Assembly (NCBI GenBank): GCA_022841745.1
Contig: JALHQW010000008.1
Coordinates: 76,074-140,073, forward strand
Source of the DNA: Saprospiraceae bacterium
GTDB lineage: Bacteria > Bacteroidota > Bacteroidia > Chitinophagales > Saprospiraceae
Length of the DNA stretch: 64,000 bases
Direction of reading: 5' to 3'
Part shown: positions 1 through 64,000 of the stretch, piece after piece
Layout of the letters: each line of letters starts with the position of its first letter
Numbering within the stretch: position 1 is the stretch's first letter
The notes under the pieces: model-generated
The model's database searches: none
Seen by the model: only the letters and a program-made list of their open reading frames with translations
Told to the model about the DNA's origin: nothing
Program-made: the position numbers and the translations under genes

Positions 1-128
1 GCCACGTATCCACCATCTACTGAATAAACACCCTTCTTTTCAAGTGGACAGAAGTTGCACAGGTCATCGCCTAATTCTGTTTTTGACAACGCCCCTTGTG
101 TTATAATGGGGGGGGTATCCTCTTTCAT
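1..128 (-). CDS. Partial small phage protein with a CxxC motif
   Basis: An open frame starts with ATG at 128-126 and runs off the left edge. About 42 residues are visible, beginning MKEDTPPIITQGAL and containing C-N-F-C-P, which could be half of a metal site. Its ATG overlaps the TGA of the upstream GemA-like gene by four bases (ATGA), the usual sign of translational coupling in this operon. The family is not recognised. Confidence 0.6.
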   Translation of the reverse strand, partial: MKEDTPPIITQGALSKTELGDDLCNFCPLEKKGVYSVDGGYV

Positions 129-532
129 GCCGCCTTCTTTTTGCCCCCAATACTGGCCTTGTGTACCTGCTCCACTTGCGTCACCACCCGGTTCAGTTCC
201 GTCCGGTTCAGCTTGAAGAGGTCTTTCTGGTGGTGGTTGTTGCTGCCGATGCCCTTCACGAAGGCATTGATGCGGTCGAAGTCCAGCTTGCCATCGAGCT
301 TGGTGTAGCCCATCAGCCCCAGCAGGTGCATCACCTTGCCACGGCTCGGCTTCATGAGCCTATCCTCCTCGTTGCGCAGCCAGTGCAGCAGCTTGGCTGC
401 CTCGTGGCCGGTCATGTCGGCGCTGCTGCTGGTGCGCCCGTTCGTGATGGACTCCACGAGCGCCGCCTTCTGAGGCGTCATGTCCAATATCGTGAGCAGA
501 AGGTGGATTGCTTTATTTTGTTGTGGTTGCAT
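125..532 (-). CDS. GemA-like (DUF1018-type) phage regulatory protein
   Basis: 135 aa. The middle and C-terminal part (about residues 60-125) carries the pattern seen in Mu gp16/GemA proteins: a basic RGKVMHLLGLMGY segment, then FDRINAFVKG, then a Leu-rich segment with ELNRVVTQVEQV. GemA-type proteins modulate host gene expression and replication early in Mu infection. The gene lies in the leftward early operon and overlaps the next gene by ATGA. The assignment rests on motif shape read by eye; a profile search against DUF1018 would settle it. Confidence 0.5.
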   Translation of the reverse strand: MQPQQNKAIHLLLTILDMTPQKAALVESITNGRTSSSADMTGHEAAKLLHWLRNEEDRLMKPSRGKVMHLLGLMGYTKLDGKLDFDRINAFVKGIGSNNHHQKDLFKLNRTELNRVVTQVEQVHKASIGGKKKAA

Positions 533-607
533 AAATCTGGTTTTAAACAGGTTTAAAGAACCCTCCCAGCCTTGGCCAGAAGGGCCGTACAGTTATGAAC
601 ATCCAAG

Positions 608-680
608 CTCCTGTTGCCGGACTTGAACCAGCGCCGTTCGGGCTTATGAGGCCCGTGCTCTACCGTTAAGCTAAACAGGA
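608..680 (-). tRNA. Phage-encoded tRNA with anticodon CAT (Met or Ile2 type)
   Basis: On the minus strand the sequence folds as a full cloverleaf. The acceptor stem TCCTGTT (680-674) pairs with AACAGGA (615-609). The D arm is GCTT/GAGC with loop AACGGTA. The anticodon stem CGGGC/GCCCG holds loop CTCATAA (anticodon CAT). The T arm is GCTGG/CCGGC with loop TTCAAGT, followed by discriminator G at 608. The variable loop is six nucleotides, slightly long. CCA is not encoded. It lies in a 250-bp gap of the early operon. Whether CAT is read as Met or, after lysidine modification, as Ile (AUA) cannot be told from the sequence. Confidence 0.85.
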
Positions 681-779
681 TACCAGCGGTCGGCAAGTTG
701 ACCGCACATCTGCCTTGCGTTGGTGAAAGCAGCGAGGCCAAGCGGCCCCGCCCAGATGACCATTTTTCACCAAAAAAAA

Positions 780-1196
780 TCATACGGCCTTGAAGGAAGC
801 CGACGACTCCTGCACTATCTGCAACCCGGTCACTTGTAGTTGCGCCTTCAGCGCCGGGTCGGAGTCGAGGCTCGCCAGTATCAGCCCAAGGTCGAGCGTT
901 GCCGATTCCTTGATGTACATCTTGGGGAGTTCGGTGACGAGCTTGTTCTTCAGGGCTTCCAGGCGTTTGCCATCGGCGCCCACCAGCTTTGGCGGGTTCA
1001 GGCGTTCAACGAGCTTCACGAGGCCGCCCACTTCCTTTTCGCCGCTCTCCTGGCAGTACGCCTTCAGGCGCTCGATGACCTCTGCCTCCAACTCGGCCAA
1101 GTCCTTCATTTCCTGCCGGATGTCGAGCAGTTGTTGCGCATCCTTTGCCGCTTGCTCCGCTGGCGTCCGCTCAGCGGTGTTTCTTGATTTTGCCAT
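780..1196 (-). CDS. Phage early protein of unknown function, coiled-coil N-terminus
   Basis: 138 aa, highly charged. Residues 10-50 are a heptad-like helical stretch (EQAAKDAQQLLDIRQEMKDL...). A KLVERLNPPKLVGADGKRLE segment follows, and the C-terminus is hydrophobic. No family is recognised. Its place in the early operon, between replication genes and the GemA-like gene, is where Mu keeps accessory early functions such as Gam, but no Gam similarity is seen. The start is the first ATG after the preceding gene's stop. Confidence 0.7.
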   Translation of the reverse strand: MAKSRNTAERTPAEQAAKDAQQLLDIRQEMKDLAELEAEVIERLKAYCQESGEKEVGGLVKLVERLNPPKLVGADGKRLEALKNKLVTELPKMYIKESATLDLGLILASLDSDPALKAQLQVTGLQIVQESSASFKAV

Positions 1197-1215
1197 AACA
1201 GTTAAGATGATTTAG

Positions 1216-1632
1216 TTAAAAAAATACACGTCGGTATTGCCCTTCGGGGCTGCCGTCCATCCAGTCGCACATGGCGTTGAGCTTGCGCTCGGTCAGCCGC
1301 CACAGCTTCCCGGTGTAGGTGTTCGTCAGTTCCGGTTTCTGTGTCCTGGCCCAGCGTATGAGCAGGTACTGCTCGGCCAGTGCCTTGATCCAGAACAATT
1401 GGTCGTCGTCCACGAAGTCGAACACATCGGTGTTGGCGATGTAGTCCCGCAGCTTCACGGTGTTCTCGTAGCGCTTGGGATCCAGCACCCAAGCGGGCGG
1501 CCCCGTCAGTGCGAGCACCGATTGATGGCCCGTGCGGTGCGCCAGCTTGCGCAACTGGAAGTGGGTGCCAGCCTCCAGGTTCTGGAGCTTTGCCCGGTTG
1601 TTCGTAAGTTCATCAGTAGGTGTGCCTTGCAT
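1216..1632 (-). CDS. Phage early protein, unknown
   Basis: 138 aa with no recognisable family. It is rich in Trp and aromatic residues in the second half (LFWIKALAEQYLLIRWARTQ, KLWRLTERKLNAMCDWMDG) and looks like a compact helical domain. It is separated by 19-27 bases from its neighbours in the leftward early operon and is probably co-transcribed with the transposase genes. The third-codon GC bias matches the adjoining phage genes. Confidence 0.65.
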   Translation of the reverse strand: MQGTPTDELTNNRAKLQNLEAGTHFQLRKLAHRTGHQSVLALTGPPAWVLDPKRYENTVKLRDYIANTDVFDFVDDDQLFWIKALAEQYLLIRWARTQKPELTNTYTGKLWRLTERKLNAMCDWMDGSPEGQYRRVFF

Positions 1633-1659
1633 GATGTTGTGGTTATGTTGCGGGCGCTA

Positions 1660-2013
1660 TCAAACCTCCTCCAATTTCACGCCCAGGTTTTCAGATTTTA
1701 TGTGCCATTTGCAGCTTTCCGTATCGTGGTGGTACTCGTATGGGACGGCCTCCTCCGGCAGCCTGGCCGAGGCGAGGTGGGCGAGCCAACGGCGGTCGTT
1801 GATGTGCCACACCTGCCTCCACCATTGCCAGAAGGCAGGGCTGTCCTGTACCTTCTTCCTGTCTGTGGCCCTTGGGTATCGCTCACGCAGGTAGTCCTGC
1901 CCGATTTCCACCCTGAGCCAGAACAGCCGCTCCTTGTCCCAGTCCCTGCCCATCCACCGCAGCACCTCGGCCTCGGTGTCGGCCATGCGTTTATCCATTT
2001 CGGCGTTCGTCAT
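1660..2013 (-). CDS. Phage early protein, unknown, Trp-rich
   Basis: 117 aa from ATG 2013, chosen because it overlaps the preceding TGA as ATGA; a longer start at 2043 would intrude into that gene. The sequence starts MTNAEMDKRMADTEAEV and is rich in Trp, Arg and His (FWQWWRQVWHINDRRW). No family is recognised. It may bind nucleic acid given the basic aromatic composition, but that is only a guess. Confidence 0.65.
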   Translation of the reverse strand: MTNAEMDKRMADTEAEVLRWMGRDWDKERLFWLRVEIGQDYLRERYPRATDRKKVQDSPAFWQWWRQVWHINDRRWLAHLASARLPEEAVPYEYHHDTESCKWHIKSENLGVKLEEV

Positions 2014-2414
2014 TGCTTGACGGCATTTGTGATGAGTGCCCAAAGCTTATAGGTTAGGGCAGGGTTGGAGGCAGCCTCCTTTGCTATCGGAATGGTGACG
2101 GCAGCAGGGTGCTTCACGCCAAGACACTCCCGCATGTGGGCCACCAGCGATTTGTTGGTGATGGCCATCCCACCCCCCTTGACATCGGTAAGTGCATAGC
2201 CGTTCTTGTCGTCTTGGAACACGAACCAGTCCTTGGGCTTTCCCTTCTCGTGCCCGAGGGCGTAGCGTTGCCCCTGTTTCATCCCCATCAGTTCAACTGC
2301 CTGCGGGTTGAACCGCAGCTTTCCGCCAGCCGAGGCAATGGTGAGCGTCGGTTGCGGCTGTTTCTTCTGCCTGCCGCTTGGCATCGTCTCGTTGTTGAAA
2401 ACCAAAAGTTCCAT
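2010..2414 (-). CDS. Phage early protein, unknown
   Basis: 134 aa using ATG 2414, which lies 12 bases beyond the stop of the MuB-like gene; an in-frame ATG at 2438 would overlap that gene. It contains a Lys/Gln-rich N-terminal linker, then a beta-rich domain (TLTIASAGGKLRFNPQAVELMGM; RYALGHEKGKPKDWFVFQDDKNGYAL) and a helical C-terminus. No family is recognised. It sits directly downstream of transposase A and B, so a role in replication or its control is possible. Confidence 0.65.
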   Translation of the reverse strand: MELLVFNNETMPSGRQKKQPQPTLTIASAGGKLRFNPQAVELMGMKQGQRYALGHEKGKPKDWFVFQDDKNGYALTDVKGGGMAITNKSLVAHMRECLGVKHPAAVTIPIAKEAASNPALTYKLWALITNAVKQ

Positions 2415-2425
2415 GATACTGGTAT

Positions 2426-3349
2426 TTAGGCCCTCCACCCAGCGTCCCCAACGTGCAGGTCAACCAGCACCTCACGGGTGATGGCGGCGCCGCCGTTGCG
2501 TATGCTGAACTTGCAGGCGTTTTCGATGATGTTCTGGAGCGACCCGTAGTCCTTTATGTGGGACACGATGTACTGCTGCGCATGCTTGTCGGCGATGCCG
2601 TACTCCTCGCAGATGCCCCTTGCCAGCGCCTCGCTGATGGGGTAGAGCGGCTGCCAGTAGCCGATGCGGCGGTAGAGCTCCGGGAAGCCGTTCGCCTTGC
2701 GTGCCACGAGCCGGTCGAAGGTGTACTTCAGCTGCTCGGTGCCAGCCAGCACGATGCCGCCGTCGCCGCCGAGCTGGTCGTAGATTATCTGGAGGTAGAG
2801 CATCGGCGTGGTTTGCAGCTTCCCGGCGTCGTCGAGCAGCAGCACGGCCCAGTCCTCCCGGTTCCTCATGTAGTCGGTGATGGATCGGATGCGCTCGCTG
2901 GGCGTGGTGCCCGTGGCACGGCTGCCCATCAGGCTCTCCTGTATGGCCATCAAAAAGGCCGTGCCGCTCATGGTCTTGTCGCACAGCACGTAGTAGGCCT
3001 CCGGCGTGTTGCGGGCCACCCAGTCCAGGGCGGTCGTTTTGCCCGCCCCGGTGTAGCCCGCCACGGCCACCATCCGGCCGTCCACCCTCGCCTCCTCGCA
3101 CAGCGACGTGATGGCCACGAAGTTCTCCGTGCGCCGTATCTTCCACTCGCCGAGCCGGAAGTGGCGCAGGCACTTCTCCATCATCTTTTCGGACAGCTTG
3201 TCGAACTTGCCCTTCTTGATAGAGTCAATCGTTCCTTCGCTGACGTCCATCTTCAAGGACAGCAGTCGTTGGGTCATGCCCTCCTTGGCCAGTGCGCCCA
3301 GCACGAACCTTTGCAAATCTTCCTGCATGGCAGGTGTTGTACTTTTCAT
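2426..3349 (-). CDS. MuB-like AAA+ ATPase, target-selection partner of the transposase
   Basis: 307 aa. It begins with a HTH-like region (about residues 12-50, MTQRLLSLKMDVSEGTIDSI), followed by Walker A GYTGAGKTT at 98-106 and Walker B LLLDD at 170-174, then a helical lid. In Mu, protein B forms ATP-dependent filaments on target DNA, activates MuA strand transfer and gives target immunity. The gene lies 21 bases downstream of the DDE transposase, the conserved A-B order of transposable phages. The N-terminal HTH plus AAA arrangement matches MuB. Confidence 0.88.
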   Translation of the reverse strand: MKSTTPAMQEDLQRFVLGALAKEGMTQRLLSLKMDVSEGTIDSIKKGKFDKLSEKMMEKCLRHFRLGEWKIRRTENFVAITSLCEEARVDGRMVAVAGYTGAGKTTALDWVARNTPEAYYVLCDKTMSGTAFLMAIQESLMGSRATGTTPSERIRSITDYMRNREDWAVLLLDDAGKLQTTPMLYLQIIYDQLGGDGGIVLAGTEQLKYTFDRLVARKANGFPELYRRIGYWQPLYPISEALARGICEEYGIADKHAQQYIVSHIKDYGSLQNIIENACKFSIRNGGAAITREVLVDLHVGDAGWRA

Positions 3350-3370
3350 GGTGAAAAAAATTGTTGGTTG

Positions 3371-5389
3371 TTATTCTACGATGCTGCCGTCCGCCCCGTC
3401 AACGGGTATCAGCACGGCCCTTTGCCTTCGGTTGTTTGGGGTTCGTTCAATCGGCCTGCCCGTGGCGGCCAATATTTCGTCCAGCATTTCGCCTTCCATC
3501 CGGTTGCAGGCTTCCTTGTGCTGGTACATGTAGCTGTATTCCTCGAAGCCCAACTGTTCCACCGCTTCGTTGATGGCCTCCATTTCGTTGCGGCTGCGTT
3601 CGATGTAGTCTTTGCGCCGCCGCAGGTTCTCCTTCAGGATGGAATCCTCGCCTTCTACGATGTCCACCCTTGCCATTGCGAACTCGTGCTTGCGGGCAGC
3701 GGTGGCCATCCAAGCGCCGTCCTTGTAGAGGCATATCTCGCCCAAGTCTTCGGGGTCGTACATCACGGTGAAGCTGTCGTTGAGCCTGCGCAGCCGGAAC
3801 TCCAAGTCCTCGATGCCCGGCTTCGACTGCACCTCATAGGTGTGCTTCACCTTGCCCACTTCGATAGTGAGGCCGTCCTTGCTGTACCTCGCCGTCTTTT
3901 TGCGCTCCACCCAGAAGGCCGTCACCATCGTCAGGTAGTCAAGAGCCACCCGCTTCTCGTGCTGGTCGGCATACCGCTCGGCGGGCGTCCTGCCATCTTT
4001 GCCCTTGGTGTTGTTGTGCACCTGTATGAGCATTTCCACCTGCCGCTTTGCGCCTTCCCGGTCAGGCAGCTTGCCCTCCTTGTACAGCGACCGCAACAGG
4101 TCGGGGTTGGCCTTTTTCTCGATACTGGGGCTGGTGATGTTGCCGCCCTTGAAGTTCGGCAGGTGCCGCATGTTGGCCCCTTCCAGCCTCGCTATCAGGT
4201 TCTCTATCGGCTTCGCCTTGCCGTTGTAGGGCGAGGTCGGGAAATGCAAGTGGGCAAGCCGCTTGAACAGTTCCTGCGCTTCCTTGCTCTTGTTGCCGCT
4301 GGAGTTGTCGTACTGCAACTGGTAGGGCCTCATGCCCGTCTTGCGGGTGGCGTCCCGCATTGCGGCCTGCACCAGTGTGCTTGGCTCGCCGCTGCCCACC
4401 ATCAGCTTGTAGCCGAGGATGCAGTCGCTGTAAACGTCGAGCACTGCATAGCCATAGAGGCCGCTGCACGGCTGGCCCTGTTCGTTCTGGTACACCAGCT
4501 GTATCGTGAAGCCGTCGAGGCTCCACAAAGCATCGGCAAAGGAGGGTTTGCGCCTTTTGAAACTCCGCTCGAATTCTTTCCGAAACGCCTCCTTGCCGTG
4601 CCGAGACAGGAATGTGACCTGCTTGCATCGAACTAATACTTGCCTGACCCTTTCGGTGGTCAGCGTGGGCCACCCCCGTTGGGGAGCCTCCTGGTTGTAT
4701 ATCCTCGCCACGTCCTCGTAGGTTGGCTTCAGCGGGCTGGCGTACAGGTTCATCAGCCGCAGCTCGCCCTCGCTTGTCAGCTTCTGCCCGTTCGTGTTGC
4801 CGAACCGCCCGTTCACGAGGGCATCGTAGCCCTCCCGCTGCCACTGCTCCACCTTGCGCTGCAGGTATCGGGCGTTCTTCACCTTCAGCCCGCAGAGGCC
4901 ACGGGCGGCCAGCACCTTGGCCGCCTGCTCATAGTAGTGCGCCTTGCCCCTGAACCTGTCCAGCCCGTGGCCGGATGCCAGGGTGCGCAGCCACCCGCAA
5001 GCCTCCGCAAGCTGTTGCGCCTCTTCCAGCGTGAAGGGCGCTTCGCCTTTTTTCACCTTCCTGCCCAGCCAGTGGGCAAGGTCTTCCGGCGTGGCCCTTT
5101 GCCTCGCCTCGTCGCCCAGCAGTTCGGCGTGGTAGGCATCGGCCACGTTGCCGTAGCGTTTGGTTACCAGCCCTGCCACTGCCCTGGGCAAGCTATCGGC
5201 CACCACCCATTTCCGCCGTGCGTCGTCGGGGTCGGGGTGGTGCTGCCAGTGCTGGCTCTTGCCCTGCCTGTAGCGGTAGAGGCCCGTGTGTATGGCGTTC
5301 GCCACGCCATCCGCCGTGCCGTCCATCGCCTGGGCAATGGCCTCTACCGAGAGGCAGTATTTTTGTTCGATGCAGTTGAAGAGTGGCAT
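3371..5389 (-). CDS. Mu-type DDE transposase (MuA-like)
   Basis: 672 aa, about the length of MuA (663 aa). N-terminal DNA-binding modules (roughly 10-250) precede an RNase-H-fold core. Visible catalytic residues are Asp292 in SLDG, Asp361 in QYDNSSG and Glu396 in KPIENL, giving DD34E spacing. A C-terminal beta-barrel and basic tail follow, with a helical end likely to contact the MuB partner. The enzyme cuts and joins phage ends during integration and replicative transposition. It is transcribed leftward in the early operon. The end repeats at 31148-31188 are likely binding sites. Confidence 0.93.
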   Translation of the reverse strand: MPLFNCIEQKYCLSVEAIAQAMDGTADGVANAIHTGLYRYRQGKSQHWQHHPDPDDARRKWVVADSLPRAVAGLVTKRYGNVADAYHAELLGDEARQRATPEDLAHWLGRKVKKGEAPFTLEEAQQLAEACGWLRTLASGHGLDRFRGKAHYYEQAAKVLAARGLCGLKVKNARYLQRKVEQWQREGYDALVNGRFGNTNGQKLTSEGELRLMNLYASPLKPTYEDVARIYNQEAPQRGWPTLTTERVRQVLVRCKQVTFLSRHGKEAFRKEFERSFKRRKPSFADALWSLDGFTIQLVYQNEQGQPCSGLYGYAVLDVYSDCILGYKLMVGSGEPSTLVQAAMRDATRKTGMRPYQLQYDNSSGNKSKEAQELFKRLAHLHFPTSPYNGKAKPIENLIARLEGANMRHLPNFKGGNITSPSIEKKANPDLLRSLYKEGKLPDREGAKRQVEMLIQVHNNTKGKDGRTPAERYADQHEKRVALDYLTMVTAFWVERKKTARYSKDGLTIEVGKVKHTYEVQSKPGIEDLEFRLRRLNDSFTVMYDPEDLGEICLYKDGAWMATAARKHEFAMARVDIVEGEDSILKENLRRRKDYIERSRNEMEAINEAVEQLGFEEYSYMYQHKEACNRMEGEMLDEILAATGRPIERTPNNRRQRAVLIPVDGADGSIVE

Positions 5390-5426
5390 ATCCCTGTTTG
5401 TGTTTGGTTGCCGTGCGATGTGCCTG

Positions 5427-5528
5427 TTATTGTCCCTTGCCCTTTGCCGCTTCCTTGCAGCTTGCGTAGCTGGTGCCGACGACGGCCACCAACAGGGTGA
5501 TGGCCAACGAGATTTTGATGAGTAGCAT
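5427..5528 (-). CDS. Putative 33-aa exported or membrane peptide
   Basis: A tiny frame in the gap between the transposase and the 5580 gene reads MLLIKISLAITLLVAV then VGTSYASCKEAAKGKGQ. It has a Lys followed by a hydrophobic stretch of about 14 residues and a Cys after YAS, which resembles a signal or lipoprotein-type start, and then a short basic tail. No similar family is known to me. The frame is intact and AT of start and stop fit the operon, but so short a gene could be chance. Confidence 0.4.
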   Translation of the reverse strand: MLLIKISLAITLLVAVVGTSYASCKEAAKGKGQ

Positions 5529-5579
5529 ATTCTATGGTGTTGGGCGGGAAATACCAGATTTCCTGGTATTTCCCACGGG

Positions 5580-5852
5580 TTAGTTGATGTCGCTGGCGTC
5601 CGGTGCGGCCTTGCTCTTGGCGCTCAGGTGTTCGAGCAGCAGGGCCCTCAGTGGCCTGTCCGGTACTTGGCCGCAGAGCCGTATCATCTCCTCGTACCAC
5701 TGGGTGCCCGGCATGTGCCGCTGCCTGTTCAGGTGCGCCACTACCTGCATCATCACCGCATCGTCCGTGATGAGGCTCACCAGTGCGAAGAAGTGCATCA
5801 CCCACTGGAACAGCTCCGCCTCCTCGGCGTTGGCAGGTGTGAACTCCCTCAT
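5580..5852 (-). CDS. Phage early protein, unknown, helical
   Basis: 90 aa. Starts at ATG 5852, overlapping the TGA of the KilA-N gene as ATGA, so it is probably translationally coupled. The protein is acidic at the start (MREFTPANAEEAELFQWVMHFFALVSLI), then helical with LRALLLEHLSAKSK near the end. No family is recognised. Confidence 0.65.
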   Translation of the reverse strand: MREFTPANAEEAELFQWVMHFFALVSLITDDAVMMQVVAHLNRQRHMPGTQWYEEMIRLCGQVPDRPLRALLLEHLSAKSKAAPDASDIN

Positions 5853-6571
5853 AGCTCCAGGTTTTGCTGGGTGAAGCGGTCGCCGCTGGCCTTCACGGGC
5901 GGCAGCGGGCGGGCGGCCTGCATCCGCATCCAGTCCTGCCGCTGCCGTATCATGTGCCTGAGGGCCACCTCGCTTGCCCAGTAGCCGTAGCTGCCCATCA
6001 GCTGTAGGTGGTCGTGATAGACCTTCTTGATGTTCGGGCCCAGCTTCCAGCTCTCCCCCTCGCCGATGATGCCCAGCGCCCGCATCGTCAGGTTCAGCGG
6101 GTAGTAGTACATCCCGTTCATGAAGCGGCAGGGGTGCCCGTCCGGCAGCACCGCCTCCCAGTCAGGGTCGCCGAACTTCGGGCGGGCGGGCTGTAGCCGG
6201 GGCGCAGGCGCAGGCGGGGCGGCTATGCCCACGCTCCCCGTCCGCAGGTACTCCTCGAACGTCATTACCATCTTCACCCGGAAATCAATCTTCAGCCACC
6301 CCGCAAACTCTACGGCGATGTAGCGGTGCGCCCATGTGCCGCCCATTGCACCCCTTTCAACCCGCACCAAATCTGAATCACGAGAAAATCCCGTATTTGA
6401 TTTGAGCGCTTCGATGAAGGCTTTTGTGGAATCCAGGCGAAGGAAATCATGTGGGTTCTTCCCGAACGGCTTCGCCATTTCGGTGAGGTTCACCATGATG
6501 TCGTCGCCGTTGCTGGCGTCGAAGTGGATGGCGTTGCCATCGTAATCGAAACTGATAATCGAATTTTCCAT
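5849..6571 (-). CDS. KilA-N domain protein
   Basis: 240 aa. Residues about 1-110 follow the KilA-N pattern: ISFDYDGNAIHFDASNGDDIMVNLTEMAKPFGK, then DFLRLDSTKAFIEAL, and a WAHRYIAVEFAGWL motif near 80-95. KilA-N is a DNA-binding module of phage and virus regulators and antirepressors. The C-terminal 100 residues hold a Pro/Ala linker and a second domain with HPCRFMNGMYYYPLNLTMRALG and WKLGPNIKKVYHDHL, which resembles a second phage regulatory module. It lies second in the early operon, after the small HTH gene. Confidence 0.85.
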   Translation of the reverse strand: MENSIISFDYDGNAIHFDASNGDDIMVNLTEMAKPFGKNPHDFLRLDSTKAFIEALKSNTGFSRDSDLVRVERGAMGGTWAHRYIAVEFAGWLKIDFRVKMVMTFEEYLRTGSVGIAAPPAPAPRLQPARPKFGDPDWEAVLPDGHPCRFMNGMYYYPLNLTMRALGIIGEGESWKLGPNIKKVYHDHLQLMGSYGYWASEVALRHMIRQRQDWMRMQAARPLPPVKASGDRFTQQNLEL

Positions 6572-6644
6572 ATCTTTGCTATGAATTTTGAATGAAGCCG
6601 CTGCCGTCCTGAACCGTCCGAGCAGCGGCTTTTTAATGAATGCC

Positions 6645-6881
6645 TTAGTTCATGGCCTCCACGGCCTCGTCGATGTTGCGCTCCCGTTTTTTGCGCAGCG
6701 CCTCCTTCTCCCTCGCCAGCTTGGCGGCGGCCTCCATCACGGCCAGGCTCTTCCGCTTCCCGTTCAGCACCATGCTCACATAGCTCGGCGTCACGCCCAG
6801 TTCCCTCGCCACCGCCGCCGAGGCACCCCACGCTCGTATCGTGGCGTCCTTTATTTTTTTTACCTTGATTTCCTCAACCAT
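6645..6881 (-). CDS. Small HTH regulator, Ner/Cro position
   Basis: 78 aa. A helix-turn-helix is visible at about residues 20-45 (AAVARELGVTPSYVSMVLNGK), followed by a highly charged helix (LAREKEALRKKRERNIDEAVE). It is the first gene of the leftward early operon and faces the repressor at 7000, the position of Ner in Mu or Cro in lambda. It probably acts on the operators between the two genes. Confidence 0.8.
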   Translation of the reverse strand: MVEEIKVKKIKDATIRAWGASAAVARELGVTPSYVSMVLNGKRKSLAVMEAAAKLAREKEALRKKRERNIDEAVEAMN

Positions 6882-6921
6882 CCCTTTTTTGATTTATATT
6901 TGTGACCATTGGTTAACGATG

Positions 6922-6952
6922 CAAAACTACATAAAAAATGTAGTATTCCAAA
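6922..6952 (-). promoter_or_regulatory. Leftward early promoter of Bacteroidota type
   Basis: On the minus strand a -33 box TTTG (complement of 6949-6952) is followed after 19 bases by TAGTTTTG (complement of 6922-6929), matching the Bacteroidota consensus TTTG-N19-TAnnTTTG. It would drive the early operon starting at 6881. Operator 1 fills the space between the two boxes. Confidence 0.7.
6926..6944. promoter_or_regulatory. Operator 1 (palindrome)
   Basis: ACTACAT - AAAAA - ATGTAGT, a perfect 7-bp dyad. It lies between the -33 and -7 boxes of the leftward promoter, so a bound repressor would block the transposase operon. The arms share CTAC/GTAG with operator 2. Confidence 0.7.
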
Positions 6953-6975
6953 TTTCTACATAAAAAAAGTAGAAA
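6953..6975. promoter_or_regulatory. Operator 2 (palindrome)
   Basis: TTTCTAC - nine A/T bases - GTAGAAA, a perfect 7-bp dyad with the same CTAC/GTAG core as operator 1. The two centres are about 29 bp apart (close to three helical turns), which suits cooperative binding of repressor dimers. It lies 25 bases before the repressor start and may also serve autoregulation. Confidence 0.65.
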
Positions 6976-6999
6976 ATACCCAAAATATTTAGAAAACAA

Positions 7000-7530
7000 A
7001 TGAGAAAACAGCAGGGAGACCGATTAAAGCAGGTGAGGATTGAGCTTGGACTAAAGCAAAAGGACTTCGCCTTACAGTTGGGCATTACGCCCACAGCACT
7101 TAGTGAAATCGAAAATGGCAGGAATAATATATCTCAGCCAATCCTACGGAAGCTGATGAACCTTTACGGCCTCGATGCCAACTGGCTGGTGAACGGAGAA
7201 GGGCCGATGCGAATCAGCGACCCGGTAAAGACCATAACCAGCGTAGAGGAATTGAAGCAGCGCTTCCTATCGCAGTTCACGGCAGACCGCATCCACCCCA
7301 TGCACTTGGCCATGCTGGAGGAGGTGTGCGAGCGGGTGATGGAGAACGAAGTGGACGATGAGACAAGGTTGTGGGCGGTGATGTCGGCCTTTAGGACCGC
7401 ACATCAATTGATGGTGGATATGATAAACGGTACGCTGGAGGCAAGCGGGGCGGATACGGCGACCATCAATTATAGGGGGCAGCAGTTCATAATAAGGAAG
7501 GATGCGGCGATACTGAAGCCGCTACCATAG
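7000..7530 (+). CDS. Prophage repressor, XRE-family HTH
   Basis: 176 aa. An N-terminal XRE HTH spans residues 6-60 (RLKQVRIELGLKQKDFALQLGITPTALSEIENGRNNIS). The segment LYGLDANWLVNGEGPM that follows is typical of Bacteroidota phage repressors. The C-terminal half is helical and probably dimerises; no Ser-Lys LexA-type protease pair is evident, so induction is unlikely to use self-cleavage. It diverges from the early operon and faces two operators, which supports the role of lysogeny repressor (Mu c analogue). Confidence 0.85.
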   Translation: MRKQQGDRLKQVRIELGLKQKDFALQLGITPTALSEIENGRNNISQPILRKLMNLYGLDANWLVNGEGPMRISDPVKTITSVEELKQRFLSQFTADRIHPMHLAMLEEVCERVMENEVDDETRLWAVMSAFRTAHQLMVDMINGTLEASGADTATINYRGQQFIIRKDAAILKPLP

Positions 7531-7558
7531 TATATGTAACCAATAAAAACAGCGGGAT

Positions 7559-7756
7559 ATGACGAACCAAGAACTGATAAACGAACTGGGGCTGACGCAG
7601 TGGACGGCGATAGCCCTGCTGCGGCATTATTGCGAGCAGGTGGCGCCGCTGCTGGGCAAGACGGCGGATGAGGTCAGGAAGGAAGTGGTGGCCATCCGTG
7701 ACAAGGAGATTGAAGGCTTCAAGCGGCTGGCGGCTGGCGGAAGTCCTCCGGCTTGA
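7559..7756 (+). CDS. Small phage protein, unknown
   Basis: 65 aa, helical (MTNQELINELGLTQWTAIALLRHYCEQVAPLLGKTADEVRK...). It follows the repressor by 28 bases in the same direction and may be co-expressed in the lysogen. Its 3' end overlaps the 3' end of the convergent gene at 7719. No family is recognised. Confidence 0.6.
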   Translation: MTNQELINELGLTQWTAIALLRHYCEQVAPLLGKTADEVRKEVVAIRDKEIEGFKRLAAGGSPPA

Positions 7757-8075
7757 GGCCGTTGGTGACGGCAAGTGTCATGCGGACGTAGAGCCTGCGT
7801 AGGAAGTCCTCCTCTTCGAGCATGGTGTTCAGCACCTGTGCGGCGGCGGTGAGCTCCTTGAAGCTGGGCTGCGGCTTGGCGTCCTGCGGCGGCAGGGCAT
7901 CGGATGTTTCTTTCATTGTATCTTGATTTGAGAATGTTGCGTCGTTGACGGCGGCCAGCAGCAGCTTTTGCATTTCTTGCTTGGCCTGTTCGGTGCCTGT
8001 GCCAGCCATGTCCAGCCCAATGTGGATTTGGTTCACGAGGTGGCCTAAGTTGATGGTGATGGTTTTCTGCGCCAT
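7719..8075 (-). CDS. Phage protein, unknown, end of the leftward head block
   Basis: 118 aa from ATG 8075 (MAQKTITINLGHLVNQIHIGLDMAGTG). A longer upstream start is possible but adds an unlikely N-terminus. The C-terminal half is helical (FKELTAAAQVLNTMLEEEDFLRRLYVRM). It is the last gene of the leftward terminase-portal block and overlaps the convergent gene at 7756 by 38 bases. Function unknown. Confidence 0.6.
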   Translation of the reverse strand: MAQKTITINLGHLVNQIHIGLDMAGTGTEQAKQEMQKLLLAAVNDATFSNQDTMKETSDALPPQDAKPQPSFKELTAAAQVLNTMLEEEDFLRRLYVRMTLAVTNGLKPEDFRQPPAA

Positions 8076-8117
8076 GATAATATGTTTATACAAAGCTACG
8101 GAATAAAACAATTTGTT

Positions 8118-8396
8118 TCAACCCAAGTTTTCAACAAGGTGCTGCCCCCCCCCTTCCAATAGCCCAAAGATGTCAATCTGGTTCGGGTTTGTGACCTTCT
8201 TTGGCGCCTCTTCGGGCAGCACCGTGTTCAGTATCCGCATGAGCGTCACCTCGTGGTCGATAAAGAACTCGGACATCACCTGTTGGTTGCAGTCGTCAAT
8301 CCGCAGGCGCTGCTCATTGTACAGGAACTTGTGCCGTTCCTGGATCTTCTTGTACTTTTTGTAGGTGCCGTTCCTTACGGGCGTTTTGTATGCCAT
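8118..8396 (-). CDS. Phage protein, unknown
   Basis: 92 aa, basic N-terminus (MAYKTPVRNGTYKKYKKIQERHKFLYNEQRLRIDDCNQQ) and a more acidic C-terminus. No family is recognised. It lies between the 205-aa gene and the last gene of the leftward block and is probably a small structural or accessory protein. Confidence 0.6.
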   Translation of the reverse strand: MAYKTPVRNGTYKKYKKIQERHKFLYNEQRLRIDDCNQQVMSEFFIDHEVTLMRILNTVLPEEAPKKVTNPNQIDIFGLLEGGGQHLVENLG

Positions 8397-8425
8397 TTGC
8401 GATGTGCTTTTTGATTAAGTGCCTA

Positions 8426-9043
8426 TCAGTCAATTTCTCCAAGCCATTCAGTCAGGTCGTCCATTGTGTAGGCGTTGCCCTGGCTGTCCTGCCATACGGT
8501 TGGAGCGCCTATGGTCACCTCGCATTCCAGCGTGGCCAGTACGGTCTGGAGCTGCTGCTGTGCCGAGTAGTCGTACATGACGGACTGGAATCGCTGGCTG
8601 GTCTTGGCGATGTTGTCCAGCTCGCCGTGGGGCACGGAGTTTACCCGTACGATGCTTTCAAGGAGCACCCGGTCGTCTGCCGTGTTGAACAGCGCCTCGA
8701 AGCCCGGGACGTAGCTCAATAGGGGGCGGAAGTTCATGAGGGCTTGGAACACCTTGCTCTCGGTGCCGAGGTGGTCTATATAGACCTTGTCGGTCATGTC
8801 ACGCTCGTCGCCGTAGGCCGTGTCGCTCACGAGGTGCGTCTCGAACTGGAGCACCCCCCGCTGGATACTGTCGGGCAGCGTCTTCCATTCCACCGGCAGG
8901 AACTTGACGTACAGCCCTGGCGTGATGGTGATGATGTCCTCGCCCACTTGGGCATACTGGTTCAGGTGCCAGTCTATGCCATCCAGGCCGGGCACCTTTA
9001 TAGTGAGGCGCTTCTTGAGTGCGAGGTAAACGAGGTCTAGCAT
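8426..9043 (-). CDS. Phage structural-block protein, possible tail terminator or connector
   Basis: 205 aa, no signature I can name with confidence. It opens MLDLVYLALKKRLTIKVPGLDGIDWHLNQYAQ, resembling the start of neck/tail-terminator proteins, and lies directly after the gpG-like tail-completion gene (three-base gap), where Mu-like phages keep gp37-type neck genes. The rest is mixed alpha/beta with many acidic residues. Placement, not sequence, supports the suggested role. Confidence 0.6.
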   Translation of the reverse strand: MLDLVYLALKKRLTIKVPGLDGIDWHLNQYAQVGEDIITITPGLYVKFLPVEWKTLPDSIQRGVLQFETHLVSDTAYGDERDMTDKVYIDHLGTESKVFQALMNFRPLLSYVPGFEALFNTADDRVLLESIVRVNSVPHGELDNIAKTSQRFQSVMYDYSAQQQLQTVLATLECEVTIGAPTVWQDSQGNAYTMDDLTEWLGEID

Positions 9044-9046
9044 GGT

Positions 9047-9547
9047 TCAAAACTGTTTCAAGTGTTTGTCGAAGATGCGCTCCATGCCCTGCTCGCCGAG
9101 CCGCTGTAGGTCGAGGCGCAGCTGGTGGCTGGGGCCGAGGAACTGTCGCTTGGGCATGGTGAAGCTGAAGCGGCGGCTGTGCGCCTTCACCGGGTGGCCC
9201 TTGCGGGTGTGCGCCCTGACGTTGGCGGTGCCGCTGGCGGTGCCGCCCTCGTTGTGTATCTGGGCGTATGGGATGTCGGTGCTGATGGTGACCCGCCGCC
9301 CGGCCACGGTGTACTTTAGGCTGTTGCGCAGCGCCCCGGTCTTCACGAGCACGGCCCTGCCGGGGTCGTTGTCTGGGCTGCGCTTCTTCCACTTGGAGAG
9401 GCCACGGTCGGTGAAGCCCTGTTGCCGGAAGGAGTGGCGGAAGAAGTTGAGGGCGGTGACGGCGGCCACGGTGGGGAACTGGGCGTTGTAGCGCTCCAGC
9501 GCTGCCACCAGTTGGCGCAGGTCGGGGAACTGATTTTGATTTGCCAT
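9047..9547 (-). CDS. Virion morphogenesis / tail-completion protein (gpG-like)
   Basis: 166 aa from ATG 9547. It shows the pattern of phage virion-morphogenesis proteins: FFRHSFRQQGFTDRGLSKWKKR near residue 40-60, ILVKTGALRNSL-like VLVKTGALRNSLKY, and YAQIHNEGGTASG followed by a basic tail (RKGHPVKAHSRRFSFTMPKRQFLGPS). In Mu this is gpG, needed at the head-tail joint. It has its own candidate promoter at 9564-9596 and follows a terminator. Confidence 0.8.
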   Translation of the reverse strand: MANQNQFPDLRQLVAALERYNAQFPTVAAVTALNFFRHSFRQQGFTDRGLSKWKKRSPDNDPGRAVLVKTGALRNSLKYTVAGRRVTISTDIPYAQIHNEGGTASGTANVRAHTRKGHPVKAHSRRFSFTMPKRQFLGPSHQLRLDLQRLGEQGMERIFDKHLKQF

Positions 9548-9563
9548 GTAAACCATTTTGTTG

Positions 9564-9596
9564 CAAAGTTAAAACAAAATGGTGGTCATTTGCAAA
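9564..9596 (-). promoter_or_regulatory. Candidate leftward promoter before the gpG-like gene
   Basis: On the minus strand TTTG (complement of 9593-9596), 21 bases, then TAACTTTG (complement of 9564-9571) match TTTG-N-TAnnTTTG. It lies downstream of a hairpin terminator and 17 bases before the 9547 start, so genes 9547 to 7719 may be a separate transcription unit. Confidence 0.55.
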
Positions 9597-9646
9597 TCAA
9601 AGGGGAAAGCCCTACCTTTGTGGCGGCTGTCGAGGGATGGCCACAC

Positions 9647-9680
9647 ACAAAAGCCTTGGCAGCGATGCCAGGGCTTTTCG
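9647..9680 (-). terminator. Hairpin terminator after the portal-MuF gene
   Basis: AAAAGCCTTGGC - AGCGA - TGCCAGGGCTTTT forms a stem of about 11 bp with one mismatch pair region, flanked by A and T runs on either strand. It begins eight bases after the portal-MuF stop, suitable for ending the leftward transcript there. Confidence 0.6.
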
Positions 9681-9687
9681 ATTTTAT

Positions 9688-12225
9688 TTACTGGTACTTG
9701 TCCAGCAGCGCAAAGTCCCGCTTGCGCACCTGCTCGGCGGTCAGCTCCACCAAATCATTTGGCTCGAAGAGCAGGCCGATACTGACCAGCTTCCTATCCT
9801 TGTCCATGTTCACGGCGGACATCATCCCTTTTATGATATTGGCAATGGTGGCCGACTTCGGCACCACCAGCAGCACCCTGCCCGCCTGTGCCTTGCCCGT
9901 GCGCAGCAGGAACTGTACGCTGTTGGCGCTGCCGCTGGTCACTTTCATTTCCCATACCCTGCCGTCTACCAGCGCATCGGGGCTCACCTCGCCGTTGCGG
10001 TTCTCCACCAGTTCCACGGCATGTCCCATTTCCATCAGGCGCTTTGCCGTTGCGAGGTTGGCGGGCAGCTCCCGCTCCCCGGCCTGGCTGGCGTGGCGCA
10101 CCACGTAGCCGCCCGTCTTGTCGTCGAAGGCTTCCCGCACCCAGTCCTTGGCGGGGTAGCTGTCATATACAAGCTGCGAGGTGGCCTTTAGCAGCCGGGC
10201 CCTTTGCGGCTCCGGTATGCCCTGGAAATAGGGGTGGCTCTGTGGTAAGAGTTCCTGGTCCTTGCCGAAGTTGGTGCGGAACATGGGCGGCACCTCTTTT
10301 ATGGACGGGTAGAGGCTGGGCGGCACCTCTGGGCCGCTGACGCTGGTGGTGACGCAACGGCAGCGCCAGCCGTTCGGCGGGGCGTAGGTGTCCCAAAACG
10401 GGTCGTCGATATGTTTGACCACGCCGTCGAGCACCTGGTGGGATTTCCTGACCCTGGCATCGCCGACGGTATCGTAGCGGAGGTACGGGAACAGGTGCTT
10501 TACCTGCTCGTGCTGCTGCCACCGCTCGCCCGCCCTGGCGCTGCTGTGGGCCTGCTGCCACTCGGCCTGCTGCCATTCCTCGTAGTAGTTGCCCATCAGG
10601 CCTGCCGTGGCCTTCTTGAACTCCGAGAAGCTGCGTGGCTTCCCGGTGGCGGGGTCGAGCAGCTCGGCCACCAGTTCCTTGATGTTGCTGTGGTTCTTGA
10701 AGGCGGCGAAGGTGTGGATGCTGCTGCGGTAGCGGGCGAGCAGCTCGTAGCTGGGGTCGGCGTAGGCGGTGTCGAGGAAGGACTTTCCGACGCCATCCTG
10801 TGCTGCGCCCCAGAGCGACTCGGTGAAGTAGCCCCAGCTGGCGGGGTCGAGGCTGCCTTCCTTCACCTTCTTCGACCAAACGTTGCGCAGCGCCGTCTGC
10901 ATCACCTCTTCCAAGTCCAAAGAGAGGGTGAGCGGGTGAGAAGGTGAGAGCGTGAGCGGGTGGGCGGTGCCGCAGCAGTCGTCGCCGACGGCACCAGCGT
11001 AGGCGAGCGTCAGCGCTTCACGCCTGTGGCGGATGGGCTTTTTTTTTTGGCCAGCCGCACCCGGCTGTTCGTCCACGTCCTCCATGGGCGTGTCCATCGT
11101 GCCGGGCTTGGCGGGTTCCTTCTCCAACAAGTCCTTGAACTTATAGGTGATGCCCTCGATGGGGTAGCCATGCTGGAGCAGGAAGGGCATCAGGCAATAA
11201 TTGATGCTGTACTCGATGCGGCGAAGCCTCGCCTTGGTGTAGTCGTTCAGGATTCGTTCGTGAACCTGGGCGCTGCCGACGTACGATTTTTCGTCGCTAG
11301 TCCCTGTCTGGCCGTTCACGAGCTTGCTGATGTCCGAGTCACAGCCGTCCCGCATATCTTTGAAAGTACCATAGGCAAACGCCTGGTTGGATTCTTCCAT
11401 CTTGAAATCGTCCAAGTCGTCGAGGATGGCCCAGCCGTTGGAGCCCATGTTCGACAGCATCTCTTGCTTCTTGTCGAGTTCCTTCTCGTCCCTCGTGCTG
11501 GTCTTCACGATAAGGAACGGCATGCCGTACTTCTCGTTGCGCCTGCCCCAATCTCCAACGGCGTACTCCTTTCTTATGACCAGCCTGCTGAGGGACTTCA
11601 ACAGCCCAAGGTCGTCGGGCCAGCCCAGTTCCACCAAATATTTGCCAATCATCTTGGGGTCTCGGTAGTCGAGGCCCTTCTCGTCGTGGACGTACAGCAC
11701 CAGCTCGCCCGACTCCGGGCGCACATGTTCCCTCGGCACCAACCAGATGCGCTGGAACTCGCCGTCCTTCATCTCCGGATTGAACTCCAAAAGGGTGTGG
11801 CCATAAAGCTCGGTGTCGACTGCTTTTTCGAGGTACTCGTTGAACCAAGGCCGCTCGAACAGCGCCCGCAGTTTTTTATCCTCGATGGTCTTACCGTCCC
11901 TTTCCAGCACGAAGCCGCTCAACTGAACAGTGAACCTGGCCGTGCGCACCTGGCTCAGCAGTACCGCATCCTCCATCACGGTATGGTAAAGGCGATACAG
12001 CAATTCCCTTCGAGGCCGGATGGGGTCTTCGGCCACGGCCACGGCAGAGGCCCAGTTCTTTAGTTCGAGTTCGATGCGGGGCGACCAGTAGCGCTTGAGC
12101 TTTGGCTGCCATCCCTTGCGGTCTGGCTTTGTGGCAGTGCCATCCTGGGCAAGCTCACGGGTGGGCGCTTCGTCCCTTTTGAAGATGCTTTGAACCCGGT
12201 TCAAAGCGGATTTGAAAAAGGCCAT
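9688..12225 (-). CDS. Portal - MuF head morphogenesis - CdiA-like nuclease fusion
   Basis: 845 aa from ATG 12225. Residues about 1-385 are a Mu-type portal (DUF935-like: WSPRIELELKNWASAVAVAEDP, LYGHTLLEFNPEM, RNEKYGMPFLIVK). Residues 440-625 are a MuF minor head domain (LMGNYYEEWQQAEWQQA, DTVGDARVRKSHQVLDGVV, APPNGWRCRCVT). Residues about 690-845 resemble CdiA-type contact-dependent nuclease ends: GGYVVRHASQ, LMEMGHAVELVEN, then DALVDGRVWEMK with Asp751 and Glu759-x-Lys as a PD-(D/E)xK signature. MuF proteins with C-terminal toxins are known in Firmicutes phages. A simple-repeat insert lies at residues 421-435. No clear immunity gene is adjacent. Confidence 0.85.
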   Translation of the reverse strand: MAFFKSALNRVQSIFKRDEAPTRELAQDGTATKPDRKGWQPKLKRYWSPRIELELKNWASAVAVAEDPIRPRRELLYRLYHTVMEDAVLLSQVRTARFTVQLSGFVLERDGKTIEDKKLRALFERPWFNEYLEKAVDTELYGHTLLEFNPEMKDGEFQRIWLVPREHVRPESGELVLYVHDEKGLDYRDPKMIGKYLVELGWPDDLGLLKSLSRLVIRKEYAVGDWGRRNEKYGMPFLIVKTSTRDEKELDKKQEMLSNMGSNGWAILDDLDDFKMEESNQAFAYGTFKDMRDGCDSDISKLVNGQTGTSDEKSYVGSAQVHERILNDYTKARLRRIEYSINYCLMPFLLQHGYPIEGITYKFKDLLEKEPAKPGTMDTPMEDVDEQPGAAGQKKKPIRHRREALTLAYAGAVGDDCCGTAHPLTLSPSHPLTLSLDLEEVMQTALRNVWSKKVKEGSLDPASWGYFTESLWGAAQDGVGKSFLDTAYADPSYELLARYRSSIHTFAAFKNHSNIKELVAELLDPATGKPRSFSEFKKATAGLMGNYYEEWQQAEWQQAHSSARAGERWQQHEQVKHLFPYLRYDTVGDARVRKSHQVLDGVVKHIDDPFWDTYAPPNGWRCRCVTTSVSGPEVPPSLYPSIKEVPPMFRTNFGKDQELLPQSHPYFQGIPEPQRARLLKATSQLVYDSYPAKDWVREAFDDKTGGYVVRHASQAGERELPANLATAKRLMEMGHAVELVENRNGEVSPDALVDGRVWEMKVTSGSANSVQFLLRTGKAQAGRVLLVVPKSATIANIIKGMMSAVNMDKDRKLVSIGLLFEPNDLVELTAEQVRKRDFALLDKYQ
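10921..10965 (-). repeat. Simple-sequence insert coding in frame in the portal-MuF linker
   Basis: Five near-repeats of CTCACCC/CTCACGC-like units encode HPLTLSPSHPLTLSL. They sit exactly between the portal and MuF parts. The unit resembles the CTCACTCT repeats found in a host intergenic region at 48161-48206. Confidence 0.7.
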
Positions 12226-12331
12226 TTTTAGGCGATTTAAGCGATGATTGTTTTGGTACAACAATATGTGTCAAGAATAACCATATCGTTTGATTTTAAC
12301 CAGATATGGAGTATTTGAACCTATTGTGTCT

Positions 12332-12745
12332 CTAGTGCGTCCGTGCGGGCTGGCTCCCCCACCTAAACTTCGTCGGGTTGGTGCTGTCGGCATTGGCCAG
12401 CCTTGGCAGCTCGGTGCTGAGCTTCCCGTCGCTGATGTCGTTCAGCGTCGTCAGGGTATCGTTGTAGTTCTTGACGACCCGCTCCGGGGTGAGCTTGTCC
12501 GGTATGCGCTCGTAGAGGTAGTAAATGGCGAGGCACATCACCCACCGCACCACCTGCTTTGGGCGGCTGCCCGCAGTGGTGGCGAAGATGGCCGCCACGT
12601 CGTAGCGGCTGTGGAGTGCGTCCCTCACCACTTGGATGGCGGTTTCTTCCGCCACGTCGAGCAGGTCGGGGTCTTCCTCTATGACCTGCATCAGCCGGGC
12701 TTCCCGGATCTTGACCTTGTAGTCTGCTTCTTCGATGAATGCCAT
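12332..12745 (-). CDS. gp36-like (DUF1320) phage protein
   Basis: 137 aa from ATG 12745 (MAFIEEADYKVKIREARLMQVIEEDP). It shows the DUF1320/Mu gp36 outline: a start with a short IREARL helix, AIQVVRDALHSRYDVAAIF, then RWVMCLAIYYLYERIPDKLTPERVVKNYNDTL and a short C-terminal tail ending FRWGSQP. Gp36-type proteins are neck or head-completion components near the MuF gene in Mu-like phages. The gene lies between terminase and portal. Confidence 0.8.
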   Translation of the reverse strand: MAFIEEADYKVKIREARLMQVIEEDPDLLDVAEETAIQVVRDALHSRYDVAAIFATTAGSRPKQVVRWVMCLAIYYLYERIPDKLTPERVVKNYNDTLTTLNDISDGKLSTELPRLANADSTNPTKFRWGSQPARTH

Positions 12746-12764
12746 ATCAGTGATTTGTGATTGG

Positions 12765-12851
12765 TTAATCGTCGGCGCTTTCGTCACCAATGAGGTTGTC
12801 CATCAGACAGTCCTCACAAATGGGGTTGCCTTGGTAAGGGTTTGGATTCAT
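12765..12851 (-). CDS. Putative 28-aa phage peptide with CxxC
   Basis: A tiny frame opens one base after the terminase stop and reads MNPNPYQGNPICEDCLMDNL plus an acidic tail (IGDESADD). C-E-D-C could bind a metal. It fills the gap between terminase and the gp36-like gene. It may be real because the junctions are tight, but length alone makes it uncertain. Confidence 0.4.
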   Translation of the reverse strand: MNPNPYQGNPICEDCLMDNLIGDESADD

Positions 12852-12852
12852 G

Positions 12853-14445
12853 TTACCTATTGTTTGTACGCTTGTACTTGCCCATGCGTGGCTTAAAGTT
12901 CGAGCTTCGCACGATGCGCTGCAAGTAATGGTTCCCGCCCTCGACGGCATCGGGCCCATCGTCGTGCGAGTACGGGAATCCGAGGAACTGCTGCACGAGT
13001 ACCTGCATGTCCGGGCTTTGGCGCTCGGCCTCGTTGAAGCGGAGCAGGCCCCGTTCCATGAGCGGGCTTAGGTTCTCGATGCGCATTTCCTTGTTGGGCT
13101 TCGAGCGCTTGTCGGCACGGATGGGCATCTGGCCGCACTCCCTTGCCTCGCCCTCGGCCTCGAACTCGTCCATCATGTCTGGCTGTAGGGCGTTCTCCTC
13201 GATGTAGTACAGGGCGCCGCTCCCGGCGTCCTCCCAGTAGTCGTAGTTGACCTTCACCATTGCCGATATGGTGGCCTGCCGCACCCATGCCCTCACCACG
13301 TCCACGTACTTTCCGTGCTTGCCCAGCATCACCACGGCCTTGTAGTCCGAGTTCTTGGTCTCCTTCAGGCTGCCATCGGTATAGACCACGATGGCATCGT
13401 ACTTGGCCAGGGGCAGGGCCTTTTCCCAGTGCACCCATTCGTTCTTGAAGATGAGGCCCTCCTCGTGGTGCTCGTGGAAGTATTCCCTTCGAGCGGAGTA
13501 GTGGCCCATTATTTCCATCTTGGCCGTGAGCTGTGCTAGTGTGTAGCGCTCTTTCCAAGCGGGCTGGCCGTGCTGCGCATCGGCCTTGCCGTGGGTCTTG
13601 GGGTTCTCTATCGCATATACTATTATATGTGTGATGCCCTTGCGCTTGGGGTCACCCGGTTCCACGTTGCCCACGAGGTGGGCAAGGATGCTCTTTTTGT
13701 GGATGCGGTTGCCAGCCACCACTAGCCTGCTCCCTTTGATAGGGAGCGCCCCGTACAAATCCTCCATGACCCATGCGACTGCCTCTTTCACCCGTTGGTC
13801 GTTGCGCACGATGACCTTGTCGTCTATGTCGTCCACCACGGCATAGTTTGGGCGCTTGGCCGCCTTACGTATTCCCCTTGGGCTCTGGCCTCGGCCAAAA
13901 GCCCAGAAGCCGATGCCGTCCGAGGTGCTGAAGCTGCCCTCCTGCCAGTTGCCGTGGTGTACCTTGTGGCCGTAGTCGGCAAGGTAGCGCTTGTTGGCCT
14001 CCAGCTCTGCCTGTACGTCTGAAAGCAGGGTGATGGCCTTGTCCTCGTTGGCGCTGGCCACCACCATGCCTTCCAGCTCACCAGTGGCATAGAGGTATAG
14101 CGGCATCATCACGTTGGCGAAGACGGACTTTGCATGTTCTCTCGCCCATTCGAGTATGGCGAAGCAGGCCTTATCAGCTATGATTTCCTTGGCAGCCTTG
14201 CGGTGGAACCAACCGAAGTCCGATAGGACATTTCCATCGTCGTCCCGGTCAAAGTAATGCGGGAAATAGAACTTGCAGAACTCAGTAAAGCTCGATCTGA
14301 GCCGTGCCTTTCTGGCTTCCCGTTGGCCGTCTGTCTCATGCAGCGGTATTTCGGTCTGAGAGCGGATGTGCTCACAGAGGTCGAGCCATTCCTGGTACTC
14401 CCTCCGCTCGGTGGTGGACAGCTTAGAGTAGTTTTCTTTTCTCAT
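12853..14445 (-). CDS. Terminase large subunit
   Basis: 530 aa. N-terminal ATPase: the Walker A region is the degenerate form seen in Mu-like terminases (EWAREHAKSVFANV, about residue 100), Walker B is YAVVDDIDD near 205. The C-terminal RNase-H-like nuclease is visible as IVVYTDGSLKE near 345 and HDDGPDAVEGG near 500. The enzyme pumps DNA into proheads and cuts it. It overlaps the preceding small-subunit-like gene by 23 bases and leads the leftward head block. Confidence 0.9.
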   Translation of the reverse strand: MRKENYSKLSTTERREYQEWLDLCEHIRSQTEIPLHETDGQREARKARLRSSFTEFCKFYFPHYFDRDDDGNVLSDFGWFHRKAAKEIIADKACFAILEWAREHAKSVFANVMMPLYLYATGELEGMVVASANEDKAITLLSDVQAELEANKRYLADYGHKVHHGNWQEGSFSTSDGIGFWAFGRGQSPRGIRKAAKRPNYAVVDDIDDKVIVRNDQRVKEAVAWVMEDLYGALPIKGSRLVVAGNRIHKKSILAHLVGNVEPGDPKRKGITHIIVYAIENPKTHGKADAQHGQPAWKERYTLAQLTAKMEIMGHYSARREYFHEHHEEGLIFKNEWVHWEKALPLAKYDAIVVYTDGSLKETKNSDYKAVVMLGKHGKYVDVVRAWVRQATISAMVKVNYDYWEDAGSGALYYIEENALQPDMMDEFEAEGEARECGQMPIRADKRSKPNKEMRIENLSPLMERGLLRFNEAERQSPDMQVLVQQFLGFPYSHDDGPDAVEGGNHYLQRIVRSSNFKPRMGKYKRTNNR

Positions 14446-14872
14446 TCAGGAAGTTGTCTATTTTGTCGGTGAGTGCCTTGGCGAGTTCCACGTCCACCAC
14501 GGAGACCCATTCGAGCAGCTCCTTGCAGACGCTGACGTAGTGGCTCCACTTCATGTGCTCCCGCTTGATGGTGGTGTGCAGTTTTTGCAAGGCGTCGATG
14601 TCACCACGCTCGATGAGCTTGGTACTTTCGGGGTCTTCGTCCGTCCATGCCTTTACCCGCCGCTTGAGGGCACGGAGTTGGTATTCGATGAGCTCCATCA
14701 CCATCTGGACCGAGGACTCCTCCATGAGTTCGAGCCGGATGCGCTTGTCACGCCAACCCTCGTCGGTGGCCCAGTTGCTGACGGTCTTCTCTGTGACCTT
14801 CAGCACACGGGCAATGTCCTTCTGTTGCCAGCCCTCCATGAACAGTTGCCTTGCGGCGTCCTTTCTTTCCAT
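14423..14872 (-). CDS. Terminase small subunit-like HTH protein
   Basis: 149 aa. Residues 5-45 form a HTH (ARQLFMEGWQQKDIARVLKVTEKTVSNWATDEGW) of the kind found in phage small terminases (DUF1804-like in Mu). The rest is helical (SVQMVMELIEYQLRALKRRVKAW). It is the first gene of the leftward head block, overlaps the large subunit, and diverges from the protease gene at 15031. Late-gene promoters probably lie in the 158 bases between them. Confidence 0.75.
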   Translation of the reverse strand: MERKDAARQLFMEGWQQKDIARVLKVTEKTVSNWATDEGWRDKRIRLELMEESSVQMVMELIEYQLRALKRRVKAWTDEDPESTKLIERGDIDALQKLHTTIKREHMKWSHYVSVCKELLEWVSVVDVELAKALTDKIDNFLNEKRKLL

Positions 14873-15030
14873 GTGGCAAAATTCACCTCAAAAACTTCCT
14901 TTTTCAGGCTTGTTTTTCCAACGGTTGCAATGCGCAAACAGTTGGTTTTCAATGGCGAGCGCTTGGCAAAACAGGGCTTGCAGTGTGCCGCAAGGCGGCA
15001 CATTTTTGCAGCACACTTTCAAAAAAGCGC

Positions 15031-16002
15031 ATGGCAATCATCATCATCAGTGACAAGGTCAACAGGTCGGGCTACCGGGTGAACGTGGCTGGGGGCAGGC
15101 TGGAGAACTACTCCAAGAACCCGATATTGCTGTTCATGCACAACCGGGCCAGCCATGATTGGATGAATCGACCCAAGGAGGATGAGCGCCTGCCGGTCGG
15201 CAGGCTGGAGAACCTTCGTGTCGAGGGCGGTTCGCTGGTGGCCGACGACCCGATATGGGACGATAACGACCCTTTCGCAAAAACCCTAAAGTCGAAGTAT
15301 GAGGGTGGGTTCATGTCGGCGTTCAGTGCCGGGCTGATTCCCATGACCGTTAGTGACGCACCAGAGTGGCTCGTGAAAGGCCAGACCCGCAGCACCATAG
15401 TGGAATGGGAACTGCTCGAAGTGAGCATAGTTGACATCCCCAAGGACGGCAATGCCGTGCGGCTGAGCATGGCAGAGGGCGACAGCCTTGACACGCTGGT
15501 GCCAAAAATCAATCAAAGTCAATCATCAAATCAACCTGAAATGGACTTGAAGAAAATTGCGCTCAAGCTGAAGCTGGGCGAAAACGCAACCGAGGCCGAC
15601 GTGCTGTCCGCCATCGAGACACTGGCCGCCGAAGCGGACGGGCACCGCAAGGCCCGCAGGGATGCGCTGCTAAAACAGGGCAAGGACAGTGGCGTCATCA
15701 CGCAGGCCAACGAGAAGCACTGGATGACCGTCATCGAGCAGTCGTTGGACAGCGCCGAGGCGCTCATCGCCAACTTCCAGCCAGTGCCGCCCGCAGAAGG
15801 GGAAGACAAGCCGCCCACCGCAGCCGAACTGCTGAAGCTGGCCGCCGACAAGAACGTTGGCGCTGCTGCTGGCAAGAAGGCCAACCGTGACGACTGGGGC
15901 TTCGACAAATGGAGCAAGGAAGACCCCAAGGGCCTCAACGAGATGCGGCTAAAGGAACCAGCCAAATACGAAAAGCTCGCCCAGGAATACAACCCGGACT
16001 AA
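15031..16002 (+). CDS. Prohead protease with C-terminal scaffold
   Basis: 323 aa from ATG 15031. Residues 1-165 follow the HK97-type (S78) prohead protease: YSKNPILLFMHNRAS, PVGRLENLRVEGGSLVAD, GGFMSAFSAGLIP, ELLEVSIVDIPKDGNAVRL. A short Gln/Ser linker follows, then from Met171 (15541) a helical, charged C-terminus typical of scaffold proteins (MDLKKIALKLKLGENATEADV ...). In Mu, gpI is a protease whose nested frame Z supplies scaffold; the ATG at 15541 may do the same here. First gene of the rightward structural block. Confidence 0.82.
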   Translation: MAIIIISDKVNRSGYRVNVAGGRLENYSKNPILLFMHNRASHDWMNRPKEDERLPVGRLENLRVEGGSLVADDPIWDDNDPFAKTLKSKYEGGFMSAFSAGLIPMTVSDAPEWLVKGQTRSTIVEWELLEVSIVDIPKDGNAVRLSMAEGDSLDTLVPKINQSQSSNQPEMDLKKIALKLKLGENATEADVLSAIETLAAEADGHRKARRDALLKQGKDSGVITQANEKHWMTVIEQSLDSAEALIANFQPVPPAEGEDKPPTAAELLKLAADKNVGAAAGKKANRDDWGFDKWSKEDPKGLNEMRLKEPAKYEKLAQEYNPD

Positions 16003-16031
16003 GGGCACAGTCATAAATCCAATCGCAACAA

Positions 16032-16073
16032 CTCCAAGGGCTGGCGGGGCAACCCGTTAGCCTGCGGTTGGGG
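16032..16073 (+). promoter_or_regulatory. Structured leader hairpin upstream of the capsid gene
   Basis: A 10-bp stem (16039-16048 with 16053-16062) closes a GCAA tetraloop of the GNRA class. An outer stem CTCCAA (16032-16037) pairs with TTGGGG (16068-16073). No T run follows, so it is not a simple terminator. It lies in the 98-base gap between protease and capsid and may stabilise or punctuate the abundant capsid mRNA. Confidence 0.5.
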
Positions 16074-16100
16074 CAAAATCTTAAACTTAACCATTAAGCA

Positions 16101-17021
16101 ATGGCAATTCAAAAACAGGTTTGGGTAAGGGACGTCGCAGAAAAATTGTTCCCGCCCAACACATTCATGATGGAGGCCATCAACGACGACAGCCTTGTAG
16201 AAAACAAGACGGTCAACCTGAACGAAGCGGGTGCCGAGCCAACCGTGGTGGAGAACCGCTCCTCATTTCCGGCAACTGCCACGGGCAGGACTGATACCAG
16301 CCCCAACTATGACCTGATTGAGTTCACCAGCGACCCTTCCCTTATACGGGACATAGAGCAAATAGAGGTGAACTACGACAAGCGGCAGAGCGTGTTGCGC
16401 CAGCACATCGAGGCGCTCAACAAGAAGATAGCCAATAGGCTGCTCTACCAATGGTCTCCTACGCAGGCCGCCAATATCTTACGGACGACCGGGGCAGACC
16501 GTCCGGCACAGGTGACGGGAGCCACTGGCGTCAGGAAGATGTGCAAGGTGGAGGACTTCGTTGACGTTGTCGCCCTCTTCGATGACATGGACGTGCCGGA
16601 AGAAGGAAGGGTGGTCTGCATGCCGAGCTTCATGTACAACGACCTCGTGAAGTTGGAATGGAAGACGCTGCTTTCTTTACAGACTACTGGCAAGGCCCGC
16701 ATCGAGGGCGGTATGCTCAACTCGCTGATGGGCTTCAAAATCTTCAAGCGGGGCAAGAAGAACCTTGCTTCCTATACCAATGCTGGCACTCCAGCACCAA
16801 GGCTCCCAGATGCAGGCGCACTTACGACTGCCAACGCTGGTGCCATCTTCTGGCACCCGGACTTCGTGCGCCGTGCCAAGGGCGAGGTAAAGGTGTATGC
16901 CGACATCGACAAGCCAGAGTACTATGGCTCCATCTTCTCGACGATGGCCCGTGCCAATGGCCGCAAGCGCTACACCGATGAGACGGGCGTGGTGGCCCTT
17001 GTGGAGACTTGGGTATCCTAA
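16101..17021 (+). CDS. Major capsid protein
   Basis: 306 aa. Follows the protease/scaffold gene, as capsid genes do. It begins MAIQKQVWVRDVAEKLFPPNTFMMEAINDD, has an extended central loop region (NRSSFPATATGRTDTSPNY), a helix with YDKRQSVLRQHIEALNKKIANRLLYQW, and a domain with RVVCMPSFMYNDLVKLEW and GFKIFKRGK. The end, EYYGSIFSTMARANGRKRYTDETGVVALVE, is typical of Bacteroidota phage capsid proteins with an HK97-type fold. The sequence alone does not show the processing site. Confidence 0.83.
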   Translation: MAIQKQVWVRDVAEKLFPPNTFMMEAINDDSLVENKTVNLNEAGAEPTVVENRSSFPATATGRTDTSPNYDLIEFTSDPSLIRDIEQIEVNYDKRQSVLRQHIEALNKKIANRLLYQWSPTQAANILRTTGADRPAQVTGATGVRKMCKVEDFVDVVALFDDMDVPEEGRVVCMPSFMYNDLVKLEWKTLLSLQTTGKARIEGGMLNSLMGFKIFKRGKKNLASYTNAGTPAPRLPDAGALTTANAGAIFWHPDFVRRAKGEVKVYADIDKPEYYGSIFSTMARANGRKRYTDETGVVALVETWVS

Positions 17022-17081
17022 GCGCTGCCCACTGACAAGCGTTTTCGTATATGTTCATGGGATTATAATTTGTTATAGGAA

Positions 17082-17116
17082 GCCGCCAGTGAGTCCATGA
17101 CGGGCTTACTGGCGGC
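17082..17116 (+). promoter_or_regulatory. 12-bp stem hairpin after the capsid gene
   Basis: 17082-17093 pairs with 17105-17116 through 12 bp (two G-T/A-T near the loop), loop 11 nt. There is no T run. An in-frame ATG at 17097 falls in the loop, so the small membrane gene more likely starts at 17145. The hairpin may limit read-through from capsid into the tail genes or protect the capsid mRNA 3' end. Confidence 0.5.
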
Positions 17117-17144
17117 CTACCACTCACACAACGACCTGACGGGG

Positions 17145-17375
17145 ATGAACACACTGACAATGACGGCCATCATAGAGGCCGTCAAGAAGCATGGCTTCAG
17201 CATCGTGAGCGTGGCGCTGCTTGCGCTCTATTTCTACTTGGAACTTGGGGACGTGAAGGCCGAGGCCCGCAACTGCTCCAAGGAACTGGTGGAGATGTAC
17301 CGCAACGACCGACTTGAGATGCTGAAGGTCATCGAGCGCAACACAAATGCGCTCTCGCAAATCAAATGCAATTGA
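17145..17375 (+). CDS. Small single-span membrane protein, possible holin
   Basis: 76 aa from ATG 17145; an upstream ATG at 17097 lies in a hairpin loop. One hydrophobic segment (about residues 14-30, FSIVSVALLALYFYLEL) is followed by a charged helix (DVKAEARNCSKELVEMYRNDRLEML). This layout suits a pinholin-like or spanin-like role, but it is also seen in phage proteins of unknown function. It sits between capsid and sheath genes. Confidence 0.6.
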   Translation: MNTLTMTAIIEAVKKHGFSIVSVALLALYFYLELGDVKAEARNCSKELVEMYRNDRLEMLKVIERNTNALSQIKCN

Positions 17376-17376
17376 G

Positions 17377-17583
17377 ATGTTTGATTACCAATCATTTTTC
17401 AACGAGTACCCGGATGCCATCCTGTTAAAGGTGGGTGACCAGCACTTCCCAAGCCACCTGCGGGCAGCCGCAGAATTTGCCGCAAGGCAGCAGGGCGTGG
17501 AGGTGGAGGAGGTGACCGCTGCCACTGCGCTGGCAGGCAAGAAGGGGAAAGCAAAAGCAACCACCACCGATGCCACTGAATGA
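17377..17583 (+). CDS. Small phage protein with Lys/Ala/Thr-rich tail
   Basis: 68 aa from ATG 17377, one base after the previous stop. The N-terminal 40 residues are compact (MFDYQSFFNEYPDAILLKVGDQHFPSHLRAAAEFAARQQG), the tail is low complexity (GKKGKAKATTTDATE). It overlaps the sheath start by 14 bases. It resembles small head-tail region proteins by position only. Confidence 0.6.
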   Translation: MFDYQSFFNEYPDAILLKVGDQHFPSHLRAAAEFAARQQGVEVEEVTAATALAGKKGKAKATTTDATE

Positions 17584-18760
17584 TGTAAGATTTACCACAA
17601 CCGCTGGCGGTCTTGGCAGGTTGCCTGCCAACGACGACCACGTGTCGGCCATCATCTTCCCGTTCACGGCTTCGCCCGCTGCATGGTCGGCGGGCGTGGT
17701 CGGCAAGAAGTACCTCAGCCTCGACGAGGCGCAGGCCGACCTCATCGTGGAGACTGATTTGAATACCATCTTGCCGTGGTACTTCATCCGGGAGTTTTTC
17801 CGAATCGGCGGTGCGGCTGAGCTTTGGGTCATAAACTCCAGTGCCGCTGGCTTCAGTGCGCAGACGGTGTTCGACCTCACCAACGGTCGGCTCCGGCAGG
17901 CCTTTTGGTACGCTGCCACGGCCTACGCCGCACTGGCGGCAAGGGTGGGCACGGTGCAGGCCTTCGCCACTTCGCTGGCGGCGCTTCACTCGCCGTGCGT
18001 CTTCCTCATCAACGTGAAGGACGAGGCAGTGGCCGTGAACGGTACGCTCCAGACCGACCTCGCCACGCTGAACTCCCAAGAGGTGAGCGTGGTGGCGTTC
18101 GGCGACGGTTCCGGCAAGGGCAAGGCAATTGCCACCAGCCTGTCCATCAAGCACGTGCCCGCTGGCGGCGCTGTGCTGGGCCTGCTGGCCCGCAGCCAAG
18201 TGCATGTCAGCCCCGCCTATGTCGAGGCCAGCAACCTCGCACAGGGCGACGACTTCCAGACCATCATCCTTTCCGATGGGCAAAGCTCGCAGGCCGTGGG
18301 CACCTCGGTACTGGACACGCTGCACCAGAAGCGCTACGTGTTCGCAGTGAAGCACATCGGCATAGCAGGGGCCTACGTCCACGACGGCAACACCTGCACG
18401 GCCAGCACCAGCGACTATGCCTATGTCGAGAACAACCGTGCCATCCACAAGTGCAAGCGGGAAGTGAGGACGGTGTTGCTGCCCAAGCTGAGCGCACCGC
18501 TGAGCGTGGACACGGACGGCAAGCTGGCACCGGACAGCGTGGAATACTTCAGCCGCCTTGGGGAAAAGCCCCTGAAGCGGATGCAGGCTGCTGGCGAACT
18601 GAGCGGCGATGCCGCCAACAGTTCGGTGCGCCTGGTCGTCATTGACCCAGATCAGGACGTGCTCGCCACTTCGAGGCTGAAGATAGGGATAAAGGTGCAG
18701 CCAAGGGGCGTGGCCAGGAACATTGACGTGACCATAGGCTTTGCGGTGTCGCTGGTTTAA
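17570..18760 (+). CDS. Tail sheath protein (DUF2586-like)
   Basis: 396 aa. N-terminal start MPLNDVRFTTTAGGLGRLPANDDHVSAIIF followed by AGVVGKKYLSLDEAQADLIV, and a C-terminal domain with YFSRLGEKPLKRMQAAGELSG, VVIDPDQDVLATSRLKIGIKVQPRGVARNIDVTIGFAVSLV, match the DUF2586 sheath family of Bacteroidota Mu-like phages. Sheath protein contracts around the tube to drive DNA injection, so the phage is a myophage. It should be followed by the tube gene, but three exported-type genes come first. Confidence 0.8.
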   Translation: MPLNDVRFTTTAGGLGRLPANDDHVSAIIFPFTASPAAWSAGVVGKKYLSLDEAQADLIVETDLNTILPWYFIREFFRIGGAAELWVINSSAAGFSAQTVFDLTNGRLRQAFWYAATAYAALAARVGTVQAFATSLAALHSPCVFLINVKDEAVAVNGTLQTDLATLNSQEVSVVAFGDGSGKGKAIATSLSIKHVPAGGAVLGLLARSQVHVSPAYVEASNLAQGDDFQTIILSDGQSSQAVGTSVLDTLHQKRYVFAVKHIGIAGAYVHDGNTCTASTSDYAYVENNRAIHKCKREVRTVLLPKLSAPLSVDTDGKLAPDSVEYFSRLGEKPLKRMQAAGELSGDAANSSVRLVVIDPDQDVLATSRLKIGIKVQPRGVARNIDVTIGFAVSLV

Positions 18761-18799
18761 GCGGCATTCAACCGGGCTTTAAATCCATTTAAAACGACC

Positions 18800-20878
18800 A
18801 TGAAGTTTGTTTATACCATATTATCAATGTGCGTGGTTTCGCTGGCCTTTGGGCAGGGGCGAAAGCCCAACGAGTTCACGGAGGAGACCAACCCGACCAA
18901 CTCCAACTTCGAGTTCTACTCGCAGAAGGGCGGCAACAGCCGCCGGGCCACGTTCGACAACGTGAAGAAGGGCATGCTGCCGAACGTGCAGGTGACGCCC
19001 ATCGTCTATGTGCCGGTGGCCGTTGGCAACGTGAGCAACCGGGGCGATGTGGTGAAAGACCCTAACGGCGACATCTGGTACATTGATGGCGCCGGGGACG
19101 GCATGAAGTTCATTGCCACGGGCGGCGACCCCACGATGGGCGGCGACCTGACGGGCACGGCCAGCAACGCACAGCTTGGCACCGGGGTGGTGGGCACCAA
19201 CGAGATACAGAACGGGAGCGTGGCCCTTGGCGACCTTGCGTTCACGCCCATCATAACGGAGGTGGACGGCTCCACCTCCAACGAATTGCAGAACCTTGGC
19301 TACACGGCGGCCACGAGGGCGTTGGCCATATCGAGCGGCACGGGCGTGACCTTGCCGCTGTTCACCTCCACCGATGCGGGGCTTGTGCCGCTTTCGGGCG
19401 GTGGCAGTGCCAACTTCCTGCGGGCGGACGGCACTTGGGCCGCACCTGTTGAGGTGGACGGCTCCACCTCCAACGAATTGCAGAACCTTGGCTACACGGC
19501 GGCCACGAGGGCGTTGGCCATATCGAGCGGCACGGGCGTGACCTTGCCGCTGTTCACGTCAACGGACGCTGGGCTTGTGCCGCTTTCGGGCGGTGGCACT
19601 TCCAACTTCCTGCGGGCGGACGGCACTTGGGCCGCACCTGCGGGCGGTGGCGGCATCAGCGGCCTCACCACCAACTACGTCGTTAAGGCCACGAGCGCAA
19701 CGACGGTGGGCAACAGCCTCATCTTCGACAACGGCACCAATATAGGCATCAACCACAACAGCCCATCGGCCTTGGTGGACGTGCGCAAGACCGACAACAC
19801 GACGGCCTCCCAAACGATGATGTACACGCTGCTCACCAAAAACGTTACGGGTGGCTCGGTAGGCAGCTTGCGTTCGTTGAACAACCAATTGTTCCTGCAA
19901 GGGACGGCTGACTATACGAGTGCGATTTCGCAGTTGAACTACGTGCTGTGGTACGCATCTGGCGTGAACTCGATCGTGACCGCCACGCAGAGCAGGTTCG
20001 ACTGCTCGGCAGGTGCTGCTGCATCGAGCCTAACGCTGTACGGTACGCACTTCGAGGGCACTGGCACGGGGGTCATCTCGAACCTTTACGGCCTCGCCAT
20101 CTCCGTTCCCAACGTGGCCACCTTCACCAATGTGAGCAACACCATTACGAACACCTACGGGGTGTACGTCGGGGACATTACCGTGGGCACCCAGACGAAC
20201 GTTCCCTGGAGTGCCTATTTCGCTGACACCAACGCCCGCTCTTATTTCGGCGGCCTGAACGGGTTCGGCTCGGCAAGCGCACCGAGCGAGGCGGCGCATG
20301 TAGGCGGCAACTTGCTGGTGACCGGTGTGGTGAAGAATGCGGACGGCTCAGCTTCCGTGCCTTCCTACAGCTTCAACAACGACCAGAACACTGGGACTTA
20401 CAGGCCCACCAATGACACGTGGGCGGTCACGACAAATGGCAGCGAGCGAATGCGGGTAAAAGACGACGGCTCGGTGCTGATAGGCAACACCACTGGGGCG
20501 AACGAGCTGACGGTCTCCGGTACGGCGAACGTGTTCATGGAGGTATATACACCGAGCACTTTCGGGAACGCTGGCATTTTCCTGGGCAACTCTGGGGACG
20601 GCAACAACAGCTACGCAATCTTCCGACAAGCCGACGGTGACCTGGTTATCGCCCAATCCGACACATACCCCTACAGCTCGGACAACGAGATCATGAGGGG
20701 CACGAAGGCAAGGACGACCGTGAAGACGGACGTGCTCAACATAGAGCCAATCAGTGCGGCCACGGCATCGGCGCTGACGCCAACGAACGGCGACCTCGTA
20801 CACGTGAACACTACCAACGGCACGTTCACCGCCCTCGGCCTATGGGGCAGGGAGAACGGCATTTGGGTAAAAATGTAA
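18800..20878 (+). CDS. Repetitive fibre-like protein with a Sec signal peptide
   Basis: 692 aa. The N-terminus MKFVYTILSMCVVSLAFGQG is a classic signal peptide with cleavage before Gln. A conserved RKPNEFTEETNPTNSNFEFYSQKGG stretch follows, then two tandem 64-residue units (about 154-281) and a long beta-rich fibre region. Near residue 515-570 the string SYSFNNDQNTGTYRPTNDTWAV / GSERMRVKDDGSVLIGN is of the kind found in phage tail fibres and Bacteroidota surface proteins with intramolecular chaperone ends. A Sec signal is unexpected for a virion part built in the cytoplasm. It may be exposed on the lysogen, or the signal may be silent. Confidence 0.75.
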   Translation: MKFVYTILSMCVVSLAFGQGRKPNEFTEETNPTNSNFEFYSQKGGNSRRATFDNVKKGMLPNVQVTPIVYVPVAVGNVSNRGDVVKDPNGDIWYIDGAGDGMKFIATGGDPTMGGDLTGTASNAQLGTGVVGTNEIQNGSVALGDLAFTPIITEVDGSTSNELQNLGYTAATRALAISSGTGVTLPLFTSTDAGLVPLSGGGSANFLRADGTWAAPVEVDGSTSNELQNLGYTAATRALAISSGTGVTLPLFTSTDAGLVPLSGGGTSNFLRADGTWAAPAGGGGISGLTTNYVVKATSATTVGNSLIFDNGTNIGINHNSPSALVDVRKTDNTTASQTMMYTLLTKNVTGGSVGSLRSLNNQLFLQGTADYTSAISQLNYVLWYASGVNSIVTATQSRFDCSAGAAASSLTLYGTHFEGTGTGVISNLYGLAISVPNVATFTNVSNTITNTYGVYVGDITVGTQTNVPWSAYFADTNARSYFGGLNGFGSASAPSEAAHVGGNLLVTGVVKNADGSASVPSYSFNNDQNTGTYRPTNDTWAVTTNGSERMRVKDDGSVLIGNTTGANELTVSGTANVFMEVYTPSTFGNAGIFLGNSGDGNNSYAIFRQADGDLVIAQSDTYPYSSDNEIMRGTKARTTVKTDVLNIEPISAATASALTPTNGDLVHVNTTNGTFTALGLWGRENGIWVKM
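19259..19642 (+). repeat. Tandem duplication of 192 bp in the fibre gene
   Basis: Two copies (19259-19450 and 19451-19642) are almost identical and encode two 64-residue units beginning EVDGSTSNELQNLGYTAATR and ending ADGTWAAP. They differ in a few positions (SGGGSAN versus SGGGTSN). The near identity points to recent duplication, a common way fibre shafts change length. Confidence 0.9.
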
Positions 20879-20881
20879 CCA

Positions 20882-21289
20882 ATGAAAGGATTGCTGATTT
20901 TATTGACTTTCCTGTTCGGCGCAGTGGCGTCGCAGGCACAGCCAACGAGCATCGCCAAGGTGCTGAGCGAGCGGGTGACGACGACGGACACCGTCAACGT
21001 ACAGGCATGGGACACCTACGTGCTGGCCGATATGGCTGGCGGAAGCTACACCCTGCGCATTTCGGCGCCAAGGGTGGAGTACCGCAACATGCGGGTGACG
21101 GTGGTGCAGCTCGGTGCGGGTTCGGGGGTGCAACTCACGCTGGCCACCCTGGGCGGCGGCAACGACTTCTACACCACCAACTCGCTCTCGACGGGGCCGA
21201 GCCTCACGGCCAATGCCTACGACAAAAGGGTGTTCGTGTGCATGGAGACGGCAACGGACACCTTCAAATGGGTCTTAGTAACCAATTGA
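20882..21289 (+). CDS. Signal-peptide protein, unknown, in tail block
   Basis: 135 aa. MKGLLILLTFLFGAVASQAQ is a Sec signal with an AQA-like cleavage site. The mature part is a small beta-rich domain (AWDTYVLADMAGGSYTLRISAPRVEYRNMRVTVVQLGAGSGVQLTL ... DTFKWVLVTN), resembling capping or attachment domains of fibres. It starts three bases after the fibre-like gene and is followed seven bases later by a third exported-type gene. Confidence 0.7.
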   Translation: MKGLLILLTFLFGAVASQAQPTSIAKVLSERVTTTDTVNVQAWDTYVLADMAGGSYTLRISAPRVEYRNMRVTVVQLGAGSGVQLTLATLGGGNDFYTTNSLSTGPSLTANAYDKRVFVCMETATDTFKWVLVTN

Positions 21290-21296
21290 TTTTAGC

Positions 21297-21899
21297 ATGT
21301 ATAAATTAGTCTTTTTCTTGATGATGCTGTGCCCGGCGCTTTCGGTGCCCGCCCAGCAAGGCTTCGTGCAACTGGTGCACGACACCACGACCAACAAGTA
21401 CCGCTTCCAAAGGGTGGAGGTACGGCAGTACGAGACAGTGAGCGACACCCTTGTGGTTGACAGGTTCCCGAACAAGTGGCTCACCCAATCCGAGCTGCGG
21501 GACTACCAGGAAACATTGATTGCCTCGAAGTCCGAGACCTTCAATGAGATGAACAGGCTGCGCAAGATGGCCAAGGACGAGCTTGACCTGCACGTGGGGT
21601 TCTACGACGGCATACAGGGCAACGGGGCCTACCTGGCGCTCCAGAAGGAAAAGGTGAAGGCGGGCCTACAGGGCAACTGGCTGCTCGTGGAGCGCAGCGC
21701 CGAGACCACCCGGACGGACGTCACCATCGCCAACGCCACGCTGACCAACGCTGCCAAGAAGGCGGGCACGTTGACCATCAACGACGACTTCAGCCTCACG
21801 CTTAGCAGCTACTTCAATTTCAACCTGGTCTTCCAGCCCACCGACGTGGGCTGGAGGGCCGAGCGCAACGGCAAAATTTACTTCTTACGCAAACCTTAA
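21297..21899 (+). CDS. Signal-peptide protein, unknown, in tail block
   Basis: 200 aa. MYKLVFFLMMLCPALSVPAQQ is a Sec signal. The mature part has a helical coiled stretch (SELRDYQETLIASKSETFNEMNRLRKMAKDELD) and a C-terminal beta region ending GWRAERNGKIYFLRKP. No family is recognised. The stop is three bases before the tube gene, so the trio is firmly built into the tail operon. Confidence 0.7.
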   Translation: MYKLVFFLMMLCPALSVPAQQGFVQLVHDTTTNKYRFQRVEVRQYETVSDTLVVDRFPNKWLTQSELRDYQETLIASKSETFNEMNRLRKMAKDELDLHVGFYDGIQGNGAYLALQKEKVKAGLQGNWLLVERSAETTRTDVTIANATLTNAAKKAGTLTINDDFSLTLSSYFNFNLVFQPTDVGWRAERNGKIYFLRKP

Positions 21900-21902
21900 T
21901 TC

Positions 21903-22319
21903 ATGCAACCACTCATCAACGGCCAAGCCTACGCCTGGTCCCAAATAAAGCTCGCAACACGGGGCACGGTCATAGTCGGGATATCCAAGATAACCTACTC
22001 GGACGAGCAGCAGATGGAGGACATGTACGGCGCTGGCAACAACCCGGTGCGCCGTGGCTATGGCCGCTACAGCGCCAAGTGCAGCCTCACCATCCACATG
22101 GAGGAGCTGGAGGGCCTGGCTCAGGCAAGCCCAACCGGGCGCATCCAAGACCTGCCGGAGGATGACATCATCGTTAGCTTCCTGCCCATCGGCGGGGTCA
22201 TCGTGAACCACACGCTGCACAACATCCGGTTCAAGAACAACGGTAGGGACATGAAGGAAGGCGACATGGGGTTCGAGACGGACATCGAGTGCCTCGTCAG
22301 CCATATCTCCTGGAAATAA
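21903..22319 (+). CDS. Tail tube protein
   Basis: 138 aa. Starts MQPLINGQAYAWSQIKLATRGTVIVGISKITYSDEQQ and continues with MYGAGNNPVRRGYGRYSAKCSLTIHMEELEGL, the pattern of Mu-like tube proteins in Bacteroidota phages. It is followed by the tail-assembly chaperone pair and tape measure, the conserved tube-chaperone-tape order. Confidence 0.8.
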   Translation: MQPLINGQAYAWSQIKLATRGTVIVGISKITYSDEQQMEDMYGAGNNPVRRGYGRYSAKCSLTIHMEELEGLAQASPTGRIQDLPEDDIIVSFLPIGGVIVNHTLHNIRFKNNGRDMKEGDMGFETDIECLVSHISWK

Positions 22320-22377
22320 ACCAGCAGCCGGTGTTTGCAAGCGGCTGTTATTCAATCACTTAAAAGGCATTTATATT

Positions 22378-22707
22378 ATGGTAGGCACAGAAAAAACGCA
22401 CGGCAACCTCACCGAGGGCGAGTACAGCGAGCTCGTTAAGGCGCACGGCAAGCTGACCAGCATCGTGGTCGGGGAAGACACAGCGGAACCGATTTGGTTC
22501 CATTTCAAGAAACCGGACATGAAGACTTACTCGGCGGCGGCGGCCATGTACGAGCGTGACCCGGTCGCAGCGTCGCAGGTGTTCTTCAAGAACTGCCTGG
22601 TGCACGGGGACGCCAAGTATGCCGACGACGTGGAGGTGTTGCCCTCGATAGCGCCACTGCTCCAGCAGTTGATCCAGAAGAAGACGGCGAGCATAAAAAA
22701 CTTCTGA
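22378..22707 (+). CDS. Tail assembly chaperone, upstream frame (G-like)
   Basis: 109 aa (MVGTEKTHGNLTEGEYSELVKAHGKLTSIVV ... PSIAPLLQQLIQKKTASIKNF). It lies between tube and tape measure genes. The last codons are ATA AAA AAC TTC TGA, in which A AAA AAC (22695-22701) is a canonical -1 slippery heptamer in the correct register. Chaperones of this type coat the tape measure before tube assembly. Confidence 0.82.
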   Translation: MVGTEKTHGNLTEGEYSELVKAHGKLTSIVVGEDTAEPIWFHFKKPDMKTYSAAAAMYERDPVAASQVFFKNCLVHGDAKYADDVEVLPSIAPLLQQLIQKKTASIKNF

Positions 22708-22898
22708 GCCGCACGGCCATCCCCGATGGCGAGGGCGGCGGGTTCGACGAGATAGCAAAGGGCAATGCGATGATCCGCTTTTACCTGAAGCTCGACCCCT
22801 ACGCACTCGACGAGGAGGAATGGGCCGAGGCCGTGAACGGCATACTTTGGAACTTGAAGCAGTTCAGGAAGTTGATTTGGGGCAGCGGCGGCAAATAG
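22695..22898 (+). CDS. Tail assembly chaperone, -1 frameshift extension (GT-like)
   Basis: After slipping at A AAA AAC, the -1 frame stays open from CTT CTG AGC for about 65 codons to TAG at 22896-22898. It encodes LLSRTAIPDGEGGGFDEIAKGNAM, then IRFYLKLDPYALDEEEWAEA and VNGILWNLKQFRKLIWGSGGK. A hairpin GCCATC-CCC-GATGGC, enclosed by GCCGC/GCGGC, begins about ten bases downstream of the heptamer and could stimulate slippage. The T part has no ATG start of its own near the junction. This is the conserved G/GT device of tailed phages (lambda, Mu), here read as a full product of 22378-22898. Confidence 0.82.
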   Translation, partial: KKLLSRTAIPDGEGGGFDEIAKGNAMIRFYLKLDPYALDEEEWAEAVNGILWNLKQFRKLIWGSGGK

Positions 22899-22929
22899 CA
22901 ATTCATTTATTCAATTAACATTCAACAAT

Positions 22930-23358
22930 ATGGCAACCAAGAATTTGCAAGTGGTGCTGGTGTTCTTTGCCAGCCTGATGAACGAGCTTTTTGGGCTTGA
23001 CAAGAACAAGAACAACAAAATCGAACTGCAAGAGGTCATCCTGACGGCCTTGGTGCTGGCCCCTCAGTTCCCTGGATTGCTCCCGGCGCTGAAGGCGGTG
23101 TGGGGCGAGCTTGGCGACACGCCGAACGACCTCGACCGAAAGGACGACAACTTCGACAAGGTGGCCGACTTCCTCGTGAAGCTCGACTTCACGCCGGACG
23201 AAAAGACGGAACTGAACAAGTTCGTCAAGAAGGTCATCCTGGCACTGCTCTACGTGAAGGACGCTGCCGAGGCTGGTGCCTCGCTGAAGTTCAAGAAGAG
23301 CGACCTGGTCATCAACACGAGCGCCGTCAAGGCCATCGCCAAGAAGGTGGCGGCCTGA
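22930..23358 (+). CDS. Phage protein between tail chaperones and tape measure, unknown
   Basis: 142 aa, helical, rich in Lys and Asp (MATKNLQVVLVFFASLMNELFGLDKNKNNKIELQEVILTALVLAPQ). The stretch LDKNKNNKIELQE resembles a calcium-binding EF-hand loop, though only one is present. It is the last strongly GC-rich gene before the composition drops. No family is recognised. Confidence 0.6.
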   Translation: MATKNLQVVLVFFASLMNELFGLDKNKNNKIELQEVILTALVLAPQFPGLLPALKAVWGELGDTPNDLDRKDDNFDKVADFLVKLDFTPDEKTELNKFVKKVILALLYVKDAAEAGASLKFKKSDLVINTSAVKAIAKKVAA

Positions 23359-23425
23359 TGAGTTTGCAGTTCGACAGTTTGCAGTTGGCAGTCGGTGAGT
23401 GCCAATTGCAAGCTGTGGAATATTT
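23355..23425 (+). repeat. Host-type short repeat copy inside the prophage
   Basis: Contains units such as GTTTGCAGTTCGACAG and GTTTGCAGTTGGCAGTC followed by GTGCCAATTGCAAGC. The same words form the 38-bp inverted repeat at 42637-42773 in the host region. It lies in the 88-base gap between the 22930 gene and the tape measure, where base composition changes. Confidence 0.7.
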
Positions 23426-23446
23426 TCAACTCCGTTTTTACTCTTT

Positions 23447-25276
23447 ATGGTAACCTTCCGGTTCGATGTATTTGATGGGGTGACGAATCCAGTCAAGGGC
23501 ATGATGGCGGCCTTCCGGTCGGCCAACCAGCCCTTGGCCGGTTTCCGCAGTGGGCTGGCCTCGCTGGTGCCGGTGATGAACCGGGTGCAGGGGGAGTCGA
23601 GGGAAACCTCGATGGGAGTTAGCGGCATGGGCAATATGTTCGCTGGTCTGAGGGGGATGCTTGGCACCGCCGTGTTAGTGGACGGCATTCGTCGGGTTGG
23701 CACTGCGGTTTGGGATGTGACTGGCAAGGCGTCCGACCTTTCAGAGTCGGTAAACAAGGCGCAAATAGTCTTTGGGCAGCAGTTCAGCGGCATAAAAAAG
23801 TTTGCCGAGGGCGCTGCCGACAGCATCGGCCTCAGCGAAGGCCAGGCACTTGCGGCAGCCGGGACGTTCGGCTCTATGTTCAAGGGGCTTGGCATCCAGG
23901 GCCCGATTGTGCAGAGCATGTCCAAACAAGTGTTGCAGCTTGGGGCAGACCTTGCCTCATTCAACAACCTTGACGTGAACGAATCGCTCGATGCGCTGCT
24001 GTCTGGACTTAAGGGCGAAAGCGAACCATTAATGCGTCAATTTGGCATCGTGCTGGACGAGGCCACGTTAAAGCAAAAGGCGATGGACATGGGGCTTGTG
24101 TCCTCTACCAAAGGGACGCTACCAGCCGCCATCAGGACGCAGGCCATCTATGCGGCCATTCTGGAACGTACAAAGGACGCACAGGGCGACTTTGCCCGTA
24201 CCTCGGACGGGCTGGCCAACAGCACCAGGATACTTAAGGCTGGCTGGCAGGACATCACGACGACCCTCGGCAACTTCTTTGTGCCGATTGCGAGCGAGGC
24301 CGTGGGCTGGCTGCGAGGGCTGGTTTCTTGGGCAAAGCAGAGCGGTGGCGGGTTCAGCGATTGGTTCGAAGGACTGAGGGCGCACGCTGCCGAGATGCGG
24401 CCCTACTTGATGGGCTTTTTTGGTGCATTCAAGGAATTGGCGATGGCGCTCTGGCCTGTTTTCCAAAAAGTTGGGCAGGTGCTCGGCACTATATTGGTGC
24501 CCATCATCAAGGGAGCTTGGGAACTGGTCACCAAATTGTTCCACGGGATAGCCGATTGGGTTGGCAAGAACGAAGGCGCCATCATGTCGGCGATAGACGG
24601 CATCGGTAATTTTGTCAGGGTGACGATAGGTGCGGCTGTCGGCATGTTCGAGTTTTATGGCAACATCATCGGCAAGGTTTGGAGCGATGCGCAGGCTTTC
24701 GTGGGGTGGTTTAGAGAGAACAACCCATTGGCGGTGCTCGGAAGGCTTTTCCCAAACGTGTCGAGGGGGTTCACTTTGCTAAAAGACCAAATAAAACAGG
24801 ATTTCAGCGACGTGTTCAATTGGGTATGGGAGACGTTCTTCAAGCCGGTCTCAAAGGCTTTTGAAATGCTTTTTGGTGCCTTCGGTAAGAAATTCGACAT
24901 GATAGGCGCACAGACTGGTGCGCAGATGCCCATACCTGACTATTCGGGTTACTTGAACGTTGGTGTTGGCAAAAAAACGGATGGCGATGCAAATGGCGGC
25001 ACGGCTGGTCTTTTAGGCAATCTCAACTCGCAGTTTGGAGCGCCCACTGGTGGCTCCGACGGCGGTAGCAAGAAAAAGGGCAAGAGCCATATCAGTGAAG
25101 GCCTTAGCTCGGTACAGGGTGGCGGTGGGAACGTGAAGCACATCACCATCAATATTGGCAAGCAGGTGGAGAAGCTGGAATTCCACACCACGAACCTTGG
25201 CGTCGGCATGAACCAAATCAAGTCGAACCTTGAAAGGCTTCTGCTCGACGTGGTAAACGATGTCAGCTATCAATAG
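23447..25276 (+). CDS. Tail tape measure protein
   Basis: 609 aa from ATG 23447. Residues 1-260 resemble tail tape measure domains (AAFRSANQPLAGFRSGL, SDLSESVNKAQIVFGQQFSGIKKFAEGAADSIGLSEGQALAAAGTFGSMF). A hydrophobic middle (residues 310-430, KELAMALWPVFQKVGQVLGTILVPIIKGAWELV) is typical of the part that enters the host membrane. Gly/Asn/Lys-rich and beta parts end it. Its length would predict a tail of about 90 nm by the usual rule of 0.15 nm per residue. Located after the G/GT chaperones, as expected. Confidence 0.87.
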   Translation: MVTFRFDVFDGVTNPVKGMMAAFRSANQPLAGFRSGLASLVPVMNRVQGESRETSMGVSGMGNMFAGLRGMLGTAVLVDGIRRVGTAVWDVTGKASDLSESVNKAQIVFGQQFSGIKKFAEGAADSIGLSEGQALAAAGTFGSMFKGLGIQGPIVQSMSKQVLQLGADLASFNNLDVNESLDALLSGLKGESEPLMRQFGIVLDEATLKQKAMDMGLVSSTKGTLPAAIRTQAIYAAILERTKDAQGDFARTSDGLANSTRILKAGWQDITTTLGNFFVPIASEAVGWLRGLVSWAKQSGGGFSDWFEGLRAHAAEMRPYLMGFFGAFKELAMALWPVFQKVGQVLGTILVPIIKGAWELVTKLFHGIADWVGKNEGAIMSAIDGIGNFVRVTIGAAVGMFEFYGNIIGKVWSDAQAFVGWFRENNPLAVLGRLFPNVSRGFTLLKDQIKQDFSDVFNWVWETFFKPVSKAFEMLFGAFGKKFDMIGAQTGAQMPIPDYSGYLNVGVGKKTDGDANGGTAGLLGNLNSQFGAPTGGSDGGSKKKGKSHISEGLSSVQGGGGNVKHITINIGKQVEKLEFHTTNLGVGMNQIKSNLERLLLDVVNDVSYQ

Positions 25277-25278
25277 CA

Positions 25279-25908
25279 ATGGCGAATTTTCAATATATCA
25301 TTCAGGGATTTGGGCTGCAAATGCTTCGGCCATACATTTATGGCAAATTGACTGAAGCTCAATTGGAGCAAATGCAGTTGCCATCTGGTGGCGGTGCGGA
25401 CTACCCTTATAAAGATATTGGAATAGCTACCAGAATGGACACTGGCGCTGAAGACCAACAGCTCAAAAGCATATTTGGTACACTGGTTTGGGCCGATGTA
25501 AAATTAAATTCTGGCAAGAGAAAAATAGCTGATTTGCCTGAACTGTCACTGGATGTGGTGCTGGTGGAAATCAGCCAAACAAAGAACATTGTGATGACGG
25601 CCATTCAAGGCAGGAATGGCACAGTGAAGGAGTACATCAACGACGGTGATTTTAATATCACGATACGGGGCGGTTTGTTTGGCGGAGACGCCCATGCCTA
25701 TCCAATCGGGGAGGTAAGGGCATTGGACACGTTGATGAAGGCACCGATGTCTTTGCCTGTTATCTCGGAGTTTTTGAGAATCCATGACATTTATGATATA
25801 GTGGTGACAGACTATCGTTACCCGCAGCAAGAAGGGTTTCAAAACGTGCAATTGTTCGAGATAAATTGTGTTTCGGATGCACCTATAAATTTGATTGAAG
25901 GTGCTTAA
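25279..25908 (+). CDS. Baseplate-region protein (DUF6046-like), unknown role
   Basis: 209 aa (MANFQYIIQGFGLQMLRPYIYGKLTEAQLEQMQLPSGGG). It sits between tape measure and the hub-like gene, the slot of Mu gpN, and has beta-rich segments with DINDGDFNITIRGGLFGG and YPQQEGFQNVQLFEINCVSD. The latter is typical of small tail/baseplate proteins in Bacteroidota phages (I recall the DUF6046 label but cannot check it). Composition is clearly more AT-rich than upstream phage genes. Confidence 0.65.
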   Translation: MANFQYIIQGFGLQMLRPYIYGKLTEAQLEQMQLPSGGGADYPYKDIGIATRMDTGAEDQQLKSIFGTLVWADVKLNSGKRKIADLPELSLDVVLVEISQTKNIVMTAIQGRNGTVKEYINDGDFNITIRGGLFGGDAHAYPIGEVRALDTLMKAPMSLPVISEFLRIHDIYDIVVTDYRYPQQEGFQNVQLFEINCVSDAPINLIEGA

Positions 25909-26857
25909 ACTGACCACGATTACCGAGATAGGCAAGTTCAAGTTCATTGGACTTGTCAGTGCCGATGTGGAAAGCACCTACGAGCGTTTGACTGATACTT
26001 GTTCATTGACATTTCCTAGAAGGATAGAGTGGAAGGGCAAGGCCATCGCCACGGGCAAGGAACCGTTGCTCAAGGTTGGTGACAAGGTGAAGGTGATGGG
26101 CGGCTACGATGGCGTGAACGAGGTGATATTCGAGGGATATATCGCCAAGCCGATTCACGCCAACGTACCCGTCACCATCGAATGCCAGGACGCCATGTGG
26201 TTGCTGAAGCGCAGCCCATTGACCAAGAGTTACAGGCAGGTGAAGCTTGCGAAACTTCTCGCCGACATAATGCCGAGCGATGTGCCTTTTGATGCCCCAG
26301 ACGTGAGTCTGGGGCAGTTTCGCATCAAGAACGCCACTGTTGCACAAATCCTGGACGAACTAAAGAAGACGTATTTTTTGAAGTCCTTTTTCAAAGGCGG
26401 CAAACTGTACGTCACGCCGTTCGTCACCGTGCCGGAACTGCAAAACAACCTTCGGTTTCGGTTCAACCACAACATCATCCAGCACAGCCTGGAATATGTG
26501 CGCAAGGAAGAAGTGCGCATCAAGGTAAGGGGCATCAGCATGTTGCCGAACAACAAGAAGTTGACCCACGATGATGGCGACCCGGATGGGGAGCAGCGCA
26601 CGATGTTTTTCTATCATTTAGACCTTGAGGGATTGAAGGCAGCGGTAAAGGCCGCAATCCTGAACCTCCGCTACGAGGGCTACCGTGGAAGCTTCACTAC
26701 CTTCCTACAGCCGACCGTCAAGCATGGCGATGTGGTAACACTTGTTGACCCGGTTTATCCTGAGCGTGAAGGGGTGTACTTTGTCAAGAAGGTGACGACC
26801 CGCATCGGGATGGATGGAGGAAGACAGGAAATCGAAATCGACATAAACGGCGATTGA
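25895..26857 (+). CDS. Baseplate hub protein (gpD/gp44 late-control type)
   Basis: 320 aa. Start is TTG 25895 or GTG 25901, both overlapping the previous gene. N-terminal barrel (LVSADVESTYERLTDTCSLTFP, VGDKVKVMGGYDG), VTIECQDAMWLLKRSPL, a central ATVAQILDELKKTY region, and a C-terminal barrel end (VKKVTTRIGMDGGRQEIEIDI) match the hub family of Mu gp44 and P2 gpD. Hub proteins connect the tube to the spike. Confidence 0.75.
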   Translation: MKVLKLTTITEIGKFKFIGLVSADVESTYERLTDTCSLTFPRRIEWKGKAIATGKEPLLKVGDKVKVMGGYDGVNEVIFEGYIAKPIHANVPVTIECQDAMWLLKRSPLTKSYRQVKLAKLLADIMPSDVPFDAPDVSLGQFRIKNATVAQILDELKKTYFLKSFFKGGKLYVTPFVTVPELQNNLRFRFNHNIIQHSLEYVRKEEVRIKVRGISMLPNNKKLTHDDGDPDGEQRTMFFYHLDLEGLKAAVKAAILNLRYEGYRGSFTTFLQPTVKHGDVVTLVDPVYPEREGVYFVKKVTTRIGMDGGRQEIEIDINGD

Positions 26858-26858
26858 T

Positions 26859-27389
26859 ATGATTGGAGAAGCTATTCGACGGTTGGCGGACAAGGGCGAC
26901 GAGGTGTATTCCATCGTCGGTGAAGTGACCGAAATCGACGCAGCCGGTCGCACTTGTACGGTGCAGCCGGTCGCCGAGCCGGAGGCACTGATTTACGATG
27001 TTCGGTTGCAAGCCGATATCGAGGGCAGTGTGGGCATGGTGAGTTTTCCGAAGAAAGGGAGCTTGGTCGTTGTGACGTTTTTGAACCCTGCAACTGGCTA
27101 TGTCGCCCTTTGCAGCGAGGTGGAAAAAGTGGAATGGACGGTCGGTGAAAAGACGCTGACTTTTGACAAGGATGGGCTGCGAATCGTGAGCGAGGTCAGT
27201 GATTTGAAGACCGAACTAAACGCATTTGCAGACCTTTTGAACTCCATTCTAACCACGCTCACGACCTTCCAATTGGCCACGAACGTCGGCCCCACGGTGT
27301 CGGTCATGCCGAACATTGTGGCTGACTTGGTGCAGTACCAGTTGGATTTGGCCAATTTTAAAACCAATCTTAATACAATAGTCCACTAA
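26859..27389 (+). CDS. Baseplate spike/assembly protein (gpV/gp45-like)
   Basis: 176 aa. VYSIVGEVTEIDAAGRTCTVQPVAEPEALIYDVRLQ is an OB-fold start, followed by SVGMVSFPKKGSLVVVTFLNPATGYVAL and a beta-helical/coiled tail (LKTELNAFADLLNSILTTLTTFQLATN). This is the layout of gpV spike proteins, which puncture the outer membrane. It follows the hub gene by one base. Confidence 0.78.
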   Translation: MIGEAIRRLADKGDEVYSIVGEVTEIDAAGRTCTVQPVAEPEALIYDVRLQADIEGSVGMVSFPKKGSLVVVTFLNPATGYVALCSEVEKVEWTVGEKTLTFDKDGLRIVSEVSDLKTELNAFADLLNSILTTLTTFQLATNVGPTVSVMPNIVADLVQYQLDLANFKTNLNTIVH

Positions 27390-27616
27390 TGGCACTTGTA
27401 AAAGATACACTGAAGGCGGCGATAGTGGTTGCATTTGCGAAGCAAGCTGCAAAGACTGCTCAGGGCGACAGCCCAGCGCTGGCCGCTGAGGAGCTGGCGG
27501 ACGACATAGCGACGGCGATAGATGCCTTCGTTAAAACTGGAACTGTCAACTCGACGGTGGTCGGCAGCAGCCCTTCAGGGCCTGTGACCGGGACGGCGAC
27601 TGGCACAATGACCTAA
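27389..27616 (+). CDS. Small phage baseplate-region protein
   Basis: 75 aa. The N-terminal 45 residues are helical (MALVKDTLKAAIVVAFAKQAAKTAQ), the C-terminal 25 are Gly/Ser/Thr-rich (VVGSSPSGPVTGTATGTMT). Start overlaps the last base of the gpV-like gene's stop. The flexible end suggests a small structural or linking role. No family is recognised. Confidence 0.65.
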   Translation: MALVKDTLKAAIVVAFAKQAAKTAQGDSPALAAEELADDIATAIDAFVKTGTVNSTVVGSSPSGPVTGTATGTMT

Positions 27617-27617
27617 T

Positions 27618-27905
27618 ATGGCAAGGACTGATATTTTGCTCGATTTGGCTGGTGATGGGGATTTGCTGATTAAGGATGGCGACTTCGTCATTGGCGACAG
27701 TGACAACCAAAACGTTAAGTTGATCCTGGAAGCGGACCAGGGGCAGATTCGGTTTTTTCCGTTCCTGGGCGTAGGTATCAGGAAGCAGTTGGGCGGCCCC
27801 GTGGATGGGGCCGTAAGGAATGAAATACAGCTTCAATTGGAAGGTGATGGATACAAGGCCAATCAAATCACCTATAAAAATGAGGTTTTAACTGTTGACG
27901 TATGA
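27618..27905 (+). CDS. Baseplate wedge protein (GPW/gp25-like)
   Basis: 95 aa. DILLDLAGDGDLLIKDGDFVIGDSDNQNVKLIL and ADQGQIRFFPFLGVGIRKQLGG correspond to the GPW/gp25 family, which nucleates sheath on the baseplate. It lacks a visible lysozyme site. It overlaps the next gene as ATGATAG near the stop. Its neighbours (gpV-like, gpX-like, gpJ-like) fit Mu gp45-47 order. Confidence 0.8.
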   Translation: MARTDILLDLAGDGDLLIKDGDFVIGDSDNQNVKLILEADQGQIRFFPFLGVGIRKQLGGPVDGAVRNEIQLQLEGDGYKANQITYKNEVLTVDV

Positions 27906-28126
27906 TAGTAAAAGGCATTCCTGGACAGACGGTTTTTGATATTGCCCTCAAGCACTATGGCAGCCTTGAGGGCATCCGCTTTTTGATGGAAGACAATCAA
28001 GTGAGCGGCCAAAACATCGTCAATGTTGGAGACCTGAATGGCGTCAATATCAGCATCAGGAAGGGTGTAGTCCTGAATAAACAAGTGGTGGATTATTTCG
28101 CTACCAAAACAATCGTGACTCGATGA
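27902..28126 (+). CDS. Tail protein X-like (LysM-type)
   Basis: 74 aa: GIPGQTVFDIALKHYGSLEGIRFLMEDNQVSGQNIVNVGDLNGVNISIRKGVV follows the LysM/gpX pattern, where QTVFDIALKHYG is the first helix of the motif. Such proteins connect tube end and baseplate. The ATG overlaps the preceding stop and its end overlaps the next ATG (ATGA). Confidence 0.75.
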   Translation: MIVKGIPGQTVFDIALKHYGSLEGIRFLMEDNQVSGQNIVNVGDLNGVNISIRKGVVLNKQVVDYFATKTIVTR

Positions 28127-28968
28127 GCAGAACCATAGCCGAAATATACGACAGCCTGATTGCCGAAAAAGAGGCTCAGGGCGCTTTGGACGGGTTGCTG
28201 CCCGCTCCGGAGACGTTCAACAACTTGCTCGATGCTGTGACCAGCGATAGTAAGGTTGGAATTTGGCGTATGTGGGCGGCGCTAGTGTCGGTTGGGCATT
28301 GGACGCATGAGCAGGAGTTTGAAATATTCATCGCTGAGGCAGAGGCGATTGCTGCGGCGGCTCCGGCTGGGACACCGAGGTGGTACCAGGAACAATTCTA
28401 CCTTTTCCAGTATGGCGATGCGCTTGAGTATATTGGGTCTAAGTACCAATATGCCGTTGTTGACCCCACGAAGCGCATCATCAAGCGCTGCGCCATCGAA
28501 GAGCGCAGCGATGGGGTGGTGGTTGCGAAATTGGCGGCCTTAGATGGCAGCGGGAACCCCATACCGTTAACGGCTCCTGAGTTGGCCGCTGCCAACAGCT
28601 TTGGCAAGAAGGTAAAGTTTGCAGGGACGAGGCTGGCTGCGCTGAGCCTCAATGCCGACTCGGTCGATATTGCGTTTGAGATATTCTACGACCCCATCAT
28701 TCCCCTTGCGACCGTTCAGGCTGCCGTTCAGGCTGTTATGGACGCCTATATTGCCAGTTTGGACTTCAATGCCAAATTTTCGGTCACTAAGCTGACCGAT
28801 GCGATTCAGACAGTCCAGGGCGTAAACGATTTACAGTTTGGTTCGGCAACGGCCACGCCAGCGGGCGGGAGCGCCATTCCCTTCACCCTGAGCTATATCC
28901 CGGCAAGTGGGTATTTCGAGTACGCAGACACTGCAACCAATATGTTCACTTGGACAGCGCAACCATGA
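28123..28968 (+). CDS. Baseplate J-like protein
   Basis: 281 aa. N-terminal region (TIAEIYDSLIAEKEAQGALDGLLP, KVGIWRMWAALVSVGHWTHEQEFEIF), a central extended region, and a domain with DSVDIAFEIFYDPIIPLATVQAAVQAVMDAYIASLDFNAKFSVTKLTDAIQTVQGVNDLQF, match gpJ wedge proteins. It is linked to the next gene by ATGA. Baseplate J forms the wedge ring. Confidence 0.75.
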   Translation: MSRTIAEIYDSLIAEKEAQGALDGLLPAPETFNNLLDAVTSDSKVGIWRMWAALVSVGHWTHEQEFEIFIAEAEAIAAAAPAGTPRWYQEQFYLFQYGDALEYIGSKYQYAVVDPTKRIIKRCAIEERSDGVVVAKLAALDGSGNPIPLTAPELAAANSFGKKVKFAGTRLAALSLNADSVDIAFEIFYDPIIPLATVQAAVQAVMDAYIASLDFNAKFSVTKLTDAIQTVQGVNDLQFGSATATPAGGSAIPFTLSYIPASGYFEYADTATNMFTWTAQP

Positions 28969-29537
28969 CGAATTATCACATCAATTTCTTCGAGTACTTG
29001 CGCAGCTTCCCGCTGCACAGCTTGGTGTTTGGGGAAGACGGCACTTGGCAGACTGCTGATGGGGAGGATTGGGTTGGTGAAGACGGCATTGCTTGGGGAA
29101 CGGGAGGCTACAATATCCACTTGGCTTGGATAAAGAGCATGTTGGCCCCGTTGCAGTCGCTGAACGTGCGGCTGGTTGATTTCGTGGAAGATGTGCGCTA
29201 CCACATGCACCTGACCGGGCAGGTGATTTATTTGGAGCATTATCTCAACGATTTGTTCGACCCGGCAGAGCGGCGCATCTATATCGAGGACGACACGCCA
29301 ACGCTCCCGGTGCATTTGTTCAACAAGGCGGATGGGCTGAGCCTGACTATTTACAATAAGGCGGATGCCGAGCCGCCACTGTTTATTTATAATGCTGCGG
29401 ATTTTGTTTCGCAGTTTGATTTCATTGTTTTTGTGCCAAGTGCCATTTCGTTGACGTCCACTTTCACCAGCCAAGCAAGTGCCGCCATCAACAGGTACAA
29501 ACAGGCAGGAAAGCGGTATAATTTTGAGAACTTCTGA
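28965..29537 (+). CDS. Tail protein I-like baseplate protein
   Basis: 190 aa from ATG 28965, overlapping the preceding TGA (ATGA). N-terminus MTNYHINFFEYLRSFPLHSLVF, then HYLNDLFDPAERRIYIEDD and a C-terminal alpha/beta region with LFIYNAADFVSQFDFIVFVP. By position after gpJ it would be gpI (Mu gp48), which anchors the tail fibre to the baseplate. Direct similarity is not obvious to me. Confidence 0.65.
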   Translation: MTNYHINFFEYLRSFPLHSLVFGEDGTWQTADGEDWVGEDGIAWGTGGYNIHLAWIKSMLAPLQSLNVRLVDFVEDVRYHMHLTGQVIYLEHYLNDLFDPAERRIYIEDDTPTLPVHLFNKADGLSLTIYNKADAEPPLFIYNAADFVSQFDFIVFVPSAISLTSTFTSQASAAINRYKQAGKRYNFENF

Positions 29538-29538
29538 C

Positions 29539-30288
29539 ATGGATAAATTGACTATACCAAATGGGGGAATGCCCTTGGAGGGCGACGATTTTAACTGGCT
29601 TCAAAACGGCATTAAAGACGCCTTTAAGGGTGTATTACATTTGTTTGCCGAACCTCATGGCGGGAATATTATTCTCTCAGGGTTTGATGGACTTACCACC
29701 TTGAGCGAGGGCTATGCACTAATCAATTATGAGGTTTGCTATTTTCCTGGTGCAACCATTGGTGGGATTGGGATCGGTGAAGTGGCAAGAATAAGCCTTG
29801 ACACCACTTACGACCCTTCTGGGTTGGAGGTTTTTGCCGATAGTGCCAGCAAAAATACCTACGAGAAGCGCAGGGCGAAGGTCCAGGTGGTAACGGATAC
29901 TGGCGGTCTTTTTACGCTGTCTTCGCCGAGGCTGGAGGACATCATCCGGGAAATGTGCAACGTTGTGGAGAGCAACACGAACCTGACTATTAATCAGAAC
30001 AGCTGGGTTATCGCTGGGGAGTTGGCAAAGGCTAAAAAGATTCAGGACAGGGTTTACCTGCGGGGGAAAATCAAGAGCGGCACTACCAACCAGGTTGCGT
30101 TCATTGTGCCCGCTGGGTATAGGCCGTTGCAGACTGTTTTGGTTCCGGTGGCGATACTTGAAGGTGGAATCAGTGCTTTTCTGAAGGTTGAAGCGGGCGG
30201 AAATGCAACCGTTGTGACCGATGGCGATTTGGTGGTGAATGGCACTAATTACGTGAGTCTTTACGGGGTTGATTACCCCATAGATTAA
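29539..30288 (+). CDS. Tail fibre-like protein
   Basis: 249 aa from ATG 29539. N-terminus MDKLTIPNGGMPLEGDDFNWLQNGIKDAFKGVLHLF, used by Bacteroidota phage fibres that bind the baseplate, and a beta-rich C-terminal region (VYLRGKIKSGTTNQVAFIVPAGYRPLQTVLVPVAI). It closes the rightward structural operon and is followed by a terminator. It may be the receptor-binding tip, in place of or alongside the exported fibre-like protein. Confidence 0.65.
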   Translation: MDKLTIPNGGMPLEGDDFNWLQNGIKDAFKGVLHLFAEPHGGNIILSGFDGLTTLSEGYALINYEVCYFPGATIGGIGIGEVARISLDTTYDPSGLEVFADSASKNTYEKRRAKVQVVTDTGGLFTLSSPRLEDIIREMCNVVESNTNLTINQNSWVIAGELAKAKKIQDRVYLRGKIKSGTTNQVAFIVPAGYRPLQTVLVPVAILEGGISAFLKVEAGGNATVVTDGDLVVNGTNYVSLYGVDYPID

Positions 30289-30293
30289 ATAAA

Positions 30294-30324
30294 AATGGGA
30301 CAAGCCAAACGAGGCTGTCCCATT
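30294..30324 (+). terminator. Terminator at the end of the structural operon
   Basis: AATGGGACA-AGCC - AAACGA - GGCT-GTCCCATT, a stem of 12 bp with one bulged A. It starts five bases after the fibre stop (30288). The downstream run is A-rich with few T, so termination strength is uncertain, but position is apt. Confidence 0.7.
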
Positions 30325-30351
30325 GAAAAATTAGAGAGAAACATGGTACAA

Positions 30352-30372
30352 ATGTAACTGATTTGGTTACAT
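30352..30372. promoter_or_regulatory. Inverted repeat overlapping the methyltransferase leader
   Basis: ATGTAAC - TGATTTG - GTTACAT, a perfect 7-bp dyad. It overlaps an in-frame ATG at 30371 and ends 20 bases before the preferred start at 30392. It could be an operator controlling the methyltransferase, as Mu controls mom tightly. Confidence 0.5.
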
Positions 30373-30391
30373 GAAACATCAATTCTCTCTA

Positions 30392-31147
30392 ATGCAAATC
30401 AATAAAGTTTTCAACATTGACTGCTTGGAAGGGATGAAGTCTATCCCTGACAAGTCTATTGACATGATTCTGTGCGACCTGCCTTATGGGGTGCTGAAGC
30501 ACAAGGGCAACCCTAACACACAGTGGGATGTGGTCATTCCTTTCGCCCCGCTTTGGGAGCAGTACAAGCGTGTGGCCAAGGATAATGCGGCCATCGTTCT
30601 GACAGCCGTGCAGCCCTTTGCGACCGACCTCATCAACTCAAATCGGGCTTGGTTTAAGTATGAGTTGATTTGGTCGAAAACCCGTGCGTCGGGCTTCCTG
30701 AACGCCAAGAAGATGCCCAATAAGGCGCATGAAAATGTACTGGTCTTCTACAACCAATTGCCCACTTATCACCCGCAGAAATATGTGGCGTTTGATGGCT
30801 TCGTGCGGCGCTCTACGGCCAAGCGGAAAGCCAACTCCAAGGCTTTTAAAATCAACCATAAGGAGGATTATCACTATGAAGATGACGGCACTCGATATCC
30901 TGATTCTGTGCTGGAATTCAAGTCCGTTTCGAGGCTTGGAATGCACCCGACAGAGAAGCCGATTGAACTGTTTGCTTGGCTCATAAGGTCGTATTCAAAT
31001 CCGGGTGACTTGGTGATGGATAATTGCATGGGCAGCGGAACGACTGCGCTGGCTTGTATCGCTGAGGGAAGGAATTTTGTCGGGTTTGAAAGGGATTTGA
31101 AATACTTTCAAATGACTAATGAAAGAGTTTCTCAACTGCTCATTTAG
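30392..31147 (+). CDS. DNA adenine/cytosine-N4 methyltransferase, beta class
   Basis: 251 aa from ATG 30392 (an upstream ATG at 30371 lies in a palindrome). Motif IV DLPYG appears near residue 29, before motif I DNCMGSGTT near 212, the permuted beta-class order of N6-adenine or N4-cytosine enzymes. MHPTEKPIELFAWLI precedes motif I, as usual. It lies alone between a terminator and the prophage right end, equivalent to mom in Mu, which modifies phage DNA to evade host restriction. No restriction partner is present. GC is lower than in phage early genes. Confidence 0.9.
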   Translation: MQINKVFNIDCLEGMKSIPDKSIDMILCDLPYGVLKHKGNPNTQWDVVIPFAPLWEQYKRVAKDNAAIVLTAVQPFATDLINSNRAWFKYELIWSKTRASGFLNAKKMPNKAHENVLVFYNQLPTYHPQKYVAFDGFVRRSTAKRKANSKAFKINHKEDYHYEDDGTRYPDSVLEFKSVSRLGMHPTEKPIELFAWLIRSYSNPGDLVMDNCMGSGTTALACIAEGRNFVGFERDLKYFQMTNERVSQLLI

Positions 31148-31188
31148 TGTACATTTGGGATTTGGATTGCTGTACTTTTGGGATTTGG
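31148..31188 (+). repeat. Two transposase-binding-like repeats at the right end
   Basis: TGTAC(A/T)TTTGGGATTTGG occurs at 31148-31165 and 31171-31188, 17 of 18 bases the same, 23 bp apart. Repeated end sites of about 20-22 bp are how MuA-like transposases recognise phage ends. The host dipeptidase frame resumes within 15 bases. Confidence 0.75.
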
Positions 31189-31199
31189 CGATTTAATAC

Positions 31200-31811
31200 G
31201 GCTTGCGGGCCATCGGCCCCGGTCATTATGGGCCTGGACGCTATGCAAACGGCACGAACGCCACGGGCAAAATGGGGCAGCTTGGGCTGGATTTGTTGAA
31301 AAAAATGGCCTCACTCAATATCATCCTCGATGCCACACACCTCTGCGACGATGCCTTCTGGCAAGCGATGGCGCATTTCGATGGACCCGTGTGGGCCAGC
31401 CACAACAATTGCCGGGCGATTGTTGACCACAACCGACAGTTTTCCGATGAACAAATCAAGGAGTTGATAAGCAGGAAGGCGGTCATTGGGGCGGTGATGG
31501 ATGCATGGATGATTGTGCCGAACTGGGTGCGCCGCCAATCTACGCCCGTGGAAATGGGCTTGAACCTAGAGCGGGTCGTTGACCACATTGACCATATTTG
31601 TCAATTGGCGGGCAATGCAGAACACGTCGGCATCGGCTCTGACATGGACGGAGCGTTTGGCCGGGAGCAATGCCCCTACGACCTGACCACTATCGCCGAA
31701 ATGCAGTCAATGGCTGTGGTGCTACGCAATAGGGGCTATTCCGAAACTGACGTTGAAGGTATCATGCACGGCAACTGGCTGCGGTTTTTGCGGAGGGTTT
31801 GGAATCGCTAG
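31200..31811 (+). pseudogene. C-terminal fragment of membrane dipeptidase (peptidase M19), broken by prophage
   Basis: From about GGC TTG CGG GCC ATC GGC the frame reads GLRAIGPGHYGPGRYANGTNATG, then LNIILDATHLCDDAFWQAM, VWASHNNCRAIVDHNRQFSDEQI and HVGIGSDMDGAFGREQCP, the second half of a renal-dipeptidase-type metallopeptidase. Intact enzymes are about 350-400 aa, so about 150-200 residues are missing. A TAA at 31194-31196 stands just upstream in frame, so the sequence to its left is phage DNA. The other half should lie beyond the prophage's left end, outside the window. Confidence 0.85.
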
Positions 31812-31814
31812 TTC

Positions 31815-33818
31815 TCAAAAAACCACCAATTTTGCCTGCCATTTTTCATACTCGTTGCTCAATTCGACCCAATAGAAGCCGGGCATCCAATCCCCGACCT
31901 GCCATTCAAGCATGCGTTGTCCCGGAGGAAGATCCTTGGCCAAAACTTGACGGCCATTCAGGTCATATACTTTTAGGCGAGTTCGGGTTATTTCATTCAA
32001 AATTTCAAGTTTGACCAATCCATTGCTGGGGTTTGGCGAAAGCGATATCCCCTGCCCAGCTCTTATTTCATTGGCTGCAGAAACGCCACAAGCAGACCCA
32101 GTGATTTGCCCATCCATCCAAGCCAGTCTGTCAGCAATCAAGGCCCTACGGAATGCCACATTGCCATCGAAATCAGCAAAGCCAAGCTCTGGCCAACGCT
32201 CGAAGTTGCGGGCGGCAGGCTCAGCCAGAAGTTGGTGCAGGGAATCCACCATCTCAAGGAATTCAGCGGTCTGCCAAGGGCCTTGCCTTAGTTCTTGCCA
32301 ACGGCAATAGCGCTGTTGAAGGAACGCCGGGTCGCTGTGCATGATGCTCCACCAATCGGGGAATGGCCAGCCAGTGTGGGTGAGTTCCCATACCCAGCCC
32401 TCCACGCAGCAGAAGCCACGGTCGTAATCCCAGGCCGGGCCAATTTTCAGTTTGCCACCGTCCGTTGATTTTTCCTTGTACATAAAAGTGCTGCGCCCAT
32501 AGCTGTCGTAGTTGGTGCTGAACTCATTCACGAACATGAAATCCATGAAGGTACTATCGTCAATAAAACGGCGGTAGCCCAGTTCAGGGTCGGCAAAATT
32601 GGGTGCATGCAAACTATGCTCGAAGCTGTCCACATAGTTGTTAATATAGATTTCCTGTGGCAATGTTAGCTGGTCTTGCCGAGGCTGCACAAATTTGAAC
32701 TGCACGGGAAGGTTGCAAGAGTTGAAATTGATGGGCAGGTAAGGGGAAATCCAGGCACCGGGGTCGCCGTTGTGGTTCATTTCGATGATATAGCCGCCTG
32801 TAAGCTCCTCCCCTACCGTGTCCTGTGGGTTCAGCTTCGCAATATCCACCCGGTTTTTGTCCCGCTTCACTTTTTCAGTAAGGTTGTAAACACCGACATA
32901 ATCGCCATCCACGAACACTTCGCAGTACATGGTACGGGGGGCATAGCGGCCCATCCGCCGGGCAAAGGTGTAGGCGAGAGGGTTTGCCATCAGGGTGGGG
33001 TCGAGGTATTCGGCCTTGAGAATCCAGTCATTTTCGGAGGGCAAGCCGAGCAGCGTAGTGTCAATTTCCAACCCTGTATCGTCAACAAGGTCGAAGTCGT
33101 AGTTCTTTTTGGGGTACCAAGGGCCAGTGAAGCCTTGCAATTCAACCAGGATTTTTCCTTCAAATTCAAACTCCGTATCGGCGGGGTGGTTCAACTGGCC
33201 ATTGCCCTTGTTGATGATTTTCAGGTTGGCCAAAATCTTGGGCTCGTCATTGATGGTTTGGCCGCCCGTTTCAATCAAAACAAGGGGCAGTTGGGTGCCG
33301 GGAAAAACGGTTGGCGTGGCGGCCCCGCTCCCGAAAGTCAACTGCCAGTCAATCAAAAATCCTGCATCGGCAAAGGCATAGGTATCGAAGAGCACGAGTT
33401 CCCAAGTCCCATTGGGGTTTTGGCCATTGTTCAGATTGCCCATATTGCCCAGGGGCATGAAGCTGCCTGTGTACGGGGCTGCCGCTGCGGCAATGGTCGT
33501 TTGGGCATCTTGTCGCAGGCAACAATTTTCCCAATTATCACCATCGCCACCAATCCCAGCAAACAGCATGAAAGTCGTGCCATCAGGCGCCCTGAGGCGA
33601 ACGTCCATGTCGCTGGCCCAGGTATGGGTCATGTTCAAGCAGACCTCCACAAGGCCGAAGTCGCCATTGATTTCTTGCTGTAACCCACTGATTTCCAATG
33701 GAAAAGAAATGGAAGTTCCGTCGTCTGGCACGGGCTGGTTGACGCTGGACGTGAAAGTTTGGGCAAAGATTAAGTATTGCGGAAGCAGGAAAAGGGTAAT
33801 GGCGATTTTTGTTCTCAT
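31815..33818 (-). CDS. Secreted CotH-like protein with P domain and T9SS sorting domain
   Basis: 667 aa from ATG 33818; longer frames upstream lack a signal. Signal peptide MRTKIAITLFLLPQYLIFAQ. Residues about 22-165 are a P/Homo-B-type domain (VCLNMTHTWASDMDVRLRAPDGTTFMLF, PNGTWELVLFDTYAFADAGFLIDWQL). Residues about 200-560 are CotH-kinase-like (RTMYCEVFVDGDYVGVYNLTEKVKRDKNRVDI, GGYIIEMN, IGPAWDYDRGFCC). The last 80 residues are a T9SS type A domain (LSPNPSNGLVKLEI, VYDLNGRQV, PGFYWVELS). CotH proteins can phosphorylate surface or coat proteins. Extracellular or cell-surface location is likely. Confidence 0.87.
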   Translation of the reverse strand: MRTKIAITLFLLPQYLIFAQTFTSSVNQPVPDDGTSISFPLEISGLQQEINGDFGLVEVCLNMTHTWASDMDVRLRAPDGTTFMLFAGIGGDGDNWENCCLRQDAQTTIAAAAAPYTGSFMPLGNMGNLNNGQNPNGTWELVLFDTYAFADAGFLIDWQLTFGSGAATPTVFPGTQLPLVLIETGGQTINDEPKILANLKIINKGNGQLNHPADTEFEFEGKILVELQGFTGPWYPKKNYDFDLVDDTGLEIDTTLLGLPSENDWILKAEYLDPTLMANPLAYTFARRMGRYAPRTMYCEVFVDGDYVGVYNLTEKVKRDKNRVDIAKLNPQDTVGEELTGGYIIEMNHNGDPGAWISPYLPINFNSCNLPVQFKFVQPRQDQLTLPQEIYINNYVDSFEHSLHAPNFADPELGYRRFIDDSTFMDFMFVNEFSTNYDSYGRSTFMYKEKSTDGGKLKIGPAWDYDRGFCCVEGWVWELTHTGWPFPDWWSIMHSDPAFLQQRYCRWQELRQGPWQTAEFLEMVDSLHQLLAEPAARNFERWPELGFADFDGNVAFRRALIADRLAWMDGQITGSACGVSAANEIRAGQGISLSPNPSNGLVKLEILNEITRTRLKVYDLNGRQVLAKDLPPGQRMLEWQVGDWMPGFYWVELSNEYEKWQAKLVVF

Positions 33819-33822
33819 GTGC

Positions 33823-33872
33823 CAAAGGTAAATAAGCAAGATCTTGTTGGCATCCTGATATTGATACCTTTG
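33823..33872. promoter_or_regulatory. Divergent promoters with mirrored -7 boxes
   Basis: TACCTTTGGCA occurs on the plus strand (33865-33875) and in reverse complement at 33820-33830. Each includes a TAnnTTTG box. A plus-strand TTG at 33844-33846 is 18 bases upstream of the box for the gene at 33907. The minus-strand box lies five bases before the CotH start, close but common in this phylum; no clear -33 box was seen for it. Confidence 0.5.
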
Positions 33873-33906
33873 GCATTTTAATGACTTAAATGCTGAAAGT
33901 ACCTTC

Positions 33907-34590
33907 GTGAAAATCCTCATCACCTCCGCCACCCCCTTCGAGATTGCCCCATTGCGGCAGCACCTGAACGCCCAGTTTTGGCCGCATTCCGAGTCCTTGT
34001 TCCAAAAAGAGGAGTTGGAGGTCACCCTGCTTGTTACCGGCGTTGGGATGACGTTGACGGCGCTAAACCTCGGCAGCCTATTTGCGAAGCAACGGTTCGA
34101 TTTGGCCATCAATGCTGGCATAGCAGGAGCCTACAGCACCTCCAACATTTCCATCGGCGATGTGGTGCAGGTGGCCAGCGACCGCTTTGCCGACCTCGGT
34201 GTAGAAGAAGCTGATGGCCGCTTTACGGATGTACACGAACTGGGCTTGGTAGATGCCAATGCCGCTCCTTTTACCAATGGCGAGCTACTGAACCCAAGTG
34301 CTGGCTTTGATTTTTTGCCGAAGGCAAAAGGCTTAACTGTCAATAAAGTACATGGTTACCAACCGAGCATTGACGCCATTTTGAAGAAATACCAGGCAGA
34401 TGTGGAAAGCATGGAAACTGCTGCCTTTTTCTTGGCCTGCTTAATGGCAGCGCAGCCATTCTTGGCAATCCGCTCCATTTCCAATTACGTTGAAACAAGG
34501 AACCGGGAGGCTTGGGATTTGCCGCAGGCGATAAAAAACCTGAATGATGTCTTGATTGATATGGTGGAAACGATGGACGGGAGACGATAG
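33907..34590 (+). CDS. mqnB: Futalosine hydrolase
   Basis: 227 aa, GTG start. It shows the nucleoside phosphorylase-like fold of MqnB: MKILITSATPFEIAPL, VTGVGMTLTALNLGSLFAKQRFDLAINAGIAG, GDVVQVASDRFADLGVE, VESMETAAFFLACLMA and IRSISNYVETRNREAWD. The enzyme splits futalosine to dehypoxanthinylfutalosine and hypoxanthine in menaquinone synthesis. Length fits the family (about 220-230 aa). It stands alone, with no other mqn gene in view. Confidence 0.88.
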   Translation: MKILITSATPFEIAPLRQHLNAQFWPHSESLFQKEELEVTLLVTGVGMTLTALNLGSLFAKQRFDLAINAGIAGAYSTSNISIGDVVQVASDRFADLGVEEADGRFTDVHELGLVDANAAPFTNGELLNPSAGFDFLPKAKGLTVNKVHGYQPSIDAILKKYQADVESMETAAFFLACLMAAQPFLAIRSISNYVETRNREAWDLPQAIKNLNDVLIDMVETMDGRR

Positions 34591-34635
34591 ACTGCGGACT
34601 GCCGGACTGCGGACTTACGCCTACGGACTTCCCCA

Positions 34636-34926
34636 CTACCGAATAACGACTTCAGTGACGTAAGCGCCGCCCAATTCCAAGTTCATCATCTTTTGGATTT
34701 TCTCCTTTTCGTAACTCAATTCATGTTTTAAGGAGGCCGAAGTTAAGGAGATAAATAGCTTGCCCTTGCGAAGCACGATGTCCTTCGTATAGGTATTGAT
34801 AGTAGTGCCCATTTTGGACTTCCATACCTCCCGCACCTTTGCTTCGTTCAAAGGCTCCTTCCACCTCAATTCGTTCACGAGGTCTTTGAGGACGTCTTTT
34901 ATTTTGTGCTGGTTATCTAAGTGCAT
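34636..34926 (-). CDS. DUF721 protein
   Basis: 96 aa from ATG 34926; the upstream open frame passes through simple repeats and is not coding. HKIKDVLKDLVNELRWKEPLNEAKVREVWKSKMGTTINTYTKDIVLRKGKLFISLTSASLKHELSYEKEKI matches the DUF721 outline, a family that includes DciA, a helicase-loading factor. Whether this short Bacteroidota form acts in replication is not known. Confidence 0.8.
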   Translation of the reverse strand: MHLDNQHKIKDVLKDLVNELRWKEPLNEAKVREVWKSKMGTTINTYTKDIVLRKGKLFISLTSASLKHELSYEKEKIQKMMNLELGGAYVTEVVIR

Positions 34927-34930
34927 TCTC

Positions 34931-34998
34931 GGTGATTGGTGATTGGTGATTGGTGATTGGTTGGCCAAGCCCAGTCTCCAATCACCAATCACCAATTA
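34931..34998. repeat. 7-bp repeat cassette GGTGATT with complementary arm
   Basis: Four GGTGATT units (34931-34960) face CCAATCA units (34978-34998) across an 17-base spacer, forming an imperfect hairpin between the DUF721 start and the arginine deiminase stop. The same unit recurs at 36316-36346 and 45046-45110. Confidence 0.85.
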
Positions 34999-35001
34999 CT
35001 A

Positions 35002-36258
35002 TTAATCCCTTTCAATAGGACACGTCATACAATGCGAGCCACCCCTTGCCCTTGAAAGTTCATTGGATGGCAGGTTGATGATGGTGTTCTCAATATCCTC
35101 TGGTTTGGCTTTACCTGATTTGAAATCGGCCAGCAGTTTGCGGGCATGTACAATGTTGTATCCCGCTTTTTTGAATGCCTTTTCCGTCACTGGGTTGCGG
35201 TCGTAAGTTAGAGCAACGCCTGGCTTAATGGCCACGAGGTTACAGCCGTCCGTCCATTGCTCCCGCTCTTGGTAAGGCGATTCGCCTTTGCCGCTGAGGA
35301 TAAATTGCATATTTGGGTTGATTTCGTTCACCAAAAAATCACGGATAGACGAGTAGAAAATGCTCGTGCCGTTCGACTTATGCACCTCCACATTTGAGCC
35401 GAGGCCATCCACGACGATAGGCTTGAAGGCTACAATGTGGTTGTTATTGATTTGGGTAAAAATGGTATCAATGTGCATATAGCTACGGTCGTGCGGGATA
35501 TTGATTTGCACCACGTTCTTCACCACGCCTTGTTTGAAAAGCATGTCACGCAGCGAGTGGATGGCATGGGCGCTGGTGCGCTCGCTATGCCCGATGAGCA
35601 GGTAATCTTTATTGATGACCATCATATCCCCCCCTTCGAGGCTCACGAACTCGCCCCGGCGGCTGGGCGGGAACTCTTCGTAGTGGTTCATATTGATAAG
35701 GCGACCCTGTTCCTTCAAATGCTGGAAGATGGGGTTTGACCAGAAAATGAACCTCGACAGGTAATTCTCACGGAAACGGGCCTCTTTGCCCGGCTTGGTG
35801 ATGATGACGTGGTCGTTCACCGTCACGGCGATGTCCCTTGTGAAGATGAAATTGGGAATCGGGTCAAACAGGATATAATCTTCCTCTTTGAGGTATCCGG
35901 TGATGAGCACATCGGCGAGGCGCTCGTCAGGCAAGTCCATTAACAATTGCTTGGTAGTCTTTGGTAGCTCCTCGTAGTCCACGATTTCATCAATAACCCA
36001 TTCCTTGGTGGCTGCATCGGCGCCAATGGCCCCAATTAATAAGTCTTTGGTTTCCAGCACATTGTCTGCCCCCAAGAAAGCCCTGAGGATGCCGGTGAAC
36101 ACATCGTGCTCTTCCTGCATCTGCGGTAAGTGGACGATGTCGTCAAAGAGGAGTTCGCTGGCCCTTTTGGGTGAAATACGGGCAATGCCCTCATCGGGGC
36201 GGTGAACAACGACACGACGGAGCGGGCTAATTTCAGATGATACTTGGATAGAGGCCAT
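35002..36258 (-). CDS. arcA: Arginine deiminase
   Basis: 418 aa from ATG 36258; upstream codons lie in a repeat. Motifs of the guanidine-modifying fold are clear: LRRVVVHRPDE, LFDPIPNFIFTRDIAVTV, FVSLEGGDMMVINKDYLLIGHSERTSAHAI, HDRSYMHIDTIFTQI and the catalytic Cys in GGSHCMTCPI. The enzyme hydrolyses arginine to citrulline and ammonia. No carbamate kinase or ornithine transcarbamylase gene is adjacent, so its role is not necessarily energy-yielding. Confidence 0.9.
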   Translation of the reverse strand: MASIQVSSEISPLRRVVVHRPDEGIARISPKRASELLFDDIVHLPQMQEEHDVFTGILRAFLGADNVLETKDLLIGAIGADAATKEWVIDEIVDYEELPKTTKQLLMDLPDERLADVLITGYLKEEDYILFDPIPNFIFTRDIAVTVNDHVIITKPGKEARFRENYLSRFIFWSNPIFQHLKEQGRLINMNHYEEFPPSRRGEFVSLEGGDMMVINKDYLLIGHSERTSAHAIHSLRDMLFKQGVVKNVVQINIPHDRSYMHIDTIFTQINNNHIVAFKPIVVDGLGSNVEVHKSNGTSIFYSSIRDFLVNEINPNMQFILSGKGESPYQEREQWTDGCNLVAIKPGVALTYDRNPVTEKAFKKAGYNIVHARKLLADFKSGKAKPEDIENTIINLPSNELSRARGGSHCMTCPIERD

Positions 36259-36263
36259 AAATA

Positions 36264-36346
36264 ATTTCGGATTTCGGATTTCGGATTTCGGATTGGGAAG
36301 TCGAGCGTGCCCTTTTACCAATCACCAGTCACCCATCACTAATTAC
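36264..36346. repeat. Mixed repeat cassette: ATTTCGG units then CCAATCACCAGTCACC
   Basis: Four ATTTCGG units at about 36264-36293 are followed after some 20 bases by degenerate CCAATCA-type units at 36316-36346. It fills the gap between the arginine deiminase start (36258) and the stop of the FAD gene (36343). No fully complementary arm exists here, so it looks like a hybrid of two cassette types. Confidence 0.75.
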
Positions 36347-37554
36347 ACTACTTTTTCTATTTCGTAAATCGAGTTGATTTTTCCGGCAAATATGCAGTAA
36401 AAATCGGGATTGCGGTTCAAGCAGGAGATTTCGGTTGGCCTGCCATCATCAATGAAATTGGCTTTCAACTTCGATTTGATGGTAAAAAGCGAGTAGTGGT
36501 AATCAATCTCCACTTTGTCGCTGAAGTACTGCCGCATTTGACCCAACATCTTGCGGTAGTTGCTTGGCGGTCTTGCAGGGCAGCCGTTGCAGTCCTCCGT
36601 GAGATAGGGTCGGCATTTGGGATTTCCTGATTGGCAATCGAAGTGCGGGAGGTTGTCGTAGCTCACTTTATGGTGCGTATAGGCCACCGAACTGAGTGAC
36701 AACATGCCGGAGAGTCCATAAGGCATCAGGGAGCCGAACTGGCCGTCCATCACCGTTAGGCCAATGTTTTTCAACTGGGGCGAGGTGGTAAATGCCATCT
36801 CCGAAATCTCGTGCATCAGGTCAATGTCCGGCATTCCGAACAAGCGGTTCAACGAGTTGCTTTGGGCGTAGGTTGCGTTGATGACGGATTTTGCCTCGAT
36901 GGTTTCAACTGATTCGTTTTCAAGGTCTTGCAGAGTTACTTGCCACGTGCCTGCCACTTGCTCAGCCTTGGTTGGCTTCGTGTAGCGCCGAACTTCCACC
37001 GCTTTTTGCTCCGCAATTTTTTCTTCGTAAAAACGGCCAATCTTCACGGGGTCGAAGGTGTATTCTGTGGTGAGGTATAGGGCTTCGAGGCGGTCGTAGT
37101 TGAAGAGCGGGTGCTCCTCTACCCTATCGCAACGGATGCCTATAAAGTCACAGAACCGCTCGAATTGCGCAGCATCGGTGAAGCTGCCATAGCGGTCAAT
37201 GGCGTAGTATTTTTCAAAATCGAATAAAATGAATGGTTTGTGCTCCTCCGTGAAGCGGGCCTTGTTGTCGTCGCTCATGAGGGCCGTGGCCACGCTACGG
37301 GGGTAGTGGTAGCCGCTGTGCAGCCTCGCCTGGTTCACAATACTGGCTTTTTTGAACATTTCCCGCTCTTTTTCAACGAGCAATACCTTGGCGCCTTTGC
37401 CAGCCAAGTACAGCGCCGAATAGCAGCCGAATATGCCGCCGCCGATGATGAGGAAGTCGTATGTCTGACGCTGTTTGATAAGTTTGAATGGTTTGCGGGT
37501 GTTGAGGGGTTTGAATGGTTTGAGGAGTTTGATGGGTTTGAGTTGCGGGAGCAA
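36343..37554 (-). CDS. FAD-dependent oxidoreductase (DAO family)
   Basis: 403 aa. Dinucleotide-binding motif YDFLIIGGGIFGCYSALYLAGKGAKVLLVEKE begins at about residue 33. ASIVNQARLHSGYHYPRS near 70 is the flavin-site motif of the DAO (glycine oxidase/hydroxyglutarate oxidase) family. Substrate unknown. The first 30 residues (MLPQLKPIKLLKPFKPLNTRKPFKL) are encoded by the repeat at 37473-37541; the real start may be inside or just after it. Confidence 0.8.
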   Translation of the reverse strand: MLPQLKPIKLLKPFKPLNTRKPFKLIKQRQTYDFLIIGGGIFGCYSALYLAGKGAKVLLVEKEREMFKKASIVNQARLHSGYHYPRSVATALMSDDNKARFTEEHKPFILFDFEKYYAIDRYGSFTDAAQFERFCDFIGIRCDRVEEHPLFNYDRLEALYLTTEYTFDPVKIGRFYEEKIAEQKAVEVRRYTKPTKAEQVAGTWQVTLQDLENESVETIEAKSVINATYAQSNSLNRLFGMPDIDLMHEISEMAFTTSPQLKNIGLTVMDGQFGSLMPYGLSGMLSLSSVAYTHHKVSYDNLPHFDCQSGNPKCRPYLTEDCNGCPARPPSNYRKMLGQMRQYFSDKVEIDYHYSLFTIKSKLKANFIDDGRPTEISCLNRNPDFYCIFAGKINSIYEIEKVV

Positions 37555-37584
37555 AAATCAAACCTATCAAACCCTTCAAACTCG
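37473..37584. repeat. GTTTGA(A/G) repeat cassette overlapping a gene start
   Basis: Units such as GTTTGAATGG, GTTTGAGGA and GTTTGATGG lie at 37473-37541, and complementary CAAACCTAT, CAAACCCTT and CAAACTC units at 37558-37584. The left part is read as the N-terminus of the FAD oxidoreductase, the right part approaches the DUF4870 stop at 37594. Confidence 0.8.
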
Positions 37585-37593
37585 AAGGCAAAA

Positions 37594-37953
37594 CTACTCC
37601 TTAATCAACCGAATGGTGAAAGGATATTGATAAAACTTGCCCTCGCTGGCCTTTACGGTAGCAATGATTGCAAGAATAACAGCCAATATTCCAAGGGCAA
37701 TTAACAAGAAAATGCCAATTATGAGGAAGACCAAGATGGCAGCACCGATGCCATAGATGACCACTGAAATCTGGAAGTTCAAAGACTCCACGGCATGTTT
37801 TCGCACATAGGGTGATTCATCCTTTTTTATCAGGTATATAATCAATGGTGCAAGGAATCCACAAACCAAGGTCAGAATATGCGAAAGTATCGCCATTGTT
37901 TTCTCATCTGATGTTGGTTGGTAATCGCTTTCGAAATGATCTAACGTTTCCAT
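37594..37953 (-). CDS. DUF4870 membrane protein
   Basis: 119 aa from ATG 37953. TSDEKTMAILSHILTLVCGFLAPLIIYLIKKDESPYVRKHAVESLNFQI is the DUF4870 signature. Two more hydrophobic segments follow (VVIYGIGAAILVFLIIGIFLLIALGILAVILAIIATVKA). A small inner-membrane protein of unknown role, similar in layout to Tic20-like proteins. Confidence 0.85.
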   Translation of the reverse strand: METLDHFESDYQPTSDEKTMAILSHILTLVCGFLAPLIIYLIKKDESPYVRKHAVESLNFQISVVIYGIGAAILVFLIIGIFLLIALGILAVILAIIATVKASEGKFYQYPFTIRLIKE

Positions 37954-38143
37954 TTTACAAGTTTTAATGGTGAAAAAATCGGGTTGGGGCGCTATGAAAC
38001 CCCAGTTTTGAATACAAAAGCGAAAGAACAGCCAGAAATCCACAATGCCAAGTATCTGGGACAAAAAACCGTAGCTTGCCGACAAACCAAGAGACTCTTG
38101 GGTTGTTTGATAGCAAAGCATAGGTGGTGAGGTGCAACCTTGT

Positions 38144-38151
38144 TACATTTG
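38144..38151 (+). promoter_or_regulatory. Candidate -7 box of ccmE
   Basis: TACATTTG matches TAnnTTTG and lies 17 bases before the ccmE ATG. No clear -33 TTTG at the right distance was seen. Confidence 0.4.
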
Positions 38152-38167
38152 CCAAAAATTAGAAGCC

Positions 38168-38566
38168 ATGAAAAAAATATATATCGTCGCATTGGTCTTG
38201 ATGGTTGCTGCAGCCTTCATGCTTTTCCAGTCGCCGCCGGAAGTGAATACCTACTCCGACTTTTCTACGGCAAGGGAAAGCCAAAAAGAGGTGAAGATTG
38301 CAGGGCAGCTCGCCAAAGACAAAGAGATGTACTATGAGCCAACCAAAGACCCCAACTATTTCACCTTTTTCATCCGAGATGCAAAAGGAGAAGAACGCAA
38401 GGTCATCCTTTTTGCCGCCAAGCCACAGGACTTTGAGATGTCCGAGCAAATTGTGGTCACAGGCAAGATGAATGGTGAAGAATTCGTAGCCAACGACGTG
38501 CTGCTGAAATGCCCCTCCAAGTACAAGGACGAAGAGGTTTATATCAAGTCGGAAAAAAGTTCGTGA
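38168..38566 (+). CDS. ccmE: Cytochrome c maturation protein CcmE
   Basis: 132 aa from ATG 38168. One N-terminal membrane span (IYIVALVLMVAAAFMLF) followed by a periplasmic OB-fold: VKIAGQLAKDKEMYYEPTKDPNYFTFFIRDAKGEERKVIL and QIVVTGKMNGEEFVANDVLLKCPSKY. CcmE carries haem to apocytochrome c. The usual haem-binding His-x-x-x-Tyr motif near the C-terminus is absent here; Bacteroidota forms often have a Cys (LLKCPSKY) instead, as seen in Cys-type CcmE. It precedes ccmF. Confidence 0.85.
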   Translation: MKKIYIVALVLMVAAAFMLFQSPPEVNTYSDFSTARESQKEVKIAGQLAKDKEMYYEPTKDPNYFTFFIRDAKGEERKVILFAAKPQDFEMSEQIVVTGKMNGEEFVANDVLLKCPSKYKDEEVYIKSEKSS

Positions 38567-38708
38567 CAATAGCCCCTGCCCACCTAAATGGGAATCTATA
38601 ACATTCAGACCTTGGGACTTCGAAAATATGGTGTACAATTTTAGACGAACTTCTCGGCTTAGGTTCCCCCTTAGGGGTCAGGGGTAGGTCAGGGGTAAAC
38701 AATCTCAC

Positions 38709-41591
38709 ATGGAAGAAATCAAATACATTGGCGAGGCGCTCATTTACAAGCAGCTGGGCCATTTTTTTCTCGTTTTCGGCTTGGTGACAAGCCTATTGGC
38801 TGCTGCGGGTTATTTTTTTGCTACGCAACGGCGTGACCTGCCCGAATTTTCAGGCTGGCGGAAGATTGGGCGCTACGGCTTCCTGTTGCATGGCCTGTCC
38901 GTTTTTGTGGTCATCACCTGCATCCTGTTGGCGATGATAAACCACCGCTTCGAATACCAGTATGCGCAACTGCACGTCAGCGATGACCTGCCTTTTAAAT
39001 ACATTTTCTCCGCATTTTGGGAGGGGCAAGAGGGCAGTTTCCTGCTCTGGATGTTCTGGCACGTAGTGCTGGGCGTGGTGCTGATGTCCACCGCCAAAAA
39101 ATGGGAGTCACCCGTGCTTTCGACCCTTTCGCTGGTACAGGCCTTCATTTTCACCATGATCGTCGGCATCTATTTCACCGATGAAATCAAGATGGGCAGC
39201 AACCCGCTCCTGCTGCTGCGTGATACCATGGACGCCCCCATTTTTGCCAATGCCGACTACGTGAAACTCATCAAAGGCAATGGCCTGAACCCCCTGCTCC
39301 AGAACTATTGGATGACCATACACCCGCCCACGCTGTTCCTCGGCTTTGCCTCCACGGTCGTCCCCTTTGCCTTTGCCATCGCCGGACTTTGGACGAGGGA
39401 ATATAAGGAGTGGATGAAGCCCGCCATGCCTTGGGCGCTGTTCAGCGGCTCCATACTTGGCATTGGGATTTTGATGGGTAGTGCATGGGCCTACGAAGCG
39501 CTTACTTTTGGTGGCTATTGGGCTTGGGACCCAGTTGAAAATGCTTCTCTTGTACCTTGGATTTTGCTCGTGGCAGGCATCCACACCCATTTGGTGGCCC
39601 GCAGCACGGGGTATTCCATCAAGAGTACCATGCTGTTTTACGTCGGCAGTTTCATCCTAATTCTCTATTCGACCTACCTAACCCGCAGCGGGATTTTGGG
39701 CGAAGGCTCCGTGCATTCATTCACTGAAATGGGACTGGAAACGCAGTTGATAGCGCTCATGAGCACGTTTGTATTGATTACCCTTGGGCTTTTGATTGCC
39801 AGAAACAAGGAAATACCTTCGCCTAAAGCGGAAGAGGCAATTGCCTCCAAAGAGTTTTGGCTTTTTATTGGCTCATTGGTGCTGCTGTTCTCGGCGGTTA
39901 TTATCACGGCCAGTACCTCGCTGCCCGTGGTGAACAAAATCGTGCAGTTGTCCGACCCTACCTTCAAGGGCTATACCATCAACGACCCCATTTCGCACTA
40001 CAACAAATACATGCTTTGGATTTCGGTGTTCATGGGTTTGTTGAGTGCCACTGCACAGTTCTTGCGCTACAAGGAGTTCAATTTTACTTCGCAAAAAGCT
40101 AAATTTGCAAAGCACGTAGGCATTTCCGCCGCCGCCGCCATCGTGCTGACTATCCTGACCAGCTTCTGGATTGACCTGCATGAGTGGCAGTTCTGGCTGC
40201 TCATGTTCACGGGCCTGTTCACCGTGGCCGCCAACGTGGATTATATTTTCAGCTTCGCAAGAGGGAACCTCAAGATGGCCGGTTCGGCCTTCTCGCATAT
40301 TGGGTTCGGCCTGATGGTTGTGGGCATGATAGCCTCTGGCCTAAACCAGGAGCATATCTCGACCAACCCCTCGGCACAGGTGGGCCTGCTCGACGCCGAA
40401 ATGCTCCAAAAAAACGTGCTGCTGTTCAAGAACATGCCGATGTATTTCAGCGGTTATCAGGTTACGTATGAAAGCGACTCCACTGCGGGCAACCTACGCA
40501 CCTTCGTGGTCAATTATGAAAAACTGGACACAGCGACAGGCAAGGTGGTGGAACAATTCAAGGTAGAACCACAAGCCGTTTACGACAATAAAGTTACGGA
40601 GGTGAAGGCGTTCAACCCATCCACCAAGCGCTATTTGCACAAGGATATTTTCACCCACCTGTTGCTGCCACCGTCAGAGTCCAGCCAAAAAGGTGCCGAG
40701 GAGTTGGAGAAATCGCTGGTCTATCGTACGCACGAACTGGTTGGCGACCAACCGATTACCATCATTGATTCAGTCGAAACGACCACTGGTGAGAAAACGA
40801 CGGTAGAAACCAAGGTCTCGGTCGTAGGCGTCAACTACAAACCTTCGCACCCCGATTACCAGCCCGAAGTTGGCGATTTTGCGGTGGGGGTAAAATTGGC
40901 ATTTGCCAAAAAAGATACGACTTTCTATGCCGAACCTATTGCCTATCTAAGGGGTAAAATGTGGGGTTCGCTCCCGGTCCAAATGAACGATATTTCGATG
41001 AAGGTACGGTTGCCTGAGGATGCCTTGATGTATTATTTGCAGGCCGACAGGAACTTGAACTTCAAGAAATTCGAGCTTAAAACAGGCCAGACCATCAACC
41101 TGAATGGCAAGCAGATTAGTTTCGCTGGCGTCAACAAACAGCCCAATATTAACAAGTTGAAGGACGACGTGGCCGTTTCAGCCATTCTACAGGTTACGAA
41201 TGAAAAGACCAATGAGGTTGCCACAGCTGAGCCAGTTTTCCTCATTAGGAAAGGTGAAATTTTGCCGGAAAAGGCGAGTGTGCCATCTATGGGCCTTCAT
41301 TTTTTCCTGACAAAAATTGACCCCAGCACTGAGACTTTTGAGCTACAAATTGCCGAAGGCAAACCCAACGAAAAGCCACTCCCCATCGAAATCGCACAGA
41401 AATCCTTCCGAACGGATTTCATCGTCCTGGAAACCATCGTATTCCCTGGCATCAACTTGTTCTGGTTGGGTTCCACGCTGATGATGGTCGGATTGGGTGT
41501 TGCCATGTTCCGTAGGATTAGGGAGAAAAAAGCTGGCAGTTCGACAGCGAGCAGTTTGCAGTCGGAGGCTGCTGAATCTCACAGTTCATGA
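38709..41591 (+). CDS. ccmF: Cytochrome c haem lyase subunit CcmF
   Basis: 960 aa, longer than E. coli CcmF (647 aa), as common in this phylum. Many membrane spans; the haem-handling WWD motif GGYWAWDPVENASLVPWIL is at about residue 266-284. Residues about 570-930 form a large periplasmic region. The C-terminal SSTASSLQSEAAESHSS is encoded by a repeat-like sequence. CcmF with CcmE completes System I haem attachment. It overlaps the next gene by ATGA. Confidence 0.9.
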   Translation: MEEIKYIGEALIYKQLGHFFLVFGLVTSLLAAAGYFFATQRRDLPEFSGWRKIGRYGFLLHGLSVFVVITCILLAMINHRFEYQYAQLHVSDDLPFKYIFSAFWEGQEGSFLLWMFWHVVLGVVLMSTAKKWESPVLSTLSLVQAFIFTMIVGIYFTDEIKMGSNPLLLLRDTMDAPIFANADYVKLIKGNGLNPLLQNYWMTIHPPTLFLGFASTVVPFAFAIAGLWTREYKEWMKPAMPWALFSGSILGIGILMGSAWAYEALTFGGYWAWDPVENASLVPWILLVAGIHTHLVARSTGYSIKSTMLFYVGSFILILYSTYLTRSGILGEGSVHSFTEMGLETQLIALMSTFVLITLGLLIARNKEIPSPKAEEAIASKEFWLFIGSLVLLFSAVIITASTSLPVVNKIVQLSDPTFKGYTINDPISHYNKYMLWISVFMGLLSATAQFLRYKEFNFTSQKAKFAKHVGISAAAAIVLTILTSFWIDLHEWQFWLLMFTGLFTVAANVDYIFSFARGNLKMAGSAFSHIGFGLMVVGMIASGLNQEHISTNPSAQVGLLDAEMLQKNVLLFKNMPMYFSGYQVTYESDSTAGNLRTFVVNYEKLDTATGKVVEQFKVEPQAVYDNKVTEVKAFNPSTKRYLHKDIFTHLLLPPSESSQKGAEELEKSLVYRTHELVGDQPITIIDSVETTTGEKTTVETKVSVVGVNYKPSHPDYQPEVGDFAVGVKLAFAKKDTTFYAEPIAYLRGKMWGSLPVQMNDISMKVRLPEDALMYYLQADRNLNFKKFELKTGQTINLNGKQISFAGVNKQPNINKLKDDVAVSAILQVTNEKTNEVATAEPVFLIRKGEILPEKASVPSMGLHFFLTKIDPSTETFELQIAEGKPNEKPLPIEIAQKSFRTDFIVLETIVFPGINLFWLGSTLMMVGLGVAMFRRIREKKAGSSTASSLQSEAAESHSS

Positions 41592-42382
41592 AAATCGTAC
41601 TCATCGGAGCGGGCAATGTGGCTACTCACCTCGGCAGGAAGTTGGTAGAAACGGGCGAGAAGGTTGTGCAAGTTTACAGCCGTAGCTTGCCCAATGCCGC
41701 AGAATTGGCGAATTCCTTGGGCGCCAAGCCATTTGACGACCTTTTCGGGCTGACTGCCAAGGCCGATCTTTATATCATTGCCGTGTCTGACGATGCCATT
41801 GCCGAAGTGGTAAAAAAATTAGGGCAAATGCCATTGGAGGAAAAACTGGTCGTCCATACTTCCGGAGCAACGCCCAGTAAGGTGTTCGAATCGGCACCAA
41901 CCCTTGAAAGAACGGGCATTTGCTATCCGCTTCAAACCTTTACAAAGGGCAAGCCAATTGACTTTTCGGAGGTGCCCATTTGCGTGGACGCTGCCCAACC
42001 CGCCGACTTGGAGGTGCTTGAGTCACTTGCAAAAAAAATCAGCCAACATGTTTACCATGTAAATGACGCCCAACGGGCGTGGCTGCACGTTGCAGCGGTT
42101 TTTGTCAACAATTTCACCAACCACTTATTTGAAATAGGGCACAGTATTCTGAAAAAACAGCAGCTACCATTTGAAATGTTGCTGCCGCTCATTCAGGAAA
42201 CCGTGGCCAAATTGGACAGCGGTTCGCCAAAGGCCATGCAAACCGGCCCAGCAGTTCGGCAAGATTGGACGACCACCGAGCGCCATCTTACCATGCTCAA
42301 TGGCAGGGGCGACCTGCAAGAGATTTACCGGATTTTGACCAAACACATCAAAAGAACCCATGCGGATAATTGGAAACATTGA
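41588..42382 (+). CDS. DUF2520 Rossmann-fold protein
   Basis: 264 aa. N-terminal dinucleotide-binding motif KIVLIGAGNVATHLGRKL, then LYIIAVSDDAI and VVHTSGATPSKVFE. The C-terminal helical half (HVYHVNDAQRAWLHVAAVFVNNFTNHLFEI, LLPLIQETVAKL) is the DUF2520 domain. It resembles ketopantoate or F420-dependent reductases; substrate unknown. It starts at an ATGA overlap with ccmF. Confidence 0.85.
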   Translation: MKIVLIGAGNVATHLGRKLVETGEKVVQVYSRSLPNAAELANSLGAKPFDDLFGLTAKADLYIIAVSDDAIAEVVKKLGQMPLEEKLVVHTSGATPSKVFESAPTLERTGICYPLQTFTKGKPIDFSEVPICVDAAQPADLEVLESLAKKISQHVYHVNDAQRAWLHVAAVFVNNFTNHLFEIGHSILKKQQLPFEMLLPLIQETVAKLDSGSPKAMQTGPAVRQDWTTTERHLTMLNGRGDLQEIYRILTKHIKRTHADNWKH

Positions 42383-42392
42383 CCATCCCGTC

Positions 42393-42638
42393 ATGAAAAT
42401 CACGGTTTTCAAAATGGACAACAAGCTGTCCGTTAAATTTGAGACGGGGCTTTATGAGCAGACCTTCAAATTTCGAGAAAGCAACGAACTGACCGACTTT
42501 AATGCGATTCAACGGCTGGTGGATGAGCACTTCATGCAGCAGGTGCTGGAGAATTTTGCGAAGCTGCACCAAATCAAAAATGCAGCACTGGGCAGGTTTA
42601 TAAAGGAGGAAGATGAGGAGTTTGAGGAGATTGTTTAG
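42393..42638 (+). CDS. Small conserved Bacteroidota protein, unknown
   Basis: 81 aa from ATG 42393 (MKITVFKMDNKLSVKFETGLYEQTFKFRESNEL...); an earlier ATG at 42360 would overlap the preceding gene more. Single alpha/beta domain with acidic C-terminus (KEEDEEFEEIV). No function is known to me. Its TAG stop sits inside the first bases of the 38-bp inverted repeat. Confidence 0.75.
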   Translation: MKITVFKMDNKLSVKFETGLYEQTFKFRESNELTDFNAIQRLVDEHFMQQVLENFAKLHQIKNAALGRFIKEEDEEFEEIV

Positions 42639-42773
42639 TTCGACAGTTCGACAGTGGGCAGTTGGCAGTCAGTTCGCCAGTTGTTTAGTCAGTGCCAATT
42701 AACTTGGGAAGCGACTAAAAAACTAATAGACTGCAAACTGACTGCCAACTGCCCACTGTCGAACTGTCGAACT
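42637..42773. repeat. Perfect 38-bp inverted repeat between convergent genes
   Basis: 42637-42674 is the exact reverse complement of 42736-42773, with a 61-base spacer. The arms contain TTCGACAG twice, then TGGGCAGTTGGCAGTCAGTT. The spacer holds partial versions of the same words (CAGTTGTTTAGTCAGTGCC; GACTGCAAACTG). The element fills the region from one stop codon to the other, so it can serve as a two-way terminator. Confidence 0.95.
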
Positions 42774-43330
42774 CAATTGGCGTTGCTAAACTGCTCCCAT
42801 GTCGTCTTCTCAAAATGGTCTTCGGCAACGAATTTGAGTTCTTTTTGAAGCATTGGAACGTCCTTGTAGCCCGGAGAAATCAGGATGCGTTCGTAGTTTG
42901 GCTGAAGGTAAACGTAGCTTGGATAGCCAAGCCTGCCGCCGAGCAGCTCAAAGGCCAACATGTGGACACCGCCACGGCCACCTGGTTTGTAGGAGAAAGT
43001 AGTGCCTTGGAAAATCACATCTTCCTTCTGCTCTGCGTTGAACTTTACTGCGTAGAAATTTTTGTTGATATAATCAGCCAAGTTTGGGTCGGCAAAGGTG
43101 GACTTGTCCATTTTCTTGCACCAGCCGCACCAGTCGGTGTAGAAGTCAATGAAGATTTTCTTGGGCGCCGTTTCGTTGGCTTTGATGGCCTCGTCCCAGG
43201 TCATCCAATTGATGGCACCCTCCACAGCTTCGGTTTTCCTCGGTGTAGCAGCCGTCTTTGAGTGTGGCATGAAGGAATAAACAAGCCCAAGGGCAACGAC
43301 AGCAAGGGCAACAAACAGAACTTTTTTCAT
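42773..43330 (-). CDS. Thioredoxin-like protein with CGWC, exported
   Basis: 185 aa. An N-terminal hydrophobic segment (KKVLFVALAVVALGLVYSFMPH) acts as signal or anchor. The thioredoxin site is DWCGWCKKMDKSTFADP at about residue 66-82, of the thioredoxin-7/DUF255-like class that handles disulphides outside the cytoplasm. FQGTTFSYKPGGRGGVHMLAFELLGGRLGYPSYVYL follows. It stands alone between two intergenic repeat or hairpin regions. Confidence 0.85.
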   Translation of the reverse strand: MKKVLFVALAVVALGLVYSFMPHSKTAATPRKTEAVEGAINWMTWDEAIKANETAPKKIFIDFYTDWCGWCKKMDKSTFADPNLADYINKNFYAVKFNAEQKEDVIFQGTTFSYKPGGRGGVHMLAFELLGGRLGYPSYVYLQPNYERILISPGYKDVPMLQKELKFVAEDHFEKTTWEQFSNAN

Positions 43331-43639
43331 TAAAGATGATTTTAAGTAACTACTTTAGGATTGGGTAGGAGAAAAGAAAAAGAAAGATTTTTTTACGCTC
43401 CTACCCTATTTCAAGGTGTTTTTTATAAAATTAAGAATCCCCCAAAAAACACATTTAAAAAGTGGTTACGGTTTTAGATTGTTCAAAGTTGAAACAGGAT
43501 GCTAACCTGCAACGAAAGTACCAATTTCATCAAAACACCGCTTTTACCCCCAATTGTTTAATAAACTTTAACGTGCAGTCAGTTTAGACCTTCAAAATTA
43601 TGAAACTGAAAGGTTTTGCCGATGCAGTAATTTGTTCCG
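43331..43639. other. 309-base intergenic region, hairpin and no gene
   Basis: Contains a 9-bp perfect inverted repeat GGGTAGGAG (43363-43371) / CTCCTACCC (43398-43406) around an A-rich loop, close to the start of the thioredoxin-like gene. The rest is AT-rich with no coding frame and probably holds promoters for both divergent genes; AATAAACTTTAACG near 43560-43573 loosely resembles a -7 box. Confidence 0.6.
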
Positions 43640-44218
43640 ATGCGCAAAATAGTGGTAGCGGTAGCAGGCTCGAGTGGTAGTATCTACGCCAAGGTACTTT
43701 TTGACCGATTGATGCAAATTAAGGCACAATGGGCTGCCGTCGGTGTGGTAATGAGCAAGAACGCAAAGCTCAACTGGCAGCTCGAACTTGGGAATGACAA
43801 CTACCAGCATTATCCCTTCGATTTTTACGAAAAGGATAACTTCGCAGCCCCATTCGCCAGCGGCTCGGCCAAGTACGACACCATGGTCGTATGCCCCTGC
43901 TCAATGGGAACCTTGGGACGCATAGCCGCCGGCATTTCCGACGACCTGCTGACCCGGGCTGCCGACGTGGTGCTGAAAGAGCGTCGCCGCCTGATTTTGG
44001 TACCAAGGGAAACGCCGTTCAGCCTCATCCACTTGCGCAACATGACCACGGTGACGGAGGCGGGTGGAATCATATGCCCGGCCATCCCGTCGTTTTACGG
44101 CGGTGCCAAGGACCTGGAAGCGCTGGCTGCCACGGTGGTGGACAGGGTGCTGGACTTGGCAGGGGTTGAGTTGGAGACGTACCGGTGGGGTACCTCCCCC
44201 CCAGCCCCTCTCCTGTGA
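43640..44218 (+). CDS. ubiX: Flavin prenyltransferase
   Basis: 192 aa. VVAVAGSSGSIYAKVLFDRL is the flavin-binding start; APFASGSAKYDTMVVCPCSMGTLGRIAAGISDDLLTRAADVVLKERRRLILVPRETPFSLIHLRNM is the UbiX core. The enzyme makes prenylated FMN for UbiD decarboxylases. No ubiD is adjacent. The last residues (RWGTSPPAPLL) are encoded by the hairpin repeat at 44205. Confidence 0.87.
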   Translation: MRKIVVAVAGSSGSIYAKVLFDRLMQIKAQWAAVGVVMSKNAKLNWQLELGNDNYQHYPFDFYEKDNFAAPFASGSAKYDTMVVCPCSMGTLGRIAAGISDDLLTRAADVVLKERRRLILVPRETPFSLIHLRNMTTVTEAGGIICPAIPSFYGGAKDLEALAATVVDRVLDLAGVELETYRWGTSPPAPLL

Positions 44219-44304
44219 GGAGAGGGGAGATGTGAGTGTCACGGACTATAAAAATTGAAATCTACCCCCTGCCCCCTCTCCTCGTAGGAGAGGGGGCAGG
44301 GGGT
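44205..44304. repeat. Two C/G-rich hairpins, CCCCTCTCC family
   Basis: The first has 10-bp arms at 44205-44214 and 44218-44227. The second has perfect 19-bp arms at 44264-44282 and 44286-44304 with a CGT loop. They lie across the ubiX stop and before the pseudouridine synthase start. CCCCTCTCC-type hairpins are widespread in bacteria; they may act as terminators. Confidence 0.9.
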
Positions 44305-44317
44305 GAGGTTTAACGCG

Positions 44318-45046
44318 ATGAAAAATCAAATCGAAATAGTCTTCGAAGACGACGACCTCGTCATCGTGAACAAGCCCGCTGGCCTGCTCACCATCCCCGA
44401 CCGTTTTTCGGCGGACAAGCCGAACCTTTACAACATGCTTGGACATGAGTTTGGCAGAATCTTCACTGTCCACCGCCTCGACCGGGAGACGAGCGGCATC
44501 CTGCTGTTCACCAAAACCGAGGAGGCACACAAGGAGATGTCCCGACAGTTCATGGACAGAACGGTGGAGAAAATCTATTTCGCCCTCGTGGACGGCGTGA
44601 TGCACCAGACCGAAGGCACCATTGACAAGCCCCTCGGCCCGCACCCGACGCACCCAGAAAAAATGGCTGTGGTGCATGGCGGCAAACCCTCCAAGACGAA
44701 CTACAAAGTCACTGAGACCTTCAAGAATTACAGTTTCATCGAGTGCAGCATAGAAACAGGGCGAACGCACCAAATCCGGGTTCACCTCCATGCCATCGGC
44801 TACCCACTCGCAGTTGATGCACTTTATGGAAGGCAGAACGCTTTTTTCCTTTCAAAAATCAAGTTGCGCAAGTTCAAATTGAGCAAAGAACAGGAGGAGG
44901 AACTGCCCATCATGTCCCGCACGACACTGCACGCTGGCAAGCTGGTGTTCAAGCATCCAACTACAGGCGAGCAGATGACCATTCAGGCGGACTTGCCAAA
45001 GGATTTTGCGGCAGTGGTGAATCAGTTGAGGAAATGGGGAAAATAG
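44318..45046 (+). CDS. RluA-family pseudouridine synthase
   Basis: 242 aa from ATG 44318. VFEDDDLVIVNKPAGLLTIPD, then HRLDRETSGILLFTKT with the catalytic Asp, then YFALVDG and IECSIETGRTHQIRVHLHAIGYPLAVDALYG are all signatures of the RluA group. It isomerises specific uridines in rRNA or tRNA; which site is unknown. There is no S4 domain. A central Arg/Lys-rich insert (KIKLRKFKLSKEQEEELP) is seen near residue 190. Confidence 0.9.
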   Translation: MKNQIEIVFEDDDLVIVNKPAGLLTIPDRFSADKPNLYNMLGHEFGRIFTVHRLDRETSGILLFTKTEEAHKEMSRQFMDRTVEKIYFALVDGVMHQTEGTIDKPLGPHPTHPEKMAVVHGGKPSKTNYKVTETFKNYSFIECSIETGRTHQIRVHLHAIGYPLAVDALYGRQNAFFLSKIKLRKFKLSKEQEEELPIMSRTTLHAGKLVFKHPTTGEQMTIQADLPKDFAAVVNQLRKWGK

Positions 45047-45110
45047 TGATTGGTGATTGGTGATTGGTGACTTGGGCATCTAATCACCAATCACCAATCG
45101 CCAATCACCA
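45046..45110. repeat. 7-bp repeat cassette GTGATTG with complementary arm
   Basis: Three to four GTGATTG units (45046-45070) face CAATCAC units at 45082-45110, forming a hairpin. The cassette begins at the pseudouridine synthase stop and ends five bases before the P-ATPase ATG, so it forms the whole leader between them. Confidence 0.85.
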
Positions 45111-45114
45111 AAAC

Positions 45115-47199
45115 ATGGTACAACTCAAAGTCGAAGGCATGGATTGCGCCTCGTGCGCCTCCAATATCACCAAGTTCTTAGAGAAAAAAGGCTTGCAGCA
45201 AGTCAATGTTAACTTCTCAAGTGGCGATGTGGCCTTTGAGCAGCCTATTGACGCTGTGCCACTAGAACTTGTTGTAGCGGGCATCAACAGGCTCGGCTAC
45301 CATGTGGTGCAGGACAACCAAATACCCTTCTGGACGCTCGACCGCAAGCTAATTTTTTGCGCCATTTTTACTGTTCCGCTGCTCGGCTCGCACTTGCTCA
45401 TGATGGCAGGCATCCATGTTTTGGAAAACGGATGGGCGCAGTTCGCCCTGGCGTTGCCCGTTTACATCGTTGGCTTTTTGCACTTTGGAAAAACAAGCCT
45501 TGGGGCACTGCGGAACCGCTCCACGCACATGGACATCCTTATCTTCATCGGCTCCACGGCGGCCTTTGTTTACAGCACCATCGGGCTATTGAAAAACGAC
45601 CCCAACCTCTATTTCTTCGAAACCAGCGCCACCATCATCACGCTTGTTTTGCTCGGCAATTGGTTTGAAAAACGGGCCGTGAAACAGACCACCTCGGCCA
45701 TTGAAGACATGACAAAGCTCCAAGTAGAATTTGCGAAGAAGATAATGCCCAGCGGCACGGTCGTCACCATTGAAGCGAGCGAGGTGCTGCCCGGCGACTG
45801 GCTCCAAGTAAACGAGGGCGACAAAATCCCCGTGGACGGCACAGTACTTAAAGGCTCGGCGGAGGTGGACGAGTCCATGCTGACCGGAGAGAGCCTGCCC
45901 GTGAGCCGCCTCCCCGACGACCGTGTGCTCGGCGGCAGCCTTGTGAGCAGTGGCAGCCTGACCATCGCTGCCACGGCCACCACCCTAGATACGACCCTCA
46001 GCCAGATGATAGAGTTGGTGAAATCGGCCCAAATCAACAAGCCAGACATCCAACGATTGGCCGACCGAATCAGCGGCTATTTCGTACCTATCGTGCTGGC
46101 TATCAGCATTTTAACCTTCTTTGTGTCGGTGTTTTTCTTTAGCATCGCTCCGCAACAAGCCATGCTGAACGCCATTGCCGTACTGGTAATCTCCTGCCCG
46201 TGCGCCATGGGCTTGGCCACACCCACCGCCGTGATGGTGGGCGTAGGGCGGCTGGCCAAAAACGGGATTTTGGTTAAAGGCGCCCAGACCATAGAGGTGT
46301 TCGCTGGCATCAAAAACTTCGTTTTCGATAAGACGGGAACGCTGACGAATGGTGATTTTAAAATCAAGCGAATCAATTATTTCGCTGAAAATCAAGCTGA
46401 AATTCGAGCGATGATGCAGAAAATGGAGCGACATTCCTCGCACCCCATCGCCCATTCATTGATGAAAGAATTGGCGAGCGAGCAAGGGTTGCCAAAGGTG
46501 ACGGTCTCCAAAATCCAAGAAATAAAAGGCCAAGGCGTGACGGCCATGGACGCCGATGGCAACGAGCTACGGCTTGGTTCCCGCCGCTTTGTAGCTCCAG
46601 ATGACACCTCGAACGACTCGCTTTTTTTTGCAAAAAAGGGAGCGTTGATTGCCAGCGTAGAAATTGAAGATGAAATAAAGCCCGAAGCTGGCCCATTGAT
46701 GGATTTTCTCAGAATAAATGGCTGCAGAACTATCCTTCTCAGCGGTGACAGATTCGCAAAAGTTTCCCAGGTCGCCATTGACCTGGGAATGGATGATTAC
46801 CATGCTGAAAAACTGCCATCCGATAAACTTGAAATAATTAAACGACTCAGCGCCGAAGCCCCTACCGCCATGATTGGCGACGGGATCAACGACGCCCCGG
46901 CATTGGCACAAGCCACCATAGGCGTCAGCCTCAGCAATGCCTCGCAGGTGGCCATGCAGAGTGCCCAAATCATCTTGCTGAACGGCAACCTCGACCGATT
47001 GGCCAAGGCGCTCGCCATCTCCACCGCCACGCTCCAGACCATCAAGCAAAACCTATTCTGGGCCTTTGCCTACAACGTTGTGGCCATTCCCGTGGCGGCA
47101 ATGGGCTTCCTGAACCCGACTTGGGGAGCGTTGTTCATGGCGTTTTCGGATGTGGTGGTGATAGGTAATTCAATTAGGTTGAAAAGCAGGAGGCTGTAG
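45115..47199 (+). CDS. Copper-type heavy-metal P1B-ATPase
   Basis: 694 aa from ATG 45115. An N-terminal metal-binding domain GMDCASCASNI with CxxC at 12-15; membrane helix with VISCPCAMGLATP (CPC, about 360) marking Cu+ transport; TGES in the actuator; DKTGTLTNGDF with the phosphorylated Asp near 405; HP in RHSSHPIAHS; and MIGDGINDAPALAQA. It exports Cu+ or supplies copper for oxidases. Reference lengths (700-830) make it standard apart from a single metal-binding domain. Confidence 0.92.
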   Translation: MVQLKVEGMDCASCASNITKFLEKKGLQQVNVNFSSGDVAFEQPIDAVPLELVVAGINRLGYHVVQDNQIPFWTLDRKLIFCAIFTVPLLGSHLLMMAGIHVLENGWAQFALALPVYIVGFLHFGKTSLGALRNRSTHMDILIFIGSTAAFVYSTIGLLKNDPNLYFFETSATIITLVLLGNWFEKRAVKQTTSAIEDMTKLQVEFAKKIMPSGTVVTIEASEVLPGDWLQVNEGDKIPVDGTVLKGSAEVDESMLTGESLPVSRLPDDRVLGGSLVSSGSLTIAATATTLDTTLSQMIELVKSAQINKPDIQRLADRISGYFVPIVLAISILTFFVSVFFFSIAPQQAMLNAIAVLVISCPCAMGLATPTAVMVGVGRLAKNGILVKGAQTIEVFAGIKNFVFDKTGTLTNGDFKIKRINYFAENQAEIRAMMQKMERHSSHPIAHSLMKELASEQGLPKVTVSKIQEIKGQGVTAMDADGNELRLGSRRFVAPDDTSNDSLFFAKKGALIASVEIEDEIKPEAGPLMDFLRINGCRTILLSGDRFAKVSQVAIDLGMDDYHAEKLPSDKLEIIKRLSAEAPTAMIGDGINDAPALAQATIGVSLSNASQVAMQSAQIILLNGNLDRLAKALAISTATLQTIKQNLFWAFAYNVVAIPVAAMGFLNPTWGALFMAFSDVVVIGNSIRLKSRRL

Positions 47200-48159
47200 T
47201 TACTGCACAATCAAATATTCCACCGCTTGTGGGCTGAACCTTGCCGACTTCACCCAGCTTGGCTGACGGACAAGGGTAAGCGGAACAATTGGCGTTGGGT
47301 TCTCATTGTCCAGTACCGCCACCACCCTGAAATCGTTGGGCGTCAAATCGTTGAAACGGCTAAGGCCAACCACACATTCCAGCTCCACAGTGCCGGGTAA
47401 TAACCGAACACTATCCCGTTCGTTCAGCACCATGACAGGTATCGTGAGCTTTTTCTCGGTATATTGCTCTACCGGCATGAACACCTCCGCTTTGTCCACG
47501 GATAATTGAAGGAGGTCAGGGTGAGGGTTGAGGAGGGTTAAAATGATGGAAAAATCCTTTTCAGGACATTCCATTTTAAGAGGAGCAGTTTTGACGGAAT
47601 TCAATGAATTGAGCAATTGCGTAGCACCAAAGACCTCGACTGAATCGGGCCTTATCACGATATTGTCCCTAAAGAAATAACCGTTTTCATAGCTAATGGC
47701 CGTATCAAGTTCGATTGGCAGTTTTCTTGATTGAAGGGAATCAAGACGGATGGTTAAGTTGTCCTGCCCCAGTTCGAGCAGTTGGAGGTGAAGTTCATCT
47801 TCTATTTTCCTAGAAATATCGGAGCGGAAAATGACCTGACTGGAGGCCGCAGACAGGTTGAAAGACAAGCTTGGATTCTGTCTTAACAAGCTCATTTTCA
47901 ACAGCTTCCATCCAGAGCCTGCGAATTTGAAGGGCAAGGAAGACATGGGTTGCTCGGCGAAGACCCGACCAGTTGGCAGTTGATAGTTCAGTCGAAGCGA
48001 GCCACGGGATTCATAGTTATTCGACATTTTTACAAAAAACCAAACGACTAACGATAGCGCCATGCAAAGCAGCATCACCCGGCGCTCGTGGTTCGCCGCT
48101 GACCCCAGTTTTTTGAAAAAACTGTTTACCCGATTTGTATTCTCTCCCTGCATCATCAA
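47200..48159 (-). CDS. YbbR-like membrane protein
   Basis: 319 aa. A membrane span near the start (RRVMLLCMALSLVVWFFVKM), then repeated beta domains with YbbR-like words (LPIELDTAISYENGYFFRDNIVIRPDSVEVFGATQLLNSLNSVKTAPLKM). In other bacteria YbbR proteins partner CdaA to regulate c-di-AMP; no cdaA is present here. The stop abuts the P-ATPase stop (both genes converge with no gap). Confidence 0.75.
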   Translation of the reverse strand: MMMQGENTNRVNSFFKKLGSAANHERRVMLLCMALSLVVWFFVKMSNNYESRGSLRLNYQLPTGRVFAEQPMSSLPFKFAGSGWKLLKMSLLRQNPSLSFNLSAASSQVIFRSDISRKIEDELHLQLLELGQDNLTIRLDSLQSRKLPIELDTAISYENGYFFRDNIVIRPDSVEVFGATQLLNSLNSVKTAPLKMECPEKDFSIILTLLNPHPDLLQLSVDKAEVFMPVEQYTEKKLTIPVMVLNERDSVRLLPGTVELECVVGLSRFNDLTPNDFRVVAVLDNENPTPIVPLTLVRQPSWVKSARFSPQAVEYLIVQ

Positions 48160-48160
48160 T

Positions 48161-48206
48161 TTCTCAATTTCTCACCCCTCTCACTCTCTCACTCTCTCAC
48201 TCCCTC
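48161..48206. repeat. CTCACTCT repeat between YbbR start and arginase stop
   Basis: Repeats of TTTCTCA and CTCTCACTCTCTCACTCTCTC cover the 40 bases between the two genes. No complementary arm was found nearby. A related run is inside the prophage portal gene (10921-10965). Confidence 0.7.
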
Positions 48207-49249
48207 CAACTCGCCCCCATCAAATTGCAGAGCTTGTACAACACCCTTGCCCCTACGTTGCCATCCCATTCGTTGTCCATGCCGCCCACCTCACACAGGT
48301 CGAAACCGATGATGCGGCGGCCCGATTTCACCACCGATTTCAGTAGATAGATGGCCTCATTGAAGGTCAGTCCACCCGGCACGGGGGTGCCTGTATTGGG
48401 GCAAAGACCCGGCTCCAGGCCATCAATGTCGAAGCTGATATAGACCTGTTGTGGCAGGTCGGCGATGATGCGCTTGCAGGTTTGCTGAAAGCTGCTGCCC
48501 TCAAACGCCGATTCCCTAATTTTTTGATCCGTCCAAACCTGCACCCGACTGTTCGAGGCATGAACGATGTCCATTTCCGCTTCGCAAAAATCACGGATGC
48601 CAACCTGCACCAACCGTTCCACTTGCTTGATTTTCAGCACATTAAAGAAAATCGAGGCATGGGAATAAGTAAAGCCCTCGTAAGCATCTCGCAGGTCTTG
48701 GTGGGCATCAATCTGCAAGATACCAAAATTGCCGTGGTGCTCGGCCAATGCTTCCAGGTAGCCCAATGGTACACTATGCTCACCGCCAACGATGCCCACC
48801 CGCTTGCCTTTTTGAAGCAGCGATATTGTCTCTTGGTAAACCCATTTTTTCAAGTCAAGGCATGTAGCATTGATTTCATCCAAAATGGCCTTCATCTGCG
48901 GGTCTTTGGCAAGATTGCCACCTTCTTCCAAAAAATCAATATAATGCTCGGCAAGTGGGCGAAGTTCCTTGCTGCGGTTAAGCCAAATCAAGTCGAGGTG
49001 CCGCATGTAGATGCCCATTTTCCAGGCCTCTGGCACATCGGGGTCGTAGAGGTCGAGTTGCGTGGAGGCTTCCAAGATGTTCTGCCCGGCAGTGGCCGTG
49101 CCATCGGCGTAGGAAACGGTCACATCCCAAGGAACAGGTACAAGCACGATGTCTGCGTCGTTTTCATCGAAAGGAAGGCCAATGAAATGGCCGTTTTTGA
49201 GTCCGACACCAGAGGGGTCGAAGGAGGAGATTTTTTCTTGTTTGGTCAT
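48197..49249 (-). CDS. Arginase/agmatinase/formiminoglutamase family hydrolase
   Basis: 350 aa. The binuclear Mn-binding motifs are present: GGEHSVPLGYLEAL, DAHQDLRDAYEGFTYSHASIF and SFDIDGLEPGLCPNTGTPVPGGLTF. The DAH-D and DID-x-DP-like pattern (here DIDGLEP) is complete. Which guanidine compound it splits cannot be told; agmatinase or formimidoylglutamase is possible. The arginine deiminase at 35 kb is too far for a common operon. Confidence 0.85.
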   Translation of the reverse strand: MTKQEKISSFDPSGVGLKNGHFIGLPFDENDADIVLVPVPWDVTVSYADGTATAGQNILEASTQLDLYDPDVPEAWKMGIYMRHLDLIWLNRSKELRPLAEHYIDFLEEGGNLAKDPQMKAILDEINATCLDLKKWVYQETISLLQKGKRVGIVGGEHSVPLGYLEALAEHHGNFGILQIDAHQDLRDAYEGFTYSHASIFFNVLKIKQVERLVQVGIRDFCEAEMDIVHASNSRVQVWTDQKIRESAFEGSSFQQTCKRIIADLPQQVYISFDIDGLEPGLCPNTGTPVPGGLTFNEAIYLLKSVVKSGRRIIGFDLCEVGGMDNEWDGNVGARVLYKLCNLMGASWRE

Positions 49250-49260
49250 AAAAATTATTG

Positions 49261-49659
49261 TCAGTTCAATTTCTCTCTCAAAAATTCAATATTCTCTTGG
49301 TTTTGTGAGGAATACACGCCTTCGCTCTCATCTGCCCAAATCGCAAGACATAGCGCAACCTCAAATGATTTTTTGGCTTCGCTAGTGAGTCCAAGCCGCT
49401 TCTGAGCGAGCGCCTTCTCTTTGAAAATCTCCGATGAGGAGCTTGCCTGAACAGGTGTCTGAAACTGCCCAATCAATTTTTCAGCAACTTCCTTTGCGGT
49501 AAGTGAATCATCGTCCAATCCAAGCGCCAGCCCATTAAGGCTCTCGTTGACCTCTTGTATGATGGCCGAATCTTCGCCCGCCAATTTGAAGCGGAGCAAC
49601 TTGGCCAGCAGTTGGGCGAGCCTGTTGATTTCTTTAAGCAACCAATCTTCTTTTGCCAT
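49261..49659 (-). CDS. Hypothetical helical protein
   Basis: 132 aa, helical throughout (KEDWLLKEINRLAQLLAKLLRFKLAG; AKKSFEVALCLAIW). The middle is acidic (EVNESLNGLALGLDDDSLTAKEVAEKL). It recalls TPR-like small proteins such as DUF6483, but I cannot confirm it. It follows the arginase-family gene 12 bases upstream in the same direction. Confidence 0.65.
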   Translation of the reverse strand: MAKEDWLLKEINRLAQLLAKLLRFKLAGEDSAIIQEVNESLNGLALGLDDDSLTAKEVAEKLIGQFQTPVQASSSSEIFKEKALAQKRLGLTSEAKKSFEVALCLAIWADESEGVYSSQNQENIEFLREKLN

Positions 49660-50003
49660 GAGTGATGGAGATTATGGGTAGTAAGATAAAATTTCAATGA
49701 TGACGGCACCTCAAAATGGCCTTCCACCGTCTTTGAAATTGCGCAGGACGATCGGCCATATTGAAGCATCACCCTAGACCGTGCAATAACATTGAGGCTG
49801 AGTTACTACTTCTGGGCTCAAAGATAGGGAAGCACATCCACCCTGTCCAAATCCAAAAAAGCATTGTGAAGATGGTCGAAATCGGTGTAATAAGGTAAAA
49901 GAAAGGCTCATTGCCCAAGCGACACAAGGTAATTTCTCGGCAAAATTTGGTTGCATTATTTGCAAATGGTCTATCTTGCAACACTAAAACAATCCAATTT
50001 GAT
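49660..50003. other. 344-base intergenic region without a recognisable gene
   Basis: No convincing frame; short minus-strand frames lack coding character. A TTTG at about 49949 and TATCTTGC at about 49974-49981, roughly 20 bases apart, form a weak promoter for the Uma2 gene at 50004. Confidence 0.5.
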
Positions 50004-50570
50004 ATGATTGTAGCAGAAAAGAAAATATCGGTGGCCGAGTTCCGTCAAATGGAATTCGAGGACGAAGATGCATACTATGAACTCATCAACGGAGAAGTCG
50101 TGAAAAAATCCGCACCTACACCCCTGCATCAGGAGATTTCCAACAATCTTTCCTTCGCTTTAACCGCTTTTATAAGACAAAATAGCCTTGGCAAACTATT
50201 CACTGCCCCGGTGGACGTTTATCTGCACGAGTTCAGCCATGTCCTTCCTGACATCCTATTTGTCTCGACAGAAAACCAAGCCATCATCCACTACAAAGAA
50301 GGCATCATTGGCGTACCCGATTTGGTAATCGAAATCATTTCACCCAGTTCCATCTACAAGGACAGGGTGCTGAAAAACAACGACTACCAAGCCGCTGGCG
50401 TACCTGAATACTGGCTCGTAGATGCCAAAAATCAGGCCGTGGAGGTGTACGAGAACCTGGGTAATGCCTTTCAACTATTCGCCTTCGCAGCCGAGACTGG
50501 CACCATTCAATCCAAGCTATTGCAAGGCTTTTCGATTGATATTACCACCATCTTCCCACCTGAACAATGA
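50004..50570 (+). CDS. Uma2-family (DUF820) PD-(D/E)xK protein
   Basis: 188 aa from ATG 50004. SVAEFRQMEFEDEDAYYELINGEVVKKSAPTPLHQEISNNL, VLPDILFVST, GVPDLVIEIISPSSIYKD and EYWLVDAKNQAVEVYE follow the Uma2/DUF820 pattern, a putative restriction-endonuclease-fold family whose role is still unclear. It is translationally coupled (ATGA) to the LOG gene. Confidence 0.85.
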   Translation: MIVAEKKISVAEFRQMEFEDEDAYYELINGEVVKKSAPTPLHQEISNNLSFALTAFIRQNSLGKLFTAPVDVYLHEFSHVLPDILFVSTENQAIIHYKEGIIGVPDLVIEIISPSSIYKDRVLKNNDYQAAGVPEYWLVDAKNQAVEVYENLGNAFQLFAFAAETGTIQSKLLQGFSIDITTIFPPEQ

Positions 50571-51133
50571 ATTCCATCGCCGTTTTCTGCGGGGCCAATA
50601 CCGGCTTCGACCCCGCCTACGCCGCTGCCGCCCGTGAAATCGGACAGACCTTTGCGGAGCAAAAAATCCTCACCGTTTACGGGGCCGGCAACGTGGGCCT
50701 CATGGGCGTACTGGCCGATGCCGCCCTCGAAGCTGGCGGCAAGGTGCTCGGTGTCATCCCCGATTTTTTGAAGGAAAAAGAGGTTTGCCACACAGGCCTT
50801 ACCGAACTCATCGTCACCCGCACCATGCACGAGCGCAAGCAGGTAATGGCCGAGCGTTCGGACGGGTTCATCATACTGCCGGGCGGTTTTGGCACGCTCG
50901 ATGAGTTCTTCGAGATACTCACTTGGCGGCAATTGCGGCTGCACAACAAGCCAATTGGCATATTGGACGTGGGCGGCTTTTACCAGCACCTTCTAGCCCA
51001 TGTTCGATTGATGTGGGAAAAAGGGCTGCTGCGGGAAAGCAATTTGAGATTGTTTTGTGTGGCGGATTCTCTGCCTGAATTATTAGCAAAGATGGGTGAG
51101 ACTGTGGATGTGGGAGAAGGTAAGTGGATGTAA
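50567..51133 (+). CDS. LOG family protein (cytokinin riboside 5'-monophosphate phosphoribohydrolase-like)
   Basis: 188 aa. IAVFCGANTGFDPAYAAAAREIG, YGAGNVGLMGVLADAALEAGGKVLGVIPDFL, MHERKQVMAERSDGFIILPGGFGTLDEFFEILTWRQ: the PGGFGTLDE motif is diagnostic of LOG. These enzymes release free base from nucleotide. Start overlaps the Uma2 stop by four bases. Confidence 0.88.
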   Translation: MNSIAVFCGANTGFDPAYAAAAREIGQTFAEQKILTVYGAGNVGLMGVLADAALEAGGKVLGVIPDFLKEKEVCHTGLTELIVTRTMHERKQVMAERSDGFIILPGGFGTLDEFFEILTWRQLRLHNKPIGILDVGGFYQHLLAHVRLMWEKGLLRESNLRLFCVADSLPELLAKMGETVDVGEGKWM

Positions 51134-51245
51134 TAATTCTTGCGAAAATGACAACCCAACCCGTTTAGCTTACGTTACATCCCTGAACCCCAAAAAATTG
51201 CCACAACATTTGTCCTACCCCTACAAACTTTTATTCCAAACACCC

Positions 51246-51253
51246 TATCTTTG
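51246..51253 (+). promoter_or_regulatory. -7 box of ahcY (TATCTTTG)
   Basis: TATCTTTGCAAC is the full TAnnTTTG element followed by the GC typical in this phylum, 80 bases upstream of ahcY. The upstream -33 is weak (ACTTTT about 19 bases before). Confidence 0.6.
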
Positions 51254-51332
51254 CAACCGATTTTCAAAATCTTTGTTTGAAAGTACCTAACTCCCCGAAC
51301 AATCAAGACCATCATCCATCAAAATCTTCTTC

Positions 51333-52646
51333 ATGACGACCGTAGAGACATCCCTAAAGTACAAGGTAAAAGACATCGCCCTCGCCGAATGGGGCCGCAA
51401 GGAAATCGAACTCGCCGAGGCAGAGATGCCTGGCCTCATGGCACTGCGTGAGCAGTACGGCAAGTCGAAGCCCCTTTCAGGTGCCCGCATCGCTGGCTGC
51501 CTGCACATGACCATCCAGACCGCCGTGCTCATCGAGACACTGAAGGAACTGGGCGCCGAGGTGACTTGGTCTTCCTGCAATATCTTTTCCACCCAAGACC
51601 ACGCTGCCGCTGCCATCGCCGCTGCCGGCATACCAGTTTTCGCTTGGAAGGGCCAGAACGAAGAAGAGTTCGACTGGTGCATTGAGCAGACGCTGTTTGC
51701 CTTCGAGGACAACCAGCCATTGAACATGATTCTCGACGATGGTGGCGACCTTACCAATATGGTGCTCGACCGCTTTCCCGAATTGGTGCCCAATGTAAAA
51801 GGTATCAGCGAGGAGACGACCACGGGTGTACACCGCCTGTACGAGCGGGTAAAGAACGGCACCCTGCCGATGCCTGCCATTAACGTGAACGACAGCGTTA
51901 CGAAATCGAAATTCGACAATAAATACGGCTGCAAAGAGAGTCTCGTGGACTCCATCCGCCGTGCGACCGATACCATGATGGCTGGCAAAGTGGCCGTTGT
52001 GGCTGGCTATGGTGACGTAGGAAAAGGTTCTGCTGCCTCCCTTCGTGGCGCTGGCGCTCGGGTGATTGTCACTGAAATTGACCCGATTTGCGCACTGCAA
52101 GCGGCCATGGACGGCTTCGCTGTGCTGAAAATGGAGAATGCCATCCCGCAGGCAAACATCGTGGTAACAGCCACAGGCAACTGCGACATCATCACAGGCG
52201 AACATTTCAAGATGATGAAGGACAAGACCATCGTTTGCAATATCGGCCACTTCGACAACGAGATTGACGTGGCTTGGTTGAAGTCGAACTACGGCAGCAC
52301 CCATGTGAACATCAAGCCGCAGGTGGACAAATACACCGTTGATGGAAATGACATTCTCCTGCTGGCCGAAGGCCGACTCGTAAACCTTGGCTGCGCTACG
52401 GGCCACCCATCCTTTGTGATGTCCAACTCGTTCACCAACCAGACGCTGGCGCAAATCGAGCTTTGGACGAATACCGACCAGTACGAGAACCAAGTTTATA
52501 CCCTGCCCAAGCACCTCGACGAGCAGGTGGCCCGCCTCCACCTCGCCAAAATCGGCGTGGAACTGGAAGAACTGAACCAGAAGCAGGCTGATTATATCGG
52601 CGTTGCGAAGTCTGGGCCGTTCAAGCCTGAGTATTACCGGTATTAA
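51333..52646 (+). CDS. ahcY: Adenosylhomocysteinase
   Basis: 437 aa, the normal size. [69 protein letters not shown], the NAD site [13 protein letters not shown] near 220, and the C-terminal [12 protein letters not shown] define SAH hydrolase. It clears S-adenosylhomocysteine made by methyltransferases. Followed by a strong terminator. Confidence 0.97.
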
Positions 52647-52756
52647 AGTTGGCAGTTCGACTATGGAGCCCCAAAGGGGTAAACAGAGGGCAGTCAAGGG
52701 CTGCTTTGCTGTTTAGGTTGAGCTTTAATTGACAAATGACAATTAGACATAAAGAT

Positions 52757-52789
52757 AGCCCGGAGGAGTTCGCTTCTTCGGGCTTTTTT
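52757..52789 (+). terminator. Terminator of ahcY
   Basis: AGCCCGGAGGA - GTTCGC - TTCTTCGGGCT followed by six T: an 11-bp stem (with G-T pairs) and U run, about 110 bases after the ahcY stop. Confidence 0.88.
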
Positions 52790-52794
52790 GTGCT

Positions 52795-52802
52795 TAGTTT
52801 TG
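52795..52802 (+). promoter_or_regulatory. -7 box before the mutase gene
   Basis: TAGTTTTG matches TAnnTTTG, 19 bases before the mutase ATG, and starts six bases after the ahcY terminator. No clear -33 box is visible. Confidence 0.5.
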
Positions 52803-52820
52803 CCGCAAGAACTTTACAAT

Positions 52821-53897
52821 ATGCAAGAATTATTCGAGGAGTTTTCCTCCATATCCAAAACGGATTGGCTGGAAAAAATCAAGAAAGACCTGAAAGGCAA
52901 ATCTCCCACCGACTTCGATTGGCAGGTGGCAGATGGGCAGGCGGTGACTGCCTTCCCGCATTTGGACGACATGGGCGGGACACTCCCCCACCCCATTGCC
53001 ACGGGCAAAAACGATTGGCAAATCTGCGAAGGCTTCCAAGTGGGCGATGCGGCAAAAACCAACAAAATGGCGCTGAAGGCATTGGAAGGCGGGGCAGAGG
53101 CGTTGCGCTTCAACTGCACGGAACTGCCTGATTTCGAAGCGCTTATGCGTGGCATTGACCCAACTATCATTTCCATGCATTGGAGGCCGAAGAAGATGGA
53201 GCAGCCGATTTCGTTGCTGCGCAATTTTGTAGAATACGCTGGCGCCAATTCCGATCAGATCAGCGGCACCTTCTGCTGGCAGGGCAAGCAGGCGTTGGAG
53301 ATACTCGAACTGGCCGAGCAACAGCTTCCAAATTTCAATGTGCTGCCAGTACATGGCTCGGCTTTCTATGAAAACGATGATAAAACAGCGGACGAGCTTC
53401 GCAAAATGGCCACTGCTGCCAACGACTGGTTTGCGAACCTGACAACTGTTGGCGTAAGCCCCGAACGCATTGCGAAGCAAGTTTTCTTTACCTGTTTTAT
53501 CGGAAAAAACTACTTCTTACAAATCGCAAAGCTGCGGGCCATCCGCAAGTTTTGGCTTGAATTGCAAGGTAAATGGGGTGTCGAAAACCCGCAACCCGCT
53601 TTCATTTTCGCTCAGTTCCCCATCACCGAGCAAATGCCCGATGCCAACACCAACCTCATCCAAGCCACCACCCAGGCCATGTCCGCCGTCATAGGTGGCG
53701 TGGACGTGCTGACCGTGCTGCCCTCTGACAAAACCAATGATGAGGCAAAGCCGACAGATTTTTCAAGGCGCATGGCTCGCAACGTGCAGCATATTTTGAA
53801 AATGGAAAGCCATTTTGATTGGGTGGCAGACCCAGCGGCGGGGAGCTATTTCATTGAAAATTTAACACAAAAGTTGTTGGAAGGTATGGAGATATGA
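52821..53897 (+). CDS. Methylmalonyl-CoA mutase small subunit-like, short form
   Basis: 358 aa from ATG 52821. WLEKIKKDLKGKSPTDFDWQV, EGFQVGDAAKTNKMALKALEGGAEALRFN and FDWVADPAAGSYFIENLTQKLLE are typical of the MutA barrel. Reference small subunits run about 450-640 aa and have a degenerate B12-binding domain at the end, which is missing here. The large subunit mutB is not adjacent. It may be a Bacteroidota short form, or a remnant; the frame is open and has a promoter-like element. Confidence 0.82.
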   Translation: MQELFEEFSSISKTDWLEKIKKDLKGKSPTDFDWQVADGQAVTAFPHLDDMGGTLPHPIATGKNDWQICEGFQVGDAAKTNKMALKALEGGAEALRFNCTELPDFEALMRGIDPTIISMHWRPKKMEQPISLLRNFVEYAGANSDQISGTFCWQGKQALEILELAEQQLPNFNVLPVHGSAFYENDDKTADELRKMATAANDWFANLTTVGVSPERIAKQVFFTCFIGKNYFLQIAKLRAIRKFWLELQGKWGVENPQPAFIFAQFPITEQMPDANTNLIQATTQAMSAVIGGVDVLTVLPSDKTNDEAKPTDFSRRMARNVQHILKMESHFDWVADPAAGSYFIENLTQKLLEGMEI

Positions 53898-53997
53898 GGT
53901 TTGTGAAGGTACGAAACAAAAAAACGTGTGGCAGCGAACTGTCAGCACGTTTTTTTTCGGCCTGAACATACCTTCAAACCTCATATTTCCATACTTA
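53881..53997. repeat. Imperfect 31-bp inverted repeat around a terminator
   Basis: 53881-53912 (AAGGTATGGAGATATGAGG...) matches the complement of 53968-53998 (...CCTCATATTTCCATACTT). The units resemble the ACCTCCATA words at 57215-57240. It encloses the terminator at 53918-53958 and lies between convergent genes. Confidence 0.8.
53918..53958. terminator. Bidirectional terminator between the mutase and aldolase genes
   Basis: AAAAAACGTG-TGGCAG - CGAA - CTGTCA-G-CACGTTTTTTTT, about 16 bp of stem with A and T runs on the two sides, so it works for both convergent transcripts. Confidence 0.85.
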
Positions 53998-54004
53998 ATC
54001 AATA

Positions 54005-55081
54005 TCAAGCATTCCTATTGATGCAGTTCAAATCTTCAAAGGCCAGTTTCAGGCGTTTCACAAAATTCTCCTCGCCTTTGCGCAGCCATACCCTTGGGTC
54101 ATAGAACTTCTTGTTCGGCTTGTCGTCGCCTTCTGGGTTGCCTATTTGGCCTTGCAGGTAATCCTTCTTGCTTTCATAGAAATCTTTCACGCCTTCCCAA
54201 TAGGCCCATTGCATGTCGGTGTCAATGTTCATCTTGATGGCACCATAGCTGATGGCCTCCCTGATTTCTTCCCGGCTACTGCCAGAACCACCATGGAACA
54301 CAAAGTTGATGGGCTGCTCACGGCTTGTGTTGAACTTCTCACGAACATATTCCTGGGAATTTTTCAGGATGATGGGCTGTAGTTTAACGTTGCCGGGCTT
54401 ATAGACGCCATGTACGTTGCCGAAGGCAGCCGCAATGGTGAAGCGGGGGCTTACTTTCAGCAGTTCTTCGTAAGCGTATGCTACTTCGCTTGGCTGGGTG
54501 TAGAGCTTGCTGGAGTCCACGCCAGAATTGTCCACACCATCCTCTTCGCCGCCTGTCACGCCCAGCTCGATTTCGAGGGTCATGCCGATTTTGGCCATGC
54601 GCTCTAGGTATTCGACACAGATTTCGATGTTCTCGTGGATGGGTTCTTCGCTGAGGTCGAGCATGTGCGAGCTGTAGAGCGGAAAGCCACGCTCTTCATA
54701 GAAACGCTCGCCTGCGAGCAGCAAGCCGTCAATCCAAGGAAGCAGGTTCTTGGCGCAGTGGTCGGTGTGAAGCACGACGGGCACGCCGTAGGCCTTGGCC
54801 ATGGTGTGTACGTGCATGGCACCGGAGATACCGCCCATGATGGCTGCATTCTGGCCTTCGTTGCTCAGGCTTTTGCCAGCAAAGAACACTGCACCGCCAT
54901 TGGAGTACTGAATCATCACTGGGGAGTTGACGGCCTTGGCCGTTTCGAGTACAGCGTTGACCGTGTTGGTGCCTATGACGTTCACTGCAGGAAGTGCATA
55001 GTTGTTGTCGTTGGCATGTTGGAGGAGTTCGGTCACTTCGTCGCCATGAAGTACCCCGGAGCGGAACCTTGAATTTGACAT
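54005..55081 (-). CDS. fbaA: Class II fructose-bisphosphate aldolase
   Basis: 358 aa. HGDEVTELLQHANDNNYALPAVNVIGTN, NSPVMIQYSNGGAVF, VVLHTDHCAKNLLPWIDGLL with metal-binding His/Asp, EIELGVTGGEEDGVDNSG, FAAAFGNVHGVYKPG and FVFHGGSGSSREEI are class II signatures of the E. coli FbaA subgroup. It interconverts fructose-1,6-bisphosphate and trioses in glycolysis. Its leader contains the 131-bp structured element at 55111-55241. Confidence 0.95.
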   Translation of the reverse strand: MSNSRFRSGVLHGDEVTELLQHANDNNYALPAVNVIGTNTVNAVLETAKAVNSPVMIQYSNGGAVFFAGKSLSNEGQNAAIMGGISGAMHVHTMAKAYGVPVVLHTDHCAKNLLPWIDGLLLAGERFYEERGFPLYSSHMLDLSEEPIHENIEICVEYLERMAKIGMTLEIELGVTGGEEDGVDNSGVDSSKLYTQPSEVAYAYEELLKVSPRFTIAAAFGNVHGVYKPGNVKLQPIILKNSQEYVREKFNTSREQPINFVFHGGSGSSREEIREAISYGAIKMNIDTDMQWAYWEGVKDFYESKKDYLQGQIGNPEGDDKPNKKFYDPRVWLRKGEENFVKRLKLAFEDLNCINRNA

Positions 55082-55110
55082 GGTATTGAATTTTTATTTT
55101 GAAAACGCTC

Positions 55111-55241
55111 AATTGAAATTGATAGCGGTATCATCCTGAGGCAGGGTTATCAAACCCCGTTGTTACGATACACCGGGGTTTGATAACCCCGCCTCTCGGA
55201 AAGCGCAGTGCTATTGCACTACTCCAGCATCAATTTCAATT
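55111..55241. repeat. 131-bp MITE-like or structured RNA element in the aldolase leader
   Basis: Terminal inverted repeats of 13 bp (55111-55123 and 55229-55241) enclose a 22-bp stem with one mismatch (55138-55159 with 55174-55195) and a small hairpin AGTGC-TATT-GCACT (55207-55220). No coding frame exists inside. No clear target duplication flanks it. It could be a miniature transposon or REP-like element, or a leader structure for fbaA. Confidence 0.75.
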
Positions 55242-55366
55242 TAGACTACCTTTTTTGTGAAGCGGCGAAAGTAGCAAGAATCGGAGTATTTGTAGCATTT
55301 ACACCAACGAAAAAAAGGTAGCACAGAGTGGTACTACCTTTATTGATTCAGTATGAAAATGTATTT

Positions 55367-55927
55367 CTAAAGCGTAACGTCTGGCAAGGGTTCTTCTTCA
55401 GGCACCTCAATGAGTGGCTCAAACTTTTCGGGCATTTCCTTTTCGAGCAGCTTGCTTAGTTCACGGAGGTTCAGGTTGGCTTTGGCCGAGAGGAAGACCA
55501 TTTCGCCAGATCCGGTATCGTTCACAATCAGGAGCACATCTTCGATGACATCCCCTTCATCACGTACCATAATTTGGATGTTTACTCCTTCCGACTTTAC
55601 CATGAGCAGGTCGTCGAAATCGTATTGAAGCAGGTCATTTCGGAGTTTTGCCAGTTTTTCGGCTGGGATGGTATATCCCTCTTCCGAGAACATAAACTTC
55701 ACTTTTCCAAAATGCCGCATCAGGCCAAGGGCTTCTTTTTCCGATTCCGACTCAGCCTTGTTCCGGGCAATCTTGCCGCCAAGACGAATCACCCAACCGG
55801 GCAGTTTTGCGTTCCTAACGCCTTCTTCCCGTTTGTTTTGCCGGTAGAACTTATTCAACGGCTTGTTTTGGGCAATGGCTAAACATGGCAGCAGCACCAA
55901 TAATATCAACAGCAGATTGTTTTTCAT
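55367..55927 (-). CDS. DUF4252-like exported protein
   Basis: 186 aa from ATG 55927. Signal MKNNLLLILLVLLPCLAIAQ. The mature part follows the DUF4252 outline: VIRLGGKIARNKAESESEKEALGLMRHFGKVKFMFSE, LLMVKSEGVNIQIMVRDEGDVIEDVLLIVNDTGSGEMVFLSAKANLNLRELSKLLEKE. It is the last of two DUF4252 genes behind the sigma factor, typical of Bacteroidota sigma/anti-sigma clusters. Confidence 0.8.
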   Translation of the reverse strand: MKNNLLLILLVLLPCLAIAQNKPLNKFYRQNKREEGVRNAKLPGWVIRLGGKIARNKAESESEKEALGLMRHFGKVKFMFSEEGYTIPAEKLAKLRNDLLQYDFDDLLMVKSEGVNIQIMVRDEGDVIEDVLLIVNDTGSGEMVFLSAKANLNLRELSKLLEKEMPEKFEPLIEVPEEEPLPDVTL

Positions 55928-55982
55928 AGCGGGCTTATTTTGATAAAAAAAAGATGGGTTTGAGCGCAAGTTACCCTTACGG

Positions 55983-56525
55983 CTACTCATCATTTTTCTT
56001 CGTGCCCTTATTGCCGCCATCCTTATCATCAAAAGCCTTGGACAGCTTACCGATTTGGTTGAGGTCAATCTTGCCCATGAAGCTAAGGAGCACAAAGTCC
56101 TCATTCTCACCACCCACTAAAAGGAGCAGTTCATCGAGGGTATTGCCGTCGTTGCTGTCTTTCACGAGGAACTTGACATTCTCCGACTTGCCTTCCCTTA
56201 CCTCCATCAGCGTTTCATAGCCTTTGGTGTTGATGGTCTGGAGTGCCTCTTGGTAAAATTTAGCTCCATCGGTCTCGGTGGTAAGGATGCGCAGGCCCTT
56301 GAGGTCTTTGACAACCGACATGATGGCCTCGGCTTCCTCATCCTCAAGGTCGAGTTCCATTTTATTGAACATCTGGAACATTTTGCCACTGATATAAACG
56401 ACCGTGAAACGCTCGTCGTCCACATATTTGGCGAAGTACTTCGAGATGGCATCTTCCTGCGCCTGGGCAGAAGTGAGGGTTCCTGCGGTGAGGAACAATG
56501 CGAAAATGATAGTCAGGTATTTCAT
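55983..56525 (-). CDS. DUF4252 protein
   Basis: 180 aa. Signal MKYLTIIFALFLTAGTLTSAQA. DAISKYFAKYVDDERFTVVYISGKMFQMFNKMELD, KDLKGLRILTTETDGAKFYQEAL, LLLVGGENEDFVLLSFMGKIDLNQIGKL are DUF4252. The C-terminal tail is charged (DDKDGGNKGTKKNDE). It lies upstream of the related gene at 55367 and downstream of the repeat array at 56531. Confidence 0.87.
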   Translation of the reverse strand: MKYLTIIFALFLTAGTLTSAQAQEDAISKYFAKYVDDERFTVVYISGKMFQMFNKMELDLEDEEAEAIMSVVKDLKGLRILTTETDGAKFYQEALQTINTKGYETLMEVREGKSENVKFLVKDSNDGNTLDELLLLVGGENEDFVLLSFMGKIDLNQIGKLSKAFDDKDGGNKGTKKNDE

Positions 56526-56530
56526 TTTTA

Positions 56531-56682
56531 AAGGATTGAAGGATTGAAGGATTGAAGGATTGAAGGATTGAAGGATTGAATGATTGAAGGATTGAAGGAT
56601 TCAAGGATTGAAGGATTCAAGGATTGTGGATGAATGGACGTGAGACAATTCAATCCTTCAATCCTACTATCCTTCAATCCTT
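56531..56682. repeat. 8-bp repeat array AAGGATTG x12 with complementary arm
   Basis: Twelve 8-bp units fill 56531-56626, most identical, with three substitutions (AATGATTG, AAGGATTC twice). Then after about 20 bases CAATCCTT-type units at 56647-56682 form the complementary arm. The array lies between the DUF4252 start (56525) and the anti-sigma stop (56681). Confidence 0.93.
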
Positions 56683-57163
56683 AATTAAAATACTTCCCTA
56701 CTTTTTCCATTTTCTCCACCTCATGCGTGGCCTTTTCAGTACCTTTTTTGAGTTTGGAGGAAACGAGCCGCAGGGCTTTTAAAGTTTCATCGTAGGCTTG
56801 TTGTTCATCCGTGATTTCGTATTTGCTCCAATCAATGGAAGCTTGCTGTGCTTGAGTTTGAGGCCTCCAAATGGCGACCATCGCAACCAACAACACAGCG
56901 CCAACTGCTGCGATTCGGAGCATTTGTTTGGGCCAATTGCGCATCTGCACCACCTTGGCTTCGTTTGCACCGATTTTTTGGAGCAACTTGTCATCGAAAT
57001 CATCCGACAAAGCAATGCCTTGTTCTTGGGCAAAATGTTGGAACAATGGCTGGTAAACCCGAAGCTCGTCGTCCACCGCCTCACCATTGAAATAGGCCCT
57101 GAGTTGGGCTTCTTCCTCCAGCGAGGTCTCACCATCAAAATATTTTTCTAAAAGCGCTTTCAT
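56681..57163 (-). CDS. Anti-sigma-like membrane protein
   Basis: 160 aa. N-terminal MKALLEKYFDGETSLEEEAQLRAYFN resembles the short zinc-less anti-sigma start of Bacteroidota. A single membrane span at about 83-100 (MLRIAAVGAVLLVAMVAIW) is followed by a helical C-terminal domain (DEQQAYDETLKALRLVSSKLKKG). It lies 57 bases after the sigma gene and would hold it at the membrane. No HxxxCxxC motif. Confidence 0.75.
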   Translation of the reverse strand: MKALLEKYFDGETSLEEEAQLRAYFNGEAVDDELRVYQPLFQHFAQEQGIALSDDFDDKLLQKIGANEAKVVQMRNWPKQMLRIAAVGAVLLVAMVAIWRPQTQAQQASIDWSKYEITDEQQAYDETLKALRLVSSKLKKGTEKATHEVEKMEKVGKYFN

Positions 57164-57220
57164 TTTCTAAAAATTTATGTAAAGTACTTGATAAACAAGA
57201 GATGAGAGAGGGGACATACC

Positions 57221-57721
57221 TCATACCTCCATACCTCCAAACCCTTCTCGAATTGCCTTCCTTGCCCTGAACAGGTAAACCTTTACTTGTTCCATTGGCA
57301 CATTGAGGGCTTCCGAGATTTCCTGGTAGCTCAAGCCCTCGATGTCCCGTAGCCGCATGATGTCACGCTGCTTTTCAGGAAGATGGTTCAGCAGACTGCG
57401 CACCCGATCGAAGACATCGTTGGTCACAACGGCTTCATAAGGCGTGGCCGACTGGTCGTGAAGGTCGAAACCTGCGGCGATGGGTTGCAGGCGCTGGTGC
57501 TTGCTTCGCAATTTGTCAATCGAAAGGTTGCGGGTCGCCGTGATGCACCATGCCTCGATGTTCGAGATGGCGTCCATTTGGTTGCGTTGGTTCCAAAGCT
57601 TGATGAACACCTCCTGAACGACATCTTCCGCTTCCGCTGGCTGTCCCACGATGCCAAGGGCAAAGCGGTAGAGTCGGTTTTTTATCGGCAGAATTTTCGT
57701 TTTAAAATCTTGGTGATTCAT
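57221..57721 (-). CDS. ECF RNA polymerase sigma factor
   Basis: 166 aa from ATG 57721. Region 2: LYRFALGIVGQPAEAEDVVQEVFIKLWNQRNQMDAISNIEAWCITATRNLSIDKLR. Region 4: RVRSLLNHLPEKQRDIMRLRDIEGLSYQEISEALNVPMEQVKVYLFRARKAIRE. It belongs to the sigma-70 ECF group. It is followed by an anti-sigma-like gene and two DUF4252 genes, in the same direction, forming one operon interrupted only by the repeat array. Confidence 0.92.
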   Translation of the reverse strand: MNHQDFKTKILPIKNRLYRFALGIVGQPAEAEDVVQEVFIKLWNQRNQMDAISNIEAWCITATRNLSIDKLRSKHQRLQPIAAGFDLHDQSATPYEAVVTNDVFDRVRSLLNHLPEKQRDIMRLRDIEGLSYQEISEALNVPMEQVKVYLFRARKAIREGFGGMEV

Positions 57722-57912
57722 CTTGATAACTGGCTGTATCCCTTTCAATCTTGTTTACAAAAGGCAGACGGCATGGATTCGGCGTTTGTTACAGGCTTGG
57801 AATTTTTTTTAAAAATAAATGTTAGTGCCTGCACTAAATTTACCGCTAAATTAGCCGCTTACTTTATTTTTCTTCCATCGTAAACTATCCATTCCCATAG
57901 GGGAACCTGAAA

Positions 57913-60900
57913 GTGCCACAAACTATCGCCCTGCCATTCCAAACGGTCAGACTTCGCTTGAACACTGGCGAAGAACTGCTGTTCCCGCTTTCCGACCCGA
58001 ATGCCATGCACCTTGGGAGTTCCGTCAGTGCCTTGGCCGAAAAATTTGCAGAACGGTTTCAAGAAAAACAACTCAACAAAGGCCAGCACCTTTCATTGCT
58101 CGACCAGTTGAACTCGGCTGAGTTTTCCACAAAAAAAATTACCGTTCCATTTACGAAAGCGCCCGATGGCATCAGTTACCCGGATTTCGTATTGGAATTT
58201 GGCTGCATTTACCAACAGCGAGCATCTTCTGTATGGGGCATGCTGCCAGCACTCGGGCTTGAAACCCTTGCCTCCGATGAAGCAGAACTGGAAAAGCAAC
58301 TCATAGAAGTGGTGCGCATCGAGTTTTCTTCGAAAAAAAGGCTGCAAAGCGTTTTTCAAATCGTAGCCGCATCCTGGTACGACAGTGCCGAGGTAGTCAG
58401 TTCGGAAGTGAAACTAAAGGCTTGGTCGCCCGCTGAACTCGTCGAAATCCAAAAAAACAAGCAACGAGAACTGCTGCCCAAAGTGGCCGAAAGGATGGTG
58501 GTGGAGCAGCCCGCCGCATTTGGTAGGGAGGAGGAACTGGGTCAAATGGAGCGCATCATTAAAGGCCGCTTCAGCCGAAACCTGCTGTTGGTGGGGGCCT
58601 CAGGAACTGGCAAGACGGCACTCGTGCAGGAGTTGGTCCATCGTCGAAAATTGCTAGGCATAACGCAGGAAATCTGGGAAACAACGGCCTCGATTCTGAT
58701 AAAAGAACTCACGAACGAAACTGGTTGGCAGGACAACCTAAGCCTTTTGATAAAAGAGCTGACGCTAAAAGACGATATTCTTTTCGTCCGAAACCTCGCA
58801 GACTTGTTCGAGGTGGGCCGCTACGAGGGCAATGCCGTCAGTGTGGCGGAATACCTGCGCAGCGCCGTCGCACGGGGCGAGGTGACCCTCGTCAGTGAAT
58901 GCACTGCCGAAGAACGGGCCAAGATTGAACTGACCAGCCCCGGATACCTTGCCTACTTCCAGTCCGTGGAAATTGCGGAGCCTAAAAAGGATATTGAGGG
59001 CATCATTTCGCAAAAAATGAAAACCATTGGCGGCCAGCGAAAAGTAGTGGTTGAGCCTTCGGCGATTGCGGAAATCATCCGTTTGCAAAGGCGGTTCGCA
59101 CCTTATAGTGGCATGCCTGGCAGGCCTATCCGCTTTCTGGAAGGCATCGTGCTTGCGCAAAGCGAGGCGCCCATTCTACCCAAAAAAAAGAAAGCCAAGG
59201 TTGAAAGCCAAGCCCAGCGCCAAGAGCCTGCCGCCATTTCCATAGGTCGTGACCACGTCCTGCGCCAGTTCTGTGAGGAAAGCGGCTTACCCCCTTTCAT
59301 GGTTGACCCTGCCGTGCCAATGGATGTTTTACAGCTACGCAAGCTGTTCAATGCCAATGTATTCAGCCAGGGGCGGGCCGTGGACACGGTGGTGGACATG
59401 CTGGCTTCCGTAAAAACAGCACTTACCCGTACGGGCAAGCCCATCGCCTCTTTCCTTTTTGCCGGGCCTACCGGTGTTGGGAAAACCGAGCTTGCCAAGG
59501 TGTTGGCACATACGATGTTCGGTAGCCGAGAGCGGATGCTGCGCTTCGATATGAGCGAGTACAGCAACCCTTGGTCGGTAATGCGGCTCATCGGCGAAAG
59601 CTACCAGACCGAGGGCCTGCTCACCAGCGCCGTTCGGCGTGACCCCTTCTGCGTGCTGCTTTTTGATGAAATCGAAAAAGCGGACGCCAAGTTTTATGAA
59701 CTGCTGCTGCAAATACTGAGCGAAGGCCGGCTTACAGACAGCCGTGGCCGGGTCGTCAATTTTTGCAGTGCCATCATCATTATGACCACCAATATCGGGG
59801 CGGCGAACCTGCAACGGGGCCGCATTTCATGGAAAAAAGAACTCGGCGAATTGGACGTAGTGCAGCATTTCACCTCAGCGATTGAAAAGCATTTCAGGCC
59901 TGAACTGTACAACCGAATAGATGGCATCGTGGCCTTTGCCCCACTCGATCAGGATACTATGCGGTTTGTTGTGGAGCGGGAGATTGATTTGCTCCGCAAA
60001 CGGGAGGGCATCCGTTTTCGGCACGTTGATTTGACAATTGCTGAGGCCGTGTTCGATCATTTGGCCCAAGTTGGCTATGATGCCCGGTTTGGGGCAAGGT
60101 ACCTGCAGCGAACCATCCGTGAACAACTGACTGTTCCATTGGCCGAGGCCCTGAACGAATATCCCTTCGACGAGCGGCTGAGCCTGCAAGTGGATATGCT
60201 GGAAGGGAAAATAGCCGTAAAAGTGGATGCCGACCCATTAGGGTTTGACCTGCTGATGGAACAATGGGACAAGCTGACCTTGGCCGAGAAAACATCGCAT
60301 CAACGCCGAAAGATTGCCCTGCTGCTGGAAAGCCCACTCTTCCTCCGGTTCCAGAGTGAATTGGACATGCTCGAAGGTGACCTGAAAAAAACAGGCGACG
60401 ATTTTTGGAAGTCAGGTGAACAACCAAAGCGGTATGCGGCATTGCAGGCAGGCCAAGTAATGGCTAAAGAGGTAGGCGAACAAATCCAGCAATTGGAGGT
60501 GGAAATAGCCTTGGCCTGCATGGGGCATTCTGATTTCAAACTTGATTTTGGGCAGAGGTTGGAAGCCTGGGAGTCCGATTTTTTCGCTATGCAAGAGCAG
60601 TTGATGAGCTTGATTTTCCCAAGGCACAATACCTGCTATATCGGCCTTTACGGTGCCCAATTGGAGCAGTTGCACCAGTTTTATTTAGCAGTATGCGAAA
60701 CAAAAAATTTCGAGCTGAAATCCATACATTCGGTATGGTTCCGGGAAGGCTACCAAGGCGACACACCCAACGAGGAAGAAAAGCCTAAGCCAAAAACCCT
60801 GAACTATGTGCACCTTCCAGTGCAAAACCCAACCGCCACAAAACTCACATTGCAACCTTCTCTGCCTGACGATTTGCTCTGTGGTTTGGAGTTGGAAATA

Positions 60901-61230
60901 AAAGGTACGGGTGCTTGGCAATACTTGCAACCAGAAAATGGCAGGTGGCTGTTCTCGCTGCCCGAACTGCCGGGCGGCAGTGCCCATGCAATGGTCTATG
61001 TTTTGATGAACAAAATCAAGACACCAGAGGACATACATCGCCAATCGTTTTACCAAAGCCAAAAACCGAGGAGGCTTCTTTCTCCGACCGGCTTTGCGGA
61101 CAACAAACATGGCTTAACCAGCTATGCTGGACTGATGGACAATTTGCCTGCCGTCATGGATAAATTGGAAGAGCTTTACAAAGATGCCGTGATGCGCTCC
61201 TTCCTTGAGGCCGAAGAAGGGGATTCTTGA
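57913..61230 (+). CDS. Double AAA+ Clp-like protein with release-factor-like C-terminus
   Basis: 1105 aa, GTG start. No Clp N repeat at the front. AAA1 has Walker A GASGTGKTAL at about 228-237, but the expected Walker B acidic pair is replaced by DDILFVRNLADLF, so AAA1 probably binds more than it hydrolyses. AAA2 is canonical ClpB-type: GPTGVGKTEL (about 518), MSEYSNPWSVMRLIGES, VLLFDEIEKA (about 584). After the D2 small domain, residues about 808-870 (SELDMLEGDLKKTGDDFWKSGEQPKRYAALQA) read like the PCRF helices of bacterial RF2, and 880-1040 (CYIGLYGAQLEQLHQFYLAVCETKNFELKS; LELEIKGTGAWQYLQPENGRW) like the RF central domain. There is no GGQ. Confidence 0.85.
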   Translation: MPQTIALPFQTVRLRLNTGEELLFPLSDPNAMHLGSSVSALAEKFAERFQEKQLNKGQHLSLLDQLNSAEFSTKKITVPFTKAPDGISYPDFVLEFGCIYQQRASSVWGMLPALGLETLASDEAELEKQLIEVVRIEFSSKKRLQSVFQIVAASWYDSAEVVSSEVKLKAWSPAELVEIQKNKQRELLPKVAERMVVEQPAAFGREEELGQMERIIKGRFSRNLLLVGASGTGKTALVQELVHRRKLLGITQEIWETTASILIKELTNETGWQDNLSLLIKELTLKDDILFVRNLADLFEVGRYEGNAVSVAEYLRSAVARGEVTLVSECTAEERAKIELTSPGYLAYFQSVEIAEPKKDIEGIISQKMKTIGGQRKVVVEPSAIAEIIRLQRRFAPYSGMPGRPIRFLEGIVLAQSEAPILPKKKKAKVESQAQRQEPAAISIGRDHVLRQFCEESGLPPFMVDPAVPMDVLQLRKLFNANVFSQGRAVDTVVDMLASVKTALTRTGKPIASFLFAGPTGVGKTELAKVLAHTMFGSRERMLRFDMSEYSNPWSVMRLIGESYQTEGLLTSAVRRDPFCVLLFDEIEKADAKFYELLLQILSEGRLTDSRGRVVNFCSAIIIMTTNIGAANLQRGRISWKKELGELDVVQHFTSAIEKHFRPELYNRIDGIVAFAPLDQDTMRFVVEREIDLLRKREGIRFRHVDLTIAEAVFDHLAQVGYDARFGARYLQRTIREQLTVPLAEALNEYPFDERLSLQVDMLEGKIAVKVDADPLGFDLLMEQWDKLTLAEKTSHQRRKIALLLESPLFLRFQSELDMLEGDLKKTGDDFWKSGEQPKRYAALQAGQVMAKEVGEQIQQLEVEIALACMGHSDFKLDFGQRLEAWESDFFAMQEQLMSLIFPRHNTCYIGLYGAQLEQLHQFYLAVCETKNFELKSIHSVWFREGYQGDTPNEEEKPKPKTLNYVHLPVQNPTATKLTLQPSLPDDLLCGLELEIKGTGAWQYLQPENGRWLFSLPELPGGSAHAMVYVLMNKIKTPEDIHRQSFYQSQKPRRLLSPTGFADNKHGLTSYAGLMDNLPAVMDKLEELYKDAVMRSFLEAEEGDS

Positions 61231-61533
61231 AATTCGCACAAAAAAAATGGGCCGATGTCGAAAAAAACAACGGCCAATTTTTGGTCAGTTTTCAAAAAAC
61301 GCTTACCTTTCCCGTATTAAACGGTTATGAATTTTGGGGTTCAATCAACCTTTTTCATGGCCTTTTTCTAAGTTCTTTACTTACTGATTTCCTTTCAACT
61401 ATGTACGACCGGGTGGGTATCGGCTACGAAAATTGGGTTGCTCAATGCAAATCCTCACACTTTGAACTCCCTGTTTTGAACAACCATTGCGTACCGACAG
61501 TCAACTGGCGTTTACACTAAATTTTTTTTGATT
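61231..61533. other. 303-base intergenic region, no credible gene
   Basis: An open frame from the AAA+ stop to 61520 has no coding character (unlike neighbours in codon use). The region is AT-rich and holds the leader of the small HTH gene; no clear TAnnTTTG box was found. Confidence 0.5.
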
Positions 61534-61800
61534 ATGAACCTTACTTTCAAAGAGTTGAGAGACTTAAAGCATGCACTGCCCACAGGAAGCATCGCCCGCA
61601 TTGCTTCTGAATTGAATGTTGACGAGCAAACGGTTCGCAATTATTTCGGGGCAAAAAAGTACAACGAAGGAGGTATAGCGGACATACAAGTAGAACCGGG
61701 CCCAGACGGTGGCATCGTTCACATTGAAGACACAAGAATCCTTGATATGGCAAGACAAATTATCGAGTCTTCCAATCATCAAAACATCAATCCTAACTGA
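61534..61800 (+). CDS. Small Bacteroidota HTH-like protein
   Basis: 88 aa from ATG 61534. LRDLKHALPTGSIARIASELNVDEQTVRNYFGAKKYNEGGIADIQVEPGPDGGIVHIEDTRILDMARQII: residues 14-35 look like a HTH (SIARIASELNVDEQTVRNYF). It resembles small DNA-binding proteins common in this phylum. A strong bidirectional terminator follows. Target unknown. Confidence 0.75.
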   Translation: MNLTFKELRDLKHALPTGSIARIASELNVDEQTVRNYFGAKKYNEGGIADIQVEPGPDGGIVHIEDTRILDMARQIIESSNHQNINPN

Positions 61801-61824
61801 AAAAATAGTCCTTTCATAAAACAG

Positions 61825-61859
61825 AAAAGGGGGCGGAATTGGATTCCGCCCCCTTTTTT
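61825..61859. terminator. Bidirectional terminator between convergent genes
   Basis: AAAAGGGGGCGGAAT - TGG - ATTCCGCCCCCTTTT, a perfect 15-bp stem with A and T runs on opposite sides. Confidence 0.92.
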
Positions 61860-61897
61860 ATTGGAAAAAATGGATTTGGCTTTTGACCAACGCTATT

Positions 61898-63499
61898 TTA
61901 TTTTAATACAATTCTGCGAGTCAACAAACCTTCCTCGAACCTTAGCTTGGCAATATACATGCCATTGGAAAGTTGGTTGCGCTTGAGCGTGAACATTGTA
62001 GTGTTCAATTCGTCAATTTCAAAAATCACCCTTCCGGAAAGATCGAATAACTGGAATCCTAAAATCTTCTCAGAAGACTCGCTGATGAAATTCACCTCGT
62101 TGTTGGATGGGTTCGGGTAAACAGTCAGATTAATGGTCTGCTCAACGGATGGCTCGTTCACACCTGATAAACATGCTCCACCAAGGTTCAATGCAGCGAA
62201 AGCCCTTGGGGCAAAATACCCAATAATCGAATCTGCATAGAGGCGGCCTTTGGTAGCGCTCATGTCCTGTTGGCTCATCCAATTCAATACGTGGAAATTG
62301 CACATTGTGACCGGCACGCCCATCGGGCAGCTAGGGTGCGGTACCGGCGACCAAACAGCAGGATTCCACCATTGCCAAGGAGAACCTTCAGCAAGCGGTG
62401 GGGCAGCAGGATTCAATGGGTTTGACCATGTAGGACGGAGGAATGGGAACAGGCCTTCATAGCCATCGTTGTTTGCATCAGCAGCGGTTGTGAAACCATC
62501 GTTGATATTGGCATTTACAAACACGTCGTTGTTACCAAGCTGATTCGACTTCTTGGCAACTTCATAAGAACCTTGTACTTCTACAATCTGGTCGCCAGTT
62601 GTTGGAACAATCAGGATGCCAGTAGTATAAGGGGCATTGGGATCGTTGGGTACGTGGAAAGAGATGGTGGGAGGGTCCGTTTCATCAAGCCACGAAATAT
62701 CGCCAAGTGCCCCACCCAAATTCACGCAAAGCTGTACATCAGAGGGGTAGCCAGGTGTATTGGGCACTGCCAGGGTATCACCGTTCAATGGGTTTAAGCC
62801 CACAAGCGTTTCTCCGTTCAAGTCTCCATTGATTTGTTCAATAACAAATGGGTCAGGCACACCATCTCCATTGATATCTGGGCCAATGAACTTAGGTATT
62901 ACGACATCCAAGTATTGGTCGAGGGTAGCAGTTGCCAAAGAGATATAGCCCCCTGTGCCTTCGCCGAAAACAGTGACCCTGTTTGGGCAAATGCCGAACG
63001 GGTTCCCATCTTCTGCCGATTTCCTAAAAAACCGCACACATGCCCTTGAATCCTGCACACCACGATAAGCAGCGTTGATAAGTGTGCTGATGCGTACGTT
63101 GATGTCGGGGCTGATTGGATTCCAGCCAAGGCGATAATCTGCGCTTGCCACAACATAGCCCATTTTGGCCAACCTCGTACAAAGTTCCACGTTGATGGAA
63201 TCGTAACGGGTACCTGTGGTGCTACCGTTGTTAGGGTTGGGCAAAAAGTTGCCAGTGCGGAAGTAGATGATTAGCGGGCGGTTCGTCTCAGTGTCTCCAT
63301 CCGGTGTGTAAACATCCATGACGAGCGGCTGACGAGTAGTGTGCCCAGTCACTGGAACGGTAAGCACCGTAAAATTGGAGCCATAAGGCACATTTGTTTG
63401 GACATTCACATCTGTGAATACCTCAGTAAGGTAGCGTTGTGCTTGCAATGCACCAATGGTCATTGTAACGAACAACAGCAATGTAAAAACTTTTTTCAT
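61898..63499 (-). CDS. Secreted carboxylesterase-like protein with T9SS sorting domain
   Basis: 533 aa from ATG 63499. Signal MKKVFTLLLFVTMTIGALQA. An alpha/beta-hydrolase-like core: QPLVMDVYTPDGDTETNRPLIIYFRTGNF, MGYVVASADYRLGWNP, VTVFGEGTGGYISLA where the nucleophile elbow GxSxG is changed to GEGTG, so the canonical Ser is missing. C-terminal T9SS type A domain (LTVYPNPSNNEVNFIS, LFDLSGRVIFEID, MYIAKLRFEEG). A catalytic role is therefore doubtful; it may bind rather than hydrolyse. Confidence 0.82.
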   Translation of the reverse strand: MKKVFTLLLFVTMTIGALQAQRYLTEVFTDVNVQTNVPYGSNFTVLTVPVTGHTTRQPLVMDVYTPDGDTETNRPLIIYFRTGNFLPNPNNGSTTGTRYDSINVELCTRLAKMGYVVASADYRLGWNPISPDINVRISTLINAAYRGVQDSRACVRFFRKSAEDGNPFGICPNRVTVFGEGTGGYISLATATLDQYLDVVIPKFIGPDINGDGVPDPFVIEQINGDLNGETLVGLNPLNGDTLAVPNTPGYPSDVQLCVNLGGALGDISWLDETDPPTISFHVPNDPNAPYTTGILIVPTTGDQIVEVQGSYEVAKKSNQLGNNDVFVNANINDGFTTAADANNDGYEGLFPFLRPTWSNPLNPAAPPLAEGSPWQWWNPAVWSPVPHPSCPMGVPVTMCNFHVLNWMSQQDMSATKGRLYADSIIGYFAPRAFAALNLGGACLSGVNEPSVEQTINLTVYPNPSNNEVNFISESSEKILGFQLFDLSGRVIFEIDELNTTMFTLKRNQLSNGMYIAKLRFEEGLLTRRIVLK

Positions 63500-63580
63500 A
63501 GTCGAAATTTTGATAAAAAGATGATTGAAACCGATGCCAGCAGCAAAAGGGCAATATTGCCTTAAGGCTTCTGGCATTAT

Positions 63581-64000
63581 TTATTTTTTGTCGAACTCAT
63601 ATGTCAACGACAAGTAACCCAACCTGCCAATACGTGGGCCACCATAGGTCTGGAACTGTTTGTTGTTCAAGATGTTGGAGGCTCCCAATTTTACAGTGAT
63701 ACTTGGCTTTTTGAAAGCATAGTTGACTTGTGCGTCCACCAAATCATAAGTTGGTATGAATCCAGTAAACTGCGGCGAACCTTCAAAGAGAAAGCCTTGA
63801 ATCCATTTATAGTTGATGCTAAATCCAAGGTTCTTCAACCTACCAATTTGCATATTCCTGCCAGAAAGCCCTAAATTGAACTTGTGTTCAGGTGTGTTGA
63901 ATGCTGGAATAATAGGGTCATCCTTTAATTCCTTGTTCAACTTGTTCCAAGAGTAGTTCCCTGAGAACTGGTAATAATTGGCGAAATAATAGCTCAACCC
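63581..64000 (-). CDS. TonB-dependent receptor, C-terminal end (partial)
   Basis: The frame runs off the right edge. It shows TonB-dependent outer-membrane strand patterns: YYFANYYQFSGNYSWNKL, HKFNLGLSGRNMQIGRLKNLGFSINYKWIQGF, and the last strands PSITVKLGASNILNNKQFQTYGGPRIGRLGYLSLTYEFDKK with a terminal aromatic-rich segment. Substrate not apparent. It would be transcribed toward the T9SS gene, perhaps as one unit. Confidence 0.85.
   Translation of the reverse strand, partial: GLSYYFANYYQFSGNYSWNKLNKELKDDPIIPAFNTPEHKFNLGLSGRNMQIGRLKNLGFSINYKWIQGFLFEGSPQFTGFIPTYDLVDAQVNYAFKKPSITVKLGASNILNNKQFQTYGGPRIGRLGYLSLTYEFDKK

Follow-up and report, generated by a model that had tools for sequence, protein, structure and literature searches.

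A Clp-type AAA+ protein with a tail that looks like a release-factor body lacking the catalytic domain

The window analyzed here, a stretch of 64,000 nucleotides from a Saprospiraceae bacterium, carries a gene, termed gene C, for a Clp/Hsp100-type AAA+ protein followed by a tail of about 330 residues (Table 1). The protein contains tandem AAA+ domains, D1 and D2, the second of which matched AAA_2 (5.4e-45) and ClpB_D2-small (2.6e-12), as found in Clp/Hsp100 members, and it matched the ClpB structure 1qvr at 1e-73. It scored below the curated cut-offs of both the ClpB equivalog TIGR03346 (302.9 bits; cut-off 1232.1 bits) and ClpV TIGR03345 (225.5 bits; cut-off 884.95 bits). Two hallmarks of ClpB were missing: RN replaces the DE pair of the D1 Walker B, although the D1 Walker A is present, and a 12-residue loop stands in place of the 17-residue GYVG pore loop. 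When residues 1-200 were searched alone, we found no Clp_N match, and the single family returned was Hda_lid at E 0.15. A preliminary description, made from the letters alone, had called a ClpB-type second AAA+ domain, a first one without a normal Walker B, and a front end without Clp N repeats, and these three readings held.

Table 1. Features of gene C and its predicted tail (positions of the window)
Feature	Position	Strand	Remarks
Gene C, Clp/Hsp100-type AAA+ protein with predicted release-factor-fold tail	57913..61230	+	1105 aa; GTG start
N-terminal domain, residues 1-200	57913..58512	+	Conserved across the family; no database family reached its cut-off
D1 Walker A, GASGTGKT	58594..58617	+	
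D1 Walker B position, ILFVRNLA	58777..58800	+	Both acids lost in 25/25 long C proteins
D2 Walker A, GPTGVGKT	59464..59487	+	Intact
Shortened D2 pore-loop region, GESYQTEGLL	59593..59622	+	Canonical ClpB of the same genome: GAPPGYVGYEEGGQL
D2 Walker B, VLLFDEIEK	59653..59679	+	Intact
Tail helical part, residues 775-901	60235..60615	+	Predicted counterpart of RF domain 1 (PCRF); DDFW at 829-832
Tail alpha/beta part, residues 907-1105	60631..61227	+	Predicted counterpart of RF domain 2 (codon recognition); inserted hydrolase domain absent
Motif GLELEIKGTGAWQYLQPENG, residues 991-1010	60883..60942	+	Aligns with RF2 GLEIDGDYAYGMLKGENG; Glu and last Gly invariant in 27 tails
Segment TPEDIHRQSFYQSQKPRRLLSPTGFADN	61021..61104	+	RF2 has here the hydrolase domain, then IRSYVLDDRRVKDHR

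The N-terminal domain could be modeled with moderate confidence (pLDDT 75.4). The model had no PDB match at E≤0.001, as opposed to 33 for the model of the tail. A by-eye likeness to HicB in one stretch was not taken as an identity for this domain, since a HicB chain appeared only at E 1.4. The N-domain profiles of the paralogues B and A scored 22.3 and 20.0 against that of C, as raw scores without a null distribution.

Gene C has two paralogues, A and B, and the three Clp genes co-occur within one bacterial family; B and C bear a tail and A does not. Named cultured hosts among the hits are Phaeodactylibacter luteus KCTC 42180 and P. xiamenensis KD52. The C tail was matched in 27 of 100 relatives, 24 times within open frames of 1061-1121 aa and otherwise in frames of 746, 371 and 982 aa. 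All three genes were present in 25 of the 100, and among 298 genomes of the order, those with a B match were exactly the 19 with a long C; these are raw genome counts that ignore kinship, with genome size as a partial confounder. A was present in 26 of 100 genomes at E<1e-50, a cut of our own choosing, used because weaker matches, to D1 domains of other Clp proteins, turn up in nearly every genome (98/100 at E≤0.001). In the tree, A, B and C group together, apart from five canonical ClpB rows, with support of 100/99. Of the 28 B loci, L189 and L209 are omitted from alignment A5. The three genes lie on three separate contigs of the source genome.

The motif states were counted in 56 long sequences (25 C, 15 B and 16 A). 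The D2 Walker A and B motifs were intact in all 56, whereas the DE pair of the D1 Walker B was kept in none: C has neither acid (25/25), and B has no Glu (15/15), keeping the Asp in 12/15. D1 is not equally dead throughout, as this position reads ED in 5/16 A proteins. The D2 pore loop comprises only 9-12 residues without GYVG in 56/56, as opposed to 17 residues with GYVG in three canonical paralogues of the source genome, a shortfall of 5-8 residues (the loop listing covers 24/24 C, 27/28 B, 25/26 A and 3/4 canonical loci). A loop so short makes threading doubtful, and the motif states taken together suggest a remodelling ring rather than an ordinary threading unfoldase.

The AlphaFold2 model of the C tail is confident (pLDDT 91.5, pTM 0.85) and had 33 PDB matches at E≤0.001, the best at 2.7e-8. 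Release factors are named in the titles of 30 of these; three further chains (4v63_AX, 8akn_W and 9d7r_1w, with 354, 354 and 249 residues) come from ribosome termination or peptide complexes and were taken for release factors, too. The first plainly unrelated row stood at E 0.23. Among the weaker matches was a chain of PrfH, an atypical bacterial release factor (9mor_A, E 0.071), which has the fold class in common with the C tail and retains the GGQ hydrolase that the tail lacks. The predicted model thus shows domains 1 and 2 folded as in a bacterial class I release factor, albeit with poor global superposition (query TM-scores of 0.21-0.37, rmsd of at least 10 Å over the first 33 rows), which we attribute to a differing domain orientation. 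The preliminary description had likened the tail to the PCRF helices and the central domain of RF2 and named a predicted fold unrelated to RF domains 1-2 as the outcome that would speak against this; what the search returned were RF1/RF2-type chains, with matches over both the helical domain-1-like part and the domain-2 sheet.

Sequence comparison agreed modestly with the predicted fold. The C tail profile (alignment A1, 27 sequences including the 371-aa fragment L068) scored 36.5 over 165 collinear columns against the RF2 proteins of relatives (27 sequences), above the best of 100 column shuffles (31.8; 0/100 as good) and the reversed profile (11.2). The 56 comparisons with 28 other profiles gave at most 26.3; these comprised gene C's own N, D1 and D2 domains and 25 neighbouring families, drawn from 40 neighbour clusters without those of median length <150 aa. 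About 26-33 columns around the E-x-G motif supplied nearly all of the score. The match to RF1 was weak (23.0). Cutting the hydrolase domain from the RF2 profile brought the score up only slightly (36.5 before, 36.9 after), a gain that did not exceed those from other cuts in that half. The B tail matches RF2 as well (31.5; 0/100 shuffles as good), and its last part matched the RF2 part behind the hydrolase domain (23.1; 0/200), whereas the last part of the C tail, where the segment in Table 1 has one invariant Arg and one nearly invariant Asp, did not match significantly (9.5; 83/200 shuffles as good).

Database searches gave weaker signals. At E≤10, PCRF (PF03462) had more matching tails than any other Pfam family (4/33, best E 0.0064; next family 2/33) and prfB (TIGR00020) the most among NCBIfam families (3/33, best E 0.004; next 2/33), both weakly: none of the 33 tails reached either curated cut-off, and the tail of gene C itself had no match. 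Searched singly, this tail found no Pfam family, a best PDB phmmer match of E 2.5, and one PHROGs family, phrog_7149 (function unknown; E 0.0037), over the helical part. The PDB profile search gave a designed coiled coil as its best match (E 0.084) and eS6 at 1.1. An hmmsearch of 60 tail rows gave no hits for RF1 and a best E of 0.11 for RF2 (nominal database 25,000). Beyond the family, there was a weak match to a 249-aa frame in genome G320 (E 2.3e-4).

The tail lacks both marks of a functional release factor. As the preliminary description had noted alongside the RF2-pattern motif and DDFW, both of which are present, there is no GGQ of a peptidyl-tRNA hydrolase domain, and the C tail model has no such domain; the letters GGQ occur in 4/47 tails, always at the E-x-G motif and in the form E[ED]GGQ.W. 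The length of the codon loop after E-x-G could be measured in 27 C tails, where it is 12-14 residues as opposed to 18 in RF2 (measurable in 24/27 RF2 and 26/28 B sequences). GG.EA, the tip motif of functional release factors, occurs in 0/47 tails. SPF, the stop-codon loop motif of RF2 according to PMC5378476, has an SP[FYW] counterpart in five of 47 tails, at positions other than the codon loop. The C tails are mostly acidic (median net charge -8), which decides nothing because RF2 domains 1-2 are acidic, too (median -19). Taken together, the computations support the view that the C tail folds as an RF2-like body, made up of domain 1 and the codon-recognition domain, in which the hydrolase domain is missing and the stop-codon loop is shortened.

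The gene neighborhood offered two candidates for operon partners, both taken as incidental: an exported protease that looks subtilase-like as read off its sequence and in 11 loci follows downstream, on the same strand, within some 420 bases, and a 90-aa HTH protein at that place in eight loci of the own genus, including that of gene C. A role in anti-phage defence was rejected as well, since the PADLOC matches of the whole protein look generic for AAA+ and the tail and N-domain alone matched no family.

Gene C looks like a lineage-specific ClpB relative ending in a release-factor-like body without the cutting domain. It resembles ClpB/Hsp104 in its two AAA+ domains, intact D2 Walker motifs and D2-small domain, and differs by the missing Clp_N match and D1 Walker B pair, the short D2 pore loop and the added tail. 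Like RF2 (prfB), the tail is predicted to have a helical first domain, which carries a DFW-type motif, and a domain-2 sheet with E-x-G; unlike RF2, it is fused to a Clp core and has no hydrolase domain, and its codon loop is shorter and carries neither SPF nor GG.EA. Among open-access paper titles, we found none describing an AAA+ ring with a release-factor body attached. In eukaryotic ribosome quality control, the release-factor-type protein Vms1/ANKZF1 works with the AAA+ chaperone Cdc48, as described in PMC6514570. This parallel is an analogy only; Vms1/ANKZF1 belongs to the archaeal/eukaryotic release factor superfamily, unrelated to the bacterial one, and the two are separate proteins joined via a VIM motif.

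Docking on ribosomes, which the preliminary description put forward as a possibility, is the leading functional reading, tentative and somewhat short of an even chance. The joint explanation that we prefer, an A/B/C ring whose release-factor-like arms attach to ribosomes for ATP-driven remodelling or clearing, comes close to an even call without reaching it. A, B and C would form one heteromeric Hsp100-type ring, a proposal for which their co-occurrence is the sole ground. Within it, D1 would be mainly structural and D2 would burn ATP, while the short pore loops would have given up the usual gripping and threading of peptides. The arms of B and C would leave the ring on the C-terminal side of D2, which in other Clp proteins is the docking side for ClpP. 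They may attach the ring at or near the release-factor site (the L11 stalk or A site), leaving the peptide unreleased, and ATP-driven motion might then remodel or clear a stalled or idle ribosome complex. Domain 1 of RF2 contacts the L11 stalk, according to PMC5378476. The tail fold, RF2 profile score, B tail match, co-occurrence, tree and motif states count for this explanation. Against it count the loss of the codon-reading elements examined, the shortness of the RF2 signal and its small gain from cutting out the hydrolase domain, the unmatched end of the C tail, the poor global superposition of the tail model, the unequal state of D1, the three contigs, and the effects of kinship and genome size on the co-occurrence counts. 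The short codon loop with GG.EA absent and SP[FYW] displaced, and the short pore loop without GYVG, speak against the simple picture of a ribosome-docked unfoldase.

A substantial possibility, still on the improbable side, is that the release-factor fold has been reused simply for protein binding or assembly, with the arms joining A, B and C or binding a non-ribosomal partner that the ring remodels. The shortened codon loop, the loss of SPF and GG.EA, the scarcity of binding-site-like residues among those invariant in the tails, and the tailless A that still co-occurs with B and C fit this reading. However, domain-1 and domain-2 parts, which contact the ribosome in RF2 (PMC5378476), are retained together, and nothing points to another partner, as the neighbour genes that were read look housekeeping. 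It is unlikely that gene C encodes a conventional disaggregase like ClpB, or a conventional unfoldase working with ClpP, to which a C-terminal decoration was added: the intact D2 and its ClpB-type small domain would suit one, whereas the D1 Walker B and pore-loop losses and the separate grouping in the tree would not. It is very unlikely that the trio serves a contractile injection system as its ClpV-like ATPase, even though the phage-type sheath PF17482 is enriched (20/27 genomes with C, 10/73 without). Our survey covered PF04984 and PF17482 (28/100 and 30/100 genomes), rather than type VI TssB/TssC, and found no one-to-one match with C: six of the 25 all-three-gene genomes (G008, G028, G031, G035, G048 and G050) had no sheath match, that of the source genome lies on contig C69, apart from A, B and C, and both sheath and trio partly track genome size. 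That the likeness is a coiled-coil or prediction artefact, as modest scores, the empty Pfam and PDB sequence searches with a single tail and AlphaFold2's ability to recall folds might suggest, is highly improbable, since the shuffled and other-family controls concur with the fold search, the domain-2 E-x-G motif rather than the helices holds most of the score, and the B tail gives the same RF2 answer by sequence.

Gene C and its two sister proteins hint at an ATP-driven machine possibly handling ribosomes. It is conceivable, at rather less than an even chance, that A, B and C are a new ribosome-remodelling machine, in which three degenerate Clp proteins form a mixed ring and two of them bear a release-factor body without the catalytic domain; this body would occupy or probe the release-factor site while ATP hydrolysis clears, recycles or holds ribosomes with the nascent chain kept. 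If this function is real, it would join two of the cell's best-studied machines, provide an example of a release factor put to new use without its catalytic domain, and make it readily testable whether Clp rings can act on ribosomes; the A/B/C set is a clear genetic handle.

The tail of gene C (residues 775-1105) had been read in the preliminary description as release-factor-like, with an unrelated predicted fold set as the refuting outcome. We ran this test. The AlphaFold2 model, built from 33 sequences, reached a pLDDT of 91.5 and a pTM of 0.85 and consists, in order, of long helices, strand-helix-strand, two strands, a short helix, more strands and a final helix. In the Foldseek search of the PDB, 33 hits lay at E<=0.001, the best at 2.7e-8. 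Of these, 30 are titled as release factors (RF1, RF2, mtRF1 or plain 'release factor'); the other three come from ribosome complexes, of termination or peptide type, and their chains are of suitable length. A PrfH chain followed at E 0.071 and the first plainly unrelated entry at E 0.23. The TM-scores on the query of the 33 matches were just 0.21-0.37, with rmsd values of at least 10 A, presumably reflecting a differing orientation of the domains. The model of the N-domain (residues 1-200), obtained by the same procedure with lower confidence (pLDDT 75.4), had no PDB match at E<=0.001; the procedure thus does not produce such matches by default.

For a release-factor fold, the predicted structure is a stronger line than sequence, on which alone the C tail is perhaps of this fold. 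Sequence searches with a single C tail as the query found no release-factor match, nor did a profile search of the PDB. The profile of 27 C tails aligned with that of 27 RF2 sequences from relatives with a score of 36.5 over 165 collinear columns (probability 36%). With the RF2 profile reversed the score was 11.2, and 100 column shuffles reached no more than 31.8. Comparing 28 control profiles, built from 25 neighbouring families and from the N, D1 and D2 domains of C, both with the tail and with RF2 gave 26.3 at most. Sliding deletions traced the bulk of the score to the stretch round the E-x-G motif in the domain-2 part, of which 26-33 columns suffice; the DFW part contributed alignment length rather than score. 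PCRF had the most tail matches among 24,736 Pfam families (4/33 tails, best E 0.0064) and prfB among 18,950 NCBIfam models (3/33, best E 0.004), both weak.

In bacterial release factors, the hydrolase domain is described as inserted in the codon-recognition domain (PMC6514570). This domain is absent from the C tail, for which the lack of GGQ had already been noted; the letters GGQ occur in 4 of 47 C tails, all at the E-x-G motif, outside any hydrolase domain. The codon-recognition element GG.EA was found in 16 of 27 RF2 sequences and in none of the 47 C or 28 B tails; SP[FYW] stood at other positions in five of the C and one of the B tails. The loop after E-x-G spans 12-14 residues in 27 aligned C tails and 10 in 26 B tails, compared with 18 in 24 RF2 sequences. 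Given the missing hydrolase domain and GG.EA and the shortened loop, peptide release by the C tail is not expected, and stop-codon reading is improbable. Beyond the lost hydrolase domain, the sequence match of C to the RF2 post-hydrolase part was not significant; one Arg is invariant there, one Asp nearly so, and the model shows strands and a helix.

Family searches of the complete ORF placed D1 and D2, the first and second AAA+ domains, between the N-domain and the tail, and bore out the ClpB-type D2 and the front without Clp N repeats, no family exceeding the cut-off for residues 1-200. By eye, an N-domain stretch (VPAL, then a helix) resembles HicB antitoxins, with a fold match of just E 1.4. 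Beside gene C, the helix-turn-helix gene holds its position at seven other loci of the genus and the ECF-type sigma gene at four other loci.

Features of gene C, its surroundings and its paralogues
Feature	Location	Strand	Remark
Gene C	57913-61230	+	ORF, 1105 residues
N-domain of gene C	residues 1-200, 57913-58512	+	conserved
Helix-turn-helix protein	61528-61800	+	90 residues; ~300 bases downstream of gene C
ECF-type sigma factor	57221-57748	-	divergent from gene C
Possible anti-sigma partner	56681-57163	-	with sigma factor, 56681-57748
Array of AAGGATTG	56531-56626		8-base unit, 12 copies
Short array related to AAGGATTG	56649-56682		
Paralogue B	G000:C102, L240 10884-14231	-	sister Clp protein with second RF2-like tail
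Paralogue A	G000:C15, L241 15487-17754	+	sister Clp protein without tail
Broken C in G161	L292 5652-5936, 6264-6788		N-domain and tail pieces as separate frames; AAA+ core gone

In the window's genome, paralogue A has ~760 residues and B ~1116-1135. BLAST paired no part of the B tail significantly with the C tail. The B tail profile (28 sequences) scored 31.5 against RF2, which none of 100 shuffles equalled, and its last segment (VIRIYDG..TLTDLRTGY) scored 23.1 against the RF2 post-hydrolase segment IRSYVLDDRRVKDHRTGY, with 0/200 shuffles as good, supporting retention of the post-hydrolase part in B. In the D2 tree, the sequences of A, of B and of C fall into one group apiece, jointly parted from five canonical ClpB sequences (support 100/99), and A adjoins C (97/80). 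From this topology, either a single gain of the tail followed by loss in A or two separate gains are probable.

The Walker A and B motifs of D2 are intact in all long proteins (A 16/16, B 15/15, C 25/25), whereas the D1 Walker B pair DE occurs in 0/56. The abnormal first Walker B noted previously holds throughout the 25 long C proteins, which keep neither acid; B keeps Asp in 12/15 and never Glu, and A is variable (ED in 5/16). In three canonical ClpB paralogues of the window's genome, the D2 pore-loop stretch is 17 residues long and contains GYVG or GYIG; it is shorter and without these motifs in A (11 residues), B (12) and C (9-12). Tyr653 and Val654 of the ClpB pore loop are described as gripping the substrate (PMC6546751); an aromatic residue is often kept in C, so some gripping is possible. 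The intact D2, lost D1 pair and short pore loop together point to a ring that would use ATP to move parts rather than to thread chains.

Of 100 related genomes, 27 had a match to the C tail, in 24 cases within open frames of 1061-1121 residues. In an order-level sample of 298 genomes the tail matched in 21: 20 belong to the family of the window, with 19 long frames and a remnant, and one lies outside it with a weak match. In a phylum-level sample of 395, only the window's own genome matched. A pattern scan of a species-genome collection returned 32 loci, 31 titled Saprospiraceae, Saprospirales, Phaeodactylibacter, Aureispira or Bacteroidetes/Bacteroidota and one just 'bacterium'. A 249-aa frame in a genome of another family (G320, L180) matched the tail profile weakly (E 2.3e-4) and is either a very distant relative or chance.

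Among the 100 relatives, B occurs in 28 and A in 26, and 25 have the complete set of A, B and C. Of the 61 genomes in the family (kinship uncorrected), 26 have C and B, one C alone, two B alone and 32 neither. The four genomes that break the joint pattern are all drafts (G011, G013 and G021, 85%, 78% and 89% complete; G040, ~1040 contigs). In the 298-genome sample, also uncorrected for kinship, the genomes matched by B were precisely the 19 that have a long C frame, albeit in G326 only as a short piece at a contig end. G161 is the twentieth genome of the family to match C; there C is broken and B was not found; this one case suggests that the pair decays together. Genome size is a partial confounder, as within the family C occurs in 24/28 genomes measuring 5 Mb or more versus 3/33 smaller ones, but there are large genomes lacking both B and C (G103, G137, G183) and small ones with both (G298, G237). 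The three genes form no single operon and lie on three contigs in the window's genome. B and C are ~4.5 kb apart in G273, with shikimate-kinase-like and DnaG-like genes (named from sequence reading) between them, and in three genomes 18-21 kb separate the A and B matches. Among the 100 relatives, genes for the phage-type contractile sheath (PF17482) were enriched where gene C occurs (20/27 genomes versus 10/73 without it) and are not required.

Among the papers listed by searches of an open-access library (titles and abstract starts), none had a title concerning a release-factor/Clp fusion, and the word 'clp' had 0 occurrences in the main text of a review on release-factor evolution. Reuse of the release-factor fold for a partner other than the ribosome is nearly as likely as the ribosomal role we propose. 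RF2 is described as contacting the L11 stalk with domain 1 and the decoding site with domain 2 (PMC5378476); by analogy with these contacts, we propose that the B and C arms would anchor the ring on ribosomes, close to the release-factor site.
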